DNA of 64,000 nt from Rhizobium sp. WSM4643 (GTDB taxonomy: Bacteria; Pseudomonadota; Alphaproteobacteria; Rhizobiales; Rhizobiaceae), in the NCBI RefSeq assembly GCF_025152745.1, contig NZ_CP104042.1, positions 372,001 to 436,000 of the forward strand, written 5' to 3'. The notes beneath the pieces were generated by a model. The model ran no database searches. It saw only the letters and a program-made list of their open reading frames with translations, and was not told the origin of the DNA. Both the position numbers and the translations under genes were made by a program. Below are positions 1 to 64,000 of this stretch, piece by piece. Each line of letters starts with the position of its first letter. The stretch's first letter is position 1.

Positions 1-159
1 CTCGGTATTGGTCGTCTCTAGCGCCGTGTTGAATGCGCCCCAGAACATGACGCCGCCGACGAAGCCGCCAAGCGTCAGGAAGCCCAGGCTCAATGTCGCT
101 GCAGGCGAACTCAGCAAGCGCCAGCACCATAGGATTATTGCCTTTATCCCGCCAATCAT
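1..159 (-). CDS. napC: NapC, tetraheme quinol dehydrogenase (N-terminal part)
   Basis: This is the beginning of NapC, the membrane-anchored tetraheme cytochrome that takes electrons from quinol and passes them to NapB/NapA in the periplasm. Only 53 residues lie in the window. They contain a short cytoplasmic start ([16 protein letters not shown]) and a single glycine-rich membrane anchor ([19 protein letters not shown]), as in the NapC/NirT family; the heme motifs would lie beyond base 1. The ATG at 159 overlaps the napB stop as ATGA, so the two genes are probably translationally coupled. Identity rests on the anchor sequence plus its position after napB. Confidence 0.85.
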
Positions 160-650
160 TGCTCGCTTCCCGCGGGTTTGAACCCCAGCTCGCTCATGTC
201 TTTGAAGCTGTTCGGCACCAAAGGCTTCGCATCCGCCTGAGGCACGTGGCAGGCGGTGCAGAAATATCGCCGGGGCGAAACGTCGGCCAGCATCTGCCCT
301 TCGCGAGTCATGTAGTGCGTGACGCTGATCATCGGCGCGCCGGAGCCTTCGGTAAGCTCGCGCCGATGGCAGGAAAGACAGCGATTGGCGTTCACCGTCA
401 GTTGGTAGCCTTCGATCGAATGCGGGATGATCGGAGGCTGGTCTGGATAATTGCGCATCTTGCGGACGTCATCGACCACCCACCTGGGAACCGGCTTCGG
501 ATCCTTGCTCTCCATCGGATTCTCGTTGCCCGACAACGACGGCACCATTTGCGCGAGGGTGACGGTGCCGGTGAGCATGAGGACGGCGACGGCCGCGATC
601 GCCCAGACGCGCCTCGAAATCAGACGACGGGAAGAATCTTGACTGCGCAT
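156..650 (-). CDS. napB: NapB, diheme cytochrome c subunit of periplasmic nitrate reductase
   Basis: NapB is the small periplasmic diheme subunit that relays electrons from NapC to NapA. The 164-residue product has an N-terminal signal segment ([21 protein letters not shown]) and two CxxCH heme motifs, CLSCH and CTACH, with the typical spacing of about 40 residues. The open frame extends upstream to 731, but the ATG at 650 is chosen because it gives a proper signal peptide; it overlaps the napA end by 31 bp. It sits between napA and napC in the classical order. Confidence 0.95.
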
Positions 651-3124
651 TTTTTGAAATCCGTCTGCTTGGAGATGGGGTCGGTGGCGTCGAGCGTGAC
701 CTTGTTGATCAACTGGCTGGCGTCGAACCATGGGACAAAGATCACGCCGTGCGGCATTCGGTTGCGCCCGCGAATTTCCACGCGGCTAATGATCTCGCCG
801 CGCCGCGATTGTATCCGCACCTCCGCTCCCTGATTGAGGCCCATTTTTCTGGCGTCGTCTCCGTTCATGAAACACCGCGCGCCGGGAAACGCCCGATAAA
901 GTTCGGGAACACGCATTGTCATCGAGCCGGAATGCCAGTGTTCGAGGACGCGGCCCGTCACGAGCCAGAAGTTGAACTCGTCATCGGGCGACTCGGCCGG
1001 CGGCTCGTAGGGGACTGCCAGGATGACCGCCCGACCGTCCTTCTGCCCGTAGAACTTCAGCCCCTCGCCCGGCTTGACGTAGGGATCGTAGCCTTCGCGG
1101 TACCGCCACCGCGTCTCCTTGCCGTCGACGACGGGCCAGCGCAGGCCACGCACCTGATGGTACATGTCGTAGGGTGCCAGATCGTGTCCATGCCCGCGCC
1201 CGAAATGAGCATATTCCTCGAAGAGCCCCTTCTGGATGTAGAAGCCGAAGGCCTTGGCCTCCCGGTTCTCGTATTCGGGCGAGACATCCGACAGCGGGAA
1301 TTCGTCGACATTACCGTTCTGATAGAGCACCTGGTAAAGCGTCTTTCCCTTGTATTCGGGGGTCTTCTCGAGGATGTCGGCGGGCCAGACCTCGTCGGTG
1401 GTGAAGCGCTTGGAGAATTCCACCAACTGCCAGAGGTCCGAGCGGGCTTCGCCGGGAGCATCGACCAACTGGTGCCAGACATGCGTGCGCCGTTCGGCAT
1501 TGCCATAGGCGCCCTCCTTCTCCACCCACATGGCCGCCGGCAATATCAGATCCGCGCTCATGGCGGTGACTGTCGGATAGGCGTCCGAGACGACGATGAA
1601 GTTGTCCGGGTTTCGATATCCCTTATAAGTTTCGTTGCTGGTGTTCGGCGCGGCCTGGACGTTGTTGTTGACCTGCACCCAGTAGAAATTCAGCTTTCCG
1701 TCGTTGAGCATGCGGTCCTGCTCGACGGCATGATAACCTGGCTTGTCCGGAAGGAGCCCGTCCGGAAGCTTCCATATCTCCTCCGCGTGCTTGCGATGGT
1801 CCGGATTGGTGACGACCATGTCGGCCGGCAGGCGGTGGGCGAAGGTGCCGACCTCGCGGGCCGTACCGCAGGCCGACGGCTGCCCCGTCAGCGAGAACGG
1901 ACTGTTGCCCGGCTCGGAAATCTTGCCCGTGAGTAGATGCAGGTTATAGACCATCTGGTTGGCCCACACGCCCCGAACATGCTGGTTGAAGCCCATCGTC
2001 CATAGCGACATGACCTTGACTTTGGGGTCCGCGTATAGTTCCGCAAGCTGTTCGAGGAAGGCGCTGTCGACGCCCGAAAGCTCGACCGCCTTCTCGAGCG
2101 TATATTCGGAGACCATCGCCTTGAAGGCTTCGAAGTCGATCGGCTCCATCTTGGCGGCCTCGGCCACGCCCTTGGCCTTCATTTCCAGCGGGTTGTCGGG
2201 ACGCAGGCCGTAGCCGATGTCGGTCGTGCCCTTCATGAACTTCGTATGCTTGTCGACGAAGTCCTGGTTGACGCGGCCGGTCTGGATGATGTGGTTGGCG
2301 ATGTAGTTCAGGATCGCGAGGTCCGTCCCCGGCTTGAAGATCAGCGGGATGTCGGCGAGGTCCATGCTGCGATGCGTGAAGGTCGACAAGACCGCGACCT
2401 TGACATGCTCGTGCCCGAGCCGCCTGTCGGCGACCCGCGTCCAGAGGATTGGATGCATTTCGGCCATGTTCGAGCCCCAGAGCACAAAGCCGTCCGCGTT
2501 CTCGAAATCGTCGTAGCAACCCATCGGCTCGTCCATGCCGAAGGTGCGCATGAAAGCCACCGCTGCCGAAGCCATGCAGTGACGCGCGTTAGGATCGAGG
2601 TTGTTGGAACGGAAGCCCGCCCGCATCAGCTTCGTCGCGGCGTAGCCTTCGAAGATGGTCCATTGGCCGGAGCCGAACATGCCGACCGCCGTCGGCCCCT
2701 TTTCCTTCAGCACGCGCTTGGCCTGCGCCGCCATCACGTCGAAGGCCTCTTCCCAGGTGACGGGCTCGAACTCACCGTCCTTGGCATAGACGCCGTCCCG
2801 CTTGCGCAGGAGCGGGCTCGTCAGCCTGTCCTTGCCGTACATGATCTTGGAGAGAAAGTAGCCCTTGACGCAGTTGAGGCCCCGATTGACCTCCGCCTCC
2901 ATGTCGCCATGGGTCGCGACGACCTGGTTCTCCTTCACGCCCACCATGACGCCGCAGCCGGTGCCGCAGAAGCGGCAAGGCGCCTTAGACCATTTTATCT
3001 CCAGTGCCGCCACCCCTCCAGGCACCGACTGCGCCGAAGCGGGGGCGGCAAGGCCGGCGGTCGCCGCCGCGATCGCCGCCGCCTGCGCCTTCAGGAGATC
3101 ACGCCGCGTGAGTTCGGTCGTCAT
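620..3124 (-). CDS. napA: NapA, catalytic subunit of periplasmic nitrate reductase
   Basis: NapA reduces nitrate to nitrite in the periplasm at a bis-MGD molybdenum centre. The 834-residue protein has a twin-arginine signal ([13 protein letters not shown], residues 5-17), a [4Fe-4S] site with C50, C53, C57 and C85 (CRFCGTGCG then NRGLNCVKG), and the Mo-coordinating cysteine in [11 protein letters not shown] near residue 180. Length is normal for the family. A strong GAGGAG lies before the ATG. The start overlaps napD by 26 bp and the end overlaps napB, showing one compact operon. Confidence 0.98.
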
Positions 3125-3389
3125 CGATCGTCTCCTCGATTTCCAGTGCCTGTTCGAAAACCATGTGGGCGGCGAGCACGCCGTCCATCCCCGAAATGCC
3201 GATGAGCGTTTCCCCGAGCACGCCCGAATGCGGTCCCTCGATCACGACGACAATCTTGCCCGATCCCGTCGCGTGAACCTCGACCCCTTCGATCGCTGCG
3301 AGACGCGCTGCGACGTCTTCGGTCAGTTCCGGCCGGGTGACGACGACGGCGCTCGAGACGTGATGTCGGCGGTTAGACATGACCTGCAT
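3099..3389 (-). CDS. napD: NapD, NapA signal-peptide chaperone
   Basis: NapD is a small cytoplasmic protein that binds the Tat signal of NapA and guides cofactor loading before export. The 96-residue product has the family opening ([16 protein letters not shown]) followed by the ferredoxin-like fold pattern ([20 protein letters not shown]). A second ATG at 3380 (MSNRRHH) matches the usual family start better and may be the true one. It overlaps napF by 17 bp and napA by 26 bp. Confidence 0.93.
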
Positions 3390-3873
3390 CCCGATGGCGG
3401 GGTTTCATCGTGATTGAATCGACCGGACAGACCGCGATGCAAGCGCCGCATCCCGTACATGCCTGCTCATCGAGTTCAGGAACGAAGGGGCCGCCGACCC
3501 GCGGCCGAAAACGGATCGCGCCGGCCGGACAACCGTCGCGGCAGGCCTGACAATCGACGTAGTTGTTGGCGAGGCATCCATCGCCAATTGCTGCAAAATG
3601 GGCAAAGCCGCCCGCAGGACCAGTCGGAAAAACGCTCTCGGGACATCGCTCCGCACATTTGCCGCAAAACGTGCATTCTCCGTGCCCGAAATCAACGACC
3701 GGAATGCCTGAACGGATCGAAATGATCCCCGTCGGACAAGCGTCGACGCAGGCACCGCAGCCCGAACAGTTTTTGATGGATGCTTCGGTCGCTCCCGGAG
3801 GGAAGATTGTAGCCGGATCCTCAGATGACCTGCCGGTGAGAAAACTGCGCCGGGTGCGAGCTGGGAGAACCAT
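3373..3873 (-). CDS. napF: NapF, polyferredoxin accessory protein
   Basis: NapF is a cytoplasmic ferredoxin-type protein thought to help mature NapA. The 166-residue product begins with the arginine-rich RTRRSFLTGR segment seen in NapF and carries several [4Fe-4S] motifs: CSGCGACVDACP, CTFCGKCAERCP, CQACRDGCP and CTGCGACIAVCP. A GAGG site precedes the ATG by 7 bp. It lies 9 bp downstream of napE and overlaps napD. Confidence 0.95.
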   Translation of the reverse strand: MVLPARTRRSFLTGRSSEDPATIFPPGATEASIKNCSGCGACVDACPTGIISIRSGIPVVDFGHGECTFCGKCAERCPESVFPTGPAGGFAHFAAIGDGCLANNYVDCQACRDGCPAGAIRFRPRVGGPFVPELDEQACTGCGACIAVCPVDSITMKPRHRDAGHV

Positions 3874-3882
3874 GATCGATCC

Positions 3883-4128
3883 TCACTCTGCCGAGCCGGG
3901 GGGCGCAGGCTTGACGTCATGAGGTCCCGGCGGTCCATACACGATCTGATACATCCAGACCATGAAACCATAACCGCCGACAACGCCGACAGCGACCACA
4001 GGCCAAATCCCGAAAGCGAGTACAGCGAACGTCAACAGTTCGCGCCTGCGCTTCCTCCTGAACTCTCCCACTGAATCCGAGATTTGGGTCACAACATCCT
4101 CCCAGAGTTGTTGCCGAAAGCCTGCCAT
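3883..4128 (-). CDS. napE: NapE, small membrane protein of the nap operon
   Basis: NapE is a short integral membrane protein of unknown role that often opens nap operons. The product (up to 81 residues) contains the NapE hallmark of a basic RRKRRREL followed by one membrane span (FGIWPVVAVGVVGGYGFMVW) and the YGPPGP tail. The ATG at 4128 has only a close-spaced AAGGGG. A GTG at 4092 with GGGAGG 5 bp upstream gives a 69-residue protein closer to the usual length, so the start may be internal. It is the first gene of the operon; no convincing FNR-type dyad was found in the 260 bp upstream. Confidence 0.9.
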   Translation of the reverse strand: MAGFRQQLWEDVVTQISDSVGEFRRKRRRELLTFAVLAFGIWPVVAVGVVGGYGFMVWMYQIVYGPPGPHDVKPAPPGSAE

Positions 4129-4390
4129 ACCCCTTCAGATGTGTCCAGCTTGAACATTCGCTGCATTCTCCATCAGGGGCAGCTCTCCGAAGGCGGCGGC
4201 CAACGCGCCACTTTGAGAGCGATTTTCGCTCCCGCCGGACGACTACGAGGCCGTTTCGACCGTCATTGCCGAGTCAATTAATCTCAACCGCATCGCGCTT
4301 CGCCCCCCGCCAAGGGAGACGCGACGCGCGATATATTCCACGGTCGGGCGGCGTAGATGGAATTGCTGCATTTTTGCGCATTTCGCGAGG

Positions 4391-4681
4391 TTAATGGCGG
4401 CGTGCCTCGCTTAGTGCCGCGTTGAAGACCTGCAGCGCGTACTCTGCGGCTGCAATTTCGTCCTCACTCGTCAGCTTCATCGAGGAGCACTCTTCCCTGA
4501 GCGTACGAAGGACTTTCCGACGCAGCTTGGCGATCGCCATCTCGTCTTTCGAGCGAAGCACCTCGCGCAGGCAGGCTATTGATACTATTTCCATGACGGC
4601 TAGCTTGCCTTCCACTTCTCCTTGCGAAGGGATCGCGAAGCGTTCGCCACCGCGCTTGAAGTCACGATCAATGAGTAGCAT
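4391..4681 (-). CDS. Hypothetical protein, 96 aa
   Basis: I do not recognise this protein. It is 96 residues, mostly charged and helical (LRSKDEMAIAKLRRKVLRTL), with no signal peptide or membrane span. The ATG at 4681 is used because an AGGA lies 8 bp upstream; an in-frame TTG occurs 6 bp earlier. It lies upstream of napE on the same strand with a gap of about 260 bp, so it is probably a separate transcript. Confidence 0.55.
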   Translation of the reverse strand: MLLIDRDFKRGGERFAIPSQGEVEGKLAVMEIVSIACLREVLRSKDEMAIAKLRRKVLRTLREECSSMKLTSEDEIAAAEYALQVFNAALSEARRH

Positions 4682-4810
4682 CTGCAAGATCCTTTCCTCG
4701 ACCAGTGCGTGTCGCTCCCGGAGATCATTCCGGCGCGTCGAATGCGGGTCCGCGGGACTCTTCCGCTCCGCGCGACGGATGACAGCCTATACAAGAAAGG
4801 AGTTCGGACA

Positions 4811-4824
4811 TTGCGGAAGGTCAA
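4811..4824. promoter_or_regulatory. Candidate FNR/NnrR-type box (weak)
   Basis: TTGCG-GAAG-GTCAA has one NnrR-like and one FNR-like half site. It lies between the minus-strand hypothetical gene (start 4681) and the plus-strand DUF6894 remnant (start 4988), rather far from both. It is an imperfect match and only a candidate. Confidence 0.3.
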
Positions 4825-4987
4825 AGACCGCCGACAGAACGGCCGGTAGCGTGACCGGGAAACTCGCCGTTGTCATGGCTGACGTGTTCGGACTGCAAAC
4901 GAAACTCGGACAGAGCCCTTCACTCACGGTGGAATGCGCTCCCAACGCGACGATGACCGAAACCGCCCAGCGCATGAGGAGCCGAAC

Positions 4988-5277
4988 ATGAACACCGCCG
5001 TCCCATCGAGATACTTCTTCAACGTGCGTAGGAGTGTGAGATACGAGCGGGACCCGCTGGGTCTCCTGCTTCCGGACATCGACGCCGCCATTACGGCCGC
5101 GCTATACGGTGGCCAGTTTCCCTTCGCCAGGGAACCTCGTTCCGGCGACGGCCACGGCTTTGCGAGATTACTGACGCCGCTGGCCAGGTCCTTGCCGTGG
5201 TGCCCGCCGAGTGGAGCTTGTCGTGCGTCTTCCAGCCTCGCCGCAGCGACCGCACGGGTCCGATCTCCCAGGTCTAA
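4988..5277 (+). pseudogene. DUF6894 family gene, frameshifted
   Basis: The start encodes MNTAVPSRYFFNVRRS followed by DPLGLLLPDIDAAITAAL, the RYFFxVR...D..G..LPD.EAA pattern of DUF6894 proteins. GAGGAG precedes the ATG. Around 5158-5163 the frame breaks. The expected tail (CEITDAAGQVLAVVPAEW) is read in another frame from 5161 and ends at TAA 5275-5277. The intact paralogue at 27949-28176 has the same tail (FEITSEDGKLVAIVPIDY), which supports a single-base shift. Without the shift the frame runs into an arginine/serine-rich tail ending at 5335. A sequencing error cannot be excluded. Confidence 0.7.
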
Positions 5278-5302
5278 AAAGCATTTGGGTAGCCTTCGAC
5301 CG

Positions 5303-5761
5303 TCAATCGTCCCTTCCCGCGCTACGACCCGATAGAGCCCTGATTGAAATTCCGTAGAAGACGTGCGGCGGCTCCGAAAGCACCGGGAGCTCGGCCGGCT
5401 TTAGCGATCCGATTTCCCACCAGTCGGAATGCCGCTGTAGCAATGACCAAGCGTGCACTCTTTCATCATGCCACAAACCGTTGTCCGGAAACTCTTGAAA
5501 ACGGCCTTCGATGACGATGCTTGTCCACCCGCCCCCGCTCGGCAGGTGCTCGACATGGAGGCAAACCTTGTCGTTCGCCCTCATCCAATCCAGCTTCCGC
5601 CCCGGCATCGAGAAACTGTAAGCAACGTCTCCCGCAAAGGAGAAGTAGATTGCAGCAATATAGGGTTGCCCGTCCCGACAGCACGCTAGATGTCCGAAGC
5701 GCGCATGTTCGAGGATTCCGTAGCATTCCCCCTGGCTCAACTCCCGCAACTTGAGCGCCAT
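5303..5761 (-). CDS. Pyridoxamine 5'-phosphate oxidase-like flavin-binding protein
   Basis: This 152-residue protein has the split-barrel pattern of the small PPOX/NimA-like flavin-binding family: LSQGECYGILEHARFGHLAC, then PYIAAIYFSF and YSFSMPGRKLDWM, then VCLHVEH and IVIEGRFQEF. Such proteins bind FMN or a related cofactor; the substrate cannot be told. The ATG at 5761 is chosen for its GAGGA and because the upstream codons do not fit the family. It starts 16 bp after the stop of a small unlisted-type gene (5778-5951), with which it probably forms an operon. Confidence 0.8.
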   Translation of the reverse strand: MALKLRELSQGECYGILEHARFGHLACCRDGQPYIAAIYFSFAGDVAYSFSMPGRKLDWMRANDKVCLHVEHLPSGGGWTSIVIEGRFQEFPDNGLWHDERVHAWSLLQRHSDWWEIGSLKPAELPVLSEPPHVFYGISIRALSGRSAGRDD

Positions 5762-5777
5762 GAAAGCATCCTCCTCT

Positions 5778-5951
5778 TTATGGTTGGCCCTGACCAAGAA
5801 TACTCTTCAGGAAGGAGGCGTCTTTGATCGAGCGCAATACCGGGCGGTCGGGGTCGCTCATGCTGAAGCGATTGATGGCGATCTCCCGCGAAAACTGGCT
5901 CAGCAAACGCATGGCTTGGAGATTCGGATTGGGGGGATGGCAGAGCAGCAT
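5778..5951 (-). CDS. Small protein, 57 aa, unknown
   Basis: A short reading frame that I do not recognise: MLLCHPPNPNLQAMRLL followed by SQFSREIAINRFSMSD and an ending in LKSILGQGQP. It has AAGGA about 4 bp before the ATG, codon third positions rich in G/C, and it ends 16 bp before the start of the PPOX-like gene. Another frame over the same bases gives a longer but low-quality translation rich in S/P/R. Signs of coding are good, function unknown. The frame stays open about 25 codons upstream without another common start. Confidence 0.5.
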   Translation of the reverse strand: MLLCHPPNPNLQAMRLLSQFSREIAINRFSMSDPDRPVLRSIKDASFLKSILGQGQP

Positions 5952-6085
5952 CGTGTCCTTGGAATAGTCTCTTTGCGGACACCTCTCTAGCCGTGTTCCG
6001 GCAATCAGCGATGCCAGAACAGTTGCGCTAGCATGTTAACTTTTGCACACGACTTGGGCGGAAATGAAAGATCCATTGTGGTGCA

Positions 6086-6388
6086 TCATGGGGCAACCTG
6101 CTGAACTCGTCCTTTGGATCGATTTGATCCCACTCGATCCTCCACCAACCACAACGTCGCCGGCGGTCCATGGCCGGCATGGCCCGCCGTTGAAAGCGAC
6201 CAAACTACTCGCCCGTCGGGGACGGCGGCGGTTTGGTTTGCGTAGTACTTTGCCGCCTGGTTGATCTCTTCCGGTGTCATCGCACGGGCGACGTTCCTCA
6301 TCTGCTCGTTGATGTCATTCTGCGGGGAGCCGGACACGGCGTCGGATTGGCCGGTCCTTGCGATTGGCGGGTCACCTGCAGGCGCCAA
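6086..6388 (-). pseudogene. Cytochrome c C-terminal remnant
   Basis: The middle of this frame (NDINEQMRNVARAMTPEEIN then QAAKYYANQ) matches the C-terminal helix region of small class I cytochromes c of the c4/c553 kind. No CxxCH motif precedes it in frame; only a TTG start is available. A near heme motif (CASCQH, with an extra Q) sits in the tail of the adjacent BON gene about 180 bp upstream. The two pieces together look like a decayed cytochrome c gene. The last 40 residues do not resemble the family. Confidence 0.5.
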
Positions 6389-6413
6389 CGCGCAGCGGAC
6401 CAGCCGTCTCTAA

Positions 6414-6848
6414 TCAAGCTCGATTCAGGGAATTCGGCGACTCTGCGCGACGATCGTGGCCTGGTGGGCGACGAAGATGGCGGCAAGCTCGTCTCGTCGC
6501 AAGCTCTGGCGAGGCTGCAGCGCTGATCGAAGCGGCGGAGTCCCCCGAGCGACTACCGTGTTGACAGGATGCGCAGCCTTCCAGCGGGCGATCGGCTGGA
6601 CTTCCGGCCACGTAATATGCCGTCGAAATGTCGTTGAGAACCCTGCGCACGCCGCGCACGCACTCCGCAGTGGCCTTCGCTGCCTCCCTGATCAACGGAC
6701 ACGCCATCCTTCCGCGCAAGGTCACCTCGCCATTGAGAACCATAACCTTCACGACTTCGTGCGTCAGTCCAAGTTCCAGTTCCAAGCGCCTTCTTACCGC
6801 GGTTGAAAGGGCAGCGTCGCCGATAGGAATGACGGGGTTTGCAGGCAT
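6414..6848 (-). CDS. BON-domain protein with unusual tail
   Basis: Residues about 10-75 form a BON domain (LSTAVRRRLELELGL, VKVMVLNGEVTLRGRM, AAKATAECVRGVRRVLNDIS), a small fold found in periplasmic and stress proteins that may bind phospholipid or act as a tether. No signal peptide is evident. The ATG at 6848 has GGAGG 8 bp upstream. After the domain the sequence turns low-complexity, and includes CASCQH, possibly the start of a broken cytochrome c gene read through. A perfect FNR/FixK box (6904-6917) is centred 62 bp upstream of the start, so anaerobic induction is likely. Confidence 0.7.
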   Translation of the reverse strand: MPANPVIPIGDAALSTAVRRRLELELGLTHEVVKVMVLNGEVTLRGRMACPLIREAAKATAECVRGVRRVLNDISTAYYVAGSPADRPLEGCASCQHGSRSGDSAASISAAASPELATRRACRHLRRPPGHDRRAESPNSLNRA

Positions 6849-6903
6849 AGACTCTTCCTCCATTACGACGGCGAGATCCTATGTCTGGTTTGCCCTTGCA
6901 GCG

Positions 6904-6917
6904 TTGATGCAGATCAA
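6904..6917. promoter_or_regulatory. FNR/FixK box, perfect
   Basis: TTGAT-GCAG-ATCAA is a perfect match to the FNR/FixK consensus TTGAT-N4-ATCAA. Its centre (6910.5) lies 62 bp upstream of the BON gene ATG (6848, minus strand). If it acts at -41.5, transcription would begin near 6869, leaving a leader of about 20 nt. Confidence 0.8.
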
Positions 6918-7473
6918 CTGGCGGGCACGCCAGAAGTCAATTCCGCAGCAGGAGGCAACCAAGGCTCTCATCCGCGTGGCGTGCGGCGCCGTACGCTGCG
7001 TCGTTCAGGAGCAGGCGCCACGAGGCATCAATTTTGCGCAATCGTGTAGCAACTGCAGGCGAGTGGTTGATGTCCAGGCGATAAATGGCGCCAAAATCAG
7101 CCTCTACATGGCCGATCGTATTAGTCACATCCTGGGCTCTTACGAGGGCACGACAGCGGGCGTTGCTAAGCTGGATGCGATGACTTGTGGAACGGAGCGG
7201 CTGTCATTCAGCACGTTCGGACAGCTTCGGTATCTCGTTGAAAAATCCTGGACCGAGTTCAAACACATATTTGCGGAGTCCAAAGGGTAACGAAGGCAAT
7301 CAGCAAGGAGGGTTTCAAGCGAATACCAAGATCATCGTCGATATAAGAAACGAACGCTATCACCACAACGCCATATCGGGCCCTCGACAGACCTTCGTCA
7401 ACTGCTGCGAGATCATCGCTGTCAATCTCGATGTACATCTAGGTTGTTCGGTGCTGCAAGGCGTCGCGTCTTG
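6918..7473. other. Intergenic stretch without a supported gene
   Basis: About 550 bp between the FNR box and the end of the ferritin-like gene. Open frames exist on both strands (for example 6937-7128 minus), but none has a ribosome binding site, family resemblance or convincing codon use. It may hold further decayed sequence. I see no repeat or RNA here. Confidence 0.4.
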
Positions 7474-8343
7474 TCAAACACCGCCCGACAAGCAGGACGG
7501 GGGAAGGCTTCGCAGCACTCTCAGGCAGTCGATTAGCTGCCCCGCAAACGAGTTGGACCGGTTGGCCTCCTCATCGCTGGTAGCCCTCGCGCCAATATCC
7601 AGATAGCACTCGGCGAGTGTCTCACACAGCGGCATGACCCGTTCGATGGCGGACGGGGACGATCTCAGCGACAGCGAAGCACTTGCGAAGGGCGCTTTGC
7701 GCAAGGACTCAGCGCGCTCGCTAGATTGTTGCGCCAGGGATTGCAGCTCTCTACTTTCTCCACCGGTCGCATTTGCAGCTATCGACTGGACGTGCAGCGC
7801 CAGCCTTTGTTCTAGCGGAGCGATGTCGACCGCGCCGATGGTCAGCATCTTGTCTCGTTCGCTGTGGAATGCCAGCCTCCGCTCCCGTCTCAGCTTCGCG
7901 ACATGACCCAACTCCTCGCCCGCCATCCGCTCGGACGCGCTTTTGATCTCGTCCGACTGCGCATGGGCGGAGACATAGGTCCAGAACACGAAAGCCCGTT
8001 CCTCGTTTCGCACCGCCATTGAGAATGCTCGATAAGCGCTGAGCATGTCGGGAGCGACCGTGCCCGCCCCCTCGTCGTCAAAGAGTTCCTCTCGGTTTCC
8101 GCTGACGACCTGACGGTTTGGGCGTGGACCCGCTTCTTGCCAGTCGACGACCTTTGCCAAATGGCTTTTCTCCTCGATGACAAGAGATTCGAAAATCTCG
8201 GCCAGATCCGGACGCTTCATCTCCCGCATCCTGTCGGCCAGTGCGACGTAGCCGTCGATCGCCTCCTGTTCCATTTGCGCGGCAAGCGACAGCAGATCTT
8301 CTAGGGTGCTGAGTTCCCACGGTTCGCGGTTAACAGACGGCAT
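7474..8343 (-). CDS. Ferritin-like/rubrerythrin-type protein
   Basis: This 289-residue protein starts with a ferritin-like four-helix region: LSLAAQMEQEAIDGYVALAD (carboxylate ligand region), then FESLVIEEKSHLAKVVDW (ExxxH-type), then AVRNEERAFVFWTYV and ASERMAGEELGHVAKLRRER. These repeated ExxH pairs suggest a diiron site as in rubrerythrin or related peroxide/NO-handling proteins. The last 100 residues are alanine/serine-rich and unassigned. It is divergent from nosR with 165 bp between the two starts; the box at 8428-8441 may serve both. GGGGG precedes the ATG. Confidence 0.75.
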   Translation of the reverse strand: MPSVNREPWELSTLEDLLSLAAQMEQEAIDGYVALADRMREMKRPDLAEIFESLVIEEKSHLAKVVDWQEAGPRPNRQVVSGNREELFDDEGAGTVAPDMLSAYRAFSMAVRNEERAFVFWTYVSAHAQSDEIKSASERMAGEELGHVAKLRRERRLAFHSERDKMLTIGAVDIAPLEQRLALHVQSIAANATGGESRELQSLAQQSSERAESLRKAPFASASLSLRSSPSAIERVMPLCETLAECYLDIGARATSDEEANRSNSFAGQLIDCLRVLRSLPPSCLSGGV

Positions 8344-8427
8344 TTCATACCCCCTTTGATCTGCGTTGCAGCGGCAGTTTTCCCGCGTTGCTTGGGCGTA
8401 TCTTCACAGAAGTTAGCTCGCCCAAGA

Positions 8428-8441
8428 TTGATCCTCGTCAA
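8428..8441. promoter_or_regulatory. FNR/FixK/NnrR-type box upstream of nosR
   Basis: TTGAT-CCTC-GTCAA fits TTGAY-N4-RTCAA. The centre is 74 bp upstream of the chosen nosR ATG (8509) and 91 bp upstream of the divergent ferritin-like gene. Its presence argues against the longer nosR reading frame that begins at 8356. Confidence 0.7.
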
Positions 8442-8508
8442 AGACGCGCTAGCTTTTCGACCTATACCTGTGCCGGCTCTCGTGGGAAACCTTTGGAAGA
8501 CCGGTAGA

Positions 8509-10746
8509 ATGGTGTCACAAATGCTAAGCGCCGCCATTTGGCGCACTCTGGTCCTATTGCTGACGGCGATCGGCGTCGCAATTGTCCTGCTGTCAACTCC
8601 GTCTTCCGCAGGCGATCTCCCGGCCTATCTACAGAAAGTCCAACCCAGCGAACTGTTCGATGGCGCCGAGCGATTCGGTGAACCGCTGGGCGAGCCGCCG
8701 ATCGCACCGGTCTACCGGGGCACGGAGATGGTCGGCTACGCCTATCTGACCTCGGATTTCACCAGTTCCACCGGCTACTCAGGCAAGCCGATCCATATCA
8801 CCGTCGGCATCGACGCCTCGGGCGTGGTGCGTGGCATCAAGCTTATCGACCATCATGAGCCGATTGTCTTGATCGGCATCCCGCAGGCAAAAGTGGTTGC
8901 GGCGTTGAACTCGATCATCGGGAAAGACCTTGGACGGGTAGCGGCCGGCGAAGAACGACCTCCGCAGGTCGAAATCGTCAGTGGTGCTACCGTCACCGTG
9001 CTGGTCATGGGCGACAGCGTCATCCGCTCCGCGGTCAAGCTCATCCGCAGCAACAGGTTGCACCCAGACGGCGCCGCAGACGCCAAACCTCTGGCCGATG
9101 TGAAAGCTCTGGACCTCGCGAAGACGAATGTCAGCGACTGGCAGTCCCTGTTGGGGGACGGTTCGGTCCGCAGCCTCCGGCTCTCGGTCGGAGAGGTTTC
9201 GAAAGCCTTTCAGGATGCCGGGCATGAGGACGCCGCATCCCATCCGGAAACATCAAATCCGGAGGACCGCTTCATCGATCTCTACGTCGCGCCGGTCAAC
9301 GTTCCCTCCATCGGAAAGACCCTTCTTGGGGACGCCGGCTACCAGCGTCTTCAGACCCGCCTGCAGCCGGGGCAGTCCGCAATCCTCGTAGCCGGCGACG
9401 GGGCCTACTCCTTCAAAGGATCCGGCTACGTCAGAGGAGGCATATTCGACCGCATCGAGTTGCTGCAGGACGGACAAGGATTGAGGTTTCGGGATCGCTA
9501 CCACACCCGGATCTCCGCGCTTGCAGCCGCCGACGCCCCGGATCTGAAGGAAATCGCGCTCTTCGTGGTACCACCTGAGTTCGCATTCGACGTCACGGAG
9601 CCGTGGGAACTCCAACTGCTGGCGCAGCGAAGCAGCACTGGCGCCCGCGACAAGTCGGTCATCCCGTTCAATGTCGGATATACGCTGCCTTCGCAATATT
9701 ACAACGTGACCAAAGCCGCCGCTCCGTCGCCACCGGTCGTGGTGCCGGGCGAAGCGGCGAACGAAACGGACGAACCGCCGTTGTGGATGCGCATCTGGAG
9801 CATCAACCGCGTCAACATCGGCGTCACCGCAGGCGCGCTTCTCGTTTTGACGGCAATCTTCTTTTTCCAGGACTGGCTCGTCAAGCGGCCGGCACTCTTC
9901 GCCTGGGTGAGAAACGGCTATCTGGTATTCACCCTGGTCTGGCTAGGCTGGTATGCCAACGCCCAGCTATCCGTCGTAAACGTCCTGACATTCACGAACG
10001 CGCTGATCACCAATTTCAGTTGGGAGTTCTTCCTCGCGGCGCCGTTGATCTTCATCCTCTGGGCAGCGGTCGCGGCGGGGCTGCTGTTCTGGGGGCGCGG
10101 TCCATTTTGTGGCTGGCTCTGCCCTTTCGGCGCGCTTCAGGAGTTGCTGAGCAATATAGCCAAGCGTCTCAAAGTGCCCCAGATCAAGCTGCCATGGGGT
10201 CTTCATGAGCGCCTTTGGCCAATCAAATATATGATCTTCCTCGGGCTGTTCGGATTGTCGTTCTATTCGATTTCCTACGCCGAGATGGCGGCCGAGGTCG
10301 AGCCTTTCAAGACCGCCATCATTCTGAAGTTCGTCAGGGACTGGCCTTTCGTCGTCTTCGCGGCCGCTCTGCTTTTTGCAAGCCTCTTTATCGAGCGCTT
10401 CTATTGCCGGTACCTGTGCCCGCTTGGAGCCGCCCTCGCCATACCAGGTAGAATTCGCATGTTCGAATGGCTGAAACGCTACCCGGAATGCGGCTCGCCC
10501 TGCCAGCGCTGCGCGAAGGAATGTCCTGTCCAGTCTATCCATCCCGAGGGCCAGATCAATGTCAACGAATGCATCTACTGCATGCATTGCCAGGAACTCT
10601 ACCATGACGATCACCGCTGTCCGCACATGATTCAGGTCCGGCTGAAGCGCGAGAAATTCATGGCGCTTTCGACGCCGGAGTCACGCGGCGAAAAACCACC
10701 AAGAACGGTCGTCACCCACAACGGCAAACCGATCGAACGAGCTTAA
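8509..10746 (+). CDS. nosR: NosR, flavin/iron-sulfur membrane protein for N2O reduction
   Basis: NosR is the membrane flavoprotein needed for nosZ expression and electron supply to N2O reductase. The 745-residue product has a signal segment, a periplasmic FMN-binding domain with the covalent-flavin motif SGATVT (near residue 160), membrane spans from about residue 440, the CGWLCPFGA and CRYLCPLGA motifs, and a cytoplasmic ferredoxin part ([36 protein letters not shown]). The frame is open from 8356, but the ATG at 8509 is chosen since the upstream part contains the FNR-type box. It heads the nos operon. Confidence 0.96.
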
Positions 10747-10792
10747 TCGGCAATGCGACGCTCCGTCGCAACCACAACGAAGGAAAAGAAGC

Positions 10793-12712
10793 ATGTCAAC
10801 GGAAGACAATCAGCGGCGGTTCAACAGACGCCAGCTACTCGGAACGACGGCGATGGCCGCTGCCGCCGGAGCGGCAGCGGCCGGCGGCGCCCTCAACTTT
10901 TCAGGCGGGATCGCCTCTCCGGCGATGGCAGCGGAAGGGCGTCGCCAGACCTGGGAGGTCAAGCCCGGAGAACTCGACGAATATTACACGTTCTTCTCCA
11001 GCGGCCAAAGCGGGGAAGTCCGCATCGTCGGCGTCCCCTCGATGCGTGAAATGATGCGCATCCCGGTCTTCAATCGCTGCAGTGCGACGGGATGGGGCCA
11101 GACCAACGAAAGCCGGAAAGTCCTGACCGAAGGACTTCTTCCGCAGACGGTCGAATTTCTCAAGGACCAGGGCGGCGTCTACCACAACGGCGATCTGCAC
11201 CATCCGCATCCCTCGCAGACCGACGGCACCTACGATGGACGTTACCTCTATGCCAACGACAAGGCCAACACCCGCGTCTGCCGCATCCGTCTCGACGTCA
11301 TGAAATGCGACAAGATCATCGAACTCCCCAACCAGCACACCGTCCACGGTTTGCGCGTCCAAAAATACCCCAAGACCGGCTACGTATTCTGCAACGGCGA
11401 GGATGGCGTTCCGATCCCCAACGACGGAAAGATCCTGGACGATCCCAAGAGCTATCAGGCTGTTTTCACGGCAGTCGATGGAGAGACGATGAAAGTCGCC
11501 TGGCAGGTGATAGTCGATGGGAACCTGGACAACGTCGACGCCGATTATCAGGGCAAGTACTGCTATTCGACCTGCTATAATTCCGAGGGCGGCGTCAATC
11601 TCGAGCAGATGATGGCTAAAGACCAGGACTGGGTCGTGGTCTTCAACCTGAAGCGCATTGAGGAGGCGGTCAAAAGCGGCGACTACAAGGAAATCAACGG
11701 CGTCCCCGTCATCGACGGCCGTCACGGCTCGCGGTACACGCGCTACATCCCGGTCTCGAACGGCCCGCACGGCATGAACACCGCGCCCGACGGAATTCAT
11801 GCGGTCGCCGCGGGCAAGCTCTCTCCGACGGTCACCGTTTTCGACGTTCGCAAATTCGACGATCTTTTCGACGACAAGATCCAGCCGCGAGACACGGTGG
11901 TCGCAGAACCTGAACTTGGCCTCGGTCCGTTGCACACGGCCTACGACGGTCGAGGCAACGCCTACACCACCCTCTTCATCGACAGCCAGATCTGCAAGTG
12001 GAACATCGAAGACGCCAAGCGCGCCTTCGCCGGCGAGAAGGTCAATCCGATCCGTCAGAAGCTCGATGTCCACTATCAGCCGGGGCATAATCACAGCTCC
12101 ATGGGCCAGACAAAGGAGGCCGATGGCAAGTGGCTGATATCGCTGAACAAGTTTTCGAAGGACCGATACCTGAACGTCGGCCCGCTGAAGCCAGAGAGCG
12201 ACCAGCTCATCGACATCTCCGGCGACGAAATGATCCTCGTTCACGACAACCCGACCTTCGCCGAGCCGCATGACGCGACGATCGTGCATGCCTCCAAGAT
12301 CAACCCGGTCAGCCTCTGGAGCCGCGACGACCCGTTCTTTGCCGACGCCGTGGAGCAGGCGAAGAAGGACAACATCGATCTGATGACCGACTCCGAAGTG
12401 ATCCGGGATGGCAACAAGGTGCGCGTCTACATGACGTCGTCGGCGCCCGCGTATGGTCTGGAATCCTTCAACGTCAAGCAAGGCGACGAGGTCACGGTCT
12501 ACGTCACCAACATCGACGAGGTCGAGGACCTGACGCATGGATTCGCCATCGTCAACTACGGCATCAACATGGAAGTTGCGCCGCAGGCGACAGCTTCGGT
12601 CACCTTCACCGCGAGCAAGCCGGGCGTCTACTGGTACTACTGCTCCTGGTTCTGCCATGCCATGCACATGGAGATGAAGGGTCGAATGCTGGTCGAACCG
12701 AAGTCGGCATGA
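10793..12712 (+). CDS. nosZ: NosZ, nitrous oxide reductase
   Basis: NosZ reduces N2O to N2 in the periplasm with CuZ and CuA centres. The 639-residue protein has a Tat signal ([17 protein letters not shown]), which places it in clade I, histidine motifs of the CuZ beta-propeller ([33 protein letters not shown]), and the C-terminal cupredoxin CuA motif [12 protein letters not shown] with ligands C617, W619, C621, H625 and M628. GGAAAAGAAG precedes the ATG. The stop overlaps the nosD start. Confidence 0.98.
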
Positions 12713-14085
12713 TGCGGCAAGCTGCAATCGCCACCATGGCGGCCCTCTGGGCCGCCATCGGTTCGGACGCCTCGGCCGCGGATCGGATCGTCACGCCTTC
12801 CGACAGGGTGACCCTGGCGGCGATCGTCGATCAGGCCGCCGCGGGTGACCGGATCATCCTGCGGGCCGGCAGCTATGACGGGCCGCTGACGATCAAGAAG
12901 CCGTTGACCCTACAAGGTGACCTTGGCGCTTCCATAGTCGGAACGGGCAAGGGAACGGTCGTGACGATAGACGCCGCGGACGTCACGCTGCGCGGCCTCG
13001 AAATCCGTGGGTCGGGCACAAATCTTGAAACGATGGACTCCGGCGTATTCGCAACCGAAGCCGCGAAGGGGGCGGTCATTGAGGACAACTTCGTAGCGGA
13101 GAACCTCTACGGCGTTTACATCCATGGCGCGAAGGACTCTATGACGCGCGGAAACCGGATCGTCGGAATCAGGGAGGGGCGGCTCAGCGAAGCGGGAAAC
13201 GGCGTGACGGTGTGGAATGCTCCGGGTGCGAAAGTCGTCGGAAACGACATCAGCTTCGGTCGCGACGGCATCGCCACCAACGCCAGCAAGCGCAACGTCT
13301 TCAGCGAGAACCGCTTCCACGACCTCCGTTTCGCCATTCACTACATGTACACCAACGACAGCGAAATCCGAGGCAACGTCTCGGTTGGAAACGTGGTGGG
13401 CTACGCCATAATGTTCTCGAGCCGGCTGAAGATCGTCGACAACCTCTCGGACGGCGACCGTGACCACGGAATCCTCCTAAACTCCGCCAACAGCTCGTTA
13501 GTCCGAGGAAACATCGTGCGTGGGCGGCTGCAGCCGGAGAGCCGGTGGGCGTCGGCCGGATCGCGCGCCTCGACCCATGGGCTGCCTGCCGCCGACGGCC
13601 AACCCCAGGCCAGGGGCGACGTGGCCGGTTTCCGCCTCGGCCCGGAAAAGTGCGTCTTCATCTACAACGCGAACAAGAACCAGTTCATCGAAAACGAGTT
13701 CAACGGTTGCGCGATCGGCATCCATTTCACCGCCGGGTCAGAAGGAAACGCCATGAGCGGAAACTCCTTCATCAGCAACCGCAACCAGGTCAAATATGTG
13801 GGAACCCGCTATCTAGACTGGTCTGCGAAAGGCCGAGGCAACTACTGGAGCGACAATCCCGCCTTCGATCTTGACGGCGACGGCATCGGCGACAGTTCGT
13901 ACCGACCCAACGATCTCGTCGACACGGTCTTGTGGACTTCGCCGCAGGCGAAGATCCTCACGACAAGCCCTGCCGTCCAGCTCATCCGCTGGGCCCAGGC
14001 CCAGTTCCCCGCCCTGCTTCCTGGCGGCGTGGTCGACAGTCATCCATTGATGGAACCTCCTGTTCGTCCGGGAGCTCGCCAATGA
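12709..14085 (+). CDS. nosD: NosD, periplasmic copper-processing protein
   Basis: NosD works with the NosFY ABC transporter to deliver sulfur/copper for the CuZ site of NosZ. The 458-residue protein has a signal peptide ([16 protein letters not shown]) and many right-handed beta-helix (CASH/NosD) repeats such as [20 protein letters not shown] and [20 protein letters not shown] near-C-terminal [19 protein letters not shown] is typical of NosD. The ATGA overlap with nosZ shows coupling. Confidence 0.95.
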
Positions 14086-15002
14086 AGAAACCTACGGTCG
14101 TCCTATCGGGCATCGCCAAGCGCTACGGCAAGGTCGAAGCGGTCAAGAATGTCTCGTTCACGCTCAACGAGGGCGAAACGGTGGCGCTCGTTGGTCACAA
14201 CGGGGCAGGCAAGACCACGCTGATCAAATTGATGCTCGGCCTCATCCGCCCGTCGGGCGGCAGCATCAGCGTCATGGGAGAGGATCCGGCGGCGGGCGAC
14301 GTCGCCGTTCGCAAGAAACTCGGATACCTGCCCGAAAGCGTCGCCTTCCACGCCGCCTTGACCGGCCGCGAAACAATCGCCTTTTACGCTCGGCTGAAGC
14401 ACGTCGGTCCCTCAAATTCGCTGGAGCTTCTGGAACGTGTCGGACTGGGCGCCGCCGCCGCCGACAGACCTGTCCGCACCTATTCGAAGGGAATGCGCCA
14501 AAGGCTCGGGCTGGCGCAGGCCCTGCTTGGGGAGCCGCGCCTCCTCCTCCTCGACGAGCCGACGAGCGGCCTCGATCCGGCGTTGAGGCGCAGGTTCTAT
14601 GATCTCTTGAGCGAACTCCGTTCGAAGGGCACCACTATACTCCTGTCGTCGCACGCCCTGACCGAACTCGAAGACCGGGCCGACCGTTTGCTGATCGTCA
14701 ACAAGGGCGTATCCGTCGCCGACGGGACATTGGACGATTTGCGCGGTCTTGCGCGATTGCCGACCCGCGTCAGTGTGAAATTCGCCGCTGGGGCGACAGT
14801 TCGGAGCTTCACGAACGGACGTGCCGCCTGGAGGGCAACGGAGGACGGCAGACTGGAAGCGGATGTGGCGATGGAAGACAAGATCGCCCTCCTCAAGGAA
14901 GTTACCACCTGTCCCGATGACATCGCGGATCTCCAGGTCACCGAACCTACTTTGGATGACCTCTACGCACACTTCCTCGGCGCCGGAAAGATAACTTCAT
15001 GA
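14082..15002 (+). CDS. nosF: NosF, ABC transporter ATPase
   Basis: Cytoplasmic ATPase of the NosDFY maturation system. The 306-residue protein has Walker A GHNGAGKTT (near residue 39), the signature-like YSKGMRQRLGLAQ, Walker B LLLLDEP and the switch histidine region ILLSSHALTE. The ATG at 14082 overlaps the nosD stop; the longer frame from 13932 runs through nosD in another phase and is not used. Confidence 0.96.
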   Translation: MKKPTVVLSGIAKRYGKVEAVKNVSFTLNEGETVALVGHNGAGKTTLIKLMLGLIRPSGGSISVMGEDPAAGDVAVRKKLGYLPESVAFHAALTGRETIAFYARLKHVGPSNSLELLERVGLGAAAADRPVRTYSKGMRQRLGLAQALLGEPRLLLLDEPTSGLDPALRRRFYDLLSELRSKGTTILLSSHALTELEDRADRLLIVNKGVSVADGTLDDLRGLARLPTRVSVKFAAGATVRSFTNGRAAWRATEDGRLEADVAMEDKIALLKEVTTCPDDIADLQVTEPTLDDLYAHFLGAGKITS

Positions 15003-15826
15003 AGAACGTGATCATCATCGCCTCGAAGGAAATTCGCGAGGGCCTTCGAAACAGGTGGGTCCTCGCGACAACGCTTCTCCTGGGAGCGCTCGCCTTGACC
15101 CTTTCTTTTCTCGGCAGCGCTCCGACCGGAAATGTCGGAACAGATCAGCTCGACATAGTGATCGTCAGCCTTTCCAGCCTGACCATCTTCCTGGTGCCGC
15201 TGATCGCACTCCTTTTGTCCCATGACGCGATCGTAGGCGAAATGGAACGGGGCACCATGCTTCTGCTCCTCAGCTACCCGGTAGGGCGAAACCAAGTGAT
15301 CCTGGGCAAGTTTCTCGGACACATTGCGATTCTTTCCTTCGCGACGCTGCTTGGCTATGGGGCTGCCGCCGTCGCACTGGCGGCAACGGGAGCGAAGATC
15401 GACGCGGCAAGCTGGTCGGCGTTCGCAGCTATGCTGGCGTCGTCGATCCTTCTGGGCGGCGTGTTCGTTGCGATCGGCTATCTCGTCAGCGCGCTTGCAG
15501 GCGAACGCAGCACCGCGGGAGGCATCGCCATCGGGGTGTGGCTGTTCTTCGTTCTCATATACGACATGGCGTTGCTTGGCACCTTGGTCGCCGCAGGTGG
15601 ACATGCTCTTCCAACGGGGCTGCTCGACGCTCTTCTTCTCATCAATCCGACAGACGCCTACCGCTTGCTCAACCTCGGATCTGGAAGCGCAGGAGCTCTT
15701 TCCGGCATGGGAGGCGTGGCGGAGCACTCCATGCTTGGCACCACGACCTTGCTGACTGCGCTTGCTTTCTGGACCGCTGGTCCGCTTGCACTTGCCGCCA
15801 TGACATTCTCCAGGAGGGAACTATGA
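14999..15826 (+). CDS. nosY: NosY, ABC transporter permease
   Basis: Membrane partner of NosF. The 275-residue protein has about six predicted membrane spans of ABC-2 type, with the conserved start (IIIASKEIREGLRNRWVLAT), and the family loop GEMERGTMLLLLSYPVGRNQ. It overlaps nosF by ATGA and ends in the start of nosL. Confidence 0.95.
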   Translation: MKNVIIIASKEIREGLRNRWVLATTLLLGALALTLSFLGSAPTGNVGTDQLDIVIVSLSSLTIFLVPLIALLLSHDAIVGEMERGTMLLLLSYPVGRNQVILGKFLGHIAILSFATLLGYGAAAVALAATGAKIDAASWSAFAAMLASSILLGGVFVAIGYLVSALAGERSTAGGIAIGVWLFFVLIYDMALLGTLVAAGGHALPTGLLDALLLINPTDAYRLLNLGSGSAGALSGMGGVAEHSMLGTTTLLTALAFWTAGPLALAAMTFSRREL

Positions 15827-16389
15827 GGACCGCGTTCTTGGCTTTGGTTTTCCTGTGCACGCTGTTGCTTGGCGGATGCGAAGAAAAGGGGGAGGCTATC
15901 CCTCCCGCTCCGTTCGCGCTCACGGCGGAAGCGACCGGCAGGTACTGCGGGATGAACGTCCTCGAGCATGCCGGACCAAAGGGTCAGGTCATCCTCGACG
16001 CACAGATTGGAGAGCCTATCTGGTTCTCTTCGGCACGCGATACATTGGCCTTCACGATGCTACCAGAGGAACCGAAGGACCTCGCGGCGATCTACGTTTC
16101 CGACATGAGCAAGGCTCCAAGCTGGGAGAAGCCCGGCGCAGACAACTGGATAGACGCCAGAAAAGCCTTCTACGTGATCGGCAGCTCGCTTCGCGGGGGC
16201 ATGGGCGCCGAGGAGACGGTGCCGTTTTCGACGAAGGAGGCGGCAACGCGGTTCGCAGGCGAGCACGGCGGCAGCGTCGTTGCGTTCGCCGACGTTCCCC
16301 ACGAATACGTGTTGGGAGCCGGTGCGGACATCGGGACGGAAGCGCCGGCCGGTGAAGACAAAAAAGTGGAGGCACATGAACATGGCTAG
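15823..16389 (+). CDS. nosL: NosL, copper-binding outer-membrane lipoprotein
   Basis: NosL carries Cu(I) for assembly of NosZ. The 188-residue product has a lipoprotein signal with lipobox LLGGC (lipidated C19). YCGMNVLEHAGPKGQV supplies the Cys/Met/His copper site near residues 45-52, followed by the NosL pattern FSSARDTLAF and YVSDM. The start at 15823 overlaps the nosY stop; the frame open from 15538 is only a shadow before that. The C-terminus is acidic and His-containing (EAHEHG). Confidence 0.94.
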   Translation: MRTAFLALVFLCTLLLGGCEEKGEAIPPAPFALTAEATGRYCGMNVLEHAGPKGQVILDAQIGEPIWFSSARDTLAFTMLPEEPKDLAAIYVSDMSKAPSWEKPGADNWIDARKAFYVIGSSLRGGMGAEETVPFSTKEAATRFAGEHGGSVVAFADVPHEYVLGAGADIGTEAPAGEDKKVEAHEHG

Positions 16390-17371
16390 GACCTTCAGTC
16401 GTCGTCGCGCCATCGCCATCTTTGCCGCGGCGGCCGGACTGCCCTTGTTGACGCGCGCTGAGGCCGCCGCTCGTCCTCTGACCTGGAGCGGACAGGCTCT
16501 TGGTGCGCCGGCGACGATGATCCTGAACCATCAAGATCCAGTCGAGTCTACACGTCTTGTCGCCCTGGTCGTCGCGGAAGTTTCCCGGCTGGAGAAAGTG
16601 TTCAGCCTCTACCGCGACGATTCCGCCCTGACCGAATTGAACAAGGTGGGCGCCTTGGTCGCCCCTCCCCAGGACCTGGTGTCCTTGCTCCAAAGGAGCC
16701 GCGGTTTCTGGGAGGCGACAGGCGGCGCCTTCGATCCCACGGTGCAGCCTCTTTGGAAGCTCTATTACCGACATTTCTCCGCGATCGATCCGGACCCGGC
16801 CGGTCCCGCGCAAGCGGAAGTCGCCTCCGTGCTGAAACGGGTCGACTTCGAAGGCGTCAAGTTCAACCGTGACCGGATCGTCATGCGCCCCAACATGGCG
16901 CTCACGCTCAATGGAATCGCGCAGGGCTACATCACCGATCGCGTCGTCGACATGCTTCGCAACGCTGGAGTGACGAGCTGCCTCGTCGACATGGGAGAGG
17001 ATCGGGCGATTGGCTCCCGACCGGATGGAACCCCGTGGCGCATCGGCCTGGCCGAAGGAGAAGACGATCGCCCCGATCAAATCCTGAACATCGTCAACAA
17101 GGCCGTGGCGACATCAAGCGCCGCCGGTTTTCACTTCGACGAGGCGGCTCGTTTCGGCCATATCCTTGATCCGCGAAGCGGCGGCACGCCTCGGCTCTAT
17201 CAGCGCGTAAGCGTCGTTGCCGGCGACGCCACCACCGCCGACGCCTTTTCGACCTCCTTCAACCTGCTGGACGAGATCGCCATCCGAAGGATCGCGCAGT
17301 CCTCCATTGACCTGACCATCCACGTGGTCGACGAGGCCGGAAATCCCTCGCGCATCGAAAGCAAGGCATGA
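16376..17371 (+). CDS. nosX: NosX/ApbE-type FAD:protein FMN transferase
   Basis: NosX attaches FMN covalently to the NosR threonine. The 331-residue protein has a Tat signal (FSRRRAIAIFAAAAGLPLL) and ApbE family motifs: GAFDPTVQPLWKLYYRHF, LNGIAQGYITDRVVDML, VDMGEDRAIG, and HILDPRSGG followed by VVAGDATTADAFSTS. GGAGG lies 4 bp before the ATG at 16376; a second ATG at 16382 is possible. It closes the nos operon. Confidence 0.94.
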   Translation: MNMARTFSRRRAIAIFAAAAGLPLLTRAEAAARPLTWSGQALGAPATMILNHQDPVESTRLVALVVAEVSRLEKVFSLYRDDSALTELNKVGALVAPPQDLVSLLQRSRGFWEATGGAFDPTVQPLWKLYYRHFSAIDPDPAGPAQAEVASVLKRVDFEGVKFNRDRIVMRPNMALTLNGIAQGYITDRVVDMLRNAGVTSCLVDMGEDRAIGSRPDGTPWRIGLAEGEDDRPDQILNIVNKAVATSSAAGFHFDEAARFGHILDPRSGGTPRLYQRVSVVAGDATTADAFSTSFNLLDEIAIRRIAQSSIDLTIHVVDEAGNPSRIESKA

Positions 17372-17456
17372 ACAAGTGTCGTGAACAGAGGCTGCGGCGT
17401 TGATGCGCGCATAGGCCGTCGTCTCTAATCCCACGGAAATGACGAAGGAGAAGCCG

Positions 17457-17891
17457 ATGAAATCGATTGCAACTCTTGCTCTGGCAGCATCCGCCGCAGT
17501 CATCGCTGGTTCGGCGGCTGCGGCCGATTTCGAAGTCCACATGCTGAACAAGGGCGCGAACGGCGTCATGGTGTTCGACCCCCTTTTGACGAAGGTGAAG
17601 CCGGGTGACACGGTCACTTTCGTTCCAATCGACAAAGGTCATAACGCTGAGACGGTGAAAGATATGATTCCGGACGGCGCCGCGGCCTTCCGGGGTAAGA
17701 CCAACGAGACCGTCAAGCAGACGTTCTCTATGCCGGGCGCCTACGTGATCAAGTGTCTGCCCCATTTCCCCATGGGCATGGTGGCCGTCGTCGTCGTGGG
17801 TGACGCTCCCGCGGACCTTGATAAGATCAAGTCCGCAAAGCTGCCCAATAAGGCCAGGGAGCGCGTCGACAAGGCGCTGTCGGAGCTCTGA
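17457..17891 (+). CDS. paz: Pseudoazurin, first copy
   Basis: A periplasmic type 1 copper protein that donates electrons to NirK or NosZ. The 144-residue product has a signal peptide ([17 protein letters not shown]) and the cupredoxin ligands: His in DKGHNAET and Cys, His, Met in [10 protein letters not shown]. The ATG at 17457 is chosen over 17439 for the signal peptide start. It lies 85 bp after nosX; only a degenerate dyad (TTGATGCGCGCATA at 17400) is seen upstream, so it could be cotranscribed with nos. It is about 55-60% identical by eye to the second copy at 20009. Confidence 0.93.
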
Positions 17892-18018
17892 CCCATATCC
17901 TCATGCGCCAGGTAGTTGGGAGGCCGTCAGCCCATTGTTCTCGTTCGATAAAATCCGGAACTTCAATCTTCACTGATGTTTTCGACATAGGGTGTCTGCA
18001 ACAGCAGGTGGTGGGTTG

Positions 18019-19782
18019 ATGACATCAGACGATATCGATTGCGAAGTCGGGGCTGGCGACGCGGCCCTTTCGCGTGTCGCGGTGGCAGCCCCGCCGACCT
18101 CGTTGGCGTCACCGGCCATTCCGGGGTTCGACATGGTCGTCGCCGCCAACTTTGCCGACGCGACGAAGCTCGCGCTGATTTCGGTCGATCCGCGCGGCCG
18201 TATTCGATTTGTGAACCGGGCGGCCGCCAGTCTTTTCGGCTACGCGCGGGATGAAATGATCGGCCAGCCCGTTGAAGTCATCATCCCAGAACGCCTGCGC
18301 AGCTCGCACGCGCGGGGTTTCGCCCGTGCAATGGCTGGAGAAGAACTGAACCTCGGCGGCAAAGCGGTCGAAGTGTACGCAGTGCGCCGGAATGGCAGCG
18401 AGTTTCCGATCGAATTGACACTCTGCGCCTGGCATGACGGCCGCGAAATGGGTGCTGGTGCGGTGATAAGAGACATCACCGAACGGCGCGAGAGGGACAG
18501 CCGTCTCCTGCGCCTCGCAAGTCAGGATCAATTGACGGGGCTTCACAATCGAAGCCGTTTTACGGAGATCCTCGAGGGCGAGATGATGGCGGGCGGGCGC
18601 TCGACTGTCGTGATGATCGACATCGACGGCTTCAGGGACGTGAACGACGTGCACGGTCATGTGACGGGGGATTCCCTTTTGCAGTCGGTGGCTGTGAGAC
18701 TGCCGCATAGTCTTCCTGCAAATGCGGAGGTGGCGCGCTTCGACGGTGACGAATTCGCGGTGCTGCTGCCCGGCGTGGACGACCGGCGGGCGGCCATGGC
18801 GTTTGCCCAGGCGATATTGGAGTCTTTTGCAAGACCATTTGAAGTCGACGGACAGGTGCTGGACCTTGGAGCTAGCATCGGGATTGCGATCGCCGCCGTG
18901 GACGGCGGTGACGCCGACGAGGTCGTGGCAAGCGCCGATCTCGCGCTTGCGAATGCCAAGTCGGGCGGCAGGTCGGCCCGTATGTACGAGCCGGAAATGA
19001 GGAGCGAGGCTAATGAGCGTCGCGCCTTGAGGGATCAACTGCTTCAGGCTCTTCGCGCTCGCCAGCTAGTCCTCCATTTCCAGCCACAAGTCGACATCAG
19101 ATCCAAAACCATCTTCGGAGTGGAAGCACTGATCCGTTGGCAGCATCCAGAAAAAGGCATGCTGATGCCAGGGACGTTTCTGCCCGCGCTCGCGCAGAGC
19201 GCGCTCGCACTTGAGATCGGCTGGTGGACGTTGGACGAAGCCTGCAGGGTCGCCTCGCTTCTTAACGCGTCAAGCAGCCGCTCCATAAGAATGGGCGTCA
19301 ACCTCTTCCCTGAGCAACTGCAGGCGCCAATTCTTTGCAAAAAGGTCTCGCAGGCTCTGGACAGGCACGGTCTGGCCGCGGAGCTGCTCGAGCTCGAGAT
19401 AACGGAGACGATTGCCTTGCACGACGACGACAAGTCGCTCGATGCCATGAACATGCTGCGCGACATCGGCGTCGGCATCGCGTTCGATGATTTTGGAACC
19501 GGCTACGCGTCGCTCAGTTCGTTGCAACGTTATCCGCTTACGAAGCTTAAGATCGACCGCGGTTTCGTTTCAGAGCTTGCGACAAAGCCGCGAGACGCGG
19601 CGATCACCCGCGCCTTGATCGCCATGAGTCTCGAGATGGGGCTCGAAACGATTGCGGAGGGGATCGAGACGCAGGAGCAGGAGGAATTTCTTCTCTCGCT
19701 CGGATGTCCCTCCGCACAAGGCTATCGCTACGGAAAGCCAATGGCTTTCGAAACTCTTAAAGATTATCTACGCGAGATTTGA
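18019..19782 (+). CDS. PAS-GGDEF-EAL protein, probable c-di-GMP phosphodiesterase
   Basis: The 587-residue protein has a PAS domain (about residues 50-165), a GGDEF domain with the active motif changed to DGDEF (RFDGDEFAVLL), and a C-terminal EAL domain with intact GVEALIRWQHPEKG, ELEITET and DDFGTGYASL motifs. It is therefore likely a c-di-GMP phosphodiesterase with a regulatory GGDEF. The PAS domain has PERLRSSHARGF, where the histidine sits where FixL and E. coli DosP bind heme (RSRHDSY / RPAHPEY); heme binding is an inference. It lies alone between two pseudoazurin genes. The ATG at 18019 has only a weak ribosome site. Confidence 0.88.
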   Translation: MTSDDIDCEVGAGDAALSRVAVAAPPTSLASPAIPGFDMVVAANFADATKLALISVDPRGRIRFVNRAAASLFGYARDEMIGQPVEVIIPERLRSSHARGFARAMAGEELNLGGKAVEVYAVRRNGSEFPIELTLCAWHDGREMGAGAVIRDITERRERDSRLLRLASQDQLTGLHNRSRFTEILEGEMMAGGRSTVVMIDIDGFRDVNDVHGHVTGDSLLQSVAVRLPHSLPANAEVARFDGDEFAVLLPGVDDRRAAMAFAQAILESFARPFEVDGQVLDLGASIGIAIAAVDGGDADEVVASADLALANAKSGGRSARMYEPEMRSEANERRALRDQLLQALRARQLVLHFQPQVDIRSKTIFGVEALIRWQHPEKGMLMPGTFLPALAQSALALEIGWWTLDEACRVASLLNASSSRSIRMGVNLFPEQLQAPILCKKVSQALDRHGLAAELLELEITETIALHDDDKSLDAMNMLRDIGVGIAFDDFGTGYASLSSLQRYPLTKLKIDRGFVSELATKPRDAAITRALIAMSLEMGLETIAEGIETQEQEEFLLSLGCPSAQGYRYGKPMAFETLKDYLREI

Positions 19783-19923
19783 AACGCGCCACGGTCCGTT
19801 ACAAGCCTCCGAAAATTCGACCTTCCCTCGTAGGGGTTGGTGACCAAAGCAGTCACGGGAAAAGCGCCATCGCGTTTGGCTCCTTCGCGGCGTCCGGCTT
19901 TCAAACGATGATCTTATCGATGC

Positions 19924-19937
19924 TTGACCAAAGTCAA
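19924..19937. promoter_or_regulatory. FNR/NnrR-type box upstream of second pseudoazurin
   Basis: TTGAC-CAAA-GTCAA is a perfect dyad of the TTGAC-N4-GTCAA kind. Its centre is 78 bp upstream of the pseudoazurin ATG at 20009. Confidence 0.75.
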
Positions 19938-20008
19938 AGAGCGACTTGTGGGGGTGTCTTAGGATCGTCCGCGAGGCCAGATCCGGCCCGCAAAAGGAGA
20001 TATGAAAA

Positions 20009-20452
20009 ATGCGTTCGAAATTCGGTCTGTTCGCCGTTGCTGCGGTTCTCGTTGCGTCTGCCGCGCCGTCGATGGCCGCCGATCATCAGATTCAGTTGCT
20101 CAACAAGGGCGCCGACGGCGTCATGGTCTTCGAGCCTGGCTTCGTCAAGATCGCTCCCGGCGACACAGTCACCTTCGTGCCGACCGACAAGAGCCACAAC
20201 GTCGAAACCTACAAGGGTCTCATTCCGGACGGCGCGGCCCAATTCAAGTCGAAGCCGAACGAGGAATTCCAGACCAAGTTCGACGTGCCAGGCGCCTACG
20301 TCGTCAAATGCACTCCACATGCCGGCATGGGCATGGTCGCACTGATCCAGGTCGGCGACGCGCCCGCAAACCTCGACGCCATCAAGACCGCGAAGGTGCC
20401 GAACCCGGTGCGCAAGCGCCTCGACGCCGATCTCGCCCAGGTCACCCAGTAA
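20009..20452 (+). CDS. Pseudoazurin, second copy
   Basis: A second 147-residue pseudoazurin with signal peptide ([17 protein letters not shown]) and full copper site (KSHNVET and [10 protein letters not shown]). The CTPHAGMGM loop is the more typical one; the first copy has [19 protein letters not shown] precedes the ATG. It has its own strong box (19924-19937), and a GC-rich hairpin follows the stop, so it is a single-gene transcript under anaerobic/NO control. The two copies may serve different partners (NirK and NosZ) or different conditions. Confidence 0.94.
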
Positions 20453-20453
20453 A

Positions 20454-20681
20454 TTACAATGCTGGCATGAGCAGGTGGCGGCGAAAGGCCGCCACCGGGG
20501 GTTCGAGCTTGCCCTCCTCGACGAAGCAACGCGACTGAATGCGGGCCGCGACGTCCGCCGCTCGCCGACGTCGGCTGAGCATGGCACGGATGAGAGCTTC
20601 CATTCCCCGCTCAAGAATGTCGGAAGGAAGCTTGTCATCTCGACAGATTCGGGTTCGCTCGTCCTTCCTACGCTTACCCAA
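20454..20681 (-). CDS. Hypothetical protein, up to 75 aa
   Basis: I do not recognise this frame. It starts at a TTG (20681) overlapping the stop of the next gene upstream by 8 bp, which suggests coupling, and contains a helical stretch (LPSDILERGMEALIRAMLSR). Against it: it reads through the hairpin at 20474-20496 and lacks a strong ribosome site. Confidence 0.35.
   Translation of the reverse strand: MGKRRKDERTRICRDDKLPSDILERGMEALIRAMLSRRRRAADVAARIQSRCFVEEGKLEPPVAAFRRHLLMPAL
20474..20496. terminator. Hairpin after pseudoazurin
   Basis: A perfect 9-bp stem, GGTGGCGGC with GCCGCCACC, around a GAAAG loop, 22 bp after the pseudoazurin stop. There is no U-run, so it may be a stabilising or Rho-assisted terminator between converging units. 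Confidence 0.6.
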
Positions 20682-21015
20682 GGCGAAAGCGCTCGCGCTG
20701 TTCGGGCGTAATCAGGGCCAAGATGCTTTTTACAAGCTGCTGATAAGATGACGTGCTTCGGCCCTCCATTGAGGTGCCTTGAACCGCGACTACGAGCAGT
20801 GTCCGCAGGTCCGACACCACGCGGGCGTCCGCATCGCCTGCACCCACGTCGGGAGGGCTCAATCCTTCGAGATTTTCGACCAAGACACCCGCGCCCACCA
20901 TTTGCCAATGAGAAATGGTCGGGCCGAAAACTGCCGGCTGCAATGGCTGATCAAATTCCGAGAGTCCGAGCGTCAAGGGAACCAAGCTAGGACGCCTTGT
21001 TTCCAACTCTGCCAA
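20674..21015 (-). CDS. Hypothetical protein, 113 aa
   Basis: Unrecognised soluble protein. It has reasonable codon use and a plausible C-terminus (LVKSILALITPEQRERFRLG). The start is uncertain: a TTG at 21015 with GAGAAAGC upstream is the only candidate soon after the hemerythrin stop (21033). It is probably the third gene of the small-membrane-protein/hemerythrin operon. Confidence 0.45.
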   Translation of the reverse strand: MAELETRRPSLVPLTLGLSEFDQPLQPAVFGPTISHWQMVGAGVLVENLEGLSPPDVGAGDADARVVSDLRTLLVVAVQGTSMEGRSTSSYQQLVKSILALITPEQRERFRLG

Positions 21016-21032
21016 GCTTTCTCGATAGGCGG

Positions 21033-21527
21033 CTAAGCCGCTTCAGCTTCAGGCTGGACCGCCCGATCGCCAGGAGGATTATTGTCGCCATGGGCCTTGC
21101 GGATCATCCGCATGATTTCGCGTTCAGCCTTGATATGCTTGCGCATCGAGTGGAAGAACGAGCGGAGCAGGTAGCCTACCGCATCCCATGACATGCGGCA
21201 TCCGCCGTCCTTCAGGGCCGACAGTACCTCTACCACCTCGCGACCGTTGTCCAAGTCGAAAATCCGTTCGCACCTTCTGCCTTCCTCGGCTTCGGCCCTT
21301 TCTCCTTCTCCAATGACGAGATGCAGACCTGCCGAAATTACCTGCTCCTCCAGGCGGTGCATCGCCTGCAATAGCGGAACGAGGCCGATCGTTATCGTAT
21401 CGCAAAGCCGCTCGTCGACGTGACACGGCAGGAAGTCGGCGATCGCCTCAAGGAGGTCGCACCACGACGCGAGTTGCCCGTAGCAGCCCTCGAGGTCGGC
21501 GAACTTTTCGGGATGATGGTTATGCAT
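21033..21527 (-). CDS. Hemerythrin-like protein
   Basis: A 164-residue all-helical protein related to hemerythrin HHE-type cation-binding proteins: CHVDERLCDTITIGLVPLLQ, FHSMRKHIKAEREIMRMI. Several of the expected metal-ligand positions (H, E, H..H) can be seen but not all are canonical. Such proteins bind O2 or NO at a diiron site or help repair iron-sulfur clusters under NO stress. It starts 3 bp after the stop of the small membrane gene with AAAGG upstream. The unit is likely driven by the box at 21736-21749. Confidence 0.7.
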   Translation of the reverse strand: MHNHHPEKFADLEGCYGQLASWCDLLEAIADFLPCHVDERLCDTITIGLVPLLQAMHRLEEQVISAGLHLVIGEGERAEAEEGRRCERIFDLDNGREVVEVLSALKDGGCRMSWDAVGYLLRSFFHSMRKHIKAEREIMRMIRKAHGDNNPPGDRAVQPEAEAA

Positions 21528-21530
21528 GGT

Positions 21531-21686
21531 CTACCTTTGCAGAAAGAGGCTCGCGGCGATGCCGACCGTGGCGATTACGGCGGAAATCACGCCGGCGCGC
21601 TGGAGAACGCCCATGCGATAGAGCGCTATCGCAAATATGACGATCACCGGAGTGGCGATGGACAGGCCTATCTGTGCGTCGGTCAT
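21531..21686 (-). CDS. Small membrane protein, 51 aa
   Basis: A 51-residue protein with two hydrophobic stretches (IATPVIVIFAIALYRMGV, GVISAVIATVGIAASLFL) joined by a short basic turn; likely a small inner-membrane hairpin. The start MTDAQIGL is picked because AAAGGAG lies 7 bp upstream. The longer frame from 21749 begins inside the promoter region. It is first in the hemerythrin operon. Function unknown. Confidence 0.65.
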   Translation of the reverse strand: MTDAQIGLSIATPVIVIFAIALYRMGVLQRAGVISAVIATVGIAASLFLQR

Positions 21687-21735
21687 TGAGGTTCTCCTTT
21701 GCAGTTGAACATATGGCGGCTCGCAGGACCGGTCT

Positions 21736-21749
21736 TTGAGATCGGTCAA
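21736..21749. promoter_or_regulatory. FNR-type box, one mismatch
   Basis: TTGAG-ATCG-GTCAA (reverse: TTGAC-CGAT-CTCAA) lies with its centre 57 bp upstream of the small membrane protein gene at 21686 (minus). It probably drives the hemerythrin operon. Confidence 0.6.
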
Positions 21750-21904
21750 ACACGGAGAAGATGCGCGAAAAAGGGATCGCGAACGTGGAGGCTGAGACCT
21801 TTTCGCTCAGACGGGCTGCCCGGAATACCGGCTAGCAGGTTTGTCCAGCGTGACCGTCGACCTTTGCACCGATCAAGGCCCGCTGCGTCCCGCGTCTTCA
21901 ATCT

Positions 21905-21918
21905 TTGCCTTTCGGCAA
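21905..21918. promoter_or_regulatory. NnrR-like palindrome upstream of norE
   Basis: TTGCC-TTTC-GGCAA is a perfect inverted repeat, extended by one base pair to CTTTGCC...GGCAAAG. It fits the TTGY-N6-RCAA shape of NnrR sites. The centre is only 41 bp from the norE ATG, which would place a class II start site at the ATG itself, so the mRNA might be leaderless. Confidence 0.55.
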
Positions 21919-21952
21919 AGAAGGATGCCGACATAGGTTTTATTCGGAGTGC

Positions 21953-22504
21953 ATGACAGTGACGACGACGCGCCATGAACTGGAAGGCGGATCCCGTGCC
22001 ACGGGCGACGATCTTCTCGTGTGGATCTTATCCTGGAGCGAACTGGCGGCCTTCGGAGCGCTTCTTTCCGCCTTCGTAGCAGTCTCCTGGATTCATCCAG
22101 AAGAGGTTGCCGCCGGTAGGGCGAAACTTCACCATCTCATCCCCATCGTCAACACCGTGGTGCTCCTCACGAGCGGCTGGTTCGCCGCGGTCGCAGGTAG
22201 CCAGACGACTGTCCTTAGGCAAAGAATCGCTCTACTTGGCGCTTCAGCCGGCGGAATGTTGTTCGTGGCCTTGAAGATACACGAATACAGTCTGGAAGGC
22301 ACCACGCTCCTCGCGGACGACACCTTCTCGACCTTGTATGTGCTGATGACGGGCTTTCACCTCGCGCACGTGCTGTTCGGTTCACTCGTGCTTGCCTTGC
22401 TCGTGCGATACCCCTCGCGACAGAACGTCCATATGATGACGACCCTCTGGCATGTGATCGACATCGTCTGGCTAGTCATGTTCCCCGTGGTGTACTTCTT
22501 ATGA
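21953..22504 (+). CDS. norE: NorE, cytochrome oxidase subunit III-like protein
   Basis: NorE is a five-span membrane protein related to cytochrome c oxidase subunit III that raises NO reductase activity. The 183-residue product shows LSWSELAAFGALLSAF, HLIPIVNTVVLLTSGWFAA, FVALKIHEYS, GFHLAHVLFGSL and TTLWHVIDIVWLVMFPVVY, all typical of the family. The ATG at 21953 is used. It overlaps norF by ATGA. Confidence 0.93.
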   Translation: MTVTTTRHELEGGSRATGDDLLVWILSWSELAAFGALLSAFVAVSWIHPEEVAAGRAKLHHLIPIVNTVVLLTSGWFAAVAGSQTTVLRQRIALLGASAGGMLFVALKIHEYSLEGTTLLADDTFSTLYVLMTGFHLAHVLFGSLVLALLVRYPSRQNVHMMTTLWHVIDIVWLVMFPVVYFL

Positions 22505-22791
22505 AAATCGACGCCGCCTCAAAACGAGCGACACGGACACTCGCGGTCCTCCTCGGCCTTACCGCCGCGACGCTGGCCGCCGTCTTCCTGCTACAAGCCG
22601 CTGCCTGGAAAGCAGGTCTGACCGTCGCCGTGGGATTCACATCGATTTGCAAGGTAAGGCTTGTCGTCCTGGATTTTTTGGGGCTTCGGACGTCGGGCTC
22701 GGCGCTCATACTGGCACTGCAGGCCTGGGCCGCCGTCGTCCTGATCCTCGCGGCGGCACGACCTATGGCCGCCGCGTTTGCGCTTTTTTGA
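22501..22791 (+). CDS. norF: NorF, small membrane protein
   Basis: A 96-residue protein with three hydrophobic segments and the COX4/NorF-type pattern (AGLTVAVGFTSICKVRLVVLDFLGLR). It assists NO reductase together with NorE. The start overlaps the norE stop. Confidence 0.88.
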   Translation: MKIDAASKRATRTLAVLLGLTAATLAAVFLLQAAAWKAGLTVAVGFTSICKVRLVVLDFLGLRTSGSALILALQAWAAVVLILAAARPMAAAFALF

Positions 22792-22950
22792 GCTGCCTTT
22801 TTTCCAGCTCTAAACACATCGACAGCCTGCGCTTCGCCTCGTCAACGGCAGGCATCGAGACGTCAATCCTTGTCCGGAGCATTTGCGTCACAGCGCCCTC
22901 GGTCTCCGTTGGACAGATCTTTCGTCCGGATCGCAGAATCGATCGACTGC

Positions 22951-22964
22951 TTGCGAATCCACAA
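22951..22964. promoter_or_regulatory. NnrR box upstream of norCBQD
   Basis: TTGCG-AATC-CACAA matches the NnrR site described in Rhodobacter (TTGCG-N4-CACAA). The centre lies 103 bp upstream of norC. Confidence 0.7.
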
Positions 22965-23060
22965 AGACCGCCTGCGCTCCTTCGATCATCCCGTCTCTGC
23001 GAGCCAACGGCTCGATTCCGACGTCACGGCGACTTCGCCACTGACCTGAAAGGATGATCG

Positions 23061-23513
23061 ATGGCTGAACGCCTGACAAAAACCGCGGCTCGAAACGTCT
23101 TTTATGGCGGATCGGCCTTCTTCTTCGCCATATTCCTGGGGCTGACCGCCCATAGCCACTACTACATCCGAACCGTCTCCACCGATGAAACGACGCTGAC
23201 TGAGGGCGTGGCCCGCGGCAAGCACGTCTGGGAAAAGAACTCCTGCATCAACTGCCACACGCTCGAGGGTGAAGGCGCCTATTTCGCGCCGGAGCTGTCA
23301 AACGTCTGGATTCGCTGGGGCGGCGACAAGGATTCGTCGAGCGCCCGAGAAGCGCTTCACGCCTGGATGGCGGCGCAGCCCTCCGGAATCGAAGGCCGCC
23401 GGCAGATGCCACAGTTCAACCTGACCGACCAGGAAGTGGACGATCTCGCCGACTTCCTCGAGTGGGTGAGCAAGATCAAGACCCAGAACTGGCCACCGAA
23501 CCAGGCCGGCTGA
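23061..23513 (+). CDS. norC: NorC, cytochrome c subunit of NO reductase
   Basis: NorC passes electrons to NorB in the membrane. The 150-residue protein has one N-terminal membrane anchor (VFYGGSAFFFAIFLGLTA), the heme motif CINCH (C62, C65, H66), the family motif TLEGEGAYFAPELSNVW, and the Met ligand region QMPQFNLTDQEVDDLADFL. GGATGATCG lies upstream of the ATG. norB follows after 19 bp. Confidence 0.97.
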   Translation: MAERLTKTAARNVFYGGSAFFFAIFLGLTAHSHYYIRTVSTDETTLTEGVARGKHVWEKNSCINCHTLEGEGAYFAPELSNVWIRWGGDKDSSSAREALHAWMAAQPSGIEGRRQMPQFNLTDQEVDDLADFLEWVSKIKTQNWPPNQAG

Positions 23514-23532
23514 GCGCGAGAGGATCACAAAG

Positions 23533-24873
23533 ATGAAATACAAGACCCAAAGCGTGGCTATGCTCTACTTTTACGGTGCACTTGGCTTATTCATGGCGCA
23601 GCTTCTTTTCGGCGTCCTCGCCGGAACGATCTACGTGCTGCCTAACACGCTCTCCGTCGAGCTGCCCTTCAACATCGTCCGTATGATCCATACGAACGCC
23701 CTCATCGTCTGGCTGCTGATGGGATTCATGGGCACGACGTACTTTCTCATTCCCGAGGAGTGCGAGACCGAACTGTACAGCCCGAAGCTGGCGATCGCCC
23801 AGTTCTGGATCTTCCTGATCGCAGCAGCGGTAGCCGTCGTCGGCTATCTCTTCCACATCCACGAAGGGCGTGAGTTCCTCGAACAGCCGTTCCTGATCAA
23901 GGTCGGGATCGTCGTTGTCGCGCTGATGTTCCTGTTCAACATCACGATGACCGCGCTCAAGGGCCGCAAGACCACGATCACTAACATCCTACTGTTCGGC
24001 CTGTGGGGCGTCGCGATCTTCTTCCTCTTCGCCTTCTACAACCCGGTGAATCTGGCGCTCGACAAGATGTACTGGTGGTACGTCGTCCACCTTTGGGTCG
24101 AAGGCGTCTGGGAGCTCATCATGGCGTCGGTCCTGGCGTTTCTGATGATCAAGCTCAACGGCATCGATCGCGAGGTCGTCGAGAAGTGGCTCTACGTCAT
24201 CATCGGCCTCGCCCTCTTCTCCGGCATCCTCGGCACCGGTCACCACTACTATTGGATCGGCGCTCCCGGATACTGGCAGTGGATCGGCTCGCTCTTCTCG
24301 ACGCTCGAAGTGGCTCCTTTCTTCACCATGGTCGTCTTCACCTTCGTCATGACGTGGCGGGCCGGCCGCAAGCATGAAAACAAGGCGGCGCTCCTGTGGT
24401 CGATCGGCTGCTCGGTCATGGCCTTCTTCGGCGCGGGCGTTTGGGGCTTCCTGCACACCCTGTCGTCGGTGAACTACTACACCCACGGCACGCAGGTCAC
24501 CGCGGCCCACGGTCATCTCGCCTTCTTCGGCGCCTACGTCATGCTCAATCTCGCTGCAATGGCCTATGCCATACCGCAGATCCGCGGCCGCGCCCCCTAC
24601 AACCAGTGGCTTTCGATAACCAGCTTCTGGATCATGTGCGGCGCCATGTCGGTGATGACATTCGCCCTCACCTTCGCCGGCGTTGTCCAGGTGCACCTGC
24701 AGCGGGTCCTCGGCGAATCCTACATGGACGTCCAGGACCAACTCGCCCTCTTCTACTGGATCAGGCTCGGTTCCGGCGTCTTCGTCCTCCTCAGCGCGAT
24801 CATGTTCATCTGGGCGGTCCTCGTTCCAGGCCGCGCCCGCGTTCACAACGTTGCAGCCCAGCCCGCCGAATAG
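23533..24873 (+). CDS. norB: NorB, catalytic subunit of NO reductase
   Basis: NorB reduces 2 NO to N2O at a heme b3/non-heme iron site. The 446-residue protein has twelve predicted membrane spans and the histidine ligands in IHTNALIVWLLMGFMG, HLWVEGVWELIMASV, GTGHHYYWIG and THGTQVTAAHGHLAFFGAYV. Glutamates of the active site (WVEGVWE) are present. Length fits cNorB rather than the quinol-oxidising qNorB. Confidence 0.98.
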   Translation: MKYKTQSVAMLYFYGALGLFMAQLLFGVLAGTIYVLPNTLSVELPFNIVRMIHTNALIVWLLMGFMGTTYFLIPEECETELYSPKLAIAQFWIFLIAAAVAVVGYLFHIHEGREFLEQPFLIKVGIVVVALMFLFNITMTALKGRKTTITNILLFGLWGVAIFFLFAFYNPVNLALDKMYWWYVVHLWVEGVWELIMASVLAFLMIKLNGIDREVVEKWLYVIIGLALFSGILGTGHHYYWIGAPGYWQWIGSLFSTLEVAPFFTMVVFTFVMTWRAGRKHENKAALLWSIGCSVMAFFGAGVWGFLHTLSSVNYYTHGTQVTAAHGHLAFFGAYVMLNLAAMAYAIPQIRGRAPYNQWLSITSFWIMCGAMSVMTFALTFAGVVQVHLQRVLGESYMDVQDQLALFYWIRLGSGVFVLLSAIMFIWAVLVPGRARVHNVAAQPAE

Positions 24874-24899
24874 GCGGGCTTCCCCACTGGAGATCTGAA

Positions 24900-25712
24900 A
24901 TGACGATAGCTCTGAACCTTCCGCTGAACCCGAAGACGGAAATCCCCCACTATTCGCCCCAAGGCAACGAATGCGCGCTGTTCGAGAGCGCATGGACGCG
25001 TCAATTGCCAGTGCTTCTCAAAGGACCGACCGGGTGCGGAAAGACCCGGTTCGTCCACCACATGGCGGCTCGGCTCGGACTTCCCGTATCGACCGTCTCC
25101 TGCCACGACGACCTCACTGCAGCCGATCTCACCGGCCGCTACCTTCTCAAGGGTGGCGAGACCGTCTGGGTCGACGGACCGCTGACGAAGGCAGTGCGCA
25201 ACGGGGGCTTATGCTACCTGGACGAAATCGTCGAAGCCCGCAAGGACGTCGCCGTCGTCCTCCATCCCCTCACGGACGACCGCCGCATCCTGCCGCTCGA
25301 GCGAACTGGCGAGATACTCGAGGCTCAGCCTGCTTTCATGGTCGTCGTCTCGTACAATCCGGGCTACCAGAACCTGATGAAGGCATTGAAGCCGAGCACT
25401 CGCCAGCGGTTCGTCTCGATCGAGTTCGACTTCCTTCCCCGCGACAAGGAGATCGCCATCGTATCGATCGAGAGCGGACTTCCGGAAGGCAAGGTCGCGC
25501 CTCTGGTCGACCTTGCCAGGCGACTGCGCGTTTTGAAGGGACAGGATATCGAGGAAGGCGTGTCGACGCGACTTCTCATTTATTGCGCGACGCTTGTCGA
25601 CGCCGGCATGCCCGTCTCGGAAGCCGTTTTGGCGGCCATCATCGAACCTCTCACGGACGAGCCGGACGTCAAGGCTGCGCTCCTCGAAGTCGCCAAGGCG
25701 ACATGTGCTTAG
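24900..25712 (+). CDS. norQ: NorQ, MoxR-type AAA+ ATPase
   Basis: NorQ is the AAA+ ATPase that, with NorD, inserts the non-heme iron into NorB. The 270-residue protein has Walker A GPTGCGKT (residues 42-49), LTGRYLLKGGETVWVDGPLT, Walker B GGLCYLDEIVEA and the sensor region SYNPGYQ. The ATG at 24900 has GGAGA upstream; the longer frame from 24396 overlaps norB and is not used. Confidence 0.96.
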   Translation: MTIALNLPLNPKTEIPHYSPQGNECALFESAWTRQLPVLLKGPTGCGKTRFVHHMAARLGLPVSTVSCHDDLTAADLTGRYLLKGGETVWVDGPLTKAVRNGGLCYLDEIVEARKDVAVVLHPLTDDRRILPLERTGEILEAQPAFMVVVSYNPGYQNLMKALKPSTRQRFVSIEFDFLPRDKEIAIVSIESGLPEGKVAPLVDLARRLRVLKGQDIEEGVSTRLLIYCATLVDAGMPVSEAVLAAIIEPLTDEPDVKAALLEVAKATCA

Positions 25713-25722
25713 GATCGACATC

Positions 25723-27609
25723 ATGCTGGAATTTCTGGAACTTGAAGAGACTGTCGGACGAGCTTGGCATCGCATTATCGGCGAAACGAGTTCGTGGCCG
25801 CACCATCCGAACCAGGCTGTGCATCTGACGGAAGTCAAGCCGCAGCTTTCCGTCTGTTTTCGGGCCTTCGGCGGTGCGGCCACCTTTCAGATCCAGAAGT
25901 CCCGGCAGAAGACCTCCTCACATCGCCTGCGGCTGCGCCAGGTCGTCGGCCTGGGCGAAGAAAGAAGCGATCATCCGACCTGGGACGACGCGGCCATACA
26001 TCTCCCAGGCACGATCGACGTCTTCAGCGATCAAGACCTCAACCGAGACCTCTACTTCTGGCTCGCAGGCTATGTCGCGGTGGCCGTCGCTAAGGATCCG
26101 CCTTCCGACGTCGCGCTCGCGGACATCGCCCGCGTCGAAGCCGGCCGGCGGAACTCGCGGCGTCTGGTCAAGACATTTCCAGGCATGGCCGACCGGTACG
26201 TGCGCCTCGCCCACGCGCTGACTTCCTGCCGAAAGCGCGGCAGGCTCCCGCTGATCGAGTCCCGCATCGAGGCGTTCGCGATGACCGCCCTGTCGTTCCC
26301 GCTCGAACACGAACTTCCGCCCGCCGCCCAACCCGCCATCGACGCCGCCCCCGCGGGGTATCTGCCAATGCTTTCCATCCCCCTCTGGCCAGATTTCCGT
26401 GGACGGACGGAGATCCAGTCATCCGATCGTGACGATCTTCCCTCTGACGCCGCGCAACGGGACGGTGAGGAAAGGCTCTCGCACGAGGCGAAGCGGCAGA
26501 AGGATGGCGACGACCGCAAGCGCGATCCTTTGATTTTGAACAGGTTCGAGAAGATCCTCGCGATGGCGGAGATGGTCAACGTCGACCGACCGACTGACGA
26601 TCGCGACGACGACGAACCATCCGCCGCCGACGAGCTCGATGACATCACGCTGAGCGAGACGAAGGAACGGCCGAAGTCCAAGTTTCATTTCGATCTCGAC
26701 CTCTCTCCCGAGGCGGTCGACGCGTCCCGCATCCAAGGCGAACTTGTCTATCCCGAATGGAATTTTCGCAAGAACGAATACCTGGAGGATCATTGCCGCG
26801 TCATAGTGGGTATTGCTCCCGACGCCAAGCACGCGACTTTGGCGACAGATCAGTCCATCGTCCGCAAGGTCAAGAAGCACTTCGAAAACCTGCGCCCGAA
26901 GCGCGAAGTTCGACACGCACAGTTGGATGGAAACGATATCGACATGGACGCCGTCGTCCGCTCGCGTATCGATCTTCTCGTCACCGGCGAGCCGAACGAC
27001 CACATATTCGAGTGCGCCCGGCCGGCCGCGCACGAACTTGCGACCACGATACTCGTCGACGTTTCGCTGTCGACCGATTCCTGGGTCGACAATCGGAGGG
27101 TTCTCGACGTGGAAATGCAGGCCCTCGACGTGCTCTCCCGTGGTCTTGACGCCTGTGGAGACAGGTTCTCCGTCCAGACATTTACGTCCCGTCGCAGGGA
27201 CTGGATTCGCGTCGACACCATCAAGCGGTTCGATGAGAGGTTCTCGCCGGCAGTCGCCTGCCGCATCGCCAGCCTCAAGCCTGGCTACTACACCCGTATG
27301 GGCGCCGCGATTCGGCACGTCTCGGACCAGCTTGACAAGCAGGGCTCTCGCAAGCGGCTGCTGATGATCCTGACCGACGGCAAGCCGAACGACATCGACC
27401 ACTATGAAGGCCGGTTCGCTCTTGAAGACTGCAGGCGCGCCGTCATCGAAGCGAGAGGTCGAGGTCAGGCAGTCTTTGCCGTGACCGTCGATCGGAACGC
27501 GCAAGACTATCTTCCCGCCATATTCGGGCGTCAGGGCTACGCGCTTATCTCGAACATCGCGAGGCTGCCGAGCGCGCTCCCTGCGATCTATCGGAATCTG
27601 ACCGCATGA
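25723..27609 (+). CDS. norD: NorD, VWA-domain NO reductase activation protein
   Basis: NorD binds NorQ and is required for active NO reductase. The 628-residue protein has a C-terminal von Willebrand factor A domain with MIDAS residues (DVSLSTDSW, then LKPGYYTRMGAAIRH and ILTDGKPNDID) and a long charged middle part. The ATG at 25723 lies 10 bp after norQ. It ends the nor operon; a MITE-like element follows 27 bp later. Confidence 0.96.
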   Translation: MLEFLELEETVGRAWHRIIGETSSWPHHPNQAVHLTEVKPQLSVCFRAFGGAATFQIQKSRQKTSSHRLRLRQVVGLGEERSDHPTWDDAAIHLPGTIDVFSDQDLNRDLYFWLAGYVAVAVAKDPPSDVALADIARVEAGRRNSRRLVKTFPGMADRYVRLAHALTSCRKRGRLPLIESRIEAFAMTALSFPLEHELPPAAQPAIDAAPAGYLPMLSIPLWPDFRGRTEIQSSDRDDLPSDAAQRDGEERLSHEAKRQKDGDDRKRDPLILNRFEKILAMAEMVNVDRPTDDRDDDEPSAADELDDITLSETKERPKSKFHFDLDLSPEAVDASRIQGELVYPEWNFRKNEYLEDHCRVIVGIAPDAKHATLATDQSIVRKVKKHFENLRPKREVRHAQLDGNDIDMDAVVRSRIDLLVTGEPNDHIFECARPAAHELATTILVDVSLSTDSWVDNRRVLDVEMQALDVLSRGLDACGDRFSVQTFTSRRRDWIRVDTIKRFDERFSPAVACRIASLKPGYYTRMGAAIRHVSDQLDKQGSRKRLLMILTDGKPNDIDHYEGRFALEDCRRAVIEARGRGQAVFAVTVDRNAQDYLPAIFGRQGYALISNIARLPSALPAIYRNLTA

Positions 27610-27636
27610 AGGCGCTATCGCAACGCGGCAGGTGAT

Positions 27637-27861
27637 CCGGATATTCGTCACTAACGGTTGAAACCGAAATTCCGGCTCACTGAAAAGAGTCATCGTCCGG
27701 GCGGTGCGGAGAACCGTTCCATGGTACTTCGGCGGTCGTGGGACGGATGCCGCTTCAGTCACGTAACGAAGGGGTCGGTCGCGTGTCAGGAAAATGTTAC
27801 TGAAATGAAAGTCGTCAGGATCGTGAAACTCGCGTTTCAACCGTTGGTGACGAATACCCGG
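27637..27861. mobile_element. MITE-like element with terminal inverted repeats and TGAT duplication
   Basis: The ends are near-perfect inverted repeats of about 28 bp: 27637-27664 (beginning CCGGATATTCGTCAC) and the reverse complement of 27834-27861 (beginning CCGGGTATTCGTCAC), with two mismatches, both ending AACGGTTGAAAC. The 225-bp element is flanked by TGAT on both sides (27633-27636 and 27862-27865), as expected of a 4-bp target duplication. No transposase or other gene is inside. It lies between norD and the intact DUF6894 gene. The family of the parent insertion sequence cannot be told from here. Confidence 0.75.
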
Positions 27862-27874
27862 TGATCCAGATCAA
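27861..27874. promoter_or_regulatory. FNR-type box touching the MITE end
   Basis: GTGAT-CCAG-ATCAA (reverse: TTGAT-CTGG-ATCAC) differs by one base from the FNR/FixK consensus. It overlaps the right target duplication of the element, and joining the flanks shows that the same box existed before insertion. The centre is 81 bp upstream of the DUF6894 ATG at 27949. Confidence 0.5.
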
Positions 27875-27948
27875 TGCGAGGAACTTTGGAGAACCCTAAT
27901 GGTTCATTCGCCGACGGCTTCTTCCGTCTTTTTGAGATCGGTTCTCCA

Positions 27949-28176
27949 ATGTCGACCACATGCTGCGGCCGCTTCTTCTTCAACATCCGATCTGAACAGG
28001 ATCTGATCCGCGATTACAGCGGCTGCGTTCTCCCGGACATCGAGGCCGCTATTTCCGCCGCCCTGGTAGGCGGCTTGCAGATCCGTCCCGACGCGGGCTG
28101 CTTGCGACACCCGCAGCAATTCGAAATCACGTCCGAGGACGGGAAACTCGTCGCGATCGTGCCGATTGATTATTGA
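27949..28176 (+). CDS. DUF6894 family protein
   Basis: An intact 75-residue member of the DUF6894 family of small rhizobial proteins of unknown function: RFFFNIRSEQDLIRDYSGCV, LPDIEAAISAAL, FEITSEDGKLVAIVPIDY. The ATG at 27949 is selected by comparison with the paralogue at 4988. It lies between norD and hemN with an FNR-type box upstream, so expression during denitrification is likely. Confidence 0.75.
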   Translation: MSTTCCGRFFFNIRSEQDLIRDYSGCVLPDIEAAISAALVGGLQIRPDAGCLRHPQQFEITSEDGKLVAIVPIDY

Positions 28177-28216
28177 ATATTCGTCGGACACTTCCCTAGT
28201 GCGTCGGATACGCTAA

Positions 28217-29569
28217 TCACGCAGCTTTGCTATGCGTCCTGCCGAGCGCACCAAAGTAGGCGTCGAACGCGGCCGCTACTGCGCGAACCATGAAGCGCGA
28301 GTCCTTGGCCACCGTGACGCGACCATCGGCTATGGTCGCCACGCCGTCGCCGATAAGGTCCGCGAGGCGTTCGTTTCGCTCCAGGAGAAATCCCTCTTCG
28401 TACCCCGCCTCGTGGCTGAGGCGAGCGAGATCGACCTCGAAATCGCACATCAACCGTTCGATGGCCCTGGCGCGCAGCTTGTCCTCATTCGTCAGAAGGT
28501 ATCCTTTCGCCGTCGGAAGGACGCCGGACGACACCATCTCGGCGTATCGACCGATCGCGACGTGATTCTGATAGTAGCCGGAGGCAAGGCGCCCGATCGA
28601 CGACGCGCCAAGTCCGATCAGGGTCTCGCAGTCGTCCGTGGTGTAGCCCTGGAAGTTCCTGTGCAGCCTACCTCCCACGGACGCGATGGCCAGTTCGTCC
28701 TCCGGAAGCGCGAAATGGTCGAGACCGATGCGGACATATCCGGCTGCAACGAGTTCTTCAGCTATCGCCTCGGCCTGTTCGTTGCGCTCGGCCGCGCCTG
28801 CAAGTGCCGCCTCGTCGATGAGCCGCTGATGCTTCTTAAATGCGGGAACGTGAGCATAGCCGAAGACTGCGAACCTTTCCGGACGAAGTTCGATGGCCAT
28901 CTGCACCGTCTCGACGCAGGAATCGACCGTCTGATAAGGAAGACCGTAGATAAGATCGAAGTTCGTGCTCTTGACGCCGTGGGCCCGCAATCCTGCGACC
29001 GCAGCCTTGGTCTCGTTCAACGTCTGTATCCGGTTGATGGCCTTTTGAACGACCGGGTCGAAGCTTTGCACGCCGAGACTTGCTCGATCCACGCCATTCT
29101 CGCCAAGCGCGGCGATCATTTCGCTGTCGAGGGTTCTGGGGTCGATCTCGACCGCCACGCTGGCGTCTTGTTCGAACGCGAACCAGGTCTTCAGCGTCTT
29201 CATCAACGCCGCGAATTCGTGCGGCTTCATGATCGTCGGTGTTCCGCCACCGAAGTGAAGGTTCTTGACGGGAATGCTATCATCGGCGGCTTTAGCGACG
29301 AGTTCGATCTCCCTGCTCATGACGTCGAGGTAGTCGAGGATCGGCGCGTCTTGCTTGGTGACCGTGGTGTGACAGCCGCAATACCAGCACATCGACCGGC
29401 AGAAGGGGACGTGCAGGTACAAGGACGCCGGCTCGCCCTTTCCAGCGCTCCGAAGAGCTAGCGCATAATCGTCGGGACCGACCGCGGCTGCGAATGCGGG
29501 GGCGGTCGGATAGCTCGTGTAACGTGGAAGGCGAGCTTCGCCGTATTTGGCCACAAGTGCGTTCGACAT
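28217..29569 (-). CDS. hemN: HemN, oxygen-independent coproporphyrinogen III dehydrogenase
   Basis: HemN makes protoporphyrinogen IX without O2 and so supplies heme for the anaerobic cytochromes here. The 450-residue radical-SAM protein has the cluster motif C57-x3-C61-x2-C64 (CRSMCWYCGC), GGGTPTI, the EIDPRTLD strand and ASLGVQSFDP, and a typical C-terminal HemN domain. A FNR-type box lies 64 bp upstream of the ATG. Confidence 0.96.
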   Translation of the reverse strand: MSNALVAKYGEARLPRYTSYPTAPAFAAAVGPDDYALALRSAGKGEPASLYLHVPFCRSMCWYCGCHTTVTKQDAPILDYLDVMSREIELVAKAADDSIPVKNLHFGGGTPTIMKPHEFAALMKTLKTWFAFEQDASVAVEIDPRTLDSEMIAALGENGVDRASLGVQSFDPVVQKAINRIQTLNETKAAVAGLRAHGVKSTNFDLIYGLPYQTVDSCVETVQMAIELRPERFAVFGYAHVPAFKKHQRLIDEAALAGAAERNEQAEAIAEELVAAGYVRIGLDHFALPEDELAIASVGGRLHRNFQGYTTDDCETLIGLGASSIGRLASGYYQNHVAIGRYAEMVSSGVLPTAKGYLLTNEDKLRARAIERLMCDFEVDLARLSHEAGYEEGFLLERNERLADLIGDGVATIADGRVTVAKDSRFMVRAVAAAFDAYFGALGRTHSKAA

Positions 29570-29626
29570 CTTTTCGTCTCTGGATTTGATCGTGCCCCCT
29601 TATGACCGTCGGCAGGGAGACTTTCC

Positions 29627-29640
29627 TTGTCATAAGTCAA
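29627..29640. promoter_or_regulatory. FNR/FixK-type box upstream of hemN
   Basis: TTGTC-ATAA-GTCAA (reverse TTGAC-TTAT-GACAA) is centred 64 bp upstream of the hemN start on the minus strand. hemN genes are classical FNR/FixK targets. Confidence 0.7.
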
Positions 29641-29678
29641 TGAACGCGATCGCAGATTGTCTGAAACCTTCCTGGTGT

Positions 29679-29692
29679 TTGCTCGCTGTCAA
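29679..29692. promoter_or_regulatory. Candidate FNR/NnrR-type box upstream of the DUF2249 operon
   Basis: TTGCT-CGCT-GTCAA, one mismatch in the left half, centred 105 bp upstream of the ATG at 29791. It lies 38 bp from the hemN box, so the two divergent units have separate sites. Confidence 0.5.
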
Positions 29693-29790
29693 TGTTCGCT
29701 GCGCATCTGTCGCGTATCTTCAGAACCGATCGGGGCGAGCCGCCGCTCCATCATAGACAGAAAGCGGCGATCGAAAGGAATTCGAATCAC

Positions 29791-30075
29791 ATGTCTGAGG
29801 CGCAAACTCAAACAAGCGAAGTCTCGCACATCGATGTGCGGACGCTGCATCCCGGCGAACGTCATCCGAAGATTTTCGGAACGCTTCACACGCTGACGCC
29901 GGGCGGCGTGCTGCACATCACGAGCGATCACGAGCCGCGCCCTCTCCAGTACCAGCTCGAAACCGCGCTGCCCGGCAAGTTCTCCTGGGAATATCTGGAG
30001 CAAGGGCCTGAAGTCTGGCGCGTGGAAATCACCAGGCTCGACTCGGGCTGCGACTGCTGCTGCGGAAGCCACTAG
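29791..30075 (+). CDS. DUF2249 domain protein
   Basis: A 94-residue cytoplasmic protein with the DUF2249 pattern (IDVRTLHPGERHPKIFGTLH, GVLHITSDHEPRPLQYQLE, WEYLEQGPEVWRVEITR) and a cysteine-rich tail (CDCCCGSH) that could bind metal. DUF2249 proteins have a TusA/SirA-like fold and are often found in denitrification loci; their job is not known. It opens an operon with a membrane protein, a double DUF2249 protein, a DUF59 protein and a DUF6522 protein. Confidence 0.8.
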   Translation: MSEAQTQTSEVSHIDVRTLHPGERHPKIFGTLHTLTPGGVLHITSDHEPRPLQYQLETALPGKFSWEYLEQGPEVWRVEITRLDSGCDCCCGSH

Positions 30076-30090
30076 GAACGGAGAAGCACG

Positions 30091-31464
30091 ATGATCCCTA
30101 CGGGGACGAGCCTATCGCGCTGGACGATGTCCTATTTCGCAGCGTCGCTCTTCTTTCTGCTGTTTGCGGAGGTCCTGCTGGCGGCAGGAGGCTGGTCGCC
30201 GTCGCTGGACGTCGCCGATCCTCGTTCGCTCATCATCGTGCACTCGACCACCATCGGTTGGCTTGCCCTGCTGATGATAGGTGCACTCCTGCAGTTCGGC
30301 CCGGTTCTGACAGGTCTCGAACTTCCGAAAGGCAGCCTTGGGCTGGTCGTCCTCTGTGGAATGGTCGTGGGCCTGGTCCTGCTCCTGTCGGGCTTCGGAC
30401 TGACGAGCGTCGGTTCGGCGCTGGTGGGTCCGGTCATGTGCGCCGCCGCCGCAACGCTGGCCGTCTCGTTCCTTACGATCGCGGCGGCTCTTTTCTCACT
30501 GTTCTGGCGGGGACGGCATGCGCACGAGGCGTCGCGATTCGTCCTTCTCGGCATCGCCAGCCTTGTCGCTACCGTCGCACTAGGGGCATTCTTCGCGGTC
30601 GTCGTCTCCGGCGTCGCCGACGCCTTTCCGCTCGTCTCGTATGTCGTCGCCGCCGCGCCGCTACACGCAGGACTCGGACTTGTCGGCTGGATGACTTTCG
30701 GCGCGATCGGCGTAAGCTACAAGCTGCTGCCCATGTTTCTGCTGTCAGACGACATGAAGCCGTCGGATACGCTCCGTCACAGTTGCCTCGCCGTCGCCGG
30801 CCTGCTCATGGCCGCTGCGGCATCTCTCGCCTTCGACGAGGCCGTCGCCGGCGCATCGGCACTGCTGGCGACGCTGGCGCTCCCGGTGGCCGCTGCCGCG
30901 TACCTTGCCGAACTGGCGAGGGCCTACCGGGGCCGCCGGCGCAGGAAGCTGGAACCGAACACATACTGGTCTCTCCCGGCCTTCGTCATGTTCGGCGTAT
31001 CCGCAGCACTTCTTCCCGCCGCCGTCGCACTCCATGCCGGTCCGACAACGCTCACGGCGCTGGGCTATCTCTTCGTGTTCGGTTGGTTGACCGGTCTGGG
31101 CCTGGCGCAGCTTCTCAAGATAGTTCCCTTCCTGACCTGGATCGAAGCGTTCGGTCCGCTTCTCGGGCGCCGGCCCACCCCGAAGCTGGCGGATCTGGTG
31201 AACGGCGCCCGCTCGTCCGTCTGGTTCAGCGTCTTCTACTGCGCGGTGATCGTCGCGTCCGGCGCCATTTTCCTCGGACTTGACGACGTCTTCAGGATCG
31301 CCGCCTTCGCGCAGACCTTTTCGACGGCCGCGCTCGCGGCCGAGCTGGCCCTGTCGCGAGCCCTGGCCGGCGTCGACGCGGACGCCAAGAAATCTCCGTT
31401 CAAACACCCGGCTTTCTTCTTCGCCGGCAACCATAGAGGTGATGCCAATGGTTCAGCTTCGTGA
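30091..31464 (+). CDS. Polytopic membrane protein of denitrification loci (heme-copper oxidase subunit I-like)
   Basis: A 457-residue protein with about twelve membrane spans. It has histidines in spans (VHSTTIGWLALLMIGALLQF near residue 50; APLHAGLGLVGWMTFGAIG near residue 190) in a layout reminiscent of NorB/oxidase subunit I-like proteins found next to DUF2249 genes in denitrifiers. A full oxidase ligand set is not obvious. GGAG precedes the ATG, 15 bp after the DUF2249 gene. The C-terminus overlaps the next gene. Possible role: NO or heme sensing/handling in the membrane; inferred only from context. Confidence 0.75.
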   Translation: MIPTGTSLSRWTMSYFAASLFFLLFAEVLLAAGGWSPSLDVADPRSLIIVHSTTIGWLALLMIGALLQFGPVLTGLELPKGSLGLVVLCGMVVGLVLLLSGFGLTSVGSALVGPVMCAAAATLAVSFLTIAAALFSLFWRGRHAHEASRFVLLGIASLVATVALGAFFAVVVSGVADAFPLVSYVVAAAPLHAGLGLVGWMTFGAIGVSYKLLPMFLLSDDMKPSDTLRHSCLAVAGLLMAAAASLAFDEAVAGASALLATLALPVAAAAYLAELARAYRGRRRRKLEPNTYWSLPAFVMFGVSAALLPAAVALHAGPTTLTALGYLFVFGWLTGLGLAQLLKIVPFLTWIEAFGPLLGRRPTPKLADLVNGARSSVWFSVFYCAVIVASGAIFLGLDDVFRIAAFAQTFSTAALAAELALSRALAGVDADAKKSPFKHPAFFFAGNHRGDANGSAS

Positions 31465-31960
31465 ACTAGACGTACGACAGATCCTGCGCGATGGCGGGAT
31501 GCCCTTTCAACTGATCATGGACACCTTCGCCAGCCTTCAGCCGGGCGAAGGCGTGAGGCTTCATGCGATCTTCGAGCCAAAGCCGCTGATGCGGCAGCTC
31601 GCAGATCGCGGTTTCGAACATATCGCGCGACGTCTCGCCGACGACGACTGGGAAATCGATTTCGTTCCCGCTCCGACGCAGGAGAAGGCCGAACAGGAGG
31701 CTCTCTGGCCGGAGCCGGTCTGGAACCTCGACCTCACGGATCTCCCGCCGCCGGAGCCGATGGAGCGGATCCTTGCAAGGCTGGAGATGATGGAGAGCGG
31801 CGAGGTGATGTTCGCACTTCTGAACCGCGAACCAGTCTTCCTCTTCAACGAGCTGAAGGAACGCGGCCACGAATGGGTCGGCAACTTCGATGAAACCGGC
31901 AAGGTCTATCGTATCATGATCCGCGCGACACCATCGGATTCCGCCTGTGCCAGAACATGA
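31448..31960 (+). CDS. Double DUF2249 protein
   Basis: A 170-residue protein with two DUF2249 modules: LDVRQILRDGGMPFQLIMDT...LHAIFEPKPLMRQLADRGFE, and LDLTDLPPPEPMERILARLE...FALLNREPVFLFNELKERGH. The ATG at 31448 is used with GAGG 8 bp upstream; an ATG at 31442 is also in frame. It overlaps both neighbours, indicating tight coupling in the operon. Confidence 0.8.
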   Translation: MVQLRELDVRQILRDGGMPFQLIMDTFASLQPGEGVRLHAIFEPKPLMRQLADRGFEHIARRLADDDWEIDFVPAPTQEKAEQEALWPEPVWNLDLTDLPPPEPMERILARLEMMESGEVMFALLNREPVFLFNELKERGHEWVGNFDETGKVYRIMIRATPSDSACART

Positions 31961-32249
31961 ACTCACGCCTGAGGACGTGCTTGCTGCCCTGCGGGACATC
32001 GAGGACCCGGAGGTTGGCACGAATATCGTGGATCTCGGACTGATCTACGAAGTTCTTGTTGCGACGGACGGCATGGTGAACGTCAAGATGACGACGACGA
32101 CGCGCTTCTGTCCAGCGTCGGGGTTTCTTGCCGACGCGGTCAAGGTCCGCGTAGAGCATCTCGCCGGCGTGCGGCGGGCGCAGGTCGATCTGGTCTACGA
32201 GCCGGCATGGACGCCGGAGATGGCGCAGCGTTTTTCGCTCGATGATTAA
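31947..32249 (+). CDS. DUF59/MIP18-type metal-sulfur cluster protein
   Basis: A 100-residue protein of the MIP18/PaaD-like (DUF59) family: DVLAALRDIEDPEVGTNIVD, LGLIYEVLV, VKMTTTTRFCPASGFLADAV. The DPE and CP motifs typical of iron-sulfur carrier proteins are present. It starts at GTG 31947 inside the end of the double DUF2249 gene. It likely assists iron-sulfur or metal centre assembly for a denitrification enzyme. Confidence 0.85.
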   Translation: MPEHELTPEDVLAALRDIEDPEVGTNIVDLGLIYEVLVATDGMVNVKMTTTTRFCPASGFLADAVKVRVEHLAGVRRAQVDLVYEPAWTPEMAQRFSLDD

Positions 32250-32550
32250 AAAGGTTGAACGCGGCATGGACTGCGCAGAACAGATTGACATTGGGGAGCT
32301 GACGATCGACGCCGCTTTTCTGGCCCGCCGGTTCGCCATCTCGCCCGACGCCCTTCGACGTCACATGAAGCTGGGCCTCGTCCGCAGCTTGGTGGAGCGG
32401 GGCGAGGGTGAGGACGCTGGACGAACCCGGCTGACCGTCCGCATCGGAAACCGCACATGGATCGCGGTGATCGCTTCCGACGGCGCTGTGGTGAGCGAGC
32501 GCATGGCGCATGCACCCGCCCATCTTGCTGCAGGATCCAGGCGATCCTGA
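32242..32550 (+). CDS. DUF6522 family protein
   Basis: A 102-residue protein with the DUF6522 pattern: IDAAFLARRFAISPDALRRH, VRSLVERGEGEDAGRTRLTV, then a basic strand. Function unknown; the family recurs next to denitrification genes. The ATG at 32242 overlaps the DUF59 stop; an ATG at 32266 (MDCAEQ) could be the true start. It is the last gene of this operon. Confidence 0.75.
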   Translation: MIKKVERGMDCAEQIDIGELTIDAAFLARRFAISPDALRRHMKLGLVRSLVERGEGEDAGRTRLTVRIGNRTWIAVIASDGAVVSERMAHAPAHLAAGSRRS

Positions 32551-33133
32551 CGGCTAGCGCCAACGCATTTACACGGTCGCTATTCAGGGAAGGATGGAGG
32601 TTCTGAGCGGATGTCGAAGTCGGACAACACGGGCGGCACAACAATCCGCGTTGCGGCGGCCAGTTCATTCCCGCGACCACCATTCCGGCGGCTCTCCGCT
32701 GGTCGAGGATGAAGCCGGCGTTCACCGGAGAGACGCGAACAGCCTCCTTGGCGTATACAATTCCATCGCCACCGCTTCGGATCTGGCACTAAGCACCGCT
32801 TAGGCTGCTGGCAGGCTCATTGCCAATCCACGACGTATAGGAGCAACCTTCGACTGCCTGATACTCCGCGGCAGCGGACCGGATGGTCCTGCCTTCTCGC
32901 CGCGGAACAGCTCGGAGACTGCTCCTGCCAGACTTCAGGGAAGAACTTGAAGACGCCGACTTCTCCACACGCTCATCGAAATCGTCCGCCAAGCCCAGGC
33001 GCGCCCAAAGGCGACCGCGGCTTTGCATCCACTTTTGGATCAGCGGCTGGGCCCCTGGGAAACGCTCTCTTGCATGTTTATGTGCTTCCCGAGCGACGCG
33101 CCGCAAACACCGTCGGTGCATGCCGCGCTGGAA
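32551..33133. other. Intergenic stretch without a supported gene
   Basis: About 580 bp between converging units (DUF6522 operon and nnrS). Open frames on both strands are arginine/serine-rich and lack ribosome sites or family motifs. It may be decayed coding sequence. No hairpin with a U-run was found. Confidence 0.4.
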
Positions 33134-34354
33134 TTACTTCCCTCGGACGGTCAACGGCTTCCTGCCGGTGCACAGCATCGACGCATGCTCCACGATGAAG
33201 AGGGAAAAGGCCGCGATCCAGCCCGCCGCGGCCACGAGCAAGACCGGAGCGCTGTATTCCGGTAGAAGCTCGGCAGCAGGTCGCACGAGCGCAACGGCGC
33301 CAAGCACCACGTAGGAAATATTGGTGACAGGTGCGGACGTCAGCTTTCTGCCTGTGTGGCCGCGGCTCGCACGGGTCATAACAGCGAGCATCATCAGCGA
33401 GATAGAACCGATCGCGAAGACGTGCAGGACGGCGAGTTCCGGAAGCCCTATGGCCTGTAGCGCGATGGCCGCGAATCCAAGCGGAACGAAGGCGAAGGCT
33501 GCGTGGAGCACGAATACAATGGGCTCCGGCCACGTCGTCCATCCACGCCAGCGCACGAGCCTGATGAGGTTGAGCATGGTGGCAGCCAGCCCAAGCAGAC
33601 CGCTCAGGAAGGATTCTGGCCCGATGGACCAGACACCCAGTGAGGCGGCTCCTATAGTGATGGTCGCCGCGTCGAAGCGGTTGTAGGGCACTGGGAAGTC
33701 AGTGCGACCGAACTGGTTGATCCAGTTTCGCGTGAAGCTTGGAAGGATACGACCGCCCACGATCGTCACGAGCAGTACGTAGGCGCCGAGACCAAGGCGG
33801 ATCGGCAGCTCGGGGCTTTCCCCCTGCACGACCTGAAGCTGGAAGCAGGCATTGGCCACGGACAGGACAAGGAGCCCGGCAACGACCTTCAGATCCTTCC
33901 ACTTTCTCCCGGCCACGACCTCCCGAGTGCAAATCACGAGCATGGCCGGCAGAAAGAGGCCGTCGACGAGCGCCGCGGCCATGACGCCAACCGAGCCGCT
34001 GACAAGCATGGCGATCCGGCCCGCGCACCACAGTGAAAACAAAGCTATGAGCCGACGTCCGGCGATCGGCAGTCTACCCGTCCAGTTTGGAATGGCCGTG
34101 AGAAGAAAGCCCGTCAGGATCGCCGGAGCGAATCCGAAGAGCATTTCATGTGCGTGCCAGTAAAGCGTCCCGTATTGGGTGGCGACCGGCAGGTCCATGG
34201 TCAGAAAGCTCGTCCATAGCAGCATGCTCAGGATCGCCCATAAGGCGGCAGCTAGGAAGAAGGGACGGAACCCGTAGGAAAAGAGGACGAGGCCGTCGCG
34301 CGACATGCCGCGAGGAGCCCGCGGTTCGGCGTCCATGGTCTTCTGCATGATCAT
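33134..34354 (-). CDS. nnrS: NnrS, heme-copper membrane protein of NO metabolism
   Basis: NnrS is a 12-span heme- and copper-containing membrane protein that protects against nitrosative stress. The 406-residue product has [83 protein letters not shown], all classical NnrS blocks. GGAGACA precedes the ATG. It is divergent from nirK; the 196-bp gap holds three candidate regulator sites. Confidence 0.95.
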
Positions 34355-34401
34355 TGTCTCCAGTTGTCACGCAGCAATGCCTGACATCGAAGAGCAGGTC
34401 G

Positions 34402-34415
34402 TTGAGATTACGCAA
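34402..34415. promoter_or_regulatory. NnrR-type box nearest nnrS
   Basis: TTGAG-ATTA-CGCAA; read on the minus strand TTGCG-TAAT-CTCAA, one base from TTGCG-N4-CACAA. The centre is 54 bp upstream of the nnrS start. Confidence 0.6.
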
Positions 34416-34432
34416 ATAGAGTCTCGGTCACT

Positions 34433-34446
34433 TTGCGGTGCAGCAA
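34433..34446. promoter_or_regulatory. Candidate NnrR-type box between nnrS and nirK
   Basis: TTGCG-GTGC-AGCAA, of the TTGC-N6-GCAA shape. It lies between the other two candidates, 23 bp from the downstream one. Confidence 0.4.
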
Positions 34447-34455
34447 ACAGGAAGT

Positions 34456-34469
34456 TTGCTCCAAATCAA
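34456..34469. promoter_or_regulatory. FNR/NnrR-type box nearest nirK
   Basis: TTGCT-CCAA-ATCAA has a perfect right half and one mismatch in the left. The centre is 88 bp upstream of the nirK ATG. Confidence 0.6.
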
Positions 34470-34550
34470 AGAGTCCCGTGCCGGTTCTACTACTCTCCTC
34501 CTCGAAACCGGGCGGTGTTCGTCCGCTCTTCGACTAATGGAGATTGGGGC

Positions 34551-35699
34551 ATGACTAATACTCTGCAGATGACAAGACGCACGATGCTGACGGGCGCAGC
34601 CGTCGCAGGGGCGCTGACCCCCATTCTGGTTGCAAGCGTTCCCGCCCACGCCGACGAGCACGTAGCGCCCGGCGCCAAGAATAGCGGGAAGAAAGTCGAC
34701 CTCTCGAAGCTTCCGCGCGAGAAGGTCGAACTTGTGAAGCCTCCGTTCGTCCACGCCCACGATCAGCAGGCGAAGGGCGGACCTAGGATCAAGGAATTCA
34801 CCCTCACCATTAAGGAACAGAAGATGGTGTTGGACAAGGACGGCACCGAAGTCAACGCGATGACGTTCGACGGATCGGTTCCCGGCCCACTCCTGGTCGT
34901 TCACCAGGACGACTACGTCGAGCTGACCCTCGTCAATCCCGATACCAACACGATGCAGCACAACATCGACTTCCACGCCGCCACCGGTGCGTTAGGCGGA
35001 GGCGCGCTGACGATCGTCAATCCCGGCGAAAGCACGGTGCTGCGCTTCAAGGCCACGAAGGCCGGCGTCTTCGTCTACCACTGCGCACCTCCCGGCATGG
35101 TGCCGTGGCACGTCACTTCGGGCATGAACGGTGCGATCATGGTGCTTCCGCGCGAAGGCCTCACAGACGGCCACGGAAAGCCAGTAGTTTACGACAAGGT
35201 CTACTACGTCGGCGAGCAGGACTTCTACATTCCGAAGGACGAGAACGGCAAGTTCAAGAAATACGACAGCCCCGGCGAGGCCTATGAGGACACGATCGCC
35301 GTCATGAGGACCCTGACCCCGACGCACATCGTCTTCAACGGTGCCGTCGGTGCTCTGACGGGCGACAACGCTATGACCGCGAAAGTAGGCGAGACGGTGC
35401 TGATCGTCCACTCGCAGGCAAACCGCGACACGCGTCCGCACCTGATCGGCGGTCATGGCGAGTACGTATGGGCCACCGGCAAGTTCGCCAACGTGCCGGA
35501 CGTCGACCAGGAGACCTGGTTCATACCTGGCGGAACCGCCGGCGCTGCCGTCTATACGTTCGTCCAGCCGGGCATCTACGCTTATGTGAACCATAACCTC
35601 ATCGAAGCCTTCGAGCTGGGTGCGGCGGCACACTTCAAGGTCACCGGCGAATGGGACGACGATCTCATGACTTCGGTCAGAGCTCCGTCGGGCAGTTGA
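34551..35699 (+). CDS. nirK: NirK, copper nitrite reductase
   Basis: NirK reduces nitrite to NO in the periplasm. The 382-residue protein has a twin-arginine-like signal ([20 protein letters not shown]). Type 1 copper ligands are H137, C178, H187 and M192 ([25 protein letters not shown]). Type 2 ligands are H142, H177 and the His in [10 protein letters not shown] near the C-terminus. The ATG at 34551 lies after GGAGATTGGGGC. A GC hairpin separates it from nirV. Confidence 0.98.
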
Positions 35700-35716
35700 C
35701 GGTCTGAAGCGAGGGG

Positions 35717-35740
35717 GCGCGGGGCTGAGAGGACCCGCGC
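35717..35740 (+). terminator. Hairpin between nirK and nirV
   Basis: GCGCGGG pairs with CCCGCGC (7 bp, loop of 10) 18 bp after the nirK stop, without a U-run. It may partly terminate or protect the nirK mRNA so that nirV is made at a lower level. Confidence 0.45.
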
Positions 35741-35780
35741 TCCATCCGTTCACAAAGAGGCGCAACCAGCGATATAAGTT

Positions 35781-36743
35781 ATGACCGGGAAAGACGAGGT
35801 TTCGGCGATATCCATAGCCATTCCCCTTGCCCTGCTTGCGGTCCTGTCCGGTGCGGTCGCGGTCGCGTCGGGGCTGGTCCCGTTCCACGATGTCGACCTC
35901 GCTCTCCCCGCTCTCCCGTCTCCCCAATCTGTCTTCATCGAGAGCCGAACGTTCGCCTATCGCGATTCGGCCGAGTACTTTCGCAACGGTCGGGCGGTCG
36001 ACGCGCCCCGCAAGGACGTCGACGTCCGGAAACGTCTCCAGATTATGAAGTTTCAGACGACCCGTGGCGAGTACAGGCGATGCGTCGACGACGGCGTCTG
36101 CGTCCCCGCCGACGAACCGGAAGACGCCGTGGCGCCCGATATGCCGCTGACCGGCGTCAGCTACGAAGACGCCGTGCGATACGCGGCGTGGCTTTCGAAA
36201 CGGACCGGGCAGGCGTGGACGCTGCCCACGGACTTCGAACTCGCCTACGCCGCCGCCGACCGTTTTCCCGACGACGCCCTTGGCGTCGATGAGGACGAGA
36301 AGAATCCGGCCGTGCGCTGGCTTGCCGACTACGAGCGGGAGGCGCGGAGAGCCGCGTCCGTGGACCCGCGCCCACAGCCAAAAGGCACCTTCGGCGTCAG
36401 CAGCACCGGGCTTGTCGATTTTGGCGGCAACATCTGGGAGTGGACGTCGACATGCAACAAGCGAGTTGATCTTGATCAAGGAATGGTGGACGAAAAACGG
36501 TCAGGTTCCGACTGCGGCATCTTCATCGCTTCCGGCAAGCACCGCGCCCCGATGAGCAGTTTCATTCGCAACCCAAAGGGCGGCGGATGTTCGGTGGGGG
36601 CGCCGCCGGACAATCTGGGATTTCGGCTCGTCCGCCACATGACGCTGATGGAAAGCGTCTCGGACTTCGCCCGAAGAACCGCGACCGACATTATCGCCCG
36701 GTCCACGAAGGCGTACACGGAGACGAGCAGCAATGAAGGTTGA
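35781..36743 (+). CDS. nirV: NirV, SUMF1/formylglycine-generating-enzyme-like protein
   Basis: NirV regularly follows nirK; its function is not settled. The 320-residue protein has one N-terminal membrane span (IAIPLALLAVLSGAVAVASG) and a SUMF1-type domain: TTRGEYRRCVDDGVC, VSYEDAVRYAAWLSKRTGQA, WTLPTDFELAYAA, NIWEWTSTC, PKGGGCSVGAPPDNLGFRLV. A perfect FNR/FixK box lies within its coding region at 36466-36479. The end overlaps nnrR by 11 bp. Confidence 0.93.
   Translation: MTGKDEVSAISIAIPLALLAVLSGAVAVASGLVPFHDVDLALPALPSPQSVFIESRTFAYRDSAEYFRNGRAVDAPRKDVDVRKRLQIMKFQTTRGEYRRCVDDGVCVPADEPEDAVAPDMPLTGVSYEDAVRYAAWLSKRTGQAWTLPTDFELAYAAADRFPDDALGVDEDEKNPAVRWLADYEREARRAASVDPRPQPKGTFGVSSTGLVDFGGNIWEWTSTCNKRVDLDQGMVDEKRSGSDCGIFIASGKHRAPMSSFIRNPKGGGCSVGAPPDNLGFRLVRHMTLMESVSDFARRTATDIIARSTKAYTETSSNEG
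36466..36479. promoter_or_regulatory. Perfect FNR/FixK box inside nirV, upstream of nnrR
   Basis: TTGAT-CTTG-ATCAA is a perfect consensus dyad in the nirV frame (it encodes VDLDQ). A class II promoter here would start near 36514, about 220 bp before the nnrR ATG, and could make an nnrR transcript independent of nirK-nirV. In Bradyrhizobium nnrR is known to be controlled by FixK2. Confidence 0.55.
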
Positions 36744-37428
36744 CCGCGCAGTTCTGAAGTCGCTGTCATTGTTTGAACGCATGACGGATCCGGACCTGGA
36801 TTCAATGCTGGAACATGCGGCACCGCGCCGGGTCGCTCAGGGCGACGCTGTATTCGAGCAGGGTGGGCATGCGAAGTCTTTCTTCCTCCTTATTCATGGG
36901 AGGCTGAAGGTCACGCAGGTCACTCTTGACGGTCAGCAGATCATCGTCCGCATGGTGCACCCAGGCGACCTTTTCGGCTTCGCAATGGCCCTCCGTCGCA
37001 CCGACTATCCCGGTACAGCGCGGGCTGCGGCTGAAAGCCTCATCATCGGGTGGCCGACCGAGATGTGGTCATGCTTCGTCGAGCAGAACCCCCGCTTGGC
37101 AATGACCGCGATGCAAACGATTGGACAGCGCCTCGAGGAGGCCCACACACGCATACGGGAGATGTCGACGGAGGAAGTCGAGAAGCGGGTCGCACATGCC
37201 GTACTTCGCCTCTCGAAACAGGCTGGACGGGCCGTCGAGGAGGGCATACGCATCGACTTCCCGATATCGCGTCAAGACATAGCCGAGATGACGGGCACCA
37301 CGCTACATACGGTGTCCCGCATACTGAGCGCGTGGGAATCCAAGGGAATTGTCGAGGGCGGGCGTCAGAAACTGACGTTGACGGACCCACCTCGCCTACT
37401 GCGACTGGCCGATGGCGAGCGGCAATAG
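36733..37428 (+). CDS. nnrR: NnrR, Crp/Fnr-family NO-responsive regulator
   Basis: NnrR activates nir and nor genes in response to NO. The 231-residue protein has a cNMP-like beta-barrel (VFEQGGHAKSFFLLIHGRLKV, VHPGDLFGFAMAL), a dimer helix, and a C-terminal helix-turn-helix (ISRQDIAEMTGTTLHTVSRILSAWESKG). It lacks the cysteines of FNR that hold a [4Fe-4S] cluster, as expected of the NnrR/DNR group. The recognition helix with TLHTVSR fits TTG-type half sites. Confidence 0.93.
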   Translation: MKVDRAVLKSLSLFERMTDPDLDSMLEHAAPRRVAQGDAVFEQGGHAKSFFLLIHGRLKVTQVTLDGQQIIVRMVHPGDLFGFAMALRRTDYPGTARAAAESLIIGWPTEMWSCFVEQNPRLAMTAMQTIGQRLEEAHTRIREMSTEEVEKRVAHAVLRLSKQAGRAVEEGIRIDFPISRQDIAEMTGTTLHTVSRILSAWESKGIVEGGRQKLTLTDPPRLLRLADGERQ

Positions 37429-37701
37429 CCGCGCGTGCCTGCGCTGCTTGATCTCGCCGTAGACGACCTCACCAAGATAGCGACGGCGATCGGCATCGCG
37501 CGTCGTTCGCGCAAGATAGCGCTTCAAAGCATCTATACCAGCACAGGTTTCTCGCTCCGCGCGACGGAATTCGCGGGAGCGGGATACCTTCCATCGGTCG
37601 GCGGCGCATTGCTTCAGGAGGCAATCGACGTGGCCGTCATCTTCGGCGAGGGGGCGTCGGCGCCCAGCTTCTAGTGCAAGTTCGACCGTTCCAGCTTCCA
37701 A
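37396..37701 (-). CDS. Hypothetical protein, about 101 aa, start uncertain
   Basis: The codons have good third-position bias and the protein is charged and helical (CAGIDALKRYLARTTRDADR, YLGEVVYGEIKQRRHARLL). There is no ATG; a TTG at 37701 overlapping the upstream gene by 31 bp is the best start. The frame is open further upstream through the previous gene in another phase. It overlaps the 3' end of nnrR by 33 bp on the opposite strand. Not recognised. Confidence 0.4.
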   Translation of the reverse strand: MEAGTVELALEAGRRRPLAEDDGHVDCLLKQCAADRWKVSRSREFRRAERETCAGIDALKRYLARTTRDADRRRYLGEVVYGEIKQRRHARLLPLAIGQSQ

Positions 37702-37958
37702 GCGGTGACGTCGGCGGCAGAGACGCTTAGTCGCGAATGAGGGGATTGTCCGTCGCTCAGGATTTTCGAAGTCGCTATTTCGCAGATCGCGCCGACGCTC
37801 TGCTGAAGTCGGGTCTCGTCGGCCCGAGGCGGGTTGGCCATCTCGCAGAGCGCGGCGCGATCGACTACGATCACACGATGGGCGCCTGCATGTTCCATCA
37901 CTACGACGCCCGCCTCGCCGGATGATTTCAGAAACGCGGTAACGAACCTCGGCAGCAT
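37671..37958 (-). CDS. Small protein resembling DUF1488
   Basis: A 95-residue protein: VVVMEHAGAHRVIVVDRAAL, ADETRLQQSVGAICEIATSK, LSVSAADVTAWK. The pattern of a residue-poor strand, a long helix with F/I-type spacing, and a final L(S/T)..D motif resembles DUF1488 proteins and the protein at 47900-48295; this is by eye. The ATG at 37958 has GGAG 7 bp upstream. It is divergent from the DUF454 gene, with a FNR-type box between. Confidence 0.6.
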   Translation of the reverse strand: MLPRFVTAFLKSSGEAGVVVMEHAGAHRVIVVDRAALCEMANPPRADETRLQQSVGAICEIATSKILSDGQSPHSRLSVSAADVTAWKLERSNLH

Positions 37959-38018
37959 CGCACTCTCCATTTCGTGCAGTTGATGGAGAGCATATTAGAT
38001 GTCCGCGCAAATCCGTCT

Positions 38019-38032
38019 TTGAGGGATGTCAA
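38019..38032. promoter_or_regulatory. FNR-type box between divergent genes
   Basis: TTGAG-GGAT-GTCAA (reverse TTGAC-ATCC-CTCAA), one mismatch. The centre is 67 bp from the DUF1488-like start (37958) and 58 bp from the DUF454 start (38084). Confidence 0.6.
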
Positions 38033-38083
38033 AGAAGGGAATGCTCTCCAAGTCTATAGTCATTGAAAGTCCTGGAGATGAAG

Positions 38084-38437
38084 ATGCGTACGCTGATGAT
38101 GATGATCGCCTGGGCCTCCGTCGCTGCTGCAATCGTCGGCATTTTCCTGCCTCTGCTTCCGACGACGCCATTTCTGCTGCTGTCAGCGGGTATATTCGCC
38201 CGCACTTCGCCAAGGTTCGAGTCCTGGCTTCTGGATCATCGATGGTTCGGCGCTTCGGTAACGGCATGGCGCGAGCGCGGGGCGATCAGATCAAGGGCGA
38301 AGGCTGTGGCGGCGCTGACCATCGCGACCAGCTTCCTGCTTCTCATTTGGTTTGATCCCGGCCCCTTGGCGCTAGCAGTCGTCGCTACGATCCTGAGCGC
38401 CTGTGTCGCATTCATCATCACCCGTCCGTCGGCGTGA
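38084..38437 (+). CDS. DUF454 (YbaN-type) membrane protein
   Basis: A 117-residue membrane protein with the DUF454 signature: GIFLPLLPTTPFLLLSAGIF, ARTSPRFESWLLDHRWFG, IRSRAKAVAALTIATSFLL. Three spans are predicted. Function unknown; the family is often found near denitrification or heme/quinone genes. The ATG at 38084 has GGAG 6 bp upstream; an ATG at 38078 is also in frame. Confidence 0.85.
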   Translation: MRTLMMMIAWASVAAAIVGIFLPLLPTTPFLLLSAGIFARTSPRFESWLLDHRWFGASVTAWRERGAIRSRAKAVAALTIATSFLLLIWFDPGPLALAVVATILSACVAFIITRPSA

Positions 38438-38610
38438 CTTTTCTGCAAGACCCTCAGCAAAGAACCATGACGATGCTACGGAAAGACCATTTGTCGTCGA
38501 GATTAAAAAGTCCCGGCGACGGCGGCCGCAGTGCGTCTCGACCCCTCCCGTCGTCGCCGCGCCAATTTGCAACCGCCCGCAAGAGCAGCTCTTGATCGTG
38601 GAATGGTCTT

Positions 38611-39987
38611 CTACAGGAACGAAGCCAGCCAGGCCGCGCAGAACAAGGCGGTCGCTATGACCGCCGGTACCGTAGCGAGGATGCGGCGGGCGATTCCTTT
38701 GCTATAGACGCCCCCAATCCTGAAAAACAGCGCCGACGACCATACGCCGCAAATAACGACTGCTGCTCCGCGGCTCGCATCGACTCCGGGAAGAACTACG
38801 CCATCCGAGCCTAGCTGGCTCGTGGTCAGCGCAAGGAGGCCGCAGAAAAGCGACGCGCTGGCGAGCGGAATGAAAGCCTGCGCCAGATGATGGACGATCC
38901 GACTCGGACGACGAAGGATCGCAGCGGCGGCGGCGAGAGGCAGCACGAACGCGACGGTGGCGGCGAGCGCACCCAGGCACGCGAGCACTAGAAACGAGAC
39001 CGCGTCTACGAAGTTCATGACGTCGTTGACCGATGGGTAGTTGGTGAGAAACCACCAGGGAATTCGCAGAGAGAGCGGCCAGGACCAGCTCCTGTCGACG
39101 CAGAGTTCGACAAGCCATTGCCGGATAGACTGGAACACGCCGCTAGCCGTCCAATGAAGCGCCGTCGGCACCAGACCTAGAAGCACCGGAACGATGAGGA
39201 TCGTGTCCCAACGGGTCGCCATTCGTCCCGAGCCGAAAACGATATCCGACGACGGCTTGCGCCACGCCAGCCGTATCGCCCCCCGGTGCCCACTGCAGCG
39301 GCCGCACATATGACAGGCCGAACTTCCCTGCATCGTCTTGATTGGAACGAGCGGTGCGCAATTCACACCTGAGCCGCCCACTGCGGCCGAACGTTTCCAA
39401 AACTCGGGGTACACTCGAAAATGCAGCGGCGCGATTTTCGAAACGACCCCGAAGACCCCGCTCACCGGGCACAGAAACCTGCACCATACGCGCTTCGCCT
39501 TGCCATACCGGGCTCCGACGACCATCGCCGCGAGCGTCGATCCTCCCAGCAGCAGTGCGGCGGGCTTGGGGTACTGGTAGACGCTCGTGAGCTGCCCATA
39601 GATCGTGGTCGTAACGAATGCCACGACAGGCCAGCCGGACCATTTCATCCAGCTCGGAATGGCTCGACCGGCACCTCGCTCGCTCGCGAACTCCGACAGC
39701 GCACCTTCGGGGCAAAGAAGCCCGCACCAAAATCTGCCGACTAGCGCCGTCCCCAGAATCACGAAGGGCCACCAGACCCCCCAGAACACGAACTGCACGA
39801 ACCGCGACAGATTGTTCCAGATGTAGTCGCTGCTGCCCGGTAGCGGAAGCAGCAGCGGAATGACGAGGAACGACAGGTAAACCATGATCATGACCCATTG
39901 CGCCCGGCGGATAAGGGCCTGATGAGCGAGAAGGACGTCGCCCAAGCCACCGGCGAAACTGCGCGCAACTGTCCGGACTGCGTTCAT
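38611..39987 (-). CDS. ftrD: FtrD-like polyferredoxin membrane protein
   Basis: A 458-residue membrane protein with NapH/CcoG-type iron-sulfur motifs: FWCGLLCPEGALSE, WCRFLCPVSGVFGV and CHMCGRCSGHRGAI. Its place after FTR1-, cupredoxin- and P19-like genes identifies it as the FtrD partner of the FtrABCD ferrous iron uptake system described in Brucella and Bordetella, thought to move electrons across the membrane. The ATG at 39987 overlaps the ftrC stop; the longer frame from 40155 is not used. Confidence 0.85.
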   Translation of the reverse strand: MNAVRTVARSFAGGLGDVLLAHQALIRRAQWVMIMVYLSFLVIPLLLPLPGSSDYIWNNLSRFVQFVFWGVWWPFVILGTALVGRFWCGLLCPEGALSEFASERGAGRAIPSWMKWSGWPVVAFVTTTIYGQLTSVYQYPKPAALLLGGSTLAAMVVGARYGKAKRVWCRFLCPVSGVFGVVSKIAPLHFRVYPEFWKRSAAVGGSGVNCAPLVPIKTMQGSSACHMCGRCSGHRGAIRLAWRKPSSDIVFGSGRMATRWDTILIVPVLLGLVPTALHWTASGVFQSIRQWLVELCVDRSWSWPLSLRIPWWFLTNYPSVNDVMNFVDAVSFLVLACLGALAATVAFVLPLAAAAAILRRPSRIVHHLAQAFIPLASASLFCGLLALTTSQLGSDGVVLPGVDASRGAAVVICGVWSSALFFRIGGVYSKGIARRILATVPAVIATALFCAAWLASFL

Positions 39988-40835
39988 GCGTGAGCCTTGT
40001 CCCCGACCGCCGGTGCGTAGGCCAGTGACGCTGTTATCCAGTAGAATCCCAGTGCGAGCAGCGGGAGTAGCTCGGGCCTCGAGCGATAGCCCGTCAGTGC
40101 TGATAAAAACGCCCCGGCCCCCGCCGATTCGTCCAGTATCCAGCCCGTATCCCAAAGCGACGACGTCAGCATCGGCACGATCCCAAGCGAGATCGCTCTG
40201 TCCACGGCAGTCATCATCAGTCCGCTTCCGAGGATCAGAAGCAGCACCTGGCTCGTGATTGATACCGCTCTTTTAGAGAATGCCGACGCGCCGGATCTAA
40301 AGCACAGGAAGGTCAGGCACGCCGCCGCGAGCCCGAGCGCGCCGGAACCCGCCACGAGCGTCGCGCTCCGGCCCGAGCCCGAGAGCATCCCGTAGAGGAA
40401 GACGACGGTCTCGGCGCCTTCTCTCGCCACGGCGACTGCAGAGAGCAGGCCCAATGCGGTCCAGCTCCGAGCTTTTCCAAGGCCGGCGGCTTGCGATCTC
40501 ATTCCCTTGGACGAGCCGCGCACAGCTCGCTGCATCCAGAACACCATGCGAAGCATCAGGATGGAGGCTGTCGCGGCGAGTGCGAATTGAAGGATGTCTT
40601 CGCCGTCGCCATCAAGGAAACCGGCGGCACCGCTCATGAGGAATGCCAGTCCGACAGCGATCATGACTCCGGCCACCGCGCCACCAGCGATGGACCTGAT
40701 TGCTCGCCGCCGGACGGCCACACCCTCGTTTATCGTCCACGCAAGAAGTATCCCGACGATCACCAGCGCCTCGAAGGATTCCCTCCACACGACGGAAGCG
40801 ATCCTGAAGGATTGGAGGAGAACGTCCGCTGTCAT
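39984..40835 (-). CDS. ftrC: FtrC, FTR1-family iron permease
   Basis: A 283-residue permease with about seven spans and two REXXE iron-binding motifs (RESFE at 18-22, REGAE at 138-142), the hallmark of the FTR1/EfeU family. It imports iron oxidised by the periplasmic partners. It overlaps ftrB and ftrD by ATGA on each side. Confidence 0.92.
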   Translation of the reverse strand: MTADVLLQSFRIASVVWRESFEALVIVGILLAWTINEGVAVRRRAIRSIAGGAVAGVMIAVGLAFLMSGAAGFLDGDGEDILQFALAATASILMLRMVFWMQRAVRGSSKGMRSQAAGLGKARSWTALGLLSAVAVAREGAETVVFLYGMLSGSGRSATLVAGSGALGLAAACLTFLCFRSGASAFSKRAVSITSQVLLLILGSGLMMTAVDRAISLGIVPMLTSSLWDTGWILDESAGAGAFLSALTGYRSRPELLPLLALGFYWITASLAYAPAVGDKAHA

Positions 40836-41182
40836 CGCACAGTCAGTCTGGCTGGTGGCATGTCGAGGTGGAAGTCGTCGAAGAAGGCGTAGTCGCCCTC
40901 CCGCAAAGACCTGAAGACGAGAAAGCTTGAAGCTCCCGGAGCAAGCACTTTTTCCTTCCGGAGCGGGATGCTCTCGAACTCGATCGGCGTGGAACCGTCG
41001 TTATGAAGTTCCAGCTTGAATCGCTTGTTCGCAGGCACCTCGATGACCGCGGGCGAAATCACGCCGTTGCTGAAATGAACGTCGAAGACCGGGTCCTCGT
41101 CCCCAGCGGCCGCAGGAGGCAGCCCGACAAGAGCGGCCGCAAGCGCCAGAGTCAGGACGGTCGAAGGTCTCATCACCCTCAT
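40832..41182 (-). CDS. ftrB: FtrB, periplasmic cupredoxin-like protein
   Basis: A 116-residue exported protein with signal peptide (VLTLALAAALVGLPPAAAG) and a cupredoxin-1 fold (VIEVPANKRFKLELHNDGST, FESIPLRKEKVLAPG, YAFFDDFH). It lacks the CxxxHxxxM type 1 site, as other FtrB/EfeO-type cupredoxins do, and may bind copper by E/H/M residues. The ATG at 41182 overlaps the ftrA stop (TGATG). Confidence 0.88.
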   Translation of the reverse strand: MRVMRPSTVLTLALAAALVGLPPAAAGDEDPVFDVHFSNGVISPAVIEVPANKRFKLELHNDGSTPIEFESIPLRKEKVLAPGASSFLVFRSLREGDYAFFDDFHLDMPPARLTVR

Positions 41183-41724
41183 CAGTAGCCGCCCTTCTTT
41201 CCAACCCCCGCGAACACGAACTGGTAGTTGAGACTGAATGCCTCCGGCCACTCGGCGACGCCGGTTTCCTTGTCGACGTGCCGACCGAACGACATCATGC
41301 CATGCCCTCCCGGATGAATGGTCAGCTCGACCGCGTAGCGACCCGGACCCGAAAGTTTGACGTTGTCTCCGTAGTGCGGGCCGTCGCTGGCCACCATCGC
41401 CTCGAGAGCGCCGGCCGCTTCCCCACCGTTGTCGAGGTTCTTGACCTTATATTCGACGTGAAGATTGGGGACCCAATCGCCCTCCGCAAATCCATTCGCG
41501 TTGTCGCCCGTGGCGTGGATGTCGGCTTCCAGATGGACGTCGGACTCCGAGGCGGGCTGCATCATTCCGGGAGGATCCATCTCGATTGGCTGCAGGTACA
41601 CCGCGGCCACTTCCATCCCACCGGCAACCTGAGGTGCGCCAATGGGAAATTCAGCGGCATTGAGGACGAGCGGCATCGCGGCGAGGACGATGGGAGCGAA
41701 GCAAAGGGAACGGATGCGGAGCAC
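41182..41724 (-). CDS. ftrA: FtrA, P19-type periplasmic iron-binding protein
   Basis: P19/FtrA proteins bind copper and ferrous/ferric iron in the periplasm. The 180-residue product has a signal peptide (LCFAPIVLAAMPLVLNAAE) and P19 blocks: EVAAVYLQPIEMDPPGM, SDVHLEADIHATGDN, HPGGHGMMSFGRHVDKETG. The GTG at 41724 with AAAGG 8 bp upstream is the likely start; a TTG at 41748 is also open. First gene of ftrABCD, with an NnrR-like palindrome upstream. Confidence 0.9.
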   Translation of the reverse strand: MLRIRSLCFAPIVLAAMPLVLNAAEFPIGAPQVAGGMEVAAVYLQPIEMDPPGMMQPASESDVHLEADIHATGDNANGFAEGDWVPNLHVEYKVKNLDNGGEAAGALEAMVASDGPHYGDNVKLSGPGRYAVELTIHPGGHGMMSFGRHVDKETGVAEWPEAFSLNYQFVFAGVGKKGGY

Positions 41725-41785
41725 GATAGGAGCCTTTAAAGATGACAAATGCCATCATCTTTAGTCGGGCAGAAGGCTGCGCTCT

Positions 41786-41799
41786 TTGCGCTGGCGCAA
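41786..41799. promoter_or_regulatory. NnrR-like palindrome upstream of ftrABCD
   Basis: TTGCG-CTGG-CGCAA, a perfect inverted repeat extended to CTTTGCG...CGCAAAG, centred 68 bp upstream of the ftrA start. It fits the TTGCG half site of NnrR. It does not look like a Fur or Irr box. Confidence 0.55.
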
Positions 41800-41975
41800 A
41801 GACTGCGACGTCGGGCCTATCCAGCAATGCTCAGCCAGATCTGGCCTGTCTTCAATTGCCAATGCCGACGGTAAGAACTTAAAGCCCCCATCGGCATCTG
41901 GTTCGGATTTTGGCTTCGATTCCAACGGCCGGCCAAACATCAAATGCCGCCTAGTGGAACGCGGCGAGGTCGTGG

Positions 41976-41989
41976 TTGATCACGATCAA
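41976..41989. promoter_or_regulatory. Perfect FNR/FixK box upstream of nnrU
   Basis: TTGAT-CACG-ATCAA is a perfect consensus dyad, centred 53 bp upstream of the nnrU ATG. A -41.5 position gives a start near 42024 and a 12-nt leader that includes AGGAGG. Confidence 0.8.
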
Positions 41990-42035
41990 ATTTAGCGGAA
42001 GTCGGATCTGCTATAGAAGTTCACAGGAGGCCGCC

Positions 42036-42713
42036 ATGATTTCGTTCGTTGCTGCATTTGCAGTCTTCCTGCTTCTCCATTCCGTCCCCGCGATCCCAGC
42101 GGTGCGGGCTGGCGTCATTTCACAGGTAGGTAAACCAGTCTATCTGATCAGCTACTCGGTTGTATCGACAGCGGCGCTCATCTGGCTGTTTTCAGCCGCG
42201 TTAGCTCTCGACTACGTTCCGCTTTGGGATCTACAGCCTTGGCACGCGGCGGTAACCTTCGTCCTTGCACCGCTGGGAGGTTTCCTGGTGCTAGCGGGCG
42301 TGTTTAGTGAAAACCCGCTTTCGATCGCAATGAGGTCCTCGGAAAGACGCGGAGCCGTTGTGCAGGTGACGAGACACCCGGTACTCTGGGGCTTCGCCAT
42401 CTGGGCGTCCGGACATATCGTCGCGAACGGGGACCTCCGGTCGCTCCTGCTGTTCGGAGGATTCGCGCTCTTCGCTCTCGCGGCCATTCCCATGGCTGAG
42501 AAACGGGCGCGCCGACGCCTCGGCGGTCGGTGGCAGGCGTTGTCGGAAGGCACCTCGATCGTTCCACTCGCGCGCCGTCCCTCGCGATGGCGCCTCACGT
42601 TGGACCTGCCCATGCTTCTCGCCGCCGCGCTTACGGCCGGAATTTCATGCTGGCTCCTGGGAGGCGGTCATGCGACGCTCTTCGGAGCCGACCCGATCGC
42701 CGTCTTCGGCTGA
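42036..42713 (+). CDS. nnrU: NnrU family membrane protein
   Basis: NnrU is a six-span membrane protein of the isoprenylcysteine methyltransferase-like group, required for nitrite/NO reduction in Rhodobacter by an unknown means. The 225-residue product shows FVAAFAVFLLLHSVPAIPAV, VTRHPVLWGFAIWASGHIVANGD and IPMAEKRARRRLGGRW. AGGAGG lies 5 bp before the ATG. The 3' end overlaps the convergent ubiX gene by 69 bp. Confidence 0.92.
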   Translation: MISFVAAFAVFLLLHSVPAIPAVRAGVISQVGKPVYLISYSVVSTAALIWLFSAALALDYVPLWDLQPWHAAVTFVLAPLGGFLVLAGVFSENPLSIAMRSSERRGAVVQVTRHPVLWGFAIWASGHIVANGDLRSLLLFGGFALFALAAIPMAEKRARRRLGGRWQALSEGTSIVPLARRPSRWRLTLDLPMLLAAALTAGISCWLLGGGHATLFGADPIAVFG

Positions 42714-43307
42714 TCGAAAGGGTACCTCTCCCGTCCACGGCCGCGACTGATGTGGGATATGCAGGCCCAAGAGGTCGATGGCACGGCAGGCCAAGTGGTC
42801 AACGGCCTCCTGGAGAGACTGAGGCAGGTGGTAGAAGGCAGGCACCGGCGGCATGACGATGGCCCCCATCTCGGTGACGGAGACCATATTGCGAAGATGC
42901 CCGAGGTGCAGCGGCGTTTCTCGGGTCATAAGCACCAGGCGGCGGCGCTCCTTGAGCTGGACGTCGGCGGCGCGCGTGAGGAGGTTCTCCGACAAGCCCG
43001 TCGCAATTCCCGCAAGCGTCTTCATGGAACAAGGCGCGACGATCATGCCGGAGACCGGAAAGGAACCGCTTGCGATCGCCGCACCGACGTCCTTGTGGTC
43101 GTAGTATCGGTACGCCTTGAGAAGCATCCTGCCGTGAGCCTCGGGGCCGAGCTCGTGCGCCAGCGTGCGCCGTCCGCCGGCTGTTACGACGAGATGCACT
43201 CTGACACCCAAGGTGGTCAGTCGTTCCAGAACGACGACGCCAAGCGCCGCACCCGACGCGCCGCTCACTCCTACCACCACGTCGTGACGATCAACGTGCG
43301 AGTCCAC
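42645..43307 (-). CDS. ubiX: UbiX, flavin prenyltransferase
   Basis: UbiX makes prenylated FMN, the cofactor of UbiD. The 220-residue protein has VGVSGASGAALGVVVLERL (phosphate-binding), APCSMKTLAGIATGLSENLL, and the RRRLVLMTRETPLHLGHLRN motif typical of UbiX. The C-terminal 20 residues extend beyond the usual family end and lie in the nnrU overlap. It follows ubiD with a 17-bp overlap. Confidence 0.94.
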   Translation of the reverse strand: MDSHVDRHDVVVGVSGASGAALGVVVLERLTTLGVRVHLVVTAGGRRTLAHELGPEAHGRMLLKAYRYYDHKDVGAAIASGSFPVSGMIVAPCSMKTLAGIATGLSENLLTRAADVQLKERRRLVLMTRETPLHLGHLRNMVSVTEMGAIVMPPVPAFYHLPQSLQEAVDHLACRAIDLLGLHIPHQSRPWTGEVPFRSAEDGDRVGSEERRMTASQEPA

Positions 43308-44793
43308 ATCGGATCCTTTCCCAGATTTCGCCCGCGCGTTTTGTCATCTCATCCGGCATGCGAAGTTCCCGTCCCCATTCCCGCTCTGTCTCAACGCCGA
43401 TCTTGTTGGTGGCATCCAGTCCCATCTTCGTGCCCAGTCCAGCCTTTGGAGACGCAAAGTCGAGGTAGTCGATTGGTGTGTTTTCAAGCACGACGAGATC
43501 GCGCGCCGCATCGAAACGCGTGGAAATCGCCCAGACCACGTCCTCCCAGCGACGCACCGACACATCGGCGTCGACGACGATGATGAGCTTCGTGTAGTTG
43601 AACTGGGGGAGCATCGACCACAGCCCCATCATTACGCGACGGGCCTGACCGGGGTATCGCTTGTCGATCGCGACGACTGCCGTGCGGTAAGAACAGGCTT
43701 CAGGAGGAAGCCAAAGGTCCCTGATTTCGGGAAAATGGCGTTTCGCCATCGGCACGAACAGCTCGGTCATCGCCTCTCCGAGGACCGAAGGCTCGTCCGG
43801 CGGCCGGCCGGTATAGGTCGTAAGGTAGACAGGCGATCGTCTGGTGGTGAGCGCGGACAAGTTCACCACGGGAAAAGATTCGACCGAGTTGTAATAGCCC
43901 GTATGGTCACCATAGGGTCCTTCCTGGGCAGTCTCGTCCTTCGATACGTAGCCCTCGAGGATGATCTCCGCGTTCGAGGGCACGAACAGGGGCACCGTCC
44001 GGCCTTTGGTCACCTGCGTCCGTGTTCCCCGAAGCAGACCCGCGAAGCTCAGTTCACTCATGCCTTCAGGGAGGGGCATCACGCTAGAGAGGATCGTCGC
44101 CGGGTCGGCGCCGATCACGACCGCCACCGGCATGTCCAAGCCCTTTCGCTGCCACTCTCTGAAGTGCTTCGCGCCACCACGATGGGCGAGCCAGCGGACG
44201 ATCAGCGAGTTCCTGGCACGCACCTGCATTCGATAGATTCCGACGTTGACATCGTCTGGGTCGTCCGGACTGCATGTAATGACCAGCGGCCAGGTGACGA
44301 GCGGCGCCGGTTCGCCGGGCCAGCACCATTGTATCGGCAAGCGGCCGAGGTCGACGTCGTCACCCTCGAGCACGACTTCCTGCGACGGCGCCTTGCCGCA
44401 GTACCGGGGACGCATCGCCGCGGCGGCCTTCAACAGAGACACCTTGCTCCACGCGTCGGCCAGCGACTTCGGCGGCCGTGGGCGCTGCAACTCCGCAAGT
44501 TCCTCGGCAAGATGCGAAATTCCGCCTGGTCCAAGACCGAAGCCCAGTTCGATGCGCTCCCTCGTGCCGAATAGGTTCGCGATCACGTTGATCGGACAGG
44601 TCCGACCGTCCGCCCTCACGGCACGCGTGAAGCGGAGGGCGGGACCGCCCTCGTGCAGCACCTGTTGATGCAGGGCGGTTATCTCATGAACCAGTGATAC
44701 CGGTTCGTCCACGGACACGAGCAGACTGCGCCTCTCGAGGTCGTCGAGAAAGCTCTGCAGGTCCGAATGTCTTTTGGTGATGCGATCTAGCAT
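43291..44793 (-). CDS. ubiD: UbiD-family prenyl-FMN decarboxylase
   Basis: UbiD removes the carboxyl group of 4-hydroxy-3-polyprenylbenzoate in ubiquinone synthesis. The 500-residue protein has the prFMN/Mn2+ site blocks NVGIYRMQVRARNSLIVRW, EIILEGYV, EGPYGDHTGYYN (catalytic E/D/E region) and a C-terminal DATNKIGVETEREW. The ATG at 44793 (MLDRITK) is chosen; the frame is open to 44841. Divergent from ubiT with an FNR-type box between. A chromosomal ubiD may exist elsewhere, making this a denitrification-specific copy. Confidence 0.93.
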   Translation of the reverse strand: MLDRITKRHSDLQSFLDDLERRSLLVSVDEPVSLVHEITALHQQVLHEGGPALRFTRAVRADGRTCPINVIANLFGTRERIELGFGLGPGGISHLAEELAELQRPRPPKSLADAWSKVSLLKAAAAMRPRYCGKAPSQEVVLEGDDVDLGRLPIQWCWPGEPAPLVTWPLVITCSPDDPDDVNVGIYRMQVRARNSLIVRWLAHRGGAKHFREWQRKGLDMPVAVVIGADPATILSSVMPLPEGMSELSFAGLLRGTRTQVTKGRTVPLFVPSNAEIILEGYVSKDETAQEGPYGDHTGYYNSVESFPVVNLSALTTRRSPVYLTTYTGRPPDEPSVLGEAMTELFVPMAKRHFPEIRDLWLPPEACSYRTAVVAIDKRYPGQARRVMMGLWSMLPQFNYTKLIIVVDADVSVRRWEDVVWAISTRFDAARDLVVLENTPIDYLDFASPKAGLGTKMGLDATNKIGVETEREWGRELRMPDEMTKRAGEIWERIRCGLAR

Positions 44794-44827
44794 TGAATTG
44801 CAATCGACCAACAAACCTCTTCTGTCT

Positions 44828-44841
44828 TTGTCGAAGATCAA
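44828..44841. promoter_or_regulatory. FNR/FixK-type box between ubiD and ubiT
   Basis: TTGTC-GAAG-ATCAA (reverse TTGAT-CTTC-GACAA), with a perfect half toward ubiT. The centre is 59 bp from the ubiT ATG and 41 bp from the ubiD ATG, so it could control both arms. Confidence 0.65.
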
Positions 44842-44893
44842 ACAGGATCACCTCGGGAAAAACTAGGATGCCTCATTCATTCGAGAGGCTCCA

Positions 44894-45400
44894 ATGCTCG
44901 TCCCACCCCGCCTGATGGCGACCGCACACATGGTGCCGTTGCCGATTGCCGCCCGCGTCGCCGACTTGCTTCTCCAGCAGGTTCTAAAAATCCACCCAAA
45001 GCTGTTCGACCGTCTGGGAGACCACGACCGCACTCGGTTCGCCTTCATCCCCTCCGACTTTTCATTCGCCTTTTCGATCCGCCCCGCCGAACGAACGCTG
45101 AGAACATTCCGAAATGGCAGCCCAATCGCTGCGGATGCCACGATAACGGGTCCTCTGGTTCTCATGCTTGCACTGGCCGAAGGGAGGGTCGACGGCGACG
45201 CCGTCTTCTTCGCGAGAAGGCTCCTGGTGTCCGGGGACATGGAGGCGGTGCTCGCCCTGCGAAATGCACTCGACGACAACGAAATCGATCTGGTGAAGAC
45301 CGCTGCCCGGTTCGCTGGGCCGATGGCCCGATCGGTGACCCGCGCCTTCGAGATAATCAGAACCGAAGCACTCAAGCGACAGGGGCTGTCATGGAACTAA
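44894..45400 (+). CDS. ubiT: UbiT, SCP2-domain protein of anaerobic ubiquinone synthesis
   Basis: UbiT is the lipid-binding accessory factor of O2-independent ubiquinone synthesis. The 168-residue protein has a SCP2-like domain (FIPSDFSFAFSIRPAERTLR, ADATITGPLVLMLALAEGRV, VFFARRLLVSGDMEAVLALR, the last pattern being typical of UbiT). GAGAGG lies before the ATG. The 3' end overlaps ubiU by 10 bp. Confidence 0.9.
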   Translation: MLVPPRLMATAHMVPLPIAARVADLLLQQVLKIHPKLFDRLGDHDRTRFAFIPSDFSFAFSIRPAERTLRTFRNGSPIAADATITGPLVLMLALAEGRVDGDAVFFARRLLVSGDMEAVLALRNALDDNEIDLVKTAARFAGPMARSVTRAFEIIRTEALKRQGLSWN

Positions 45401-46368
45401 TCTGCCCTGCCGGAACCCCGGCATCTTTTCGCGAGGCGGTCGACGCTGGCGCCGATGCCGTCTATTGCGGGTTTCGGGACGAGACGAACGCCCGCAATTT
45501 TCCAGGCCTGAACTTCGACCGGGTGGAGCTCCAAGAGGCCGTCGCCTATGCACACGCGCGGCACGTGAAGACGTTCGTCGCGCTTAACACCTTCATGACA
45601 GCAGGCAAAGAAGAGCTGTGGTATCGAAGAGCGAGGGACGCGACGGAGTCGGGCGCCGACGCGCTGATCGTCGCTGACTTCGGACTGATGGCCCACGTGG
45701 CCGAACAACATCCAACCCAGCGCCTGCACATATCGGTCCAGGCTTCGGCTTCCAATGCCGACGCCCTGTCCTATCTGGTCGATAATTTCGGAGCAGCACG
45801 CGTCGTGCTCCCGCGGACCCTGACTATCCAGGACATCGCACGGCTGGCCCGGCGCGTCGCCTGCGAACTGGAGGTCTTCGTGTTCGGCGGCCTTTGCGTA
45901 ATGGCGGAAGGCCGGTGCTCGCTTTCTTCCTACGCGACAGGCAAGTCCCCGAACATGAACGGCGTATGCTCGCCGGCGAGCCACGTCCGATACCACCAGT
46001 CCGGAACGGACATGGTGTCCGATCTGGGCGGTTTCACGATCAATCGTTTTTCAGCAAACGAACCGGCGGGTTATCCAACGCTGTGCAAGGGACGCTTCGA
46101 AATCGGCGACAGCAAGGGCTACGCCTTCGAAGATCCGGTTTCGCTCGACGTCATGGATCAGCTCGACGAACTCCGCGCAGCGGGAGTGAAGGCTCTCAAG
46201 ATAGAGGGCCGCCAGCGTGGCAAGGCTTACATTTCGGAAGTCGTCTCCACCCTTCGCAGAGCGCTCGATGCGGCGCCCCATGAGCGCGCGCCCCTGATGG
46301 CGCGCCTCAGGTCGCTGAGCGAAGGACAGCAGACCACGCATGGCGCATATGAAAAGCGGTGGAGATAG
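45391..46368 (+). CDS. ubiU: UbiU, U32-type hydroxylase subunit for anaerobic ubiquinone synthesis
   Basis: UbiU and UbiV form a complex with [4Fe-4S] clusters that hydroxylates ubiquinone precursors without O2. The 325-residue protein belongs to peptidase family U32. Cysteines C169, C176, C193 and C232 (GGLCVMAEGRCSLSSYATG, NGVCSPASHVRY, TLCKGRFEIGD) fall at the cluster ligand positions reported for E. coli UbiU. It overlaps ubiT by 10 bp and is 2 bp from ubiV. Confidence 0.95.
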   Translation: MELICPAGTPASFREAVDAGADAVYCGFRDETNARNFPGLNFDRVELQEAVAYAHARHVKTFVALNTFMTAGKEELWYRRARDATESGADALIVADFGLMAHVAEQHPTQRLHISVQASASNADALSYLVDNFGAARVVLPRTLTIQDIARLARRVACELEVFVFGGLCVMAEGRCSLSSYATGKSPNMNGVCSPASHVRYHQSGTDMVSDLGGFTINRFSANEPAGYPTLCKGRFEIGDSKGYAFEDPVSLDVMDQLDELRAAGVKALKIEGRQRGKAYISEVVSTLRRALDAAPHERAPLMARLRSLSEGQQTTHGAYEKRWR

Positions 46369-46370
46369 CG

Positions 46371-47297
46371 ATGACGCCGCTGAAACTGACCTTGGGACCG
46401 CTCCTCTACCTGTGGCCGACCGAGCGCTGGCGAGACTTCTATTTCGAGATTGCGGACCAATCTCCCGTCGACGTCGTCGTTCTCGGCGAAACAGTCTGCT
46501 CCAAGCGGCTTCATTTCATGGAAGGCGAGTTTGCGGCGGTGGTCGAGCGGCTCGAAGCCGCGGGCAAGCAGGTGCGGCTTTCGACCCTGGCGCTAGTCAC
46601 CATCGATCGAGAGGTAAAGTACCAGCGAGCCTTTGCGAACGCCGACACGCATCTTGTCGAAGCGAACGACCTCTCGGCTCTCCATTTGTTGAAGGGCCGG
46701 ACGCATGCCGTAGGGCCCTTCGTGAACGTATACAATGGCGCGACGGCGAGGATTCTTGCGAGAAACGGCGCTACCAGCGTCTGCCTTCCGCCGGAGCTTC
46801 CGGCGGCGTCGATTGCCGAGATCGCGGGATCCTGCCCAGACGTCGCCTTCGAACTATTCGCTTTCGGCCGGGTGCCGCTCGCGATTTCGGCACGCTGCGC
46901 GCACGCTCGATCAAAGGGAAGGACTAAGGACAACTGTCAGTTCGTCTGCCAGGAGGATCCCGACGGCCTTCCCGTCAACACCCTCTCCGGGCAGTCCTTT
47001 CTCGCGCTGAACGGGGTGCAGACGGTCTCCCATTCCTGTCAGGCTCTGTTTGAAGAACCGGCCGAAACCCGATCTCTGGGCGTGGCATCGCTCCGACTCT
47101 CACCACAGGCATGCGACATGACCGCCGTGTCGCGGCTGTTCAGAGCTCTGGCGGACGGTGCAATTTCGTCCCTCGAAGCAAGGGCTCGATTGCTGCAAGC
47201 CTATCCAGGCGCAGCGCTTTCCAATGGCTTTCACCACGGATTGGCCGGCGCCGAATGGGTCGCTCGGCTCCGAAACTCACAGGGACCGGACCGATGA
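46371..47297 (+). CDS. ubiV: UbiV, U32-type partner of UbiU
   Basis: Second subunit of the UbiUV complex. The 308-residue protein has GPLLYLWPTERWRDFYFEIA, a cysteine in GETVCSKR (C43), and a C-x12-C-x3-C cluster (RCAHARSKGRTKDNCQFVC), which matches the UbiV ligand pattern. GGAGA lies 5 bp before the ATG. The stop overlaps the next gene by ATGA. Confidence 0.94.
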   Translation: MTPLKLTLGPLLYLWPTERWRDFYFEIADQSPVDVVVLGETVCSKRLHFMEGEFAAVVERLEAAGKQVRLSTLALVTIDREVKYQRAFANADTHLVEANDLSALHLLKGRTHAVGPFVNVYNGATARILARNGATSVCLPPELPAASIAEIAGSCPDVAFELFAFGRVPLAISARCAHARSKGRTKDNCQFVCQEDPDGLPVNTLSGQSFLALNGVQTVSHSCQALFEEPAETRSLGVASLRLSPQACDMTAVSRLFRALADGAISSLEARARLLQAYPGAALSNGFHHGLAGAEWVARLRNSQGPDR

Positions 47298-47716
47298 CGA
47301 GACGAGACGAGATGCCTGGCGGCTCCGCAGATCGAAGAGCGCTCCTTGCTCTGCGGCAGATCAAGGCATTCGCAAAAAACCAGGATTTCGATTGTGGGTG
47401 CGCGGCTGTCGTCGGGGAAGTTCTGGTGCATCTCGTGCCCCGGCAGCGGGCAGCGGTCGCTCAAGAACTATTCATCGCCGCCATCCGTCAGCGGGGCAAG
47501 TTGGAGACGCTGCTCGAGCTCCTTAGGGAGCTGGATCAGTTCGGCCCGGCGACCGACATATCGGAGATCGGCGAAGCCGCAATGATCTTCGAAGACATCG
47601 GACAGCAAGCGCGTCTCGGATCGCAACTCCTTAGAGCGTTCGTGTTCAACCGCGAAGACGTCCGAGGTTCAGGTTGCGCGCCCGAGCCCTCGGAAACGGC
47701 GGGACCTCTGCCATGA
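47294..47716 (+). CDS. Hypothetical protein coupled to ubiV, 140 aa
   Basis: Unrecognised. It is 140 residues with a helical middle part (AAVVGEVLVHLVPRQRAAVA, LETLLELLRELDQFGP) and one cysteine pair (DFDCGCAAV). The ATG overlaps the ubiV stop (ATGA), and its own stop overlaps the next start, so it is probably translated with the ubiquinone genes. No signal peptide. Confidence 0.6.
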   Translation: MTRRDEMPGGSADRRALLALRQIKAFAKNQDFDCGCAAVVGEVLVHLVPRQRAAVAQELFIAAIRQRGKLETLLELLRELDQFGPATDISEIGEAAMIFEDIGQQARLGSQLLRAFVFNREDVRGSGCAPEPSETAGPLP

Positions 47717-47907
47717 TCGATCGCAGCCTCCAGAGGCACGTGGACGTGTTGGAATTCCTAGGCACAATCGGCGCGGCCGGCGGAGAGGTGCAAGCCACTC
47801 TTGAAGCGTACCTGTACGACACAAGCCCTTTCCAGACATTCGCACATCGTGCCGGTTCAGTCGAAGACGGCGACATTATCAAGAGGATCGGCAACGACAA
47901 TGGATGA
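47713..47907 (+). CDS. Hypothetical small protein, 64 aa
   Basis: Unrecognised 64-residue protein (LQRHVDVLEFLGTIGAAGGE). The ATG at 47713 overlaps the upstream stop by ATGA; its 3' end overlaps the next gene by 8 bp. Tight packing supports a real gene, but the sequence itself gives no function. Confidence 0.5.
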   Translation: MIDRSLQRHVDVLEFLGTIGAAGGEVQATLEAYLYDTSPFQTFAHRAGSVEDGDIIKRIGNDNG

Positions 47908-48295
47908 GGCGCCGTGCGCAGCACAGGAAATCAACTTCGACGAAAAAAACATGAGAGGGTCATTTCTTCTTCGGGCGGACGACGTGCAGTGTTTGGTCAC
48001 GGTCACGCGCCGGGGAATCCTCAATGCGGCCTCGCCCCCTCGCGCCTCCGCCGCCCATTTCGCCGAATGCCTCGAGACGTTCCGCGCCGTTGCGCTGGAG
48101 AAGCTCTCGGAGCGCGGACGCCGCGAGACCCTTGAACTGACGGCCGAAGACCTCAGGCGGTGGCGGAGACGTCACACGCCTTCGTTAGCTGGACGGTATT
48201 CCGCGAAGCCCCACCGTGCGGCGTCAGTCGTGTTCCTCGACGAATATCGCCAACAACATCGCGCGAGATCGATCTACCACCGCGATTCTTACTGA
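47900..48295 (+). CDS. Small protein resembling DUF1488, 131 aa
   Basis: The middle part (FLLRADDVQCLVTVTRRGIL, ASAAHFAECLETFRAVALEK, LELTAEDLRRWRR) resembles DUF1488 proteins and the protein at 37671-37958. Last gene of the ubiTUV operon by position. The C-terminus is basic. Family assignment is by eye and tentative. Confidence 0.55.
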   Translation: MDEAPCAAQEINFDEKNMRGSFLLRADDVQCLVTVTRRGILNAASPPRASAAHFAECLETFRAVALEKLSERGRRETLELTAEDLRRWRRRHTPSLAGRYSAKPHRAASVVFLDEYRQQHRARSIYHRDSY

Positions 48296-48553
48296 TCGAA
48301 CGGCAAGGCTGGTGACCCACGGGCAACGCGACGATCAACGCGGATGCTCACTTCTTGGTCGGCGCCGCGATCTTGTCGGCCCGACCTCGATAGTCGTTTC
48401 AATCGCACTTCGCGGTTCGGTCGCCGATCACACGCCGTACGCTCAGGGCCGTGGCACTTGTGAAACTGCGAAGCGAAGCAACGAACATCGCGAGAATTGC
48501 GGTCAAAACGCTGACCGGGAAACCGAACCTCTGCTTCATGCACGCTGGACAGA

Positions 48554-48760
48554 TTACGGTTCGTCGAACATCAACGCAGTGGCGAGATAGCAGACGCCGA
48601 TCGTGCTTGCGAACTGATAGATGAACATTCCCTGTGCCACATAGCTGTACGAGGGGGAGACTGGAGCGATGGACTTTATCCAAACTACGAAACCGGCAGT
48701 GGCGCCCAGCAAGAACCCGATCGCAAGACGAGTGACGATGAACGTGACTAGAGGAGGCAT
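48554..48760 (-). CDS. Small membrane protein, 68 aa
   Basis: Two hydrophobic spans (LVTFIVTRLAIGFLLGATAG; FIYQFASTIGVCYLATALMF) and a short acidic end. GGGAG lies 6 bp before the ATG. I do not know the family. It stands alone between converging or decayed sequences. Confidence 0.6.
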   Translation of the reverse strand: MPPLVTFIVTRLAIGFLLGATAGFVVWIKSIAPVSPSYSYVAQGMFIYQFASTIGVCYLATALMFDEP

Positions 48761-48880
48761 GGAAATCTCCCGACATCGGTGTACGAAAACGATCAGTGGG
48801 CCTCGCTTGTTCCATCTGGGAAGATCTCGATCAAAGTTTTCGGGCGGGTAATCGTGCAGGGTGCTGTCGCGAACTTGGAT

Positions 48881-49107
48881 ATGCGCACCATGAGCCAGAT
48901 GACATTCATTGCCGGCGTTTTCACGCTACTGGTACTTCCCGGCCCTACCAACGCAGTCTAGCAATGGCGTCGGCGGCCCTAACGCCATTGCGCGCCCTTT
49001 TACTAGTATCGACGGTGATCTCATCCATACTTGCTATCGTGATACCGGTCGCCGTATTCGCGGGCCCCCGTTGCGGGCGCGGCGGTGCGGTACCGTCGCG
49101 CTTCTGA
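48881..49107 (+). pseudogene. LysE-type transporter remnant
   Basis: MTFIAGVFTLLVLPGPTNAV is the N-terminal motif of LysE/RhtB amino-acid exporters (L.PGP.N). A stop (48959-48961) follows, and the continuation LAMASAALTPLRALLLV and ISSILAIVIPVAVFAGP is found in another frame up to 49107. The gene is thus frameshifted and truncated to about 70 codons. Confidence 0.55.
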
Positions 49108-49508
49108 CGTATTTATTGGATTGACGCTCAGTGCCATTTCGCAAAACTGGCGCTCTAGCAAGTTAATTGCCCACCCGACTCGACTGCGATGAGCTTCAAC
49201 AAGCCGACACGGAAAGAAAGGTGAAATAGTCTAACTGGCGCTCTAACGAACACGCAGGCTCGCCCATCCTTCTCGAGCGCACCGACACACCGGGCGCGGG
49301 AGCTGGCTTGGCCGTGATGATCCAATGATAAGCAACAAGGTCCTGGCGGCCACTAGCACAGCGGTCGGTTCAAAAGTTCGGATGGAGCTGAGCCCATCCG
49401 CGACAGGGAACCCCCGGTCTTACCTTTCGGGGGACGTTGGCGGTGGAAGAGGTCGGCTGACCGGAAGCAAACGAGAGCCACGAATGCACTCCTTGGTACT
49501 CTTTATGA
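49108..49508. repeat. Non-coding stretch with a 13-bp direct repeat
   Basis: AACTGGCGCTCTA occurs at 49145-49157 and again at 49233-49245, 88 bp apart in the same orientation, with similar flanking A/T-rich bases. No supported gene lies in this 400-bp stretch. The meaning of the repeat is unknown. Confidence 0.4.
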
Positions 49509-51521
49509 CTAGACCGCCTTGGCACCCACCGCGTTTGCGAGCGTCTGACGCAGCGCACGCGCTGGTGACGCTGAGGGCGAGTGATGGCTGACCGCACCGG
49601 CGAGCGAAAGGGTAGGCCGCCCGTCAGCCTGCACCTTGAACCGTGAAATCAATTGCGAAAGAGAAACCACTTCTTCCGCCAGTCGGCTGGTGCTTGCGGT
49701 GGCTTCCTCGACCATGGCCGCATTCTGCTGCGTGACCTGATCCATCTGATTGATGGCTGTATTGACTTCTGAAAGACCGGTCGTTTGTTCCTTCGCCGCA
49801 GTGGCGATCGACTGGACGTGTTCGTTGATCCTGGTTACCTGACCCTGGATCAGGCTCAGTGCCTCGCCGGTGGCGGTCACAAGTCTCACGCCGCTCTGCA
49901 CTTCGGTTCCGGAGCGCGTAATCAGATCCTTGATGTCCTTGGCGGCGCGAGCAGACCGCTGCGCAAGCTCGCGGACTTCTTGGGCGACGACTGCAAAACC
50001 TTTCCCCGCCTCTCCGGCGCGCGCTGCCTCGACGCCGGCGTTAAGCGCGAGCAGGTTCGTTTGAAACGCAATCTCGTCGATCACGTTGATGATCTGGCTG
50101 ATCTCGCCGGAGGCCTTCTCGATACGTCCCATGGCCGCGACGGCATCGGCGACCACTGCGCTCGATTGATCTGTGCTTCTGCGCGCCTCGGTGACCATGT
50201 GACTGGCTTCAGCCGCGCGCTCCGTCGAACTCTTTACCGCCGATGTGATCTCCTCCAGACTTGCGGCGGTTTCCTCCAATGCAGCCGCCTGCTGCTCGGT
50301 ACGCTTGGACAGATCGCCAGACGCGTGGCTAAGCTCGCCGGTGCCCGAATTGATCGTTTCTATCGCCGCGCGGACTTCTGCCATCACGGTTCTCAAACCG
50401 TCCATTGTCGCATTCACGTCGCGTTTGAGTTCTGCGAATGAGCCTTGAAATTCGCCCCGCATCTCGTTGGTGAGATCCCCATGCGCCAATGCCGCGATGA
50501 CGCGTTGGGTCTCGCCGACGCCACGGTGCACAGAGGCTACAAGCTCATTGACGCTTGCCGCGAAACGATCGAGATCGGGATTCTCATAGGCTTTCTGAAT
50601 TCGCTGGGTAAAGTCTCCAGCAACGGCCGCAGCGACGACCGCCGATATATTCGAGGACAAATCCGCGTTCTTTTCCTGCAGGGCACGCTCCTGGGCATTA
50701 AGTTGGCGGATCCGAATGCCGTTCTGCTTGAACACGTCCACAGCGCCAGCCATTTCGCCAATCTCGTCGGTTCGACTTGCGAACGGCACTGCGGTTTCGA
50801 GGTCGCCGTCGGCAAGCTGTTTCATGCTCGATGTCAACTGACCGATGGGGCGGGCGATCGCCTTCGAACCAAAGATTGCCGAGGCGACAAGCGTTGCAAC
50901 CACGAGGAATCCCATCCCAAGGCTGATTTGCAACGCCAGGCTCGATGCGGACGACATCTGGACCCCGGCTTCCTCAGCTTTGCTTTTGGCCGCATTCACG
51001 CACTCATCGAGTAACGACCCGATCTGATCGGCAATGTTCAAAAGCTTGCCCTGTGCAGCTTTTTCCTCAGCAGACGCTTCCGAACCGTTGCTAGCGCTGC
51101 CTAATCTGGCGTCTATCGAGTTGGACAGACCTTCGTATTCGGTCATCCACTGGCTCGTCAGCTCGGCAACTTTAGCGATCCGATCTTTGTTAGCCTGGAG
51201 CGTGACGTGCGCGCTTGCGCTCGCCAGGTATTTGGTCGCCGATTCATGCCGTTTGCTAACATACTCGCGCGCTTTCGTTGCATCGATGGAAGTCTCCGCC
51301 AGACGTAATTCCAACATTCCCATCATCATGCCGCGCAGCGATGCTTTTGCGTCCACCAGATCCCGGGAAATGACCAGCTGCATCCGTCCGAAATCGGCGT
51401 TTCTACCGGTCGAGGCGTCGCCAACCCAGACCGCTGCCAGCAAGGCTAAAACCATGAAGATGCCGACCGCTGACATGGCGGTCAGTTTAGCACTGATGCG
51501 GGTGAAAAGTTTGGATGGCAT
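49509..51521 (-). CDS. Methyl-accepting chemotaxis protein
   Basis: A 670-residue receptor with an N-terminal membrane span (LTAMSAVGIFMVLALLAAVWV), a helical ligand region of about 170 residues, a second span (QISLGMGFLVVATLVASAIF), HAMP segments (KAIARPIGQLTSSMKQLADGD) and a C-terminal signalling domain with the hairpin tip EIAFQTNLLALNAGVEAARAG. A 4-helix-bundle sensor is likely; the signal is unknown. There is no CheR-tethering pentapeptide. The ATG at 51521 has AGGAGTGAG upstream. Confidence 0.94.
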   Translation of the reverse strand: MPSKLFTRISAKLTAMSAVGIFMVLALLAAVWVGDASTGRNADFGRMQLVISRDLVDAKASLRGMMMGMLELRLAETSIDATKAREYVSKRHESATKYLASASAHVTLQANKDRIAKVAELTSQWMTEYEGLSNSIDARLGSASNGSEASAEEKAAQGKLLNIADQIGSLLDECVNAAKSKAEEAGVQMSSASSLALQISLGMGFLVVATLVASAIFGSKAIARPIGQLTSSMKQLADGDLETAVPFASRTDEIGEMAGAVDVFKQNGIRIRQLNAQERALQEKNADLSSNISAVVAAAVAGDFTQRIQKAYENPDLDRFAASVNELVASVHRGVGETQRVIAALAHGDLTNEMRGEFQGSFAELKRDVNATMDGLRTVMAEVRAAIETINSGTGELSHASGDLSKRTEQQAAALEETAASLEEITSAVKSSTERAAEASHMVTEARRSTDQSSAVVADAVAAMGRIEKASGEISQIINVIDEIAFQTNLLALNAGVEAARAGEAGKGFAVVAQEVRELAQRSARAAKDIKDLITRSGTEVQSGVRLVTATGEALSLIQGQVTRINEHVQSIATAAKEQTTGLSEVNTAINQMDQVTQQNAAMVEEATASTSRLAEEVVSLSQLISRFKVQADGRPTLSLAGAVSHHSPSASPARALRQTLANAVGAKAV

Positions 51522-51903
51522 AGTCTCACTCCTGTCGCACGGGGCCGCCGTGGCTCCGGGCCGATGCAATCGATCAACAAGCTGGACAGGCATGTTCCAG
51601 CGGCACATGCATGCGGAACTCAGACACGTCGTCCCACACTCTGCGGCGAGGTGGTTGATTAGAATTATTACAAAGTGCTTAAGTTTTCGTTGAGGCTATT
51701 TGTACACAGGTCAAGTGACGAGACGTACGCCTCCGCACGGGCGCTGAAAGCGCTTCCGCTTGCGAGGCCTGATATTGCGGTTTTGCGACAAGAAGCCCCA
51801 CGGGAAAAATGACACTTGGAGAGCGCAGCCCTTACTGGCTATTTTCCAATCCGAAACCGGTCTGTTAAACTCTCTCCGCTTCTCCAGACCTTGCGAGGCA
51901 ACC

Positions 51904-52287
51904 ATGGCCGACGAGACAGTCAACGTGCGTTATATTGTCGAGAACGTCGAGGTCGCCGTCGAATGGTATGTCGCCCATCTCGGCTTTTCTCTGATCTCGA
52001 AGCATGCGCCGGCTTTCGCGGACATCAGGCGCGGTGCACTGCGTCTGCTTCTGAGCGGCCCGAGAAGTTCGGCGGGCCGGCCGATGCCTGACGGCGAACA
52101 GCCGATACCCGGCGGCTGGAATCGCATTCACCTAATCGTAAACGATCTGACCACCGAGGTGGCGCGTCTGCGGGCAAGCGGCGTCCGCTTCCGCAATGAT
52201 GTGGTCACCGGGCCGGGAGGCTCGCAGATCCTGCTCATTGATCCCTCCGGCAACCTCATCGAATTGTTTCAGCCTGCGCGGCAGTAA
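51904..52287 (+). CDS. VOC (glyoxalase/bleomycin resistance-type) protein
   Basis: A 127-residue VOC-fold protein: VNVRYIVENVEVAVEWYVAH, WNRIHLIVNDLTTEVARLRA, QILLIDPSGNLIELFQP. The HxxLIV and E..LF positions that hold a metal in such proteins are present in the C-terminal half. Substrate unknown. The ATG at 51904 fits the family start; the longer frame from 51760 is not used. Confidence 0.85.
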   Translation: MADETVNVRYIVENVEVAVEWYVAHLGFSLISKHAPAFADIRRGALRLLLSGPRSSAGRPMPDGEQPIPGGWNRIHLIVNDLTTEVARLRASGVRFRNDVVTGPGGSQILLIDPSGNLIELFQPARQ

Positions 52288-52368
52288 CATTGATGTGTGG
52301 CTTCACTCGAACACACTCGACGGCAAGCCGAAGTCATCCGTGTCGTCGCCCAGCGCAATGGAGTTTCA

Positions 52369-52632
52369 TCAAGGAGGCCCCTCCTTGAGCAGCCGGTATC
52401 CTCGATGCGCTCCAAATCCGAGATCGCGCAAGCTCACGAGTCCGAACGGCGACAGGAAGGCTTTGGTCGTCACCAGCGTATAGAGCCCGCCCGGCTGCGG
52501 GCTGCGCGGATAGGAGGAAACCAAACCGAGAGAGCGGAGGTGCGCGATCACGTCGCGGCGGACCTCCGGCAATCCTTGAGTTTCCCCGCGCGTGATCGGC
52601 TGGTGATAGGCGACCATCACCATAATTTCAGG
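52369..52632 (-). pseudogene. ScpB (chromosome segregation) C-terminal fragment
   Basis: VMVAYHQPITRGE, then RRDVIAHLRSLGLVSSYPRS and PQPGGLYTLVTTKAFLSPFG are the C-terminal winged-helix motifs of ScpB proteins. The N-terminal half is missing; upstream in frame is unrelated sequence. The break at about 52632 abuts a hydrolase fragment on the other strand. Confidence 0.65.
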
Positions 52633-52635
52633 TCG

Positions 52636-52860
52636 GCCTTCGACAGCACCGGCTTCACAGGCCACGCGCGCATGGGTTTCGAAGGGTATGTCGACGTCGT
52701 GCGCAAGCTGACACGACGTTTCTCGCTCTTCTATGCACCTGTCTACGAAAACATGAAGGCTCACGGCGATGGCGCCCTGGCCTCCGCCGATGTGGTTCAT
52801 CCGAACGATGCCGGACATCATGCGATCTTCGACGCTTTTACAAATGCGGATCGGTCATAG
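52636..52860 (+). pseudogene. SGNH/GDSL hydrolase C-terminal fragment
   Basis: The end of this frame (FYAPVYENMKAHGDGALASA then DVVHPNDAGHHAIFDAF) carries the D..H catalytic block of SGNH hydrolases (DxVHPNxxGH). The N-terminal two thirds including the GDS motif are missing. Confidence 0.5.
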
Positions 52861-52988
52861 CGCTTCAGACTCAAGACCAGCGCTGTACTCGCCGGACAGT
52901 CCTGCCAAGGCGGCCGCTCGCCGTTTGGTGGGCCCCGCAATGCGGTCATTCTCCGGACGGCGCGCAATCCGCCAGATTGATCAGGCCT

Positions 52989-53246
52989 CTAAAATGCATT
53001 CCTGACCGGAAACACGTCTTCGCCGTAATGGTGAAGCCTCGTGTGGTGCCGTCAGCATAACCACCGTACCCTTAAAGGCTCTTCGTATTGATCATGACGG
53101 GCATCGACTGCTTCGACTCCGCAGACTTCACAGCTTTGCTTTTCCAGCTCGCCGGCTTTGACTGCTCGCTGCACGGCGAGGTGAGCATCATATTTGCCTG
53201 GATTGACACGACGCCAATTCGCTTGGCGGGTATCGGTTTTCAGCAT
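52989..53246 (-). pseudogene. Zinc-motif protein gene with an in-frame stop
   Basis: The frame encodes NPGKYDAHLAVQRAVKAGEL, then CEVCGVEAVDARHDQYEEPL and RVRWLC, followed by TGA (53052-53054) and then RHHTRLHHYGEDV to a TAG at 52989. Members of this small family read CEVCG...HHDxYxxPLxVRWLCxxHH without interruption, so the TGA is a nonsense mutation (one of the His is also Arg). It belongs to a run of broken genes. Confidence 0.6.
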
Positions 53247-53517
53247 CGCTGCATCCTGCCTCATGTCAGTTTGTGCTCTCGTCGGAGACGATGCCTGTAT
53301 CACAACTTCGCGTGCCGAGCTTCCGGGGCGAACATCCCGACAACTGGTGCGAGATTGTCACCTGCTATCTCGCCGTCAATCAATGGCTCAACGCCGGCGC
53401 CGCCATTCACTCGGGCCGGTCCGAACGCCATCCGCTGTGCGATGTCGAATATCATCTGACCGAAGTGTATCCTTGGATGGATATTGGACTGAGTTGCGGA
53501 AGGCTTAGCCCACCGCA

Positions 53518-54185
53518 TCAACGTGCGACCGTTAACCAATCGCCGATCGTCGTCCCAAAATGCTGCATCCAGGCCGTCGATATAGCTGACGAGCAATTCG
53601 GCGAGGCTCCCGGAGAGGGCGATGTTGTGGGCGATCTGCAGAAGGGGGCGCATCACGGGTCAGTTCTTAGGGCAGGAAGACGAGCACCGCGGCTGAATCG
53701 GTCATCCGCCCACGGTTGGGATAACCGAGAGACCTGAAAAATATCTCACCCGGGCCGGTCTCCGTGACATGGCGATTGGCCTCGGTCCAGGCCCGGCCCC
53801 TGCGAAGTACGCCGACGTTCCAGTGGTCGATTGGGCTCGACCGCAGCATGGCCTGATCGCGAATATAGCTGCATGCCTGCACGCGCTGCTGGACGATGAG
53901 GATATCGCCGAGATGCCAGCCGGTCTGTTCCGCGAGAAAACCGTCGTCCTCAGATTGTCCGTCCGGCAGATGAACATCGACAAGCGGCGCCATATGTGAT
54001 CGCCAGGACTGGAATTGTTCTTTCGGCGGCAGGTCTCGCGTCGAAAATCGCAAGGGCACCAATGCAGGTGGAACGTCCACCTGATGTTCTTTCTGCGGGG
54101 ACGGTTCGCGCGGCCAGCGCCGCTGCTCAAGGTGGGCCGGCCATTCCCGTCCAGCAGCGGGGTCATCTCCAGACACCGTAACCAT
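53518..54185 (-). pseudogene. AraC-type regulator fragment
   Basis: LVPLRFSTRDLPPKEQFQSW, GWHLGDILIVQQRVQACSY, and RSLGYPNRGRMTDSAAVLVF are motifs of the N-terminal half of a large rhizobial AraC family. The frame stops at 53667, while matching sequence (IALSGSLAELLVSYIDGLDA) continues in another frame to about 53518. No AraC helix-turn-helix follows. The regulator is therefore broken. Confidence 0.6.
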
Positions 54186-54540
54186 CCAATTCCCCCAGCG
54201 CATAAGCCGATCCGGGCTGTTGAAACAGCAAAAAAATCGCTTTCGCGGCTGAAATGGCCGCGCAGCCCATCCGAACAAAACCGAATCGACTGAAGTCTTA
54301 CGTGCATAAGCTACTTATCATATTCATTTACGAGCAGAAATGGACGGACCGATAATTTTCGGGATGCGGCGATAACGACAATCGCGTCCTGTTCCTGTAT
54401 CCAAATGAGCACGGGTTAGTTCCTAAGGACGGTTCGGAAAGCCCAAATACTCACTTGCCAGTGCAATGCAGTTTCAAAGCACTCTCAACGTGAAAACGAC
54501 AATAATCACAACAAAATATGCAAGCAGAGGAGGATAGGTC

Positions 54541-54663
54541 GTGAACTATCGGGGCAATATTCGTGCGCGCTTTGCGCGAGCGTCGGCTTACGACAGGAAT
54601 TCGGCGGGTTTCCTCTGCTCACCTTCATGCGAGACGCGCCTGAGGCCGGACATCGGCAAATAA
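54541..54663 (+). CDS. Possible 40-aa small protein
   Basis: A GTG start with AGGAGG 7 bp upstream opens a 40-codon frame (NYRGNIRARFARASAYDRNS). It lies in an AT-richer stretch without other genes (54186-54795). The product has four cysteine/proline-containing residues near the end but no recognised motif. The ribosome site is the only support. Confidence 0.3.
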   Translation: MNYRGNIRARFARASAYDRNSAGFLCSPSCETRLRPDIGK

Positions 54664-54795
54664 GGACGCGAAGGGGTTGCGCGCAGACTAGGGCCGTCTG
54701 TGTCGATGCGTATAAGGCCGAGGCTTACACGCAACCCCTACCATATCCACCCATTGGCGAATTTTGTGACGCTGCCCATTTCTAAGGAGGCTAAG

Positions 54796-54996
54796 ATGAC
54801 CACCGCATGTGATGAAAAACGTATCGAATTGAAGCCGATTTCGATCTGCAGACGAGAGGTTGAAGTCGCGATGGTGGAAATGCTCGTCAGTTTGCAGAAA
54901 CGTGGATGGTCGGCTGCGGAATTGGCATTGGAGCTCGCCGATGCCTCCGAAGATCTCGTCATGCTGATCGCGACCAAAAGGCTTCGACCGCATTAA
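54796..54996 (+). CDS. Small hypothetical protein, 66 aa
   Basis: A 66-residue helical protein (MTTACDEKRIELKPISICRR then MVEMLVSLQKRGWSAAELAL) with an excellent AAGGAGG 7 bp before the ATG. No signal or membrane span. The family is not recognised. It stands 295 bp upstream of the bgsB-like gene. Confidence 0.65.
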   Translation: MTTACDEKRIELKPISICRREVEVAMVEMLVSLQKRGWSAAELALELADASEDLVMLIATKRLRPH

Positions 54997-55290
54997 AAGA
55001 AGGTCGCGTGAAATTATGCTGTCTCTGACTGAATGGAATGGCAGCACTGTCGGGCGCGGCGCCGTGATTTCCCACGCAATCACCACTCATCACGTCAGTC
55101 GCCGCGCCGGAGATGGCTTGACCATATTCCGGGCGCAGCACCGATACGGTGCCAAGCCTCCCGTCGGCGGCGGTTCCTCCACATCCGAACTGTTCTGCCT
55201 CAGCTTTACGACCATCACTTGTCTTCTAATTTTCGATGCGCTAAATTACAAGAATTAGTTGCATCCGTTTGTGCCGGCTCGATAGGACGG

Positions 55291-56556
55291 ATGGCTGCAG
55301 AAGTGATATCTTCGGATGCCAACATGATCTGGAACCATCGCATTACGCGCATCGTTGTTGGGTTGCTGCTGCTGACACTCGTGACTGTCGTCTCATTGCC
55401 GACGATCACCGGCTTTACGAGCCTTGATGGCACGGTCAATGCGCGGTTTGCTGTCGTTAACGCGCCAATCGACGGCACGATTGCGGAAGACCCCCCCAAG
55501 GTCGGCAGCCCGGTCAAAGCGGGACAATCGCTGGCTGAAATCAGAAATACACGCGTCAATCACGCAATCCTCGCGTCGCTTGAGGCGGATCGCAATACGG
55601 CGCTCGACCGCGTCGCGGCGCTGAAAAAAGAACGGGAGGAGCTCTCCACGCTACGCGAGGAATTGTCTGCCAGATTGGAAATCTATAGGCAGACCACCAT
55701 TGCCAATCTCGAACGCGAAGTCGCAATCCTGCGGAAAAAAGTCGAAGTGTCGCAAGCGCAGGATCTGGTCGCGCAGGTCGACCTGAGCCGCCGGATGCAG
55801 CTCGAGTCAAAAGGCATTCTGACGCAGAAGCTGGTTGAGGCCGCGCGGGCTGCTGGCGCTGCGACCGGCGGCGAGGTCGAAATCAGCAACCTGACTGTCG
55901 ATCAATTGCAACAAAGGCTCAATGCGGTCCGCCAGGGTATCTTTGTCTTCGGCGACGGACAGAATGACGTGCCTTATTCGCGACAGCGTGAAGACGAGGT
56001 GGTCGTTCGCATCAATGACTTGAACTCGCGCATAGCGGAAAACGAGACACGAGCGACCGAAGTTCAAAAGCAGCTGGTCAAAGAGGCAGGCCGCGTCAGC
56101 AGCCTTGAATCCGCAACTGCAACAGCGCCTTTCGACGGCGTTGTTTGGACCAGGAGTATCGTCAACGGTTCCAACGTCATGCTGAACGACGAGCTGATGC
56201 GCCTTCTCGACTGCCGAGAGTTGTTTGTGGATATTCTTGTCCCTGAGGTCAACTATGACGAGATCTATCCAGAACTCGTCGCTCAGGTGCGCCTGTTTGG
56301 CCGCAGCGATGTTTTCAATGGGACGGTCGTGTCCGTCAGAGGCAGTTCGGCTTCGGTCGAGGCCGATTCCTTTGCCGCCAGTTTGCCGCCGTCGACACAA
56401 CGCAACGCCCGCATTCGGGTTCGCCTCGATCCATCCTTCATGAACGATGACTTTGCCAACTCCTGCCAGGTAGGGCGCACAGTGCAGGTGCGGTTTTCCA
56501 AACACGGCATCAACGTATCCAACTGGGTCAAAAGCCTGTGGTTCAGTATCTTGTAG
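55291..56556 (+). CDS. bgsB: BgsB-like membrane fusion protein for beta-glucan export
   Basis: A 421-residue HlyD/Alg44-type protein: one N-terminal membrane span (ITRIVVGLLLLTLVTVVSL), a biotinyl-lipoyl-like half (VVNAPIDGTIAEDPPKVGSP), long coiled coil (about residues 95-280) and the returning half (ATATAPFDGVVWTRSIVNGS). It overlaps the glucan synthase gene by 19 bp. In S. meliloti the membrane fusion BgsB and the synthase BgsA make mixed-linkage (1,3)(1,4)-beta-glucan; that match is by architecture and order. Confidence 0.75.
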   Translation: MAAEVISSDANMIWNHRITRIVVGLLLLTLVTVVSLPTITGFTSLDGTVNARFAVVNAPIDGTIAEDPPKVGSPVKAGQSLAEIRNTRVNHAILASLEADRNTALDRVAALKKEREELSTLREELSARLEIYRQTTIANLEREVAILRKKVEVSQAQDLVAQVDLSRRMQLESKGILTQKLVEAARAAGAATGGEVEISNLTVDQLQQRLNAVRQGIFVFGDGQNDVPYSRQREDEVVVRINDLNSRIAENETRATEVQKQLVKEAGRVSSLESATATAPFDGVVWTRSIVNGSNVMLNDELMRLLDCRELFVDILVPEVNYDEIYPELVAQVRLFGRSDVFNGTVVSVRGSSASVEADSFAASLPPSTQRNARIRVRLDPSFMNDDFANSCQVGRTVQVRFSKHGINVSNWVKSLWFSIL

Positions 56557-58532
56557 CGCTGGTTCCGACCTTTGTCGTTTTGGCCTTCTTCTTCGTGGGG
56601 CCGTTCAATTGGTCGCGCCATCACACCTGGACACGGGCGGTGACCTGCGCGGTTGTCGCAGCAGTCGCATTGCGATACATGTTCTGGCGTTTGACGGAGA
56701 CAGTGCTTCCCTATCCCGACGGCGGTGCGAGTTTCTACTGGGTCTGGATCCTCTTCATCGTCGAGATTTTGGCGTGCGTCGAAGTCATTCTCTTTCTGGT
56801 ATTGATGAGCCGCTACGTCGACCGCAGCGCAGAAGCGGACAGGCTGGCCCGCGTTTTCTTTGCGCGAGAGCAGCGCGAGCTGCCGACTGTCGATGTTTTC
56901 ATTCCCACCTATAATGAGCCCCTCGACGTGCTCGAGAGAACCATCATCGGCGCCCGCTCGCTGGATTATCCTGCCGACAAATTGAATGTCTATGTGCTTG
57001 ACGATCAACGCCGAGATTGGCTGAAGGCCTATTGCGAGGAAAAAAACGTCATCCACGTCACGCGCGGCGACAACAGCCATGCCAAAGCAGGCAACATGAA
57101 CAACGGGCTGAAGGTCAGCTCGGGCGAGTTTATTGCGATCTTCGACGCCGATTTTGTGCCCTATCGGCATTTCCTTCGCCGGACGCTGCCCTTCTTTTTA
57201 GATGACAGCATCGGCATCGTCCAGACACCGCAACATTTCTTCAATGTCGATCCGGTGCAATCAAACCTTGGCCTGGAGAATATCTGGCCGGACGAGCAGC
57301 GCTTGTTCTTCGACGAGATCGCGCCCAGCCGAGATGCCTGGGACGTCAGTTTCTGCTGCGGGTCATGCTCGATTGCCCGCCGCGAGGCCGTTGACGCGAT
57401 AGGCGGGTTTCCAACGGAGTCGATCACGGAAGACCTGCTGACAACTCTTTCGATGCTCAACAAAGGCTACAAGACGCGCTATCTGAACGAGCGGCTATCG
57501 ATGGGACTGGCCGCCGAAAACCTGACCGGGTATTTTGTGCAGCGTGAACGATGGTGTCAGGGGGGTATTCAAACCCTTTACCTCTATAACGGCCCGCTGC
57601 GCGGCCCGGGATTGACGCTCTTTCAACGGATCATGTTCCTGCCGGCATCATGGCTGGTACAGTATCTGGTCCGCTTCACGATATTGCTCGTCCCCATCGT
57701 CTATCTTTGGTTCGGCCTGCTCCCGCTCTATTTCACTGACATAGCCGATTATGTCTCTCATCAGGTGCCGTTGCTGGCGGCGTATTTTCTGCTGATGCTG
57801 TGGATCACGCCGACCCGGTACTTGCCTGTGATTTCCAGCGCCGTCGGGACCTTTTCAACATTCCGCATGTTGCCGACCGTGGTCTCCAGCCTGGTGAGGC
57901 CATTTGGTAAGCCGTTCAGGGTAACGCCAAAGGGCAGCGGCAATGAGTCGAACCAGTTCGACCGCTACAGCTTCGCCTGGATCGCAATCATGATCACGGT
58001 CACTGTCCTTGGACTTCTGGTCAACGTCGTACCGGAAACGTCGCATGTACAAGGCCAGTTTTCACCGGTCGCGGCGTGGTGGTCAGGCATCAATGTCGTC
58101 GTACTGCTCATCGCGTCGCTGATCTGCTTTGAGAAACCCCGGCGTCTGTTTCATGCGTTCAAGCTCGATGAACCCGCTGTCGTCGACGACGTCCCCGGCC
58201 AAATCGTCAGTCTGGCACTGGACAAGGCGGTCGTTGCAGTCCCCAGCATGGCCCGATTTCAATCCAAATCGGTCATGCTGAAACTCCCCGGCTTCGCCCC
58301 GTTCAAAGCGGAGCTCGGACAGGTCACTCAACGACGAAGCAGCGTAAGTCGCAGCGGCGACAAGCAAGTCTATTACCTGCATCTGTATTTCGAAGTCAGC
58401 GGCGCTGCTCGCGACAGCATGATTGTCAAACTCTACACCGGTCAATATTCGCGGGATATTCGCGACATCGACAAGGTTGCTGTTTCTCTTAACCTGTTGT
58501 TGCGGTCATTCGGGCGAACGCGCACGTTGTAG
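56538..58532 (+). CDS. bgsA: BgsA-like family 2 beta-glucan synthase
   Basis: A 664-residue inner-membrane glycosyltransferase of the cellulose/curdlan synthase group. It has TVDVFIPTYNEPLDVLERTI, VLDDQRRDWL, IFDADFVPYRHF (DxD), a TED motif (SITEDLLTTL) and QRERW, with membrane spans before and after. The first Asp motif is DDQ instead of the usual DDG. The C-terminal 120 residues have a PilZ-like region as in BgsA, whose C-terminus binds c-di-GMP. Translation starts at GTG 56538 inside bgsB. Cellulose or curdlan synthesis is an alternative, but no bcsB/crd neighbours are present. Confidence 0.75.
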   Translation: MVQYLVALVPTFVVLAFFFVGPFNWSRHHTWTRAVTCAVVAAVALRYMFWRLTETVLPYPDGGASFYWVWILFIVEILACVEVILFLVLMSRYVDRSAEADRLARVFFAREQRELPTVDVFIPTYNEPLDVLERTIIGARSLDYPADKLNVYVLDDQRRDWLKAYCEEKNVIHVTRGDNSHAKAGNMNNGLKVSSGEFIAIFDADFVPYRHFLRRTLPFFLDDSIGIVQTPQHFFNVDPVQSNLGLENIWPDEQRLFFDEIAPSRDAWDVSFCCGSCSIARREAVDAIGGFPTESITEDLLTTLSMLNKGYKTRYLNERLSMGLAAENLTGYFVQRERWCQGGIQTLYLYNGPLRGPGLTLFQRIMFLPASWLVQYLVRFTILLVPIVYLWFGLLPLYFTDIADYVSHQVPLLAAYFLLMLWITPTRYLPVISSAVGTFSTFRMLPTVVSSLVRPFGKPFRVTPKGSGNESNQFDRYSFAWIAIMITVTVLGLLVNVVPETSHVQGQFSPVAAWWSGINVVVLLIASLICFEKPRRLFHAFKLDEPAVVDDVPGQIVSLALDKAVVAVPSMARFQSKSVMLKLPGFAPFKAELGQVTQRRSSVSRSGDKQVYYLHLYFEVSGAARDSMIVKLYTGQYSRDIRDIDKVAVSLNLLLRSFGRTRTL

Positions 58533-58669
58533 CCCAATTCAGGCGAGAGTTCGTCGCCTTGAACAGGTTCGAACTAGTGGCCCAGTGGTGGACAATAGAA
58601 GCTGTTGAAAAGCCAAGTCCGTCGGGAGCAGCACAGCCCTTTGGAAAACCTTTTAGAAACAAACTCAGT

Positions 58670-59569
58670 TCATTCGATTGCCGACATAAATGCGGGGATC
58701 TGTTGCTCGAAGAACTTCGAGAACGAGGCGATACGGGGCGGTAGCGCCTGATACGGGGGGTAGTACAGGGTCAACCACAAATTCGGCGGCGACCAGTCCC
58801 GCAGGACGTGGACGAGCCGTCCGGTCCGCAGATGCTCGGCCATATGGAACTTGGGCAGCATGGCGACCCCGACGCCGTCCGCCGCCATGCTCGCCAGCAC
58901 TTCCCCGCTGTTGGCGCTGAATGCGCGGCCGGCAGAAATCGTGGCGCTGCCGCTGCCGTCCGACAGCGTCCAGGTCTCCCGCTTGCTGTCACCGCTATAG
59001 GCCAGGCAATCGTCGGGAACGAGTTCGTTCGGATGCTTCATGTCGGAAAACCGGCTGCCCGGCGCTGCGACGAGGATACGGCGCACGACGCTGATCTTGC
59101 GCCAGATCGTAAACTTGTCCGAGGGTGCCGCGGAAATGCGGATCGCCAGATCGTAATCGTCGTCGATGATATTCACGAGCCCATCGGCAAGCGAGATCTC
59201 GAAGCTGATCTTCGGGTAGCGTTCCCTGAATGCGGAGAGGATAGGCGGCAGGACCTGTTGGCCGAACCAGGTCGGTGCGCTTATCCGCAGGCGGCCATGA
59301 TCCGCCTTATGGGTATTCATCACATCCTTGCGCGCGTTGTCGAGCGCCTGCACGGCCGGCTGGATCTGTGCGGCGAAGATTGCACCGTCGGTTGTCAGCG
59401 ACACCTGGCGCGTGGTCCGCACGAAGAGTTGCACCCCGAGGTCTTCTTCCAGAGCCGCGATCGCCCGCGTGACGGCTGCCGGGGTCATATCGAGTTCGCG
59501 CGCGACCTGCGCGAAGTTCCGCTTCTCGGCGGCCAGCAGAAAGGTTCGAAGCAGCTTGTAGTCGTTCAT
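58670..59569 (-). CDS. LysR-family regulator
   Basis: A 299-residue LysR protein: helix-turn-helix at residues 1-60 (MNDYKLLRTFLLAAEKRNFA, LDMTPAAVTRAIAALEEDLG) and the effector domain (LRISAPTWFGQQVLPPILSA, DDYDLAIRIS). It is divergent from the ring-cleaving dioxygenase gene with a 120-bp AT-rich gap, the usual layout for a LysR regulator of the neighbouring operon. The inducer may be an aromatic or quinone compound, judged from context. Confidence 0.93.
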   Translation of the reverse strand: MNDYKLLRTFLLAAEKRNFAQVARELDMTPAAVTRAIAALEEDLGVQLFVRTTRQVSLTTDGAIFAAQIQPAVQALDNARKDVMNTHKADHGRLRISAPTWFGQQVLPPILSAFRERYPKISFEISLADGLVNIIDDDYDLAIRISAAPSDKFTIWRKISVVRRILVAAPGSRFSDMKHPNELVPDDCLAYSGDSKRETWTLSDGSGSATISAGRAFSANSGEVLASMAADGVGVAMLPKFHMAEHLRTGRLVHVLRDWSPPNLWLTLYYPPYQALPPRIASFSKFFEQQIPAFMSAIE

Positions 59570-59689
59570 TGATTATTTCACCTGAGGCAATTCACTGACA
59601 ATTATTATTGCAATTCCGACCGATGATCAACGGGCGTAGGTTTTCAATCACACCAGACAAACCAACGCAGCCGCGGAAAGGCGAGCATT

Positions 59690-60622
59690 ATGATCAAGGA
59701 TATCAAGGGACTGCATCACATCACGTCGATGGCATCGGATGCCCGCCAGAACAACACGTTCTTCACAGACACGCTCGGCCTGCGCCGCGTCAAGAAGACG
59801 GTGAATTTCGACGACCCCAACGTCTACCACCTCTACTACGGTGATGAGGCCGGCACCCCGGGCTCCGTCATGACCTACTTCCCGTTTCCCGACGTAATGC
59901 GCGGCCGCCCAGGCGTCGGCGAAGTCAGCGAAACGCAGTTCGCGGTGCCGAAGGGCTCGCTCTCCTTCTGGCAGGATCGCCTGTCTGCAAAGGGAGCCGG
60001 CAACCTGCATACCGACACCGCCTTCGGCGCTGCCCGCCTCCTGTTCAAAGGGCCGGATGGCGAAGCGTTTGCCCTTGTCGAAACGGAAAACGACGGCCGC
60101 AAGGCCTGGAATGGCGCCGGCATCGACGAAGGCGTCGGCATCCGCGGCTTCACAGGTGCCAAGTTCCGCCTGCATGACGCTGCTGCCACGTCCGAACTGC
60201 TCGGTTTCATGGGCTACCAGCGTACTGAGACGGATGGTGACGTCACCCGCTTCATCATCCCCGGCGGCAATGGCGCGGACACGATCGACCTCGAGGTTCT
60301 TCCGAAAACGCCTTTCGCAAGGCAGGGCGCAGGTTCGGTGCATCACATCGCTTTCGCCGTCGAGAACCGCGCAAAGCAGCTCGAAGTCCGCAAGGCGCTG
60401 ATGGACACAGGCTACCACGTAACACCTGTCATCGACCGTGATTACTTCTGGGCCATCTACTTCCGCACCCCCGGGGGCGTCCTGTTCGAAATCGCCACGA
60501 ACGAGCCCGGTTTCGACCGCGACGAAGATACGGCACATCTCGGCGAGGTTTTGAAGCTGCCGGCTCGCTACGAGCCTTATCGTGACCAGATCGAGGCCGG
60601 GCTCACACCGCTCGCCGCCTGA
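59690..60622 (+). CDS. Ring-cleaving VOC dioxygenase (MhqO-type)
   Basis: A 310-residue protein with two VOC modules of the MhqO/YkcA family: KGLHHITSMASDARQNNTFF, and GSVHHIAFAVENRAKQLEVR. Metal ligands (HHIT, HHIA and E in GGVLFEIATNEPGF) are present. Relatives cleave hydroquinones or catechols and protect against quinone stress. GGCGAGCATT precedes the ATG. First gene of the LysR-controlled operon. Confidence 0.88.
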   Translation: MIKDIKGLHHITSMASDARQNNTFFTDTLGLRRVKKTVNFDDPNVYHLYYGDEAGTPGSVMTYFPFPDVMRGRPGVGEVSETQFAVPKGSLSFWQDRLSAKGAGNLHTDTAFGAARLLFKGPDGEAFALVETENDGRKAWNGAGIDEGVGIRGFTGAKFRLHDAAATSELLGFMGYQRTETDGDVTRFIIPGGNGADTIDLEVLPKTPFARQGAGSVHHIAFAVENRAKQLEVRKALMDTGYHVTPVIDRDYFWAIYFRTPGGVLFEIATNEPGFDRDEDTAHLGEVLKLPARYEPYRDQIEAGLTPLAA

Positions 60623-60717
60623 CGTCGCTTTCCAACAATAAGGCGGCATAACTTTCAAGACGTGCCGCTTTCCCTGCCCCATTACCTACCTTCAACCTAG
60701 TCAAAGGAAGACACGAG

Positions 60718-61407
60718 ATGTCCAGCAAGCTTCAGGTCCTCACCCCGCAGAACAGTCAGATCATCTTCATCGACCAGCAGCCGCAGATGGCCTTCGGCGT
60801 TCAGTCGATCGACCGCCAGGTCTTGAAGAACAACGTCGTCGGTCTTGCCAAGGCGGCGAGGATCTTCAATATCCCGACCACCATCACCACCGTCGAGACC
60901 GACAGCTTCTCGGGCAACACTTTCCCGGAACTGCTCGCTGTCGTCCCGGACAATGATATCCTTGAGCGCACATCGATGAATTCCTGGGACGACCAGAACG
61001 TCCGCGACGCGCTTGCCAAGCATGCTGCCGATGGCCGCAAGAAGATTGTCGTCGCCGGCCTCTGGACGGAGGTTTGCAACACAACCTTCGCGCTCTCCTG
61101 CATCAACGATACCGACTACGAAATCTACATGGTTGCAGATGCTTCCGGCGGCACGTCCGTCGATGCGCACAAATATGCGATGGACCGCATGGTGCAGGCC
61201 GGCGTCGTTCCGGTCACCTGGCAGCAGGTCCTGCTCGAATGGCAGCGCGACTGGGCCCGCAAGGAAACCTACGAGGCGGTCACGTCGCTCGTGAAGGAGC
61301 ATTCCGGCGCTTACGGCATGGGCATCGATTATGCTGTTACGCATGTCCACGGCGGTGCCGAACGCGTCAAGCACGGCAAGCGGATCGGCCCGAACCCTGC
61401 CAAGTAA
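60718..61407 (+). CDS. YcaC-like isochorismatase-family hydrolase
   Basis: A 229-residue cysteine hydrolase: IIFIDQQPQMAFGVQSIDRQ (catalytic Asp), RTSMNSWDDQNVRDAL, and VVAGLWTEVCNTTFALSCIN (nucleophile C). The YcaC group's substrate is unknown; it is commonly next to quinone or aldehyde stress genes. GGAAGACACGAG precedes the ATG. A terminator follows. Confidence 0.9.
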   Translation: MSSKLQVLTPQNSQIIFIDQQPQMAFGVQSIDRQVLKNNVVGLAKAARIFNIPTTITTVETDSFSGNTFPELLAVVPDNDILERTSMNSWDDQNVRDALAKHAADGRKKIVVAGLWTEVCNTTFALSCINDTDYEIYMVADASGGTSVDAHKYAMDRMVQAGVVPVTWQQVLLEWQRDWARKETYEAVTSLVKEHSGAYGMGIDYAVTHVHGGAERVKHGKRIGPNPAK

Positions 61408-61412
61408 ACCGT

Positions 61413-61454
61413 AATCACTCCGGCCGGCTGTGTCCTGCCGGAGTGATTTTCTTT
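61413..61454 (+). terminator. Rho-independent terminator
   Basis: AATCACTCCGGC (61413-61424) pairs with GCCGGAGTGATT (61437-61448), a perfect 12-bp stem with a 12-nt loop, followed by TTCTTTC. It separates the hydrolase from the XapX gene, perhaps only partly. Confidence 0.8.
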
Positions 61455-61473
61455 CACCACGCGAGGTTCCCCC

Positions 61474-61764
61474 ATGAAACTCTATCTTCTGTCACTCGGT
61501 GCCGGCCTGCTGGTGGGCGTGATCTACAGCCTGCTCAATGTCCGCTCGCCTGCCCCGCCTGTCGTCGCGCTCATCGGGCTGCTCGGCATCCTTGTCGGCG
61601 AGCAGCTCGTGCCGCTGGCAAAGAGCATTTGGGCTCGCGAGCCTGCCGCCGTCTCCTGGCTTCATCAGGTCAAGCCGCACATGTTCGGTCACCTCCCGAA
61701 GGGCGGGAAAACCGTGGTGGCGGTGAACCCACCCCATGACGATTCAACATCGGGGAAAAGCTGA
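61474..61764 (+). CDS. XapX domain protein
   Basis: A 96-residue protein with two spans: KLYLLSLGAGLLVGVIYSLL and ALIGLLGILVGEQLVPLAKS, the second with the GxxGxxxGEQ pattern of XapX. Function unknown; it is found beside quinone-stress hydrolases and amidohydrolases. GAGG precedes the ATG. The stop overlaps the start of the next gene (TGATG). Confidence 0.85.
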   Translation: MKLYLLSLGAGLLVGVIYSLLNVRSPAPPVVALIGLLGILVGEQLVPLAKSIWAREPAAVSWLHQVKPHMFGHLPKGGKTVVAVNPPHDDSTSGKS

Positions 61765-63746
61765 TGACGACGCGCCGCACATTCCTGGGCGCAGCATCGA
61801 GCCTCGCCTTTTCAAACTTGTTTTCACCGGCCAATGCCGCCGATCCCCACAAGACCGGAGCCGCTTCCATGTACGCAGACATCGTTCTTCACAATGGATT
61901 GATCACGACGCTTGATCGCGCAAATCCGAACGCCACCGCGATCGCCGTCAAGGACGGCCTATTCATGGACGTGGGTACCGACCGCGACGTCATGGCGCTC
62001 GCCGGGTCCGATACGAAGATCGTCGATCTCAAGGGCAAGCGTGTACTGCCTGGTCTGATCGACAACCACACCCACGTCGTGCGGGGCGGTCTCAACTTCA
62101 ACATGGAGCTCCGCTGGGACGGCGTGCGGTCGCTCGCCGATGCGATGGACATGCTGAAACGACAGGTGGCGATCACGCCCGCTCCGCAATGGGTGCGTGT
62201 CGTCGGCGGCTTCACCGAACACCAGTTCGCCGAGAAGCGTCTGCCGACGATCGACGAGATCAATGCGGTTGCACCCGATACGCCAGTCTTTCTGCTGCAT
62301 CTCTACGATCGCGCACTTCTCAACGGTGCTGCCCTTCGCGCCGTCGGCTATACCAAGGACACGCCGAACCCTCCAGGCGGCGAGATCACCCGCGACGCCA
62401 ACGGCAATCCGACGGGCCTTTTGCTCGCCAAGCCGAATGCCGGTATTCTCTATTCGACTTTGTCGAAAGGCCCCAAGCTTCCGTTCGAATATCAAGTCAA
62501 TTCCACCCGCCACTTCATGAGGGAACTGAACCGGTTGGGAATCACCGGCGTCATCGATGCCGGCGGCGGATTTCAGAATTACCCGGACGACTATGCGGTG
62601 ATCCAGAAGCTCTCGGACGACGACCAGCTTACGGTACGTCTGGCCTACAATCTCTTCACGCAGAAGCCAAAGGAAGAGAAGCAGGACTTCCTCAACTGGA
62701 CGCAGTCGGTCAAATACAAGCAGGGAAACGATTACTTCCGACACAACGGCGCTGGCGAAATGCTCGTATTCTCGGCCGCTGACTTTGAGGATTTTCGTCA
62801 ACCACGCCCGGACATGGCGCCGGAGATGGAAGGCGAGCTCGAGGACGTCGTTCGCGTCCTCGCTGAAAACCGCTGGCCCTGGCGGCTTCACGCCACCTAT
62901 GACGAGACCATCTCGCGTTCCCTTGATGTCTTCGAGAAGGTCAACAAGGATATCCCGCTCGAAGGCCTGAACTGGTTCTTCGACCATGCCGAGACGATTT
63001 CCGATCGCTCTATCGACCGCATCGCAGCGCTCGGTGGCGGCATCGCCACGCAGCACCGCATGGCCTATCAGGGCGAATATTTTGTCGAGCGATACGGCCA
63101 CGGCGTTGCAGAAGCGACACCGCCGATCAGGCGCATGCTCGATAAGGGCATCAACGTCTCTGCTGGCACGGATGCGACCCGCGTCGCCTCCTACAATCCA
63201 TGGGTCTCGCTCTCCTGGATGGTCACGGGCAAGACCGTCGGCGGCATGCAGCTCTATCCACGTGCCAACTGCCTCGACCGCGAGACGGCACTGCGCATGT
63301 GGACTGAGAAGGTCACCTGGTTCTCTAACGAGGAAGGCAAGAAGGGCCGGATCGAGAAGGGCCAGTTCGCCGATCTCGTCGTGCCGGACAGGGACTTCTT
63401 CACCTGCGCAGAGGACGAGATCTCGTTTCTGTCCTCGCAGTTGACCATGGTCGGCGGCAAGATCGTCTTCGGTGCGGGCGACTTCAAGTCACTCGACGAG
63501 AGCGACGTGCCTCCCGCCATGCCGGACTGGTCTCCCGTGCGCACGTTCGGCGGCTATGCGGCATGGGGCGAACCGCAGGGTGCCGGCATGAACTCCTTGC
63601 GTCGCACCGCGATCTCGACCTGCGGCTGCGCCAGTTCCTGCAACGTCCATGGTCACGACCACGCCGGCGCCTGGACATCAAAGCTGCCGATTGCCGATCT
63701 CAAGGGCTTCTTCGGCGCGCTTGGTTGTGCCTGCTGGGCCGTGTGA
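61764..63746 (+). CDS. Tat-exported amidohydrolase (YtcJ-like)
   Basis: A 660-residue amidohydrolase of the YtcJ type with a twin-arginine signal (TTRRTFLGAASSLAFSNLF). It has a metal-binding HTH in DNHTHVVRGG, the strand LHATYDETISRSLDV, FDHAETISDRSIDRIAALGG and the late Asp in SAGTDATRVASYNPW. After the catalytic domain a C-terminal tail is rich in Cys and His (STCGCASSCNVHGHDHAGAW, then GCACWAV), which is unusual and could bind metal. Substrate unknown. Confidence 0.88.
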   Translation: MTTRRTFLGAASSLAFSNLFSPANAADPHKTGAASMYADIVLHNGLITTLDRANPNATAIAVKDGLFMDVGTDRDVMALAGSDTKIVDLKGKRVLPGLIDNHTHVVRGGLNFNMELRWDGVRSLADAMDMLKRQVAITPAPQWVRVVGGFTEHQFAEKRLPTIDEINAVAPDTPVFLLHLYDRALLNGAALRAVGYTKDTPNPPGGEITRDANGNPTGLLLAKPNAGILYSTLSKGPKLPFEYQVNSTRHFMRELNRLGITGVIDAGGGFQNYPDDYAVIQKLSDDDQLTVRLAYNLFTQKPKEEKQDFLNWTQSVKYKQGNDYFRHNGAGEMLVFSAADFEDFRQPRPDMAPEMEGELEDVVRVLAENRWPWRLHATYDETISRSLDVFEKVNKDIPLEGLNWFFDHAETISDRSIDRIAALGGGIATQHRMAYQGEYFVERYGHGVAEATPPIRRMLDKGINVSAGTDATRVASYNPWVSLSWMVTGKTVGGMQLYPRANCLDRETALRMWTEKVTWFSNEEGKKGRIEKGQFADLVVPDRDFFTCAEDEISFLSSQLTMVGGKIVFGAGDFKSLDESDVPPAMPDWSPVRTFGGYAAWGEPQGAGMNSLRRTAISTCGCASSCNVHGHDHAGAWTSKLPIADLKGFFGALGCACWAV

Positions 63747-63772
63747 CCCCACGCGGTATCGCGCCCGCATTG

Positions 63773-63799
63773 AGTGGGCAGCGCTCTTCGCTGCCCACT
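63773..63799 (+). terminator. Terminator-like hairpin after the amidohydrolase
   Basis: AGTGGGCAGCG pairs with CGCTGCCCACT, an 11-bp perfect stem with a CTCTT loop, 26 bp after the stop. No clear U-run follows. Confidence 0.65.
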
Positions 63800-63818
63800 T
63801 CGATCCATCAAATCATTT

Positions 63819-63835
63819 ATTGCGATAATCGCAAT
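63819..63835. promoter_or_regulatory. Palindrome upstream of the last gene
   Basis: ATTGCGAT-A-ATCGCAAT, an 8-bp perfect inverted repeat in an AT-rich stretch, 112 bp upstream of the ATG at 63947. The AT-rich half sites recall those in the LysR/dioxygenase gap (TTATTGCAATT). It may be an operator. Confidence 0.4.
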
Positions 63836-63946
63836 TAAATCGAAATAATTGATGCAATTGTTGGCGGTAATCTTTCTGGCCAATATCGCTCCCATCCACG
63901 GCAAACAAAGCCGCTTGTTTCGATCGACGACACGACAGGAGCAGAC

Positions 63947-64000
63947 ATGATTGACCAATTTTCGTCCACCCACCGCAGGGGCTCGCTTCTTGCGCGGATC
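63947..64000 (+). CDS. Start of a further gene (cut by window edge)
   Basis: An ATG with AGGAGC 5 bp upstream opens a frame (MIDQFSSTHRRGSLLARI) that runs off the window after 18 codons. The RR may begin a Tat or basic signal. Nothing more can be said. Confidence 0.5.
   Translation, partial: MIDQFSSTHRRGSLLARI

Follow-up and report, generated by a model that had tools for sequence, protein, structure and literature searches.

Three small genes overlapping in series behind ubiV in a plasmid-borne Rhizobium denitrification island, with OrfA relatives beside both ubiV and nirK

Directly behind ubiV in Rhizobium sp. WSM4643 there are three small genes, here called orfA, orfB and orfC. They are genuine protein genes that are arranged for translation coupled to ubiV. 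With modest confidence, we favour the view that they encode accessory proteins of the denitrification or low-oxygen programme that are coupled to ubiTUV in this lineage, rather than proteins of ubiquinone chemistry. This is because the neighbourhoods of their relatives (nirK/nirV/nnrS, hemN and nnrR) suggest that programme as their common factor. The initial annotation had proposed undescribed factors of O2-independent quinone synthesis or of its protection. Linkage to ubiV, conservation, and selection on orfA and orfC agree with this proposal, but OrfA is also found with nirK/nirV/nnrS, and orfC is common where ubiV is absent.

Results

A ubiquinone module in a denitrification island

The window (the whole stretch analysed, 64,000 nucleotides) is a plasmid-borne Rhizobium denitrification island. 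Its segment 44800-48400 is 99.9% identical to the plasmid of Rhizobium sp. SRDI969 (548,849 bases). The window itself lies on a 548,967-base contig. In the annotation of the near-identical plasmid, the ubi module is surrounded by napA, nosZ, norB-type, hemN, nnrS, nirK, nirV-type, Crp/Fnr and nnrU genes. The order is nap, nos, nitric oxide reductase, hemN, nnrS, nirK, nirV, nnrR, nnrU and then ubiX-ubiD and ubiTUV, where nirV is our name for the formylglycine-generating-enzyme gene of that annotation and nnrR our name for its Crp/Fnr regulator gene.

The genes ubiT-ubiU-ubiV diverge from ubiD-ubiX in the order, on the strands and at the coordinates first described for them (Table 1). UbiT (71.2 versus 46.9 bits), UbiU (496 versus 440) and UbiV (365 versus 275) score above the cut-offs of their NCBIfam equivalogs, and all three are present, adjacent and on one strand. 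The accessible text of PMC6747719 gives the four cluster-ligand positions of E. coli UbiU and the cysteine pattern of UbiV, and describes UbiU-UbiV as carrying 4Fe-4S clusters. Here the UbiU cysteines C169, C176, C193 and C232 coincide with the E. coli ligand numbering, confirming the initial annotation, and C43, C176, C189 and C193 of UbiV fit CXnCX12CX3C. The ubiD start annotated on the near-identical plasmid maps to 44793. Among the 67 ubiV loci of our order sample, which include that plasmid, ubiD diverges from ubiT within 2.5 kb in 29, and 25 of these 29 have a ubiX match. We conclude that ubiXD-ubiTUV represents a standard module for O2-independent ubiquinone synthesis within a denitrification island, an arrangement that is already known.

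Table 1. Positions of the ubi genes, the intergenic box and the orf genes in the window
Feature	Position	Strand	Basis
ubiX, flavin prenyltransferase	42645..43307	-	NCBIfam PRK06029, TIGR00421 above cut-off
ubiD-family decarboxylase	43291..44841	-	TIGR00148 above cut-off; Pfam UbiD_N, UbiD, UbiD_C
Imperfect FNR/FixK/NnrR-type box TTGTCGAAGATCAA	44828..44841	.	between ubiD and ubiT
ubiT, SCP2-domain accessory factor	44894..45400	+	NCBIfam NF047962
ubiU, U32-family O2-independent hydroxylase subunit	45391..46368	+	NCBIfam NF047963; four cluster cysteines
ubiV, UbiU partner	46371..47297	+	NCBIfam NF047965; CXnCX12CX3C
orfA, 140 aa, predicted helical hairpin, LDCxC-type motif (FDCGC here)	47294..47716	+	no Pfam/NCBIfam match
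orfB, 64 aa, motif D-x-LE...GE-x-x-A-x-LE	47713..47907	+	no Pfam/NCBIfam match above cut-off
orfC, 131 aa, VTRRxxL...PPRA...TAEDxRRW family	47900..48295	+	predicted model resembles DUF1488 fold
Second orfC-family ORF, behind nnrR	37671..37970	-	profile match E 2.8e-14, contig 409689-409943

The sequence TTGTCGAAGATCAA has one mismatch to TTGAY-N4-RTCAA, which we take to be the FNR-type consensus. All 14 named loci that were found through OrfA (nine from Rhizobium and five from 'Rhizobiales bacterium') have a box of no more than two mismatches at position -67 relative to the ubiT ORF start, and in five of the 14 it has one mismatch; when two mismatches are allowed, random sequence yielded 0.2 boxes per 360 bp. 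The box is less constant in loci outside Rhizobium: it is perfect in L055 and L050, and none was found in L084, L043 and L049. The Rhizobium boxes have constant TTG and CAA ends and variable inner bases, so FNR/FixK and NnrR sites are indistinguishable here. The FNR-type box claimed between the divergent genes is a one-mismatch box at a conserved offset, with inner bases that are not conserved. Like boxes also precede hemN (29627 and 29679) and nirK (34456).

The small genes behind ubiV and their linkage within Rhizobium

The overlaps of 4, 4 and 8 bp that had been described for the three small genes agree with the coordinates. The ubiV/orfA and orfA/orfB overlaps are ATGA at 47294 and 47713, and the orfB/orfC overlap is 47900-47907. 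More than one start can be chosen for orfA, and the annotation of the near-identical plasmid begins the gene 18 bp later; that annotation, whose gene table is itself incomplete, has no orfB gene. None of OrfA, OrfB and OrfC has a Pfam or NCBIfam match above cut-off. Median dN/dS is 0.13 for orfA, 0.21 for orfC and 0.47 for orfB, and 0.15, 0.06 and 0.15 for ubiT, ubiU and ubiV. Purifying selection is therefore evident for orfA and orfC, with values well under 1, whereas orfB is only weakly constrained. The tail is presumably co-transcribed with ubiTUV.

We searched 148 Rhizobium genomes. Of these, 26 have ubiV, 25 have orfA and 24 have both (Fisher P about 3e-24, kinship ignored). In 23 of the 24 genomes with both, no more than 200 bp separate the orfA match from the ubiV that precedes it; in G510 the distance exceeds 4 kb. 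The two genomes in which ubiV is present without OrfA, G419 and G436, carry a shorter relative of orfC immediately after ubiV. One genome with OrfA and no ubiV (G500) has an eroded operon, in which a ubiU remnant precedes orfA-orfB. The 4-bp ubiV/orfA overlap is seen in 20 of 23 measured genus loci, a count that is biased towards 4 since the start nearest to that overlap was chosen. Among the 14 named loci, ubiV directly precedes orfA in 13. In stretches of 14-16 kb around the 26 ubiV loci, all have orfC relatives and 20 have orfB. A TatA-like gene, its label checked by PF02416 in three examples, is close behind in 14 of these loci and farther off in four more. In L143, nirK-nirV-nnrR lies between ubiV and orfABC.

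An alternative is that the tail encodes dedicated factors of O2-independent quinone synthesis, with OrfA, together with OrfB and OrfC, assisting UbiU-UbiV in certain lineages as a partner, a scaffold or a carrier of clusters. The near-complete pairing with ubiV (24/26) argues for it, as do the ubiU remnant kept before orfA and orfB in the eroded operon, the resemblance of the orfA dN/dS to that of ubiT and ubiV, and the 4-bp ubiV overlap in the distant orfA relatives L080, L084, L095 and L049. We keep this explanation as the main rival because of the pairing inside Rhizobium, and consider it unlikely though deserving of serious attention. With the orfA-ubiV pairing near perfect, the genus data cannot separate a role in quinone synthesis from one in denitrification.

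The same loci could also be read in another way. The three genes may be unrelated small genes of the island that are read through from the ubi promoter, with a linkage that mirrors inheritance of the island. This would fit the common descent of the Rhizobium loci, the weak constraint on orfB, and the variable presence of the TatA-like gene and of orfC copies at the same place. However, the overlaps are conserved, the orfA dN/dS is low, and OrfA relatives of about 25% identity stand with ubiV and with nirK/nirV across several families. We regard such passengers as improbable.

OrfA beside ubiV and beside nirK in other genera and families

Our order sample comprised about 295 genomes, of which 76 have ubiV. 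OrfA is present in 15 of the 295; 12 of these 15 have ubiV (Fisher P 1e-5) and 12 have nirK above cut-off (Fisher P 3e-7), kinship being ignored in both tests. By genome class, OrfA occurs in 10 of 27 genomes with ubiV and nirK, in 2 of the 49 that have ubiV alone, in 2 of the 31 that have nirK alone, and in 1 of the 188 that have neither, the last a partial match. It is most frequent in genomes that carry both genes. Six of the 76 ubiV genomes (G000, G284, G105, G276, G243 and G256) have OrfA within 0.5 kb behind ubiV; the first pass scored at most 15 candidates per genome, and a direct profile search of the 67 ubiV loci agreed with it. The remaining 70 ubiV genomes have no OrfA close behind ubiV, which indicates that the ubiquinone pathway has no general need of OrfA and argues against dedicated quinone factors. 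In the family sample, OrfA is found in 13 of 101 genomes; five of the 13 have ubiV and eight lack it, which falls short of a significant association (P 0.10).

Two findings that would have refuted the quinone-factor proposal, absence beside ubiUV elsewhere and lack of purifying selection, were not made for orfA and orfC. Both are conserved beside ubiV within the genus, and OrfA relatives stand at most 0.5 kb behind ubiV in other genera and families (G105, G276, G243, G256, G021 and G066), but within the order they do so in few ubiV genomes. Among the loci searched, orfB was seen in Rhizobium alone, and the loci of other genera in the order and family samples showed no relative of orfB or orfC.

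Ten OrfA relatives (L044-L048, L108 and L146-L149) follow nirK or nirV at a distance of at most 0.7 kb and in the same orientation, with neighbours checked by Pfam. In five of these ten loci nnrS follows within 80 bp of OrfA. Of the genomes concerned, six gave no ubiV match, a further point against dedicated quinone factors. Some relatives sit between nirV and nnrS, and this nirK-nirV-orfA-nnrS order would suit a role in regulating or assembling the denitrification machinery itself, for example in NirK maturation or export or in NO signalling to NnrR, with no Fe-S or quinone link. The TatA-like gene, which accompanies orfC behind ubiV as well as behind nirK-nirV-nnrR, would suit this role too. 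However, such a role leaves the overlapping placement right behind ubiV in several families unexplained, and OrfA is found in ubiV genomes without nirK above cut-off (G256 and G279). We consider it very improbable.

In a tree of 46 OrfA rows, for which the bootstrap had not settled and long branches were flagged, the ubiV label changes five times (four of them forced by starred branches) and the nirK/nnrS label four times (two forced), and none of 500 shuffles gave label changes as low. Three rows (L042, L145 and L151) have neither neighbour in the stretch read. Since the two settings interchange several times on the tree, the OrfA family has probably been joined to the ubiV and nirK gene sets more than once.

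The wider OrfA family comprises 87 proteins at E 0.001 among 8000 candidates scored. The single-chain model of OrfA (pLDDT 79) is a predicted helical hairpin. In 64 aligned relatives Phe99 and Ala96 are invariant. The LDCxC cysteines are kept in 61 (Cys36) and 56 (Cys34) of them, and replaced in three and eight, respectively. Pfam searches of these 64 proteins gave scattered weak matches, each in at most four members.

The OrfC family without ubiV

Members of the orfC family occur in 77 of the 148 genus genomes, and 51 of the 77 have no ubiV, which also argues against dedicated quinone factors. Among these 51, nirK is intact in eight and broken in one, and all nine have a copy of orfC at a distance of 1.8-2.7 kb from nirK; the other 42 gave no nirK match at E 1e-60. 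By comparison, nirK is found in none of 19 control genomes that lack both ubiV and orfC (Fisher P 0.05 for the difference, kinship again ignored). Twelve loci were read from ubiV-less genomes, and in ten of them orfC is beside hemN or behind nirK: seven next to hemN (five labelled by script, L212 and L216 by coordinates) and three in nirK clusters. The nirK cluster of G484 holds nirK-nirV-nnrR and a tatA-orfC pair. The predicted OrfC model most resembles DUF1488. PF07369 was matched by none of 17 orfC-family members, in a search whose filters drop most matches above E 0.1.

Discussion

If the tail serves the denitrification or low-oxygen programme, as we favour, OrfA may bind metal or NO through its N-terminal Cys-x-Cys thiol pair. 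It would then keep O2- or NO-labile proteins encoded on its own message working while nitrite and NO are formed. Its clients could be the 4Fe-4S pair UbiU-UbiV here and the NirK/NnrS system elsewhere. The nnrS gene is known for relief of NO stress, and this role, the clusters of UbiU-UbiV and the thiol pair together point to protection of Fe-S and copper proteins from NO. The replacement of Cys34 or Cys36 in some relatives weakens a mechanism based on a thiol pair, and we hold the mechanism as a whole to be tentative and rather doubtful. The ligand, partner and protective role of OrfA are what we infer from these features, and the folds are predicted.

Potentially, OrfA is a mobile Cys-x-Cys helper subunit that docks on UbiU-UbiV or on NirK/NnrS according to lineage, with a DUF1488-like OrfC as its companion. 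This is a speculative and unlikely extension. If true, one small family would serve both oxygen-free ubiquinone synthesis and nitrite respiration. More generally, the OrfA family is a concrete candidate for protecting UbiU-UbiV from NO and nitrite, or for an extra hydroxylase factor, and the tail ties DUF1488-like proteins to low-oxygen gene sets.

The module shares with the known ubiTUV pathway (Pelosi 2019, PMC6747719; ISME J 2024, PMC11707229) the SCP2 domain of UbiT, the cysteine pattern of UbiU/UbiV and a single locus. An FNR-type site upstream is also part of that pathway, whereas the site here is imperfect and of indistinguishable class. In the accessible parts of these two papers, UbiT, UbiU and UbiV are the only proteins given for the O2-independent steps, and no downstream small genes such as those present here are mentioned. 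In Hyphomicrobium denitrificans (Hden_0564-0568; PMC12423496), ubiX, ubiD and ubiTUV likewise stand together, and they are clustered and co-regulated with denitrification genes. The available portion of that paper does not describe an orfA/B/C tail, and the likeness is one of description. DUF1488 (Pfam PF07369; structure 2gpi), which the OrfC model resembles, has been described as a distinct fold with a left-handed crossover. Finally, nirK-nirV-nnrS clusters share OrfA with this locus, in that some carry a relative between nirV and nnrS, whereas the single OrfA match of the host genome lies behind ubiV and not at nirK.

Gene neighbourhoods of orfA, orfB and orfC

In many Rhizobium the relative of orfC, the third small gene behind ubiV, is preceded by a TatA-like gene. 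This arrangement is found at 14 of the 26 ubiV loci of the genus, and at loci L132, L134, L135, L137 and L140 the TatA-like gene stands behind orfB. No TatA-like gene was found behind ubiV in the window. A tatA-orfC pair is also present in a genome without ubiV (G484, locus L220), where it follows nirK, nirV (our name for a formylglycine-generating-enzyme gene) and nnrR (our name for a Crp/Fnr regulator gene).

A nirK-nirV-nnrR row separates ubiV from orfA-orfB-orfC at L143, and L200 has the same gap, of 4.2 kb. Further neighbours are listed in the table. At the position of the orfC-family ORF of the window, the annotation of the near-identical plasmid (Rhizobium sp. SRDI969) has a hypothetical gene on the other strand. 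In genome G425, nirK is split into two frames (G425:C1:2553768-2554746), with an orfC relative 1.8 kb off.

Genome G500, which has no ubiV match, carries eroded operon copies at L183 (G500:C2) and L208 (G500:C4). These include a ubiU remnant upstream of orfA-orfB, and orfA/orfB pieces close to ubiX and nnrU matches.

Further genes and ORFs in the window and at related loci
Feature	Location	Strand	Context	Basis
orfC-family ORF	window 37671-37970	-	behind nnrR	
YbaN-family gene	window 38063-38437		behind nnrR	near-identical plasmid's annotation
DUF454 (YbaN-like) gene	L080 9871-10239		after orfA	
Cysteine-rich ORF with sub-cut-off DUF6455 match	L043 12165-12590		immediately upstream of ubiT
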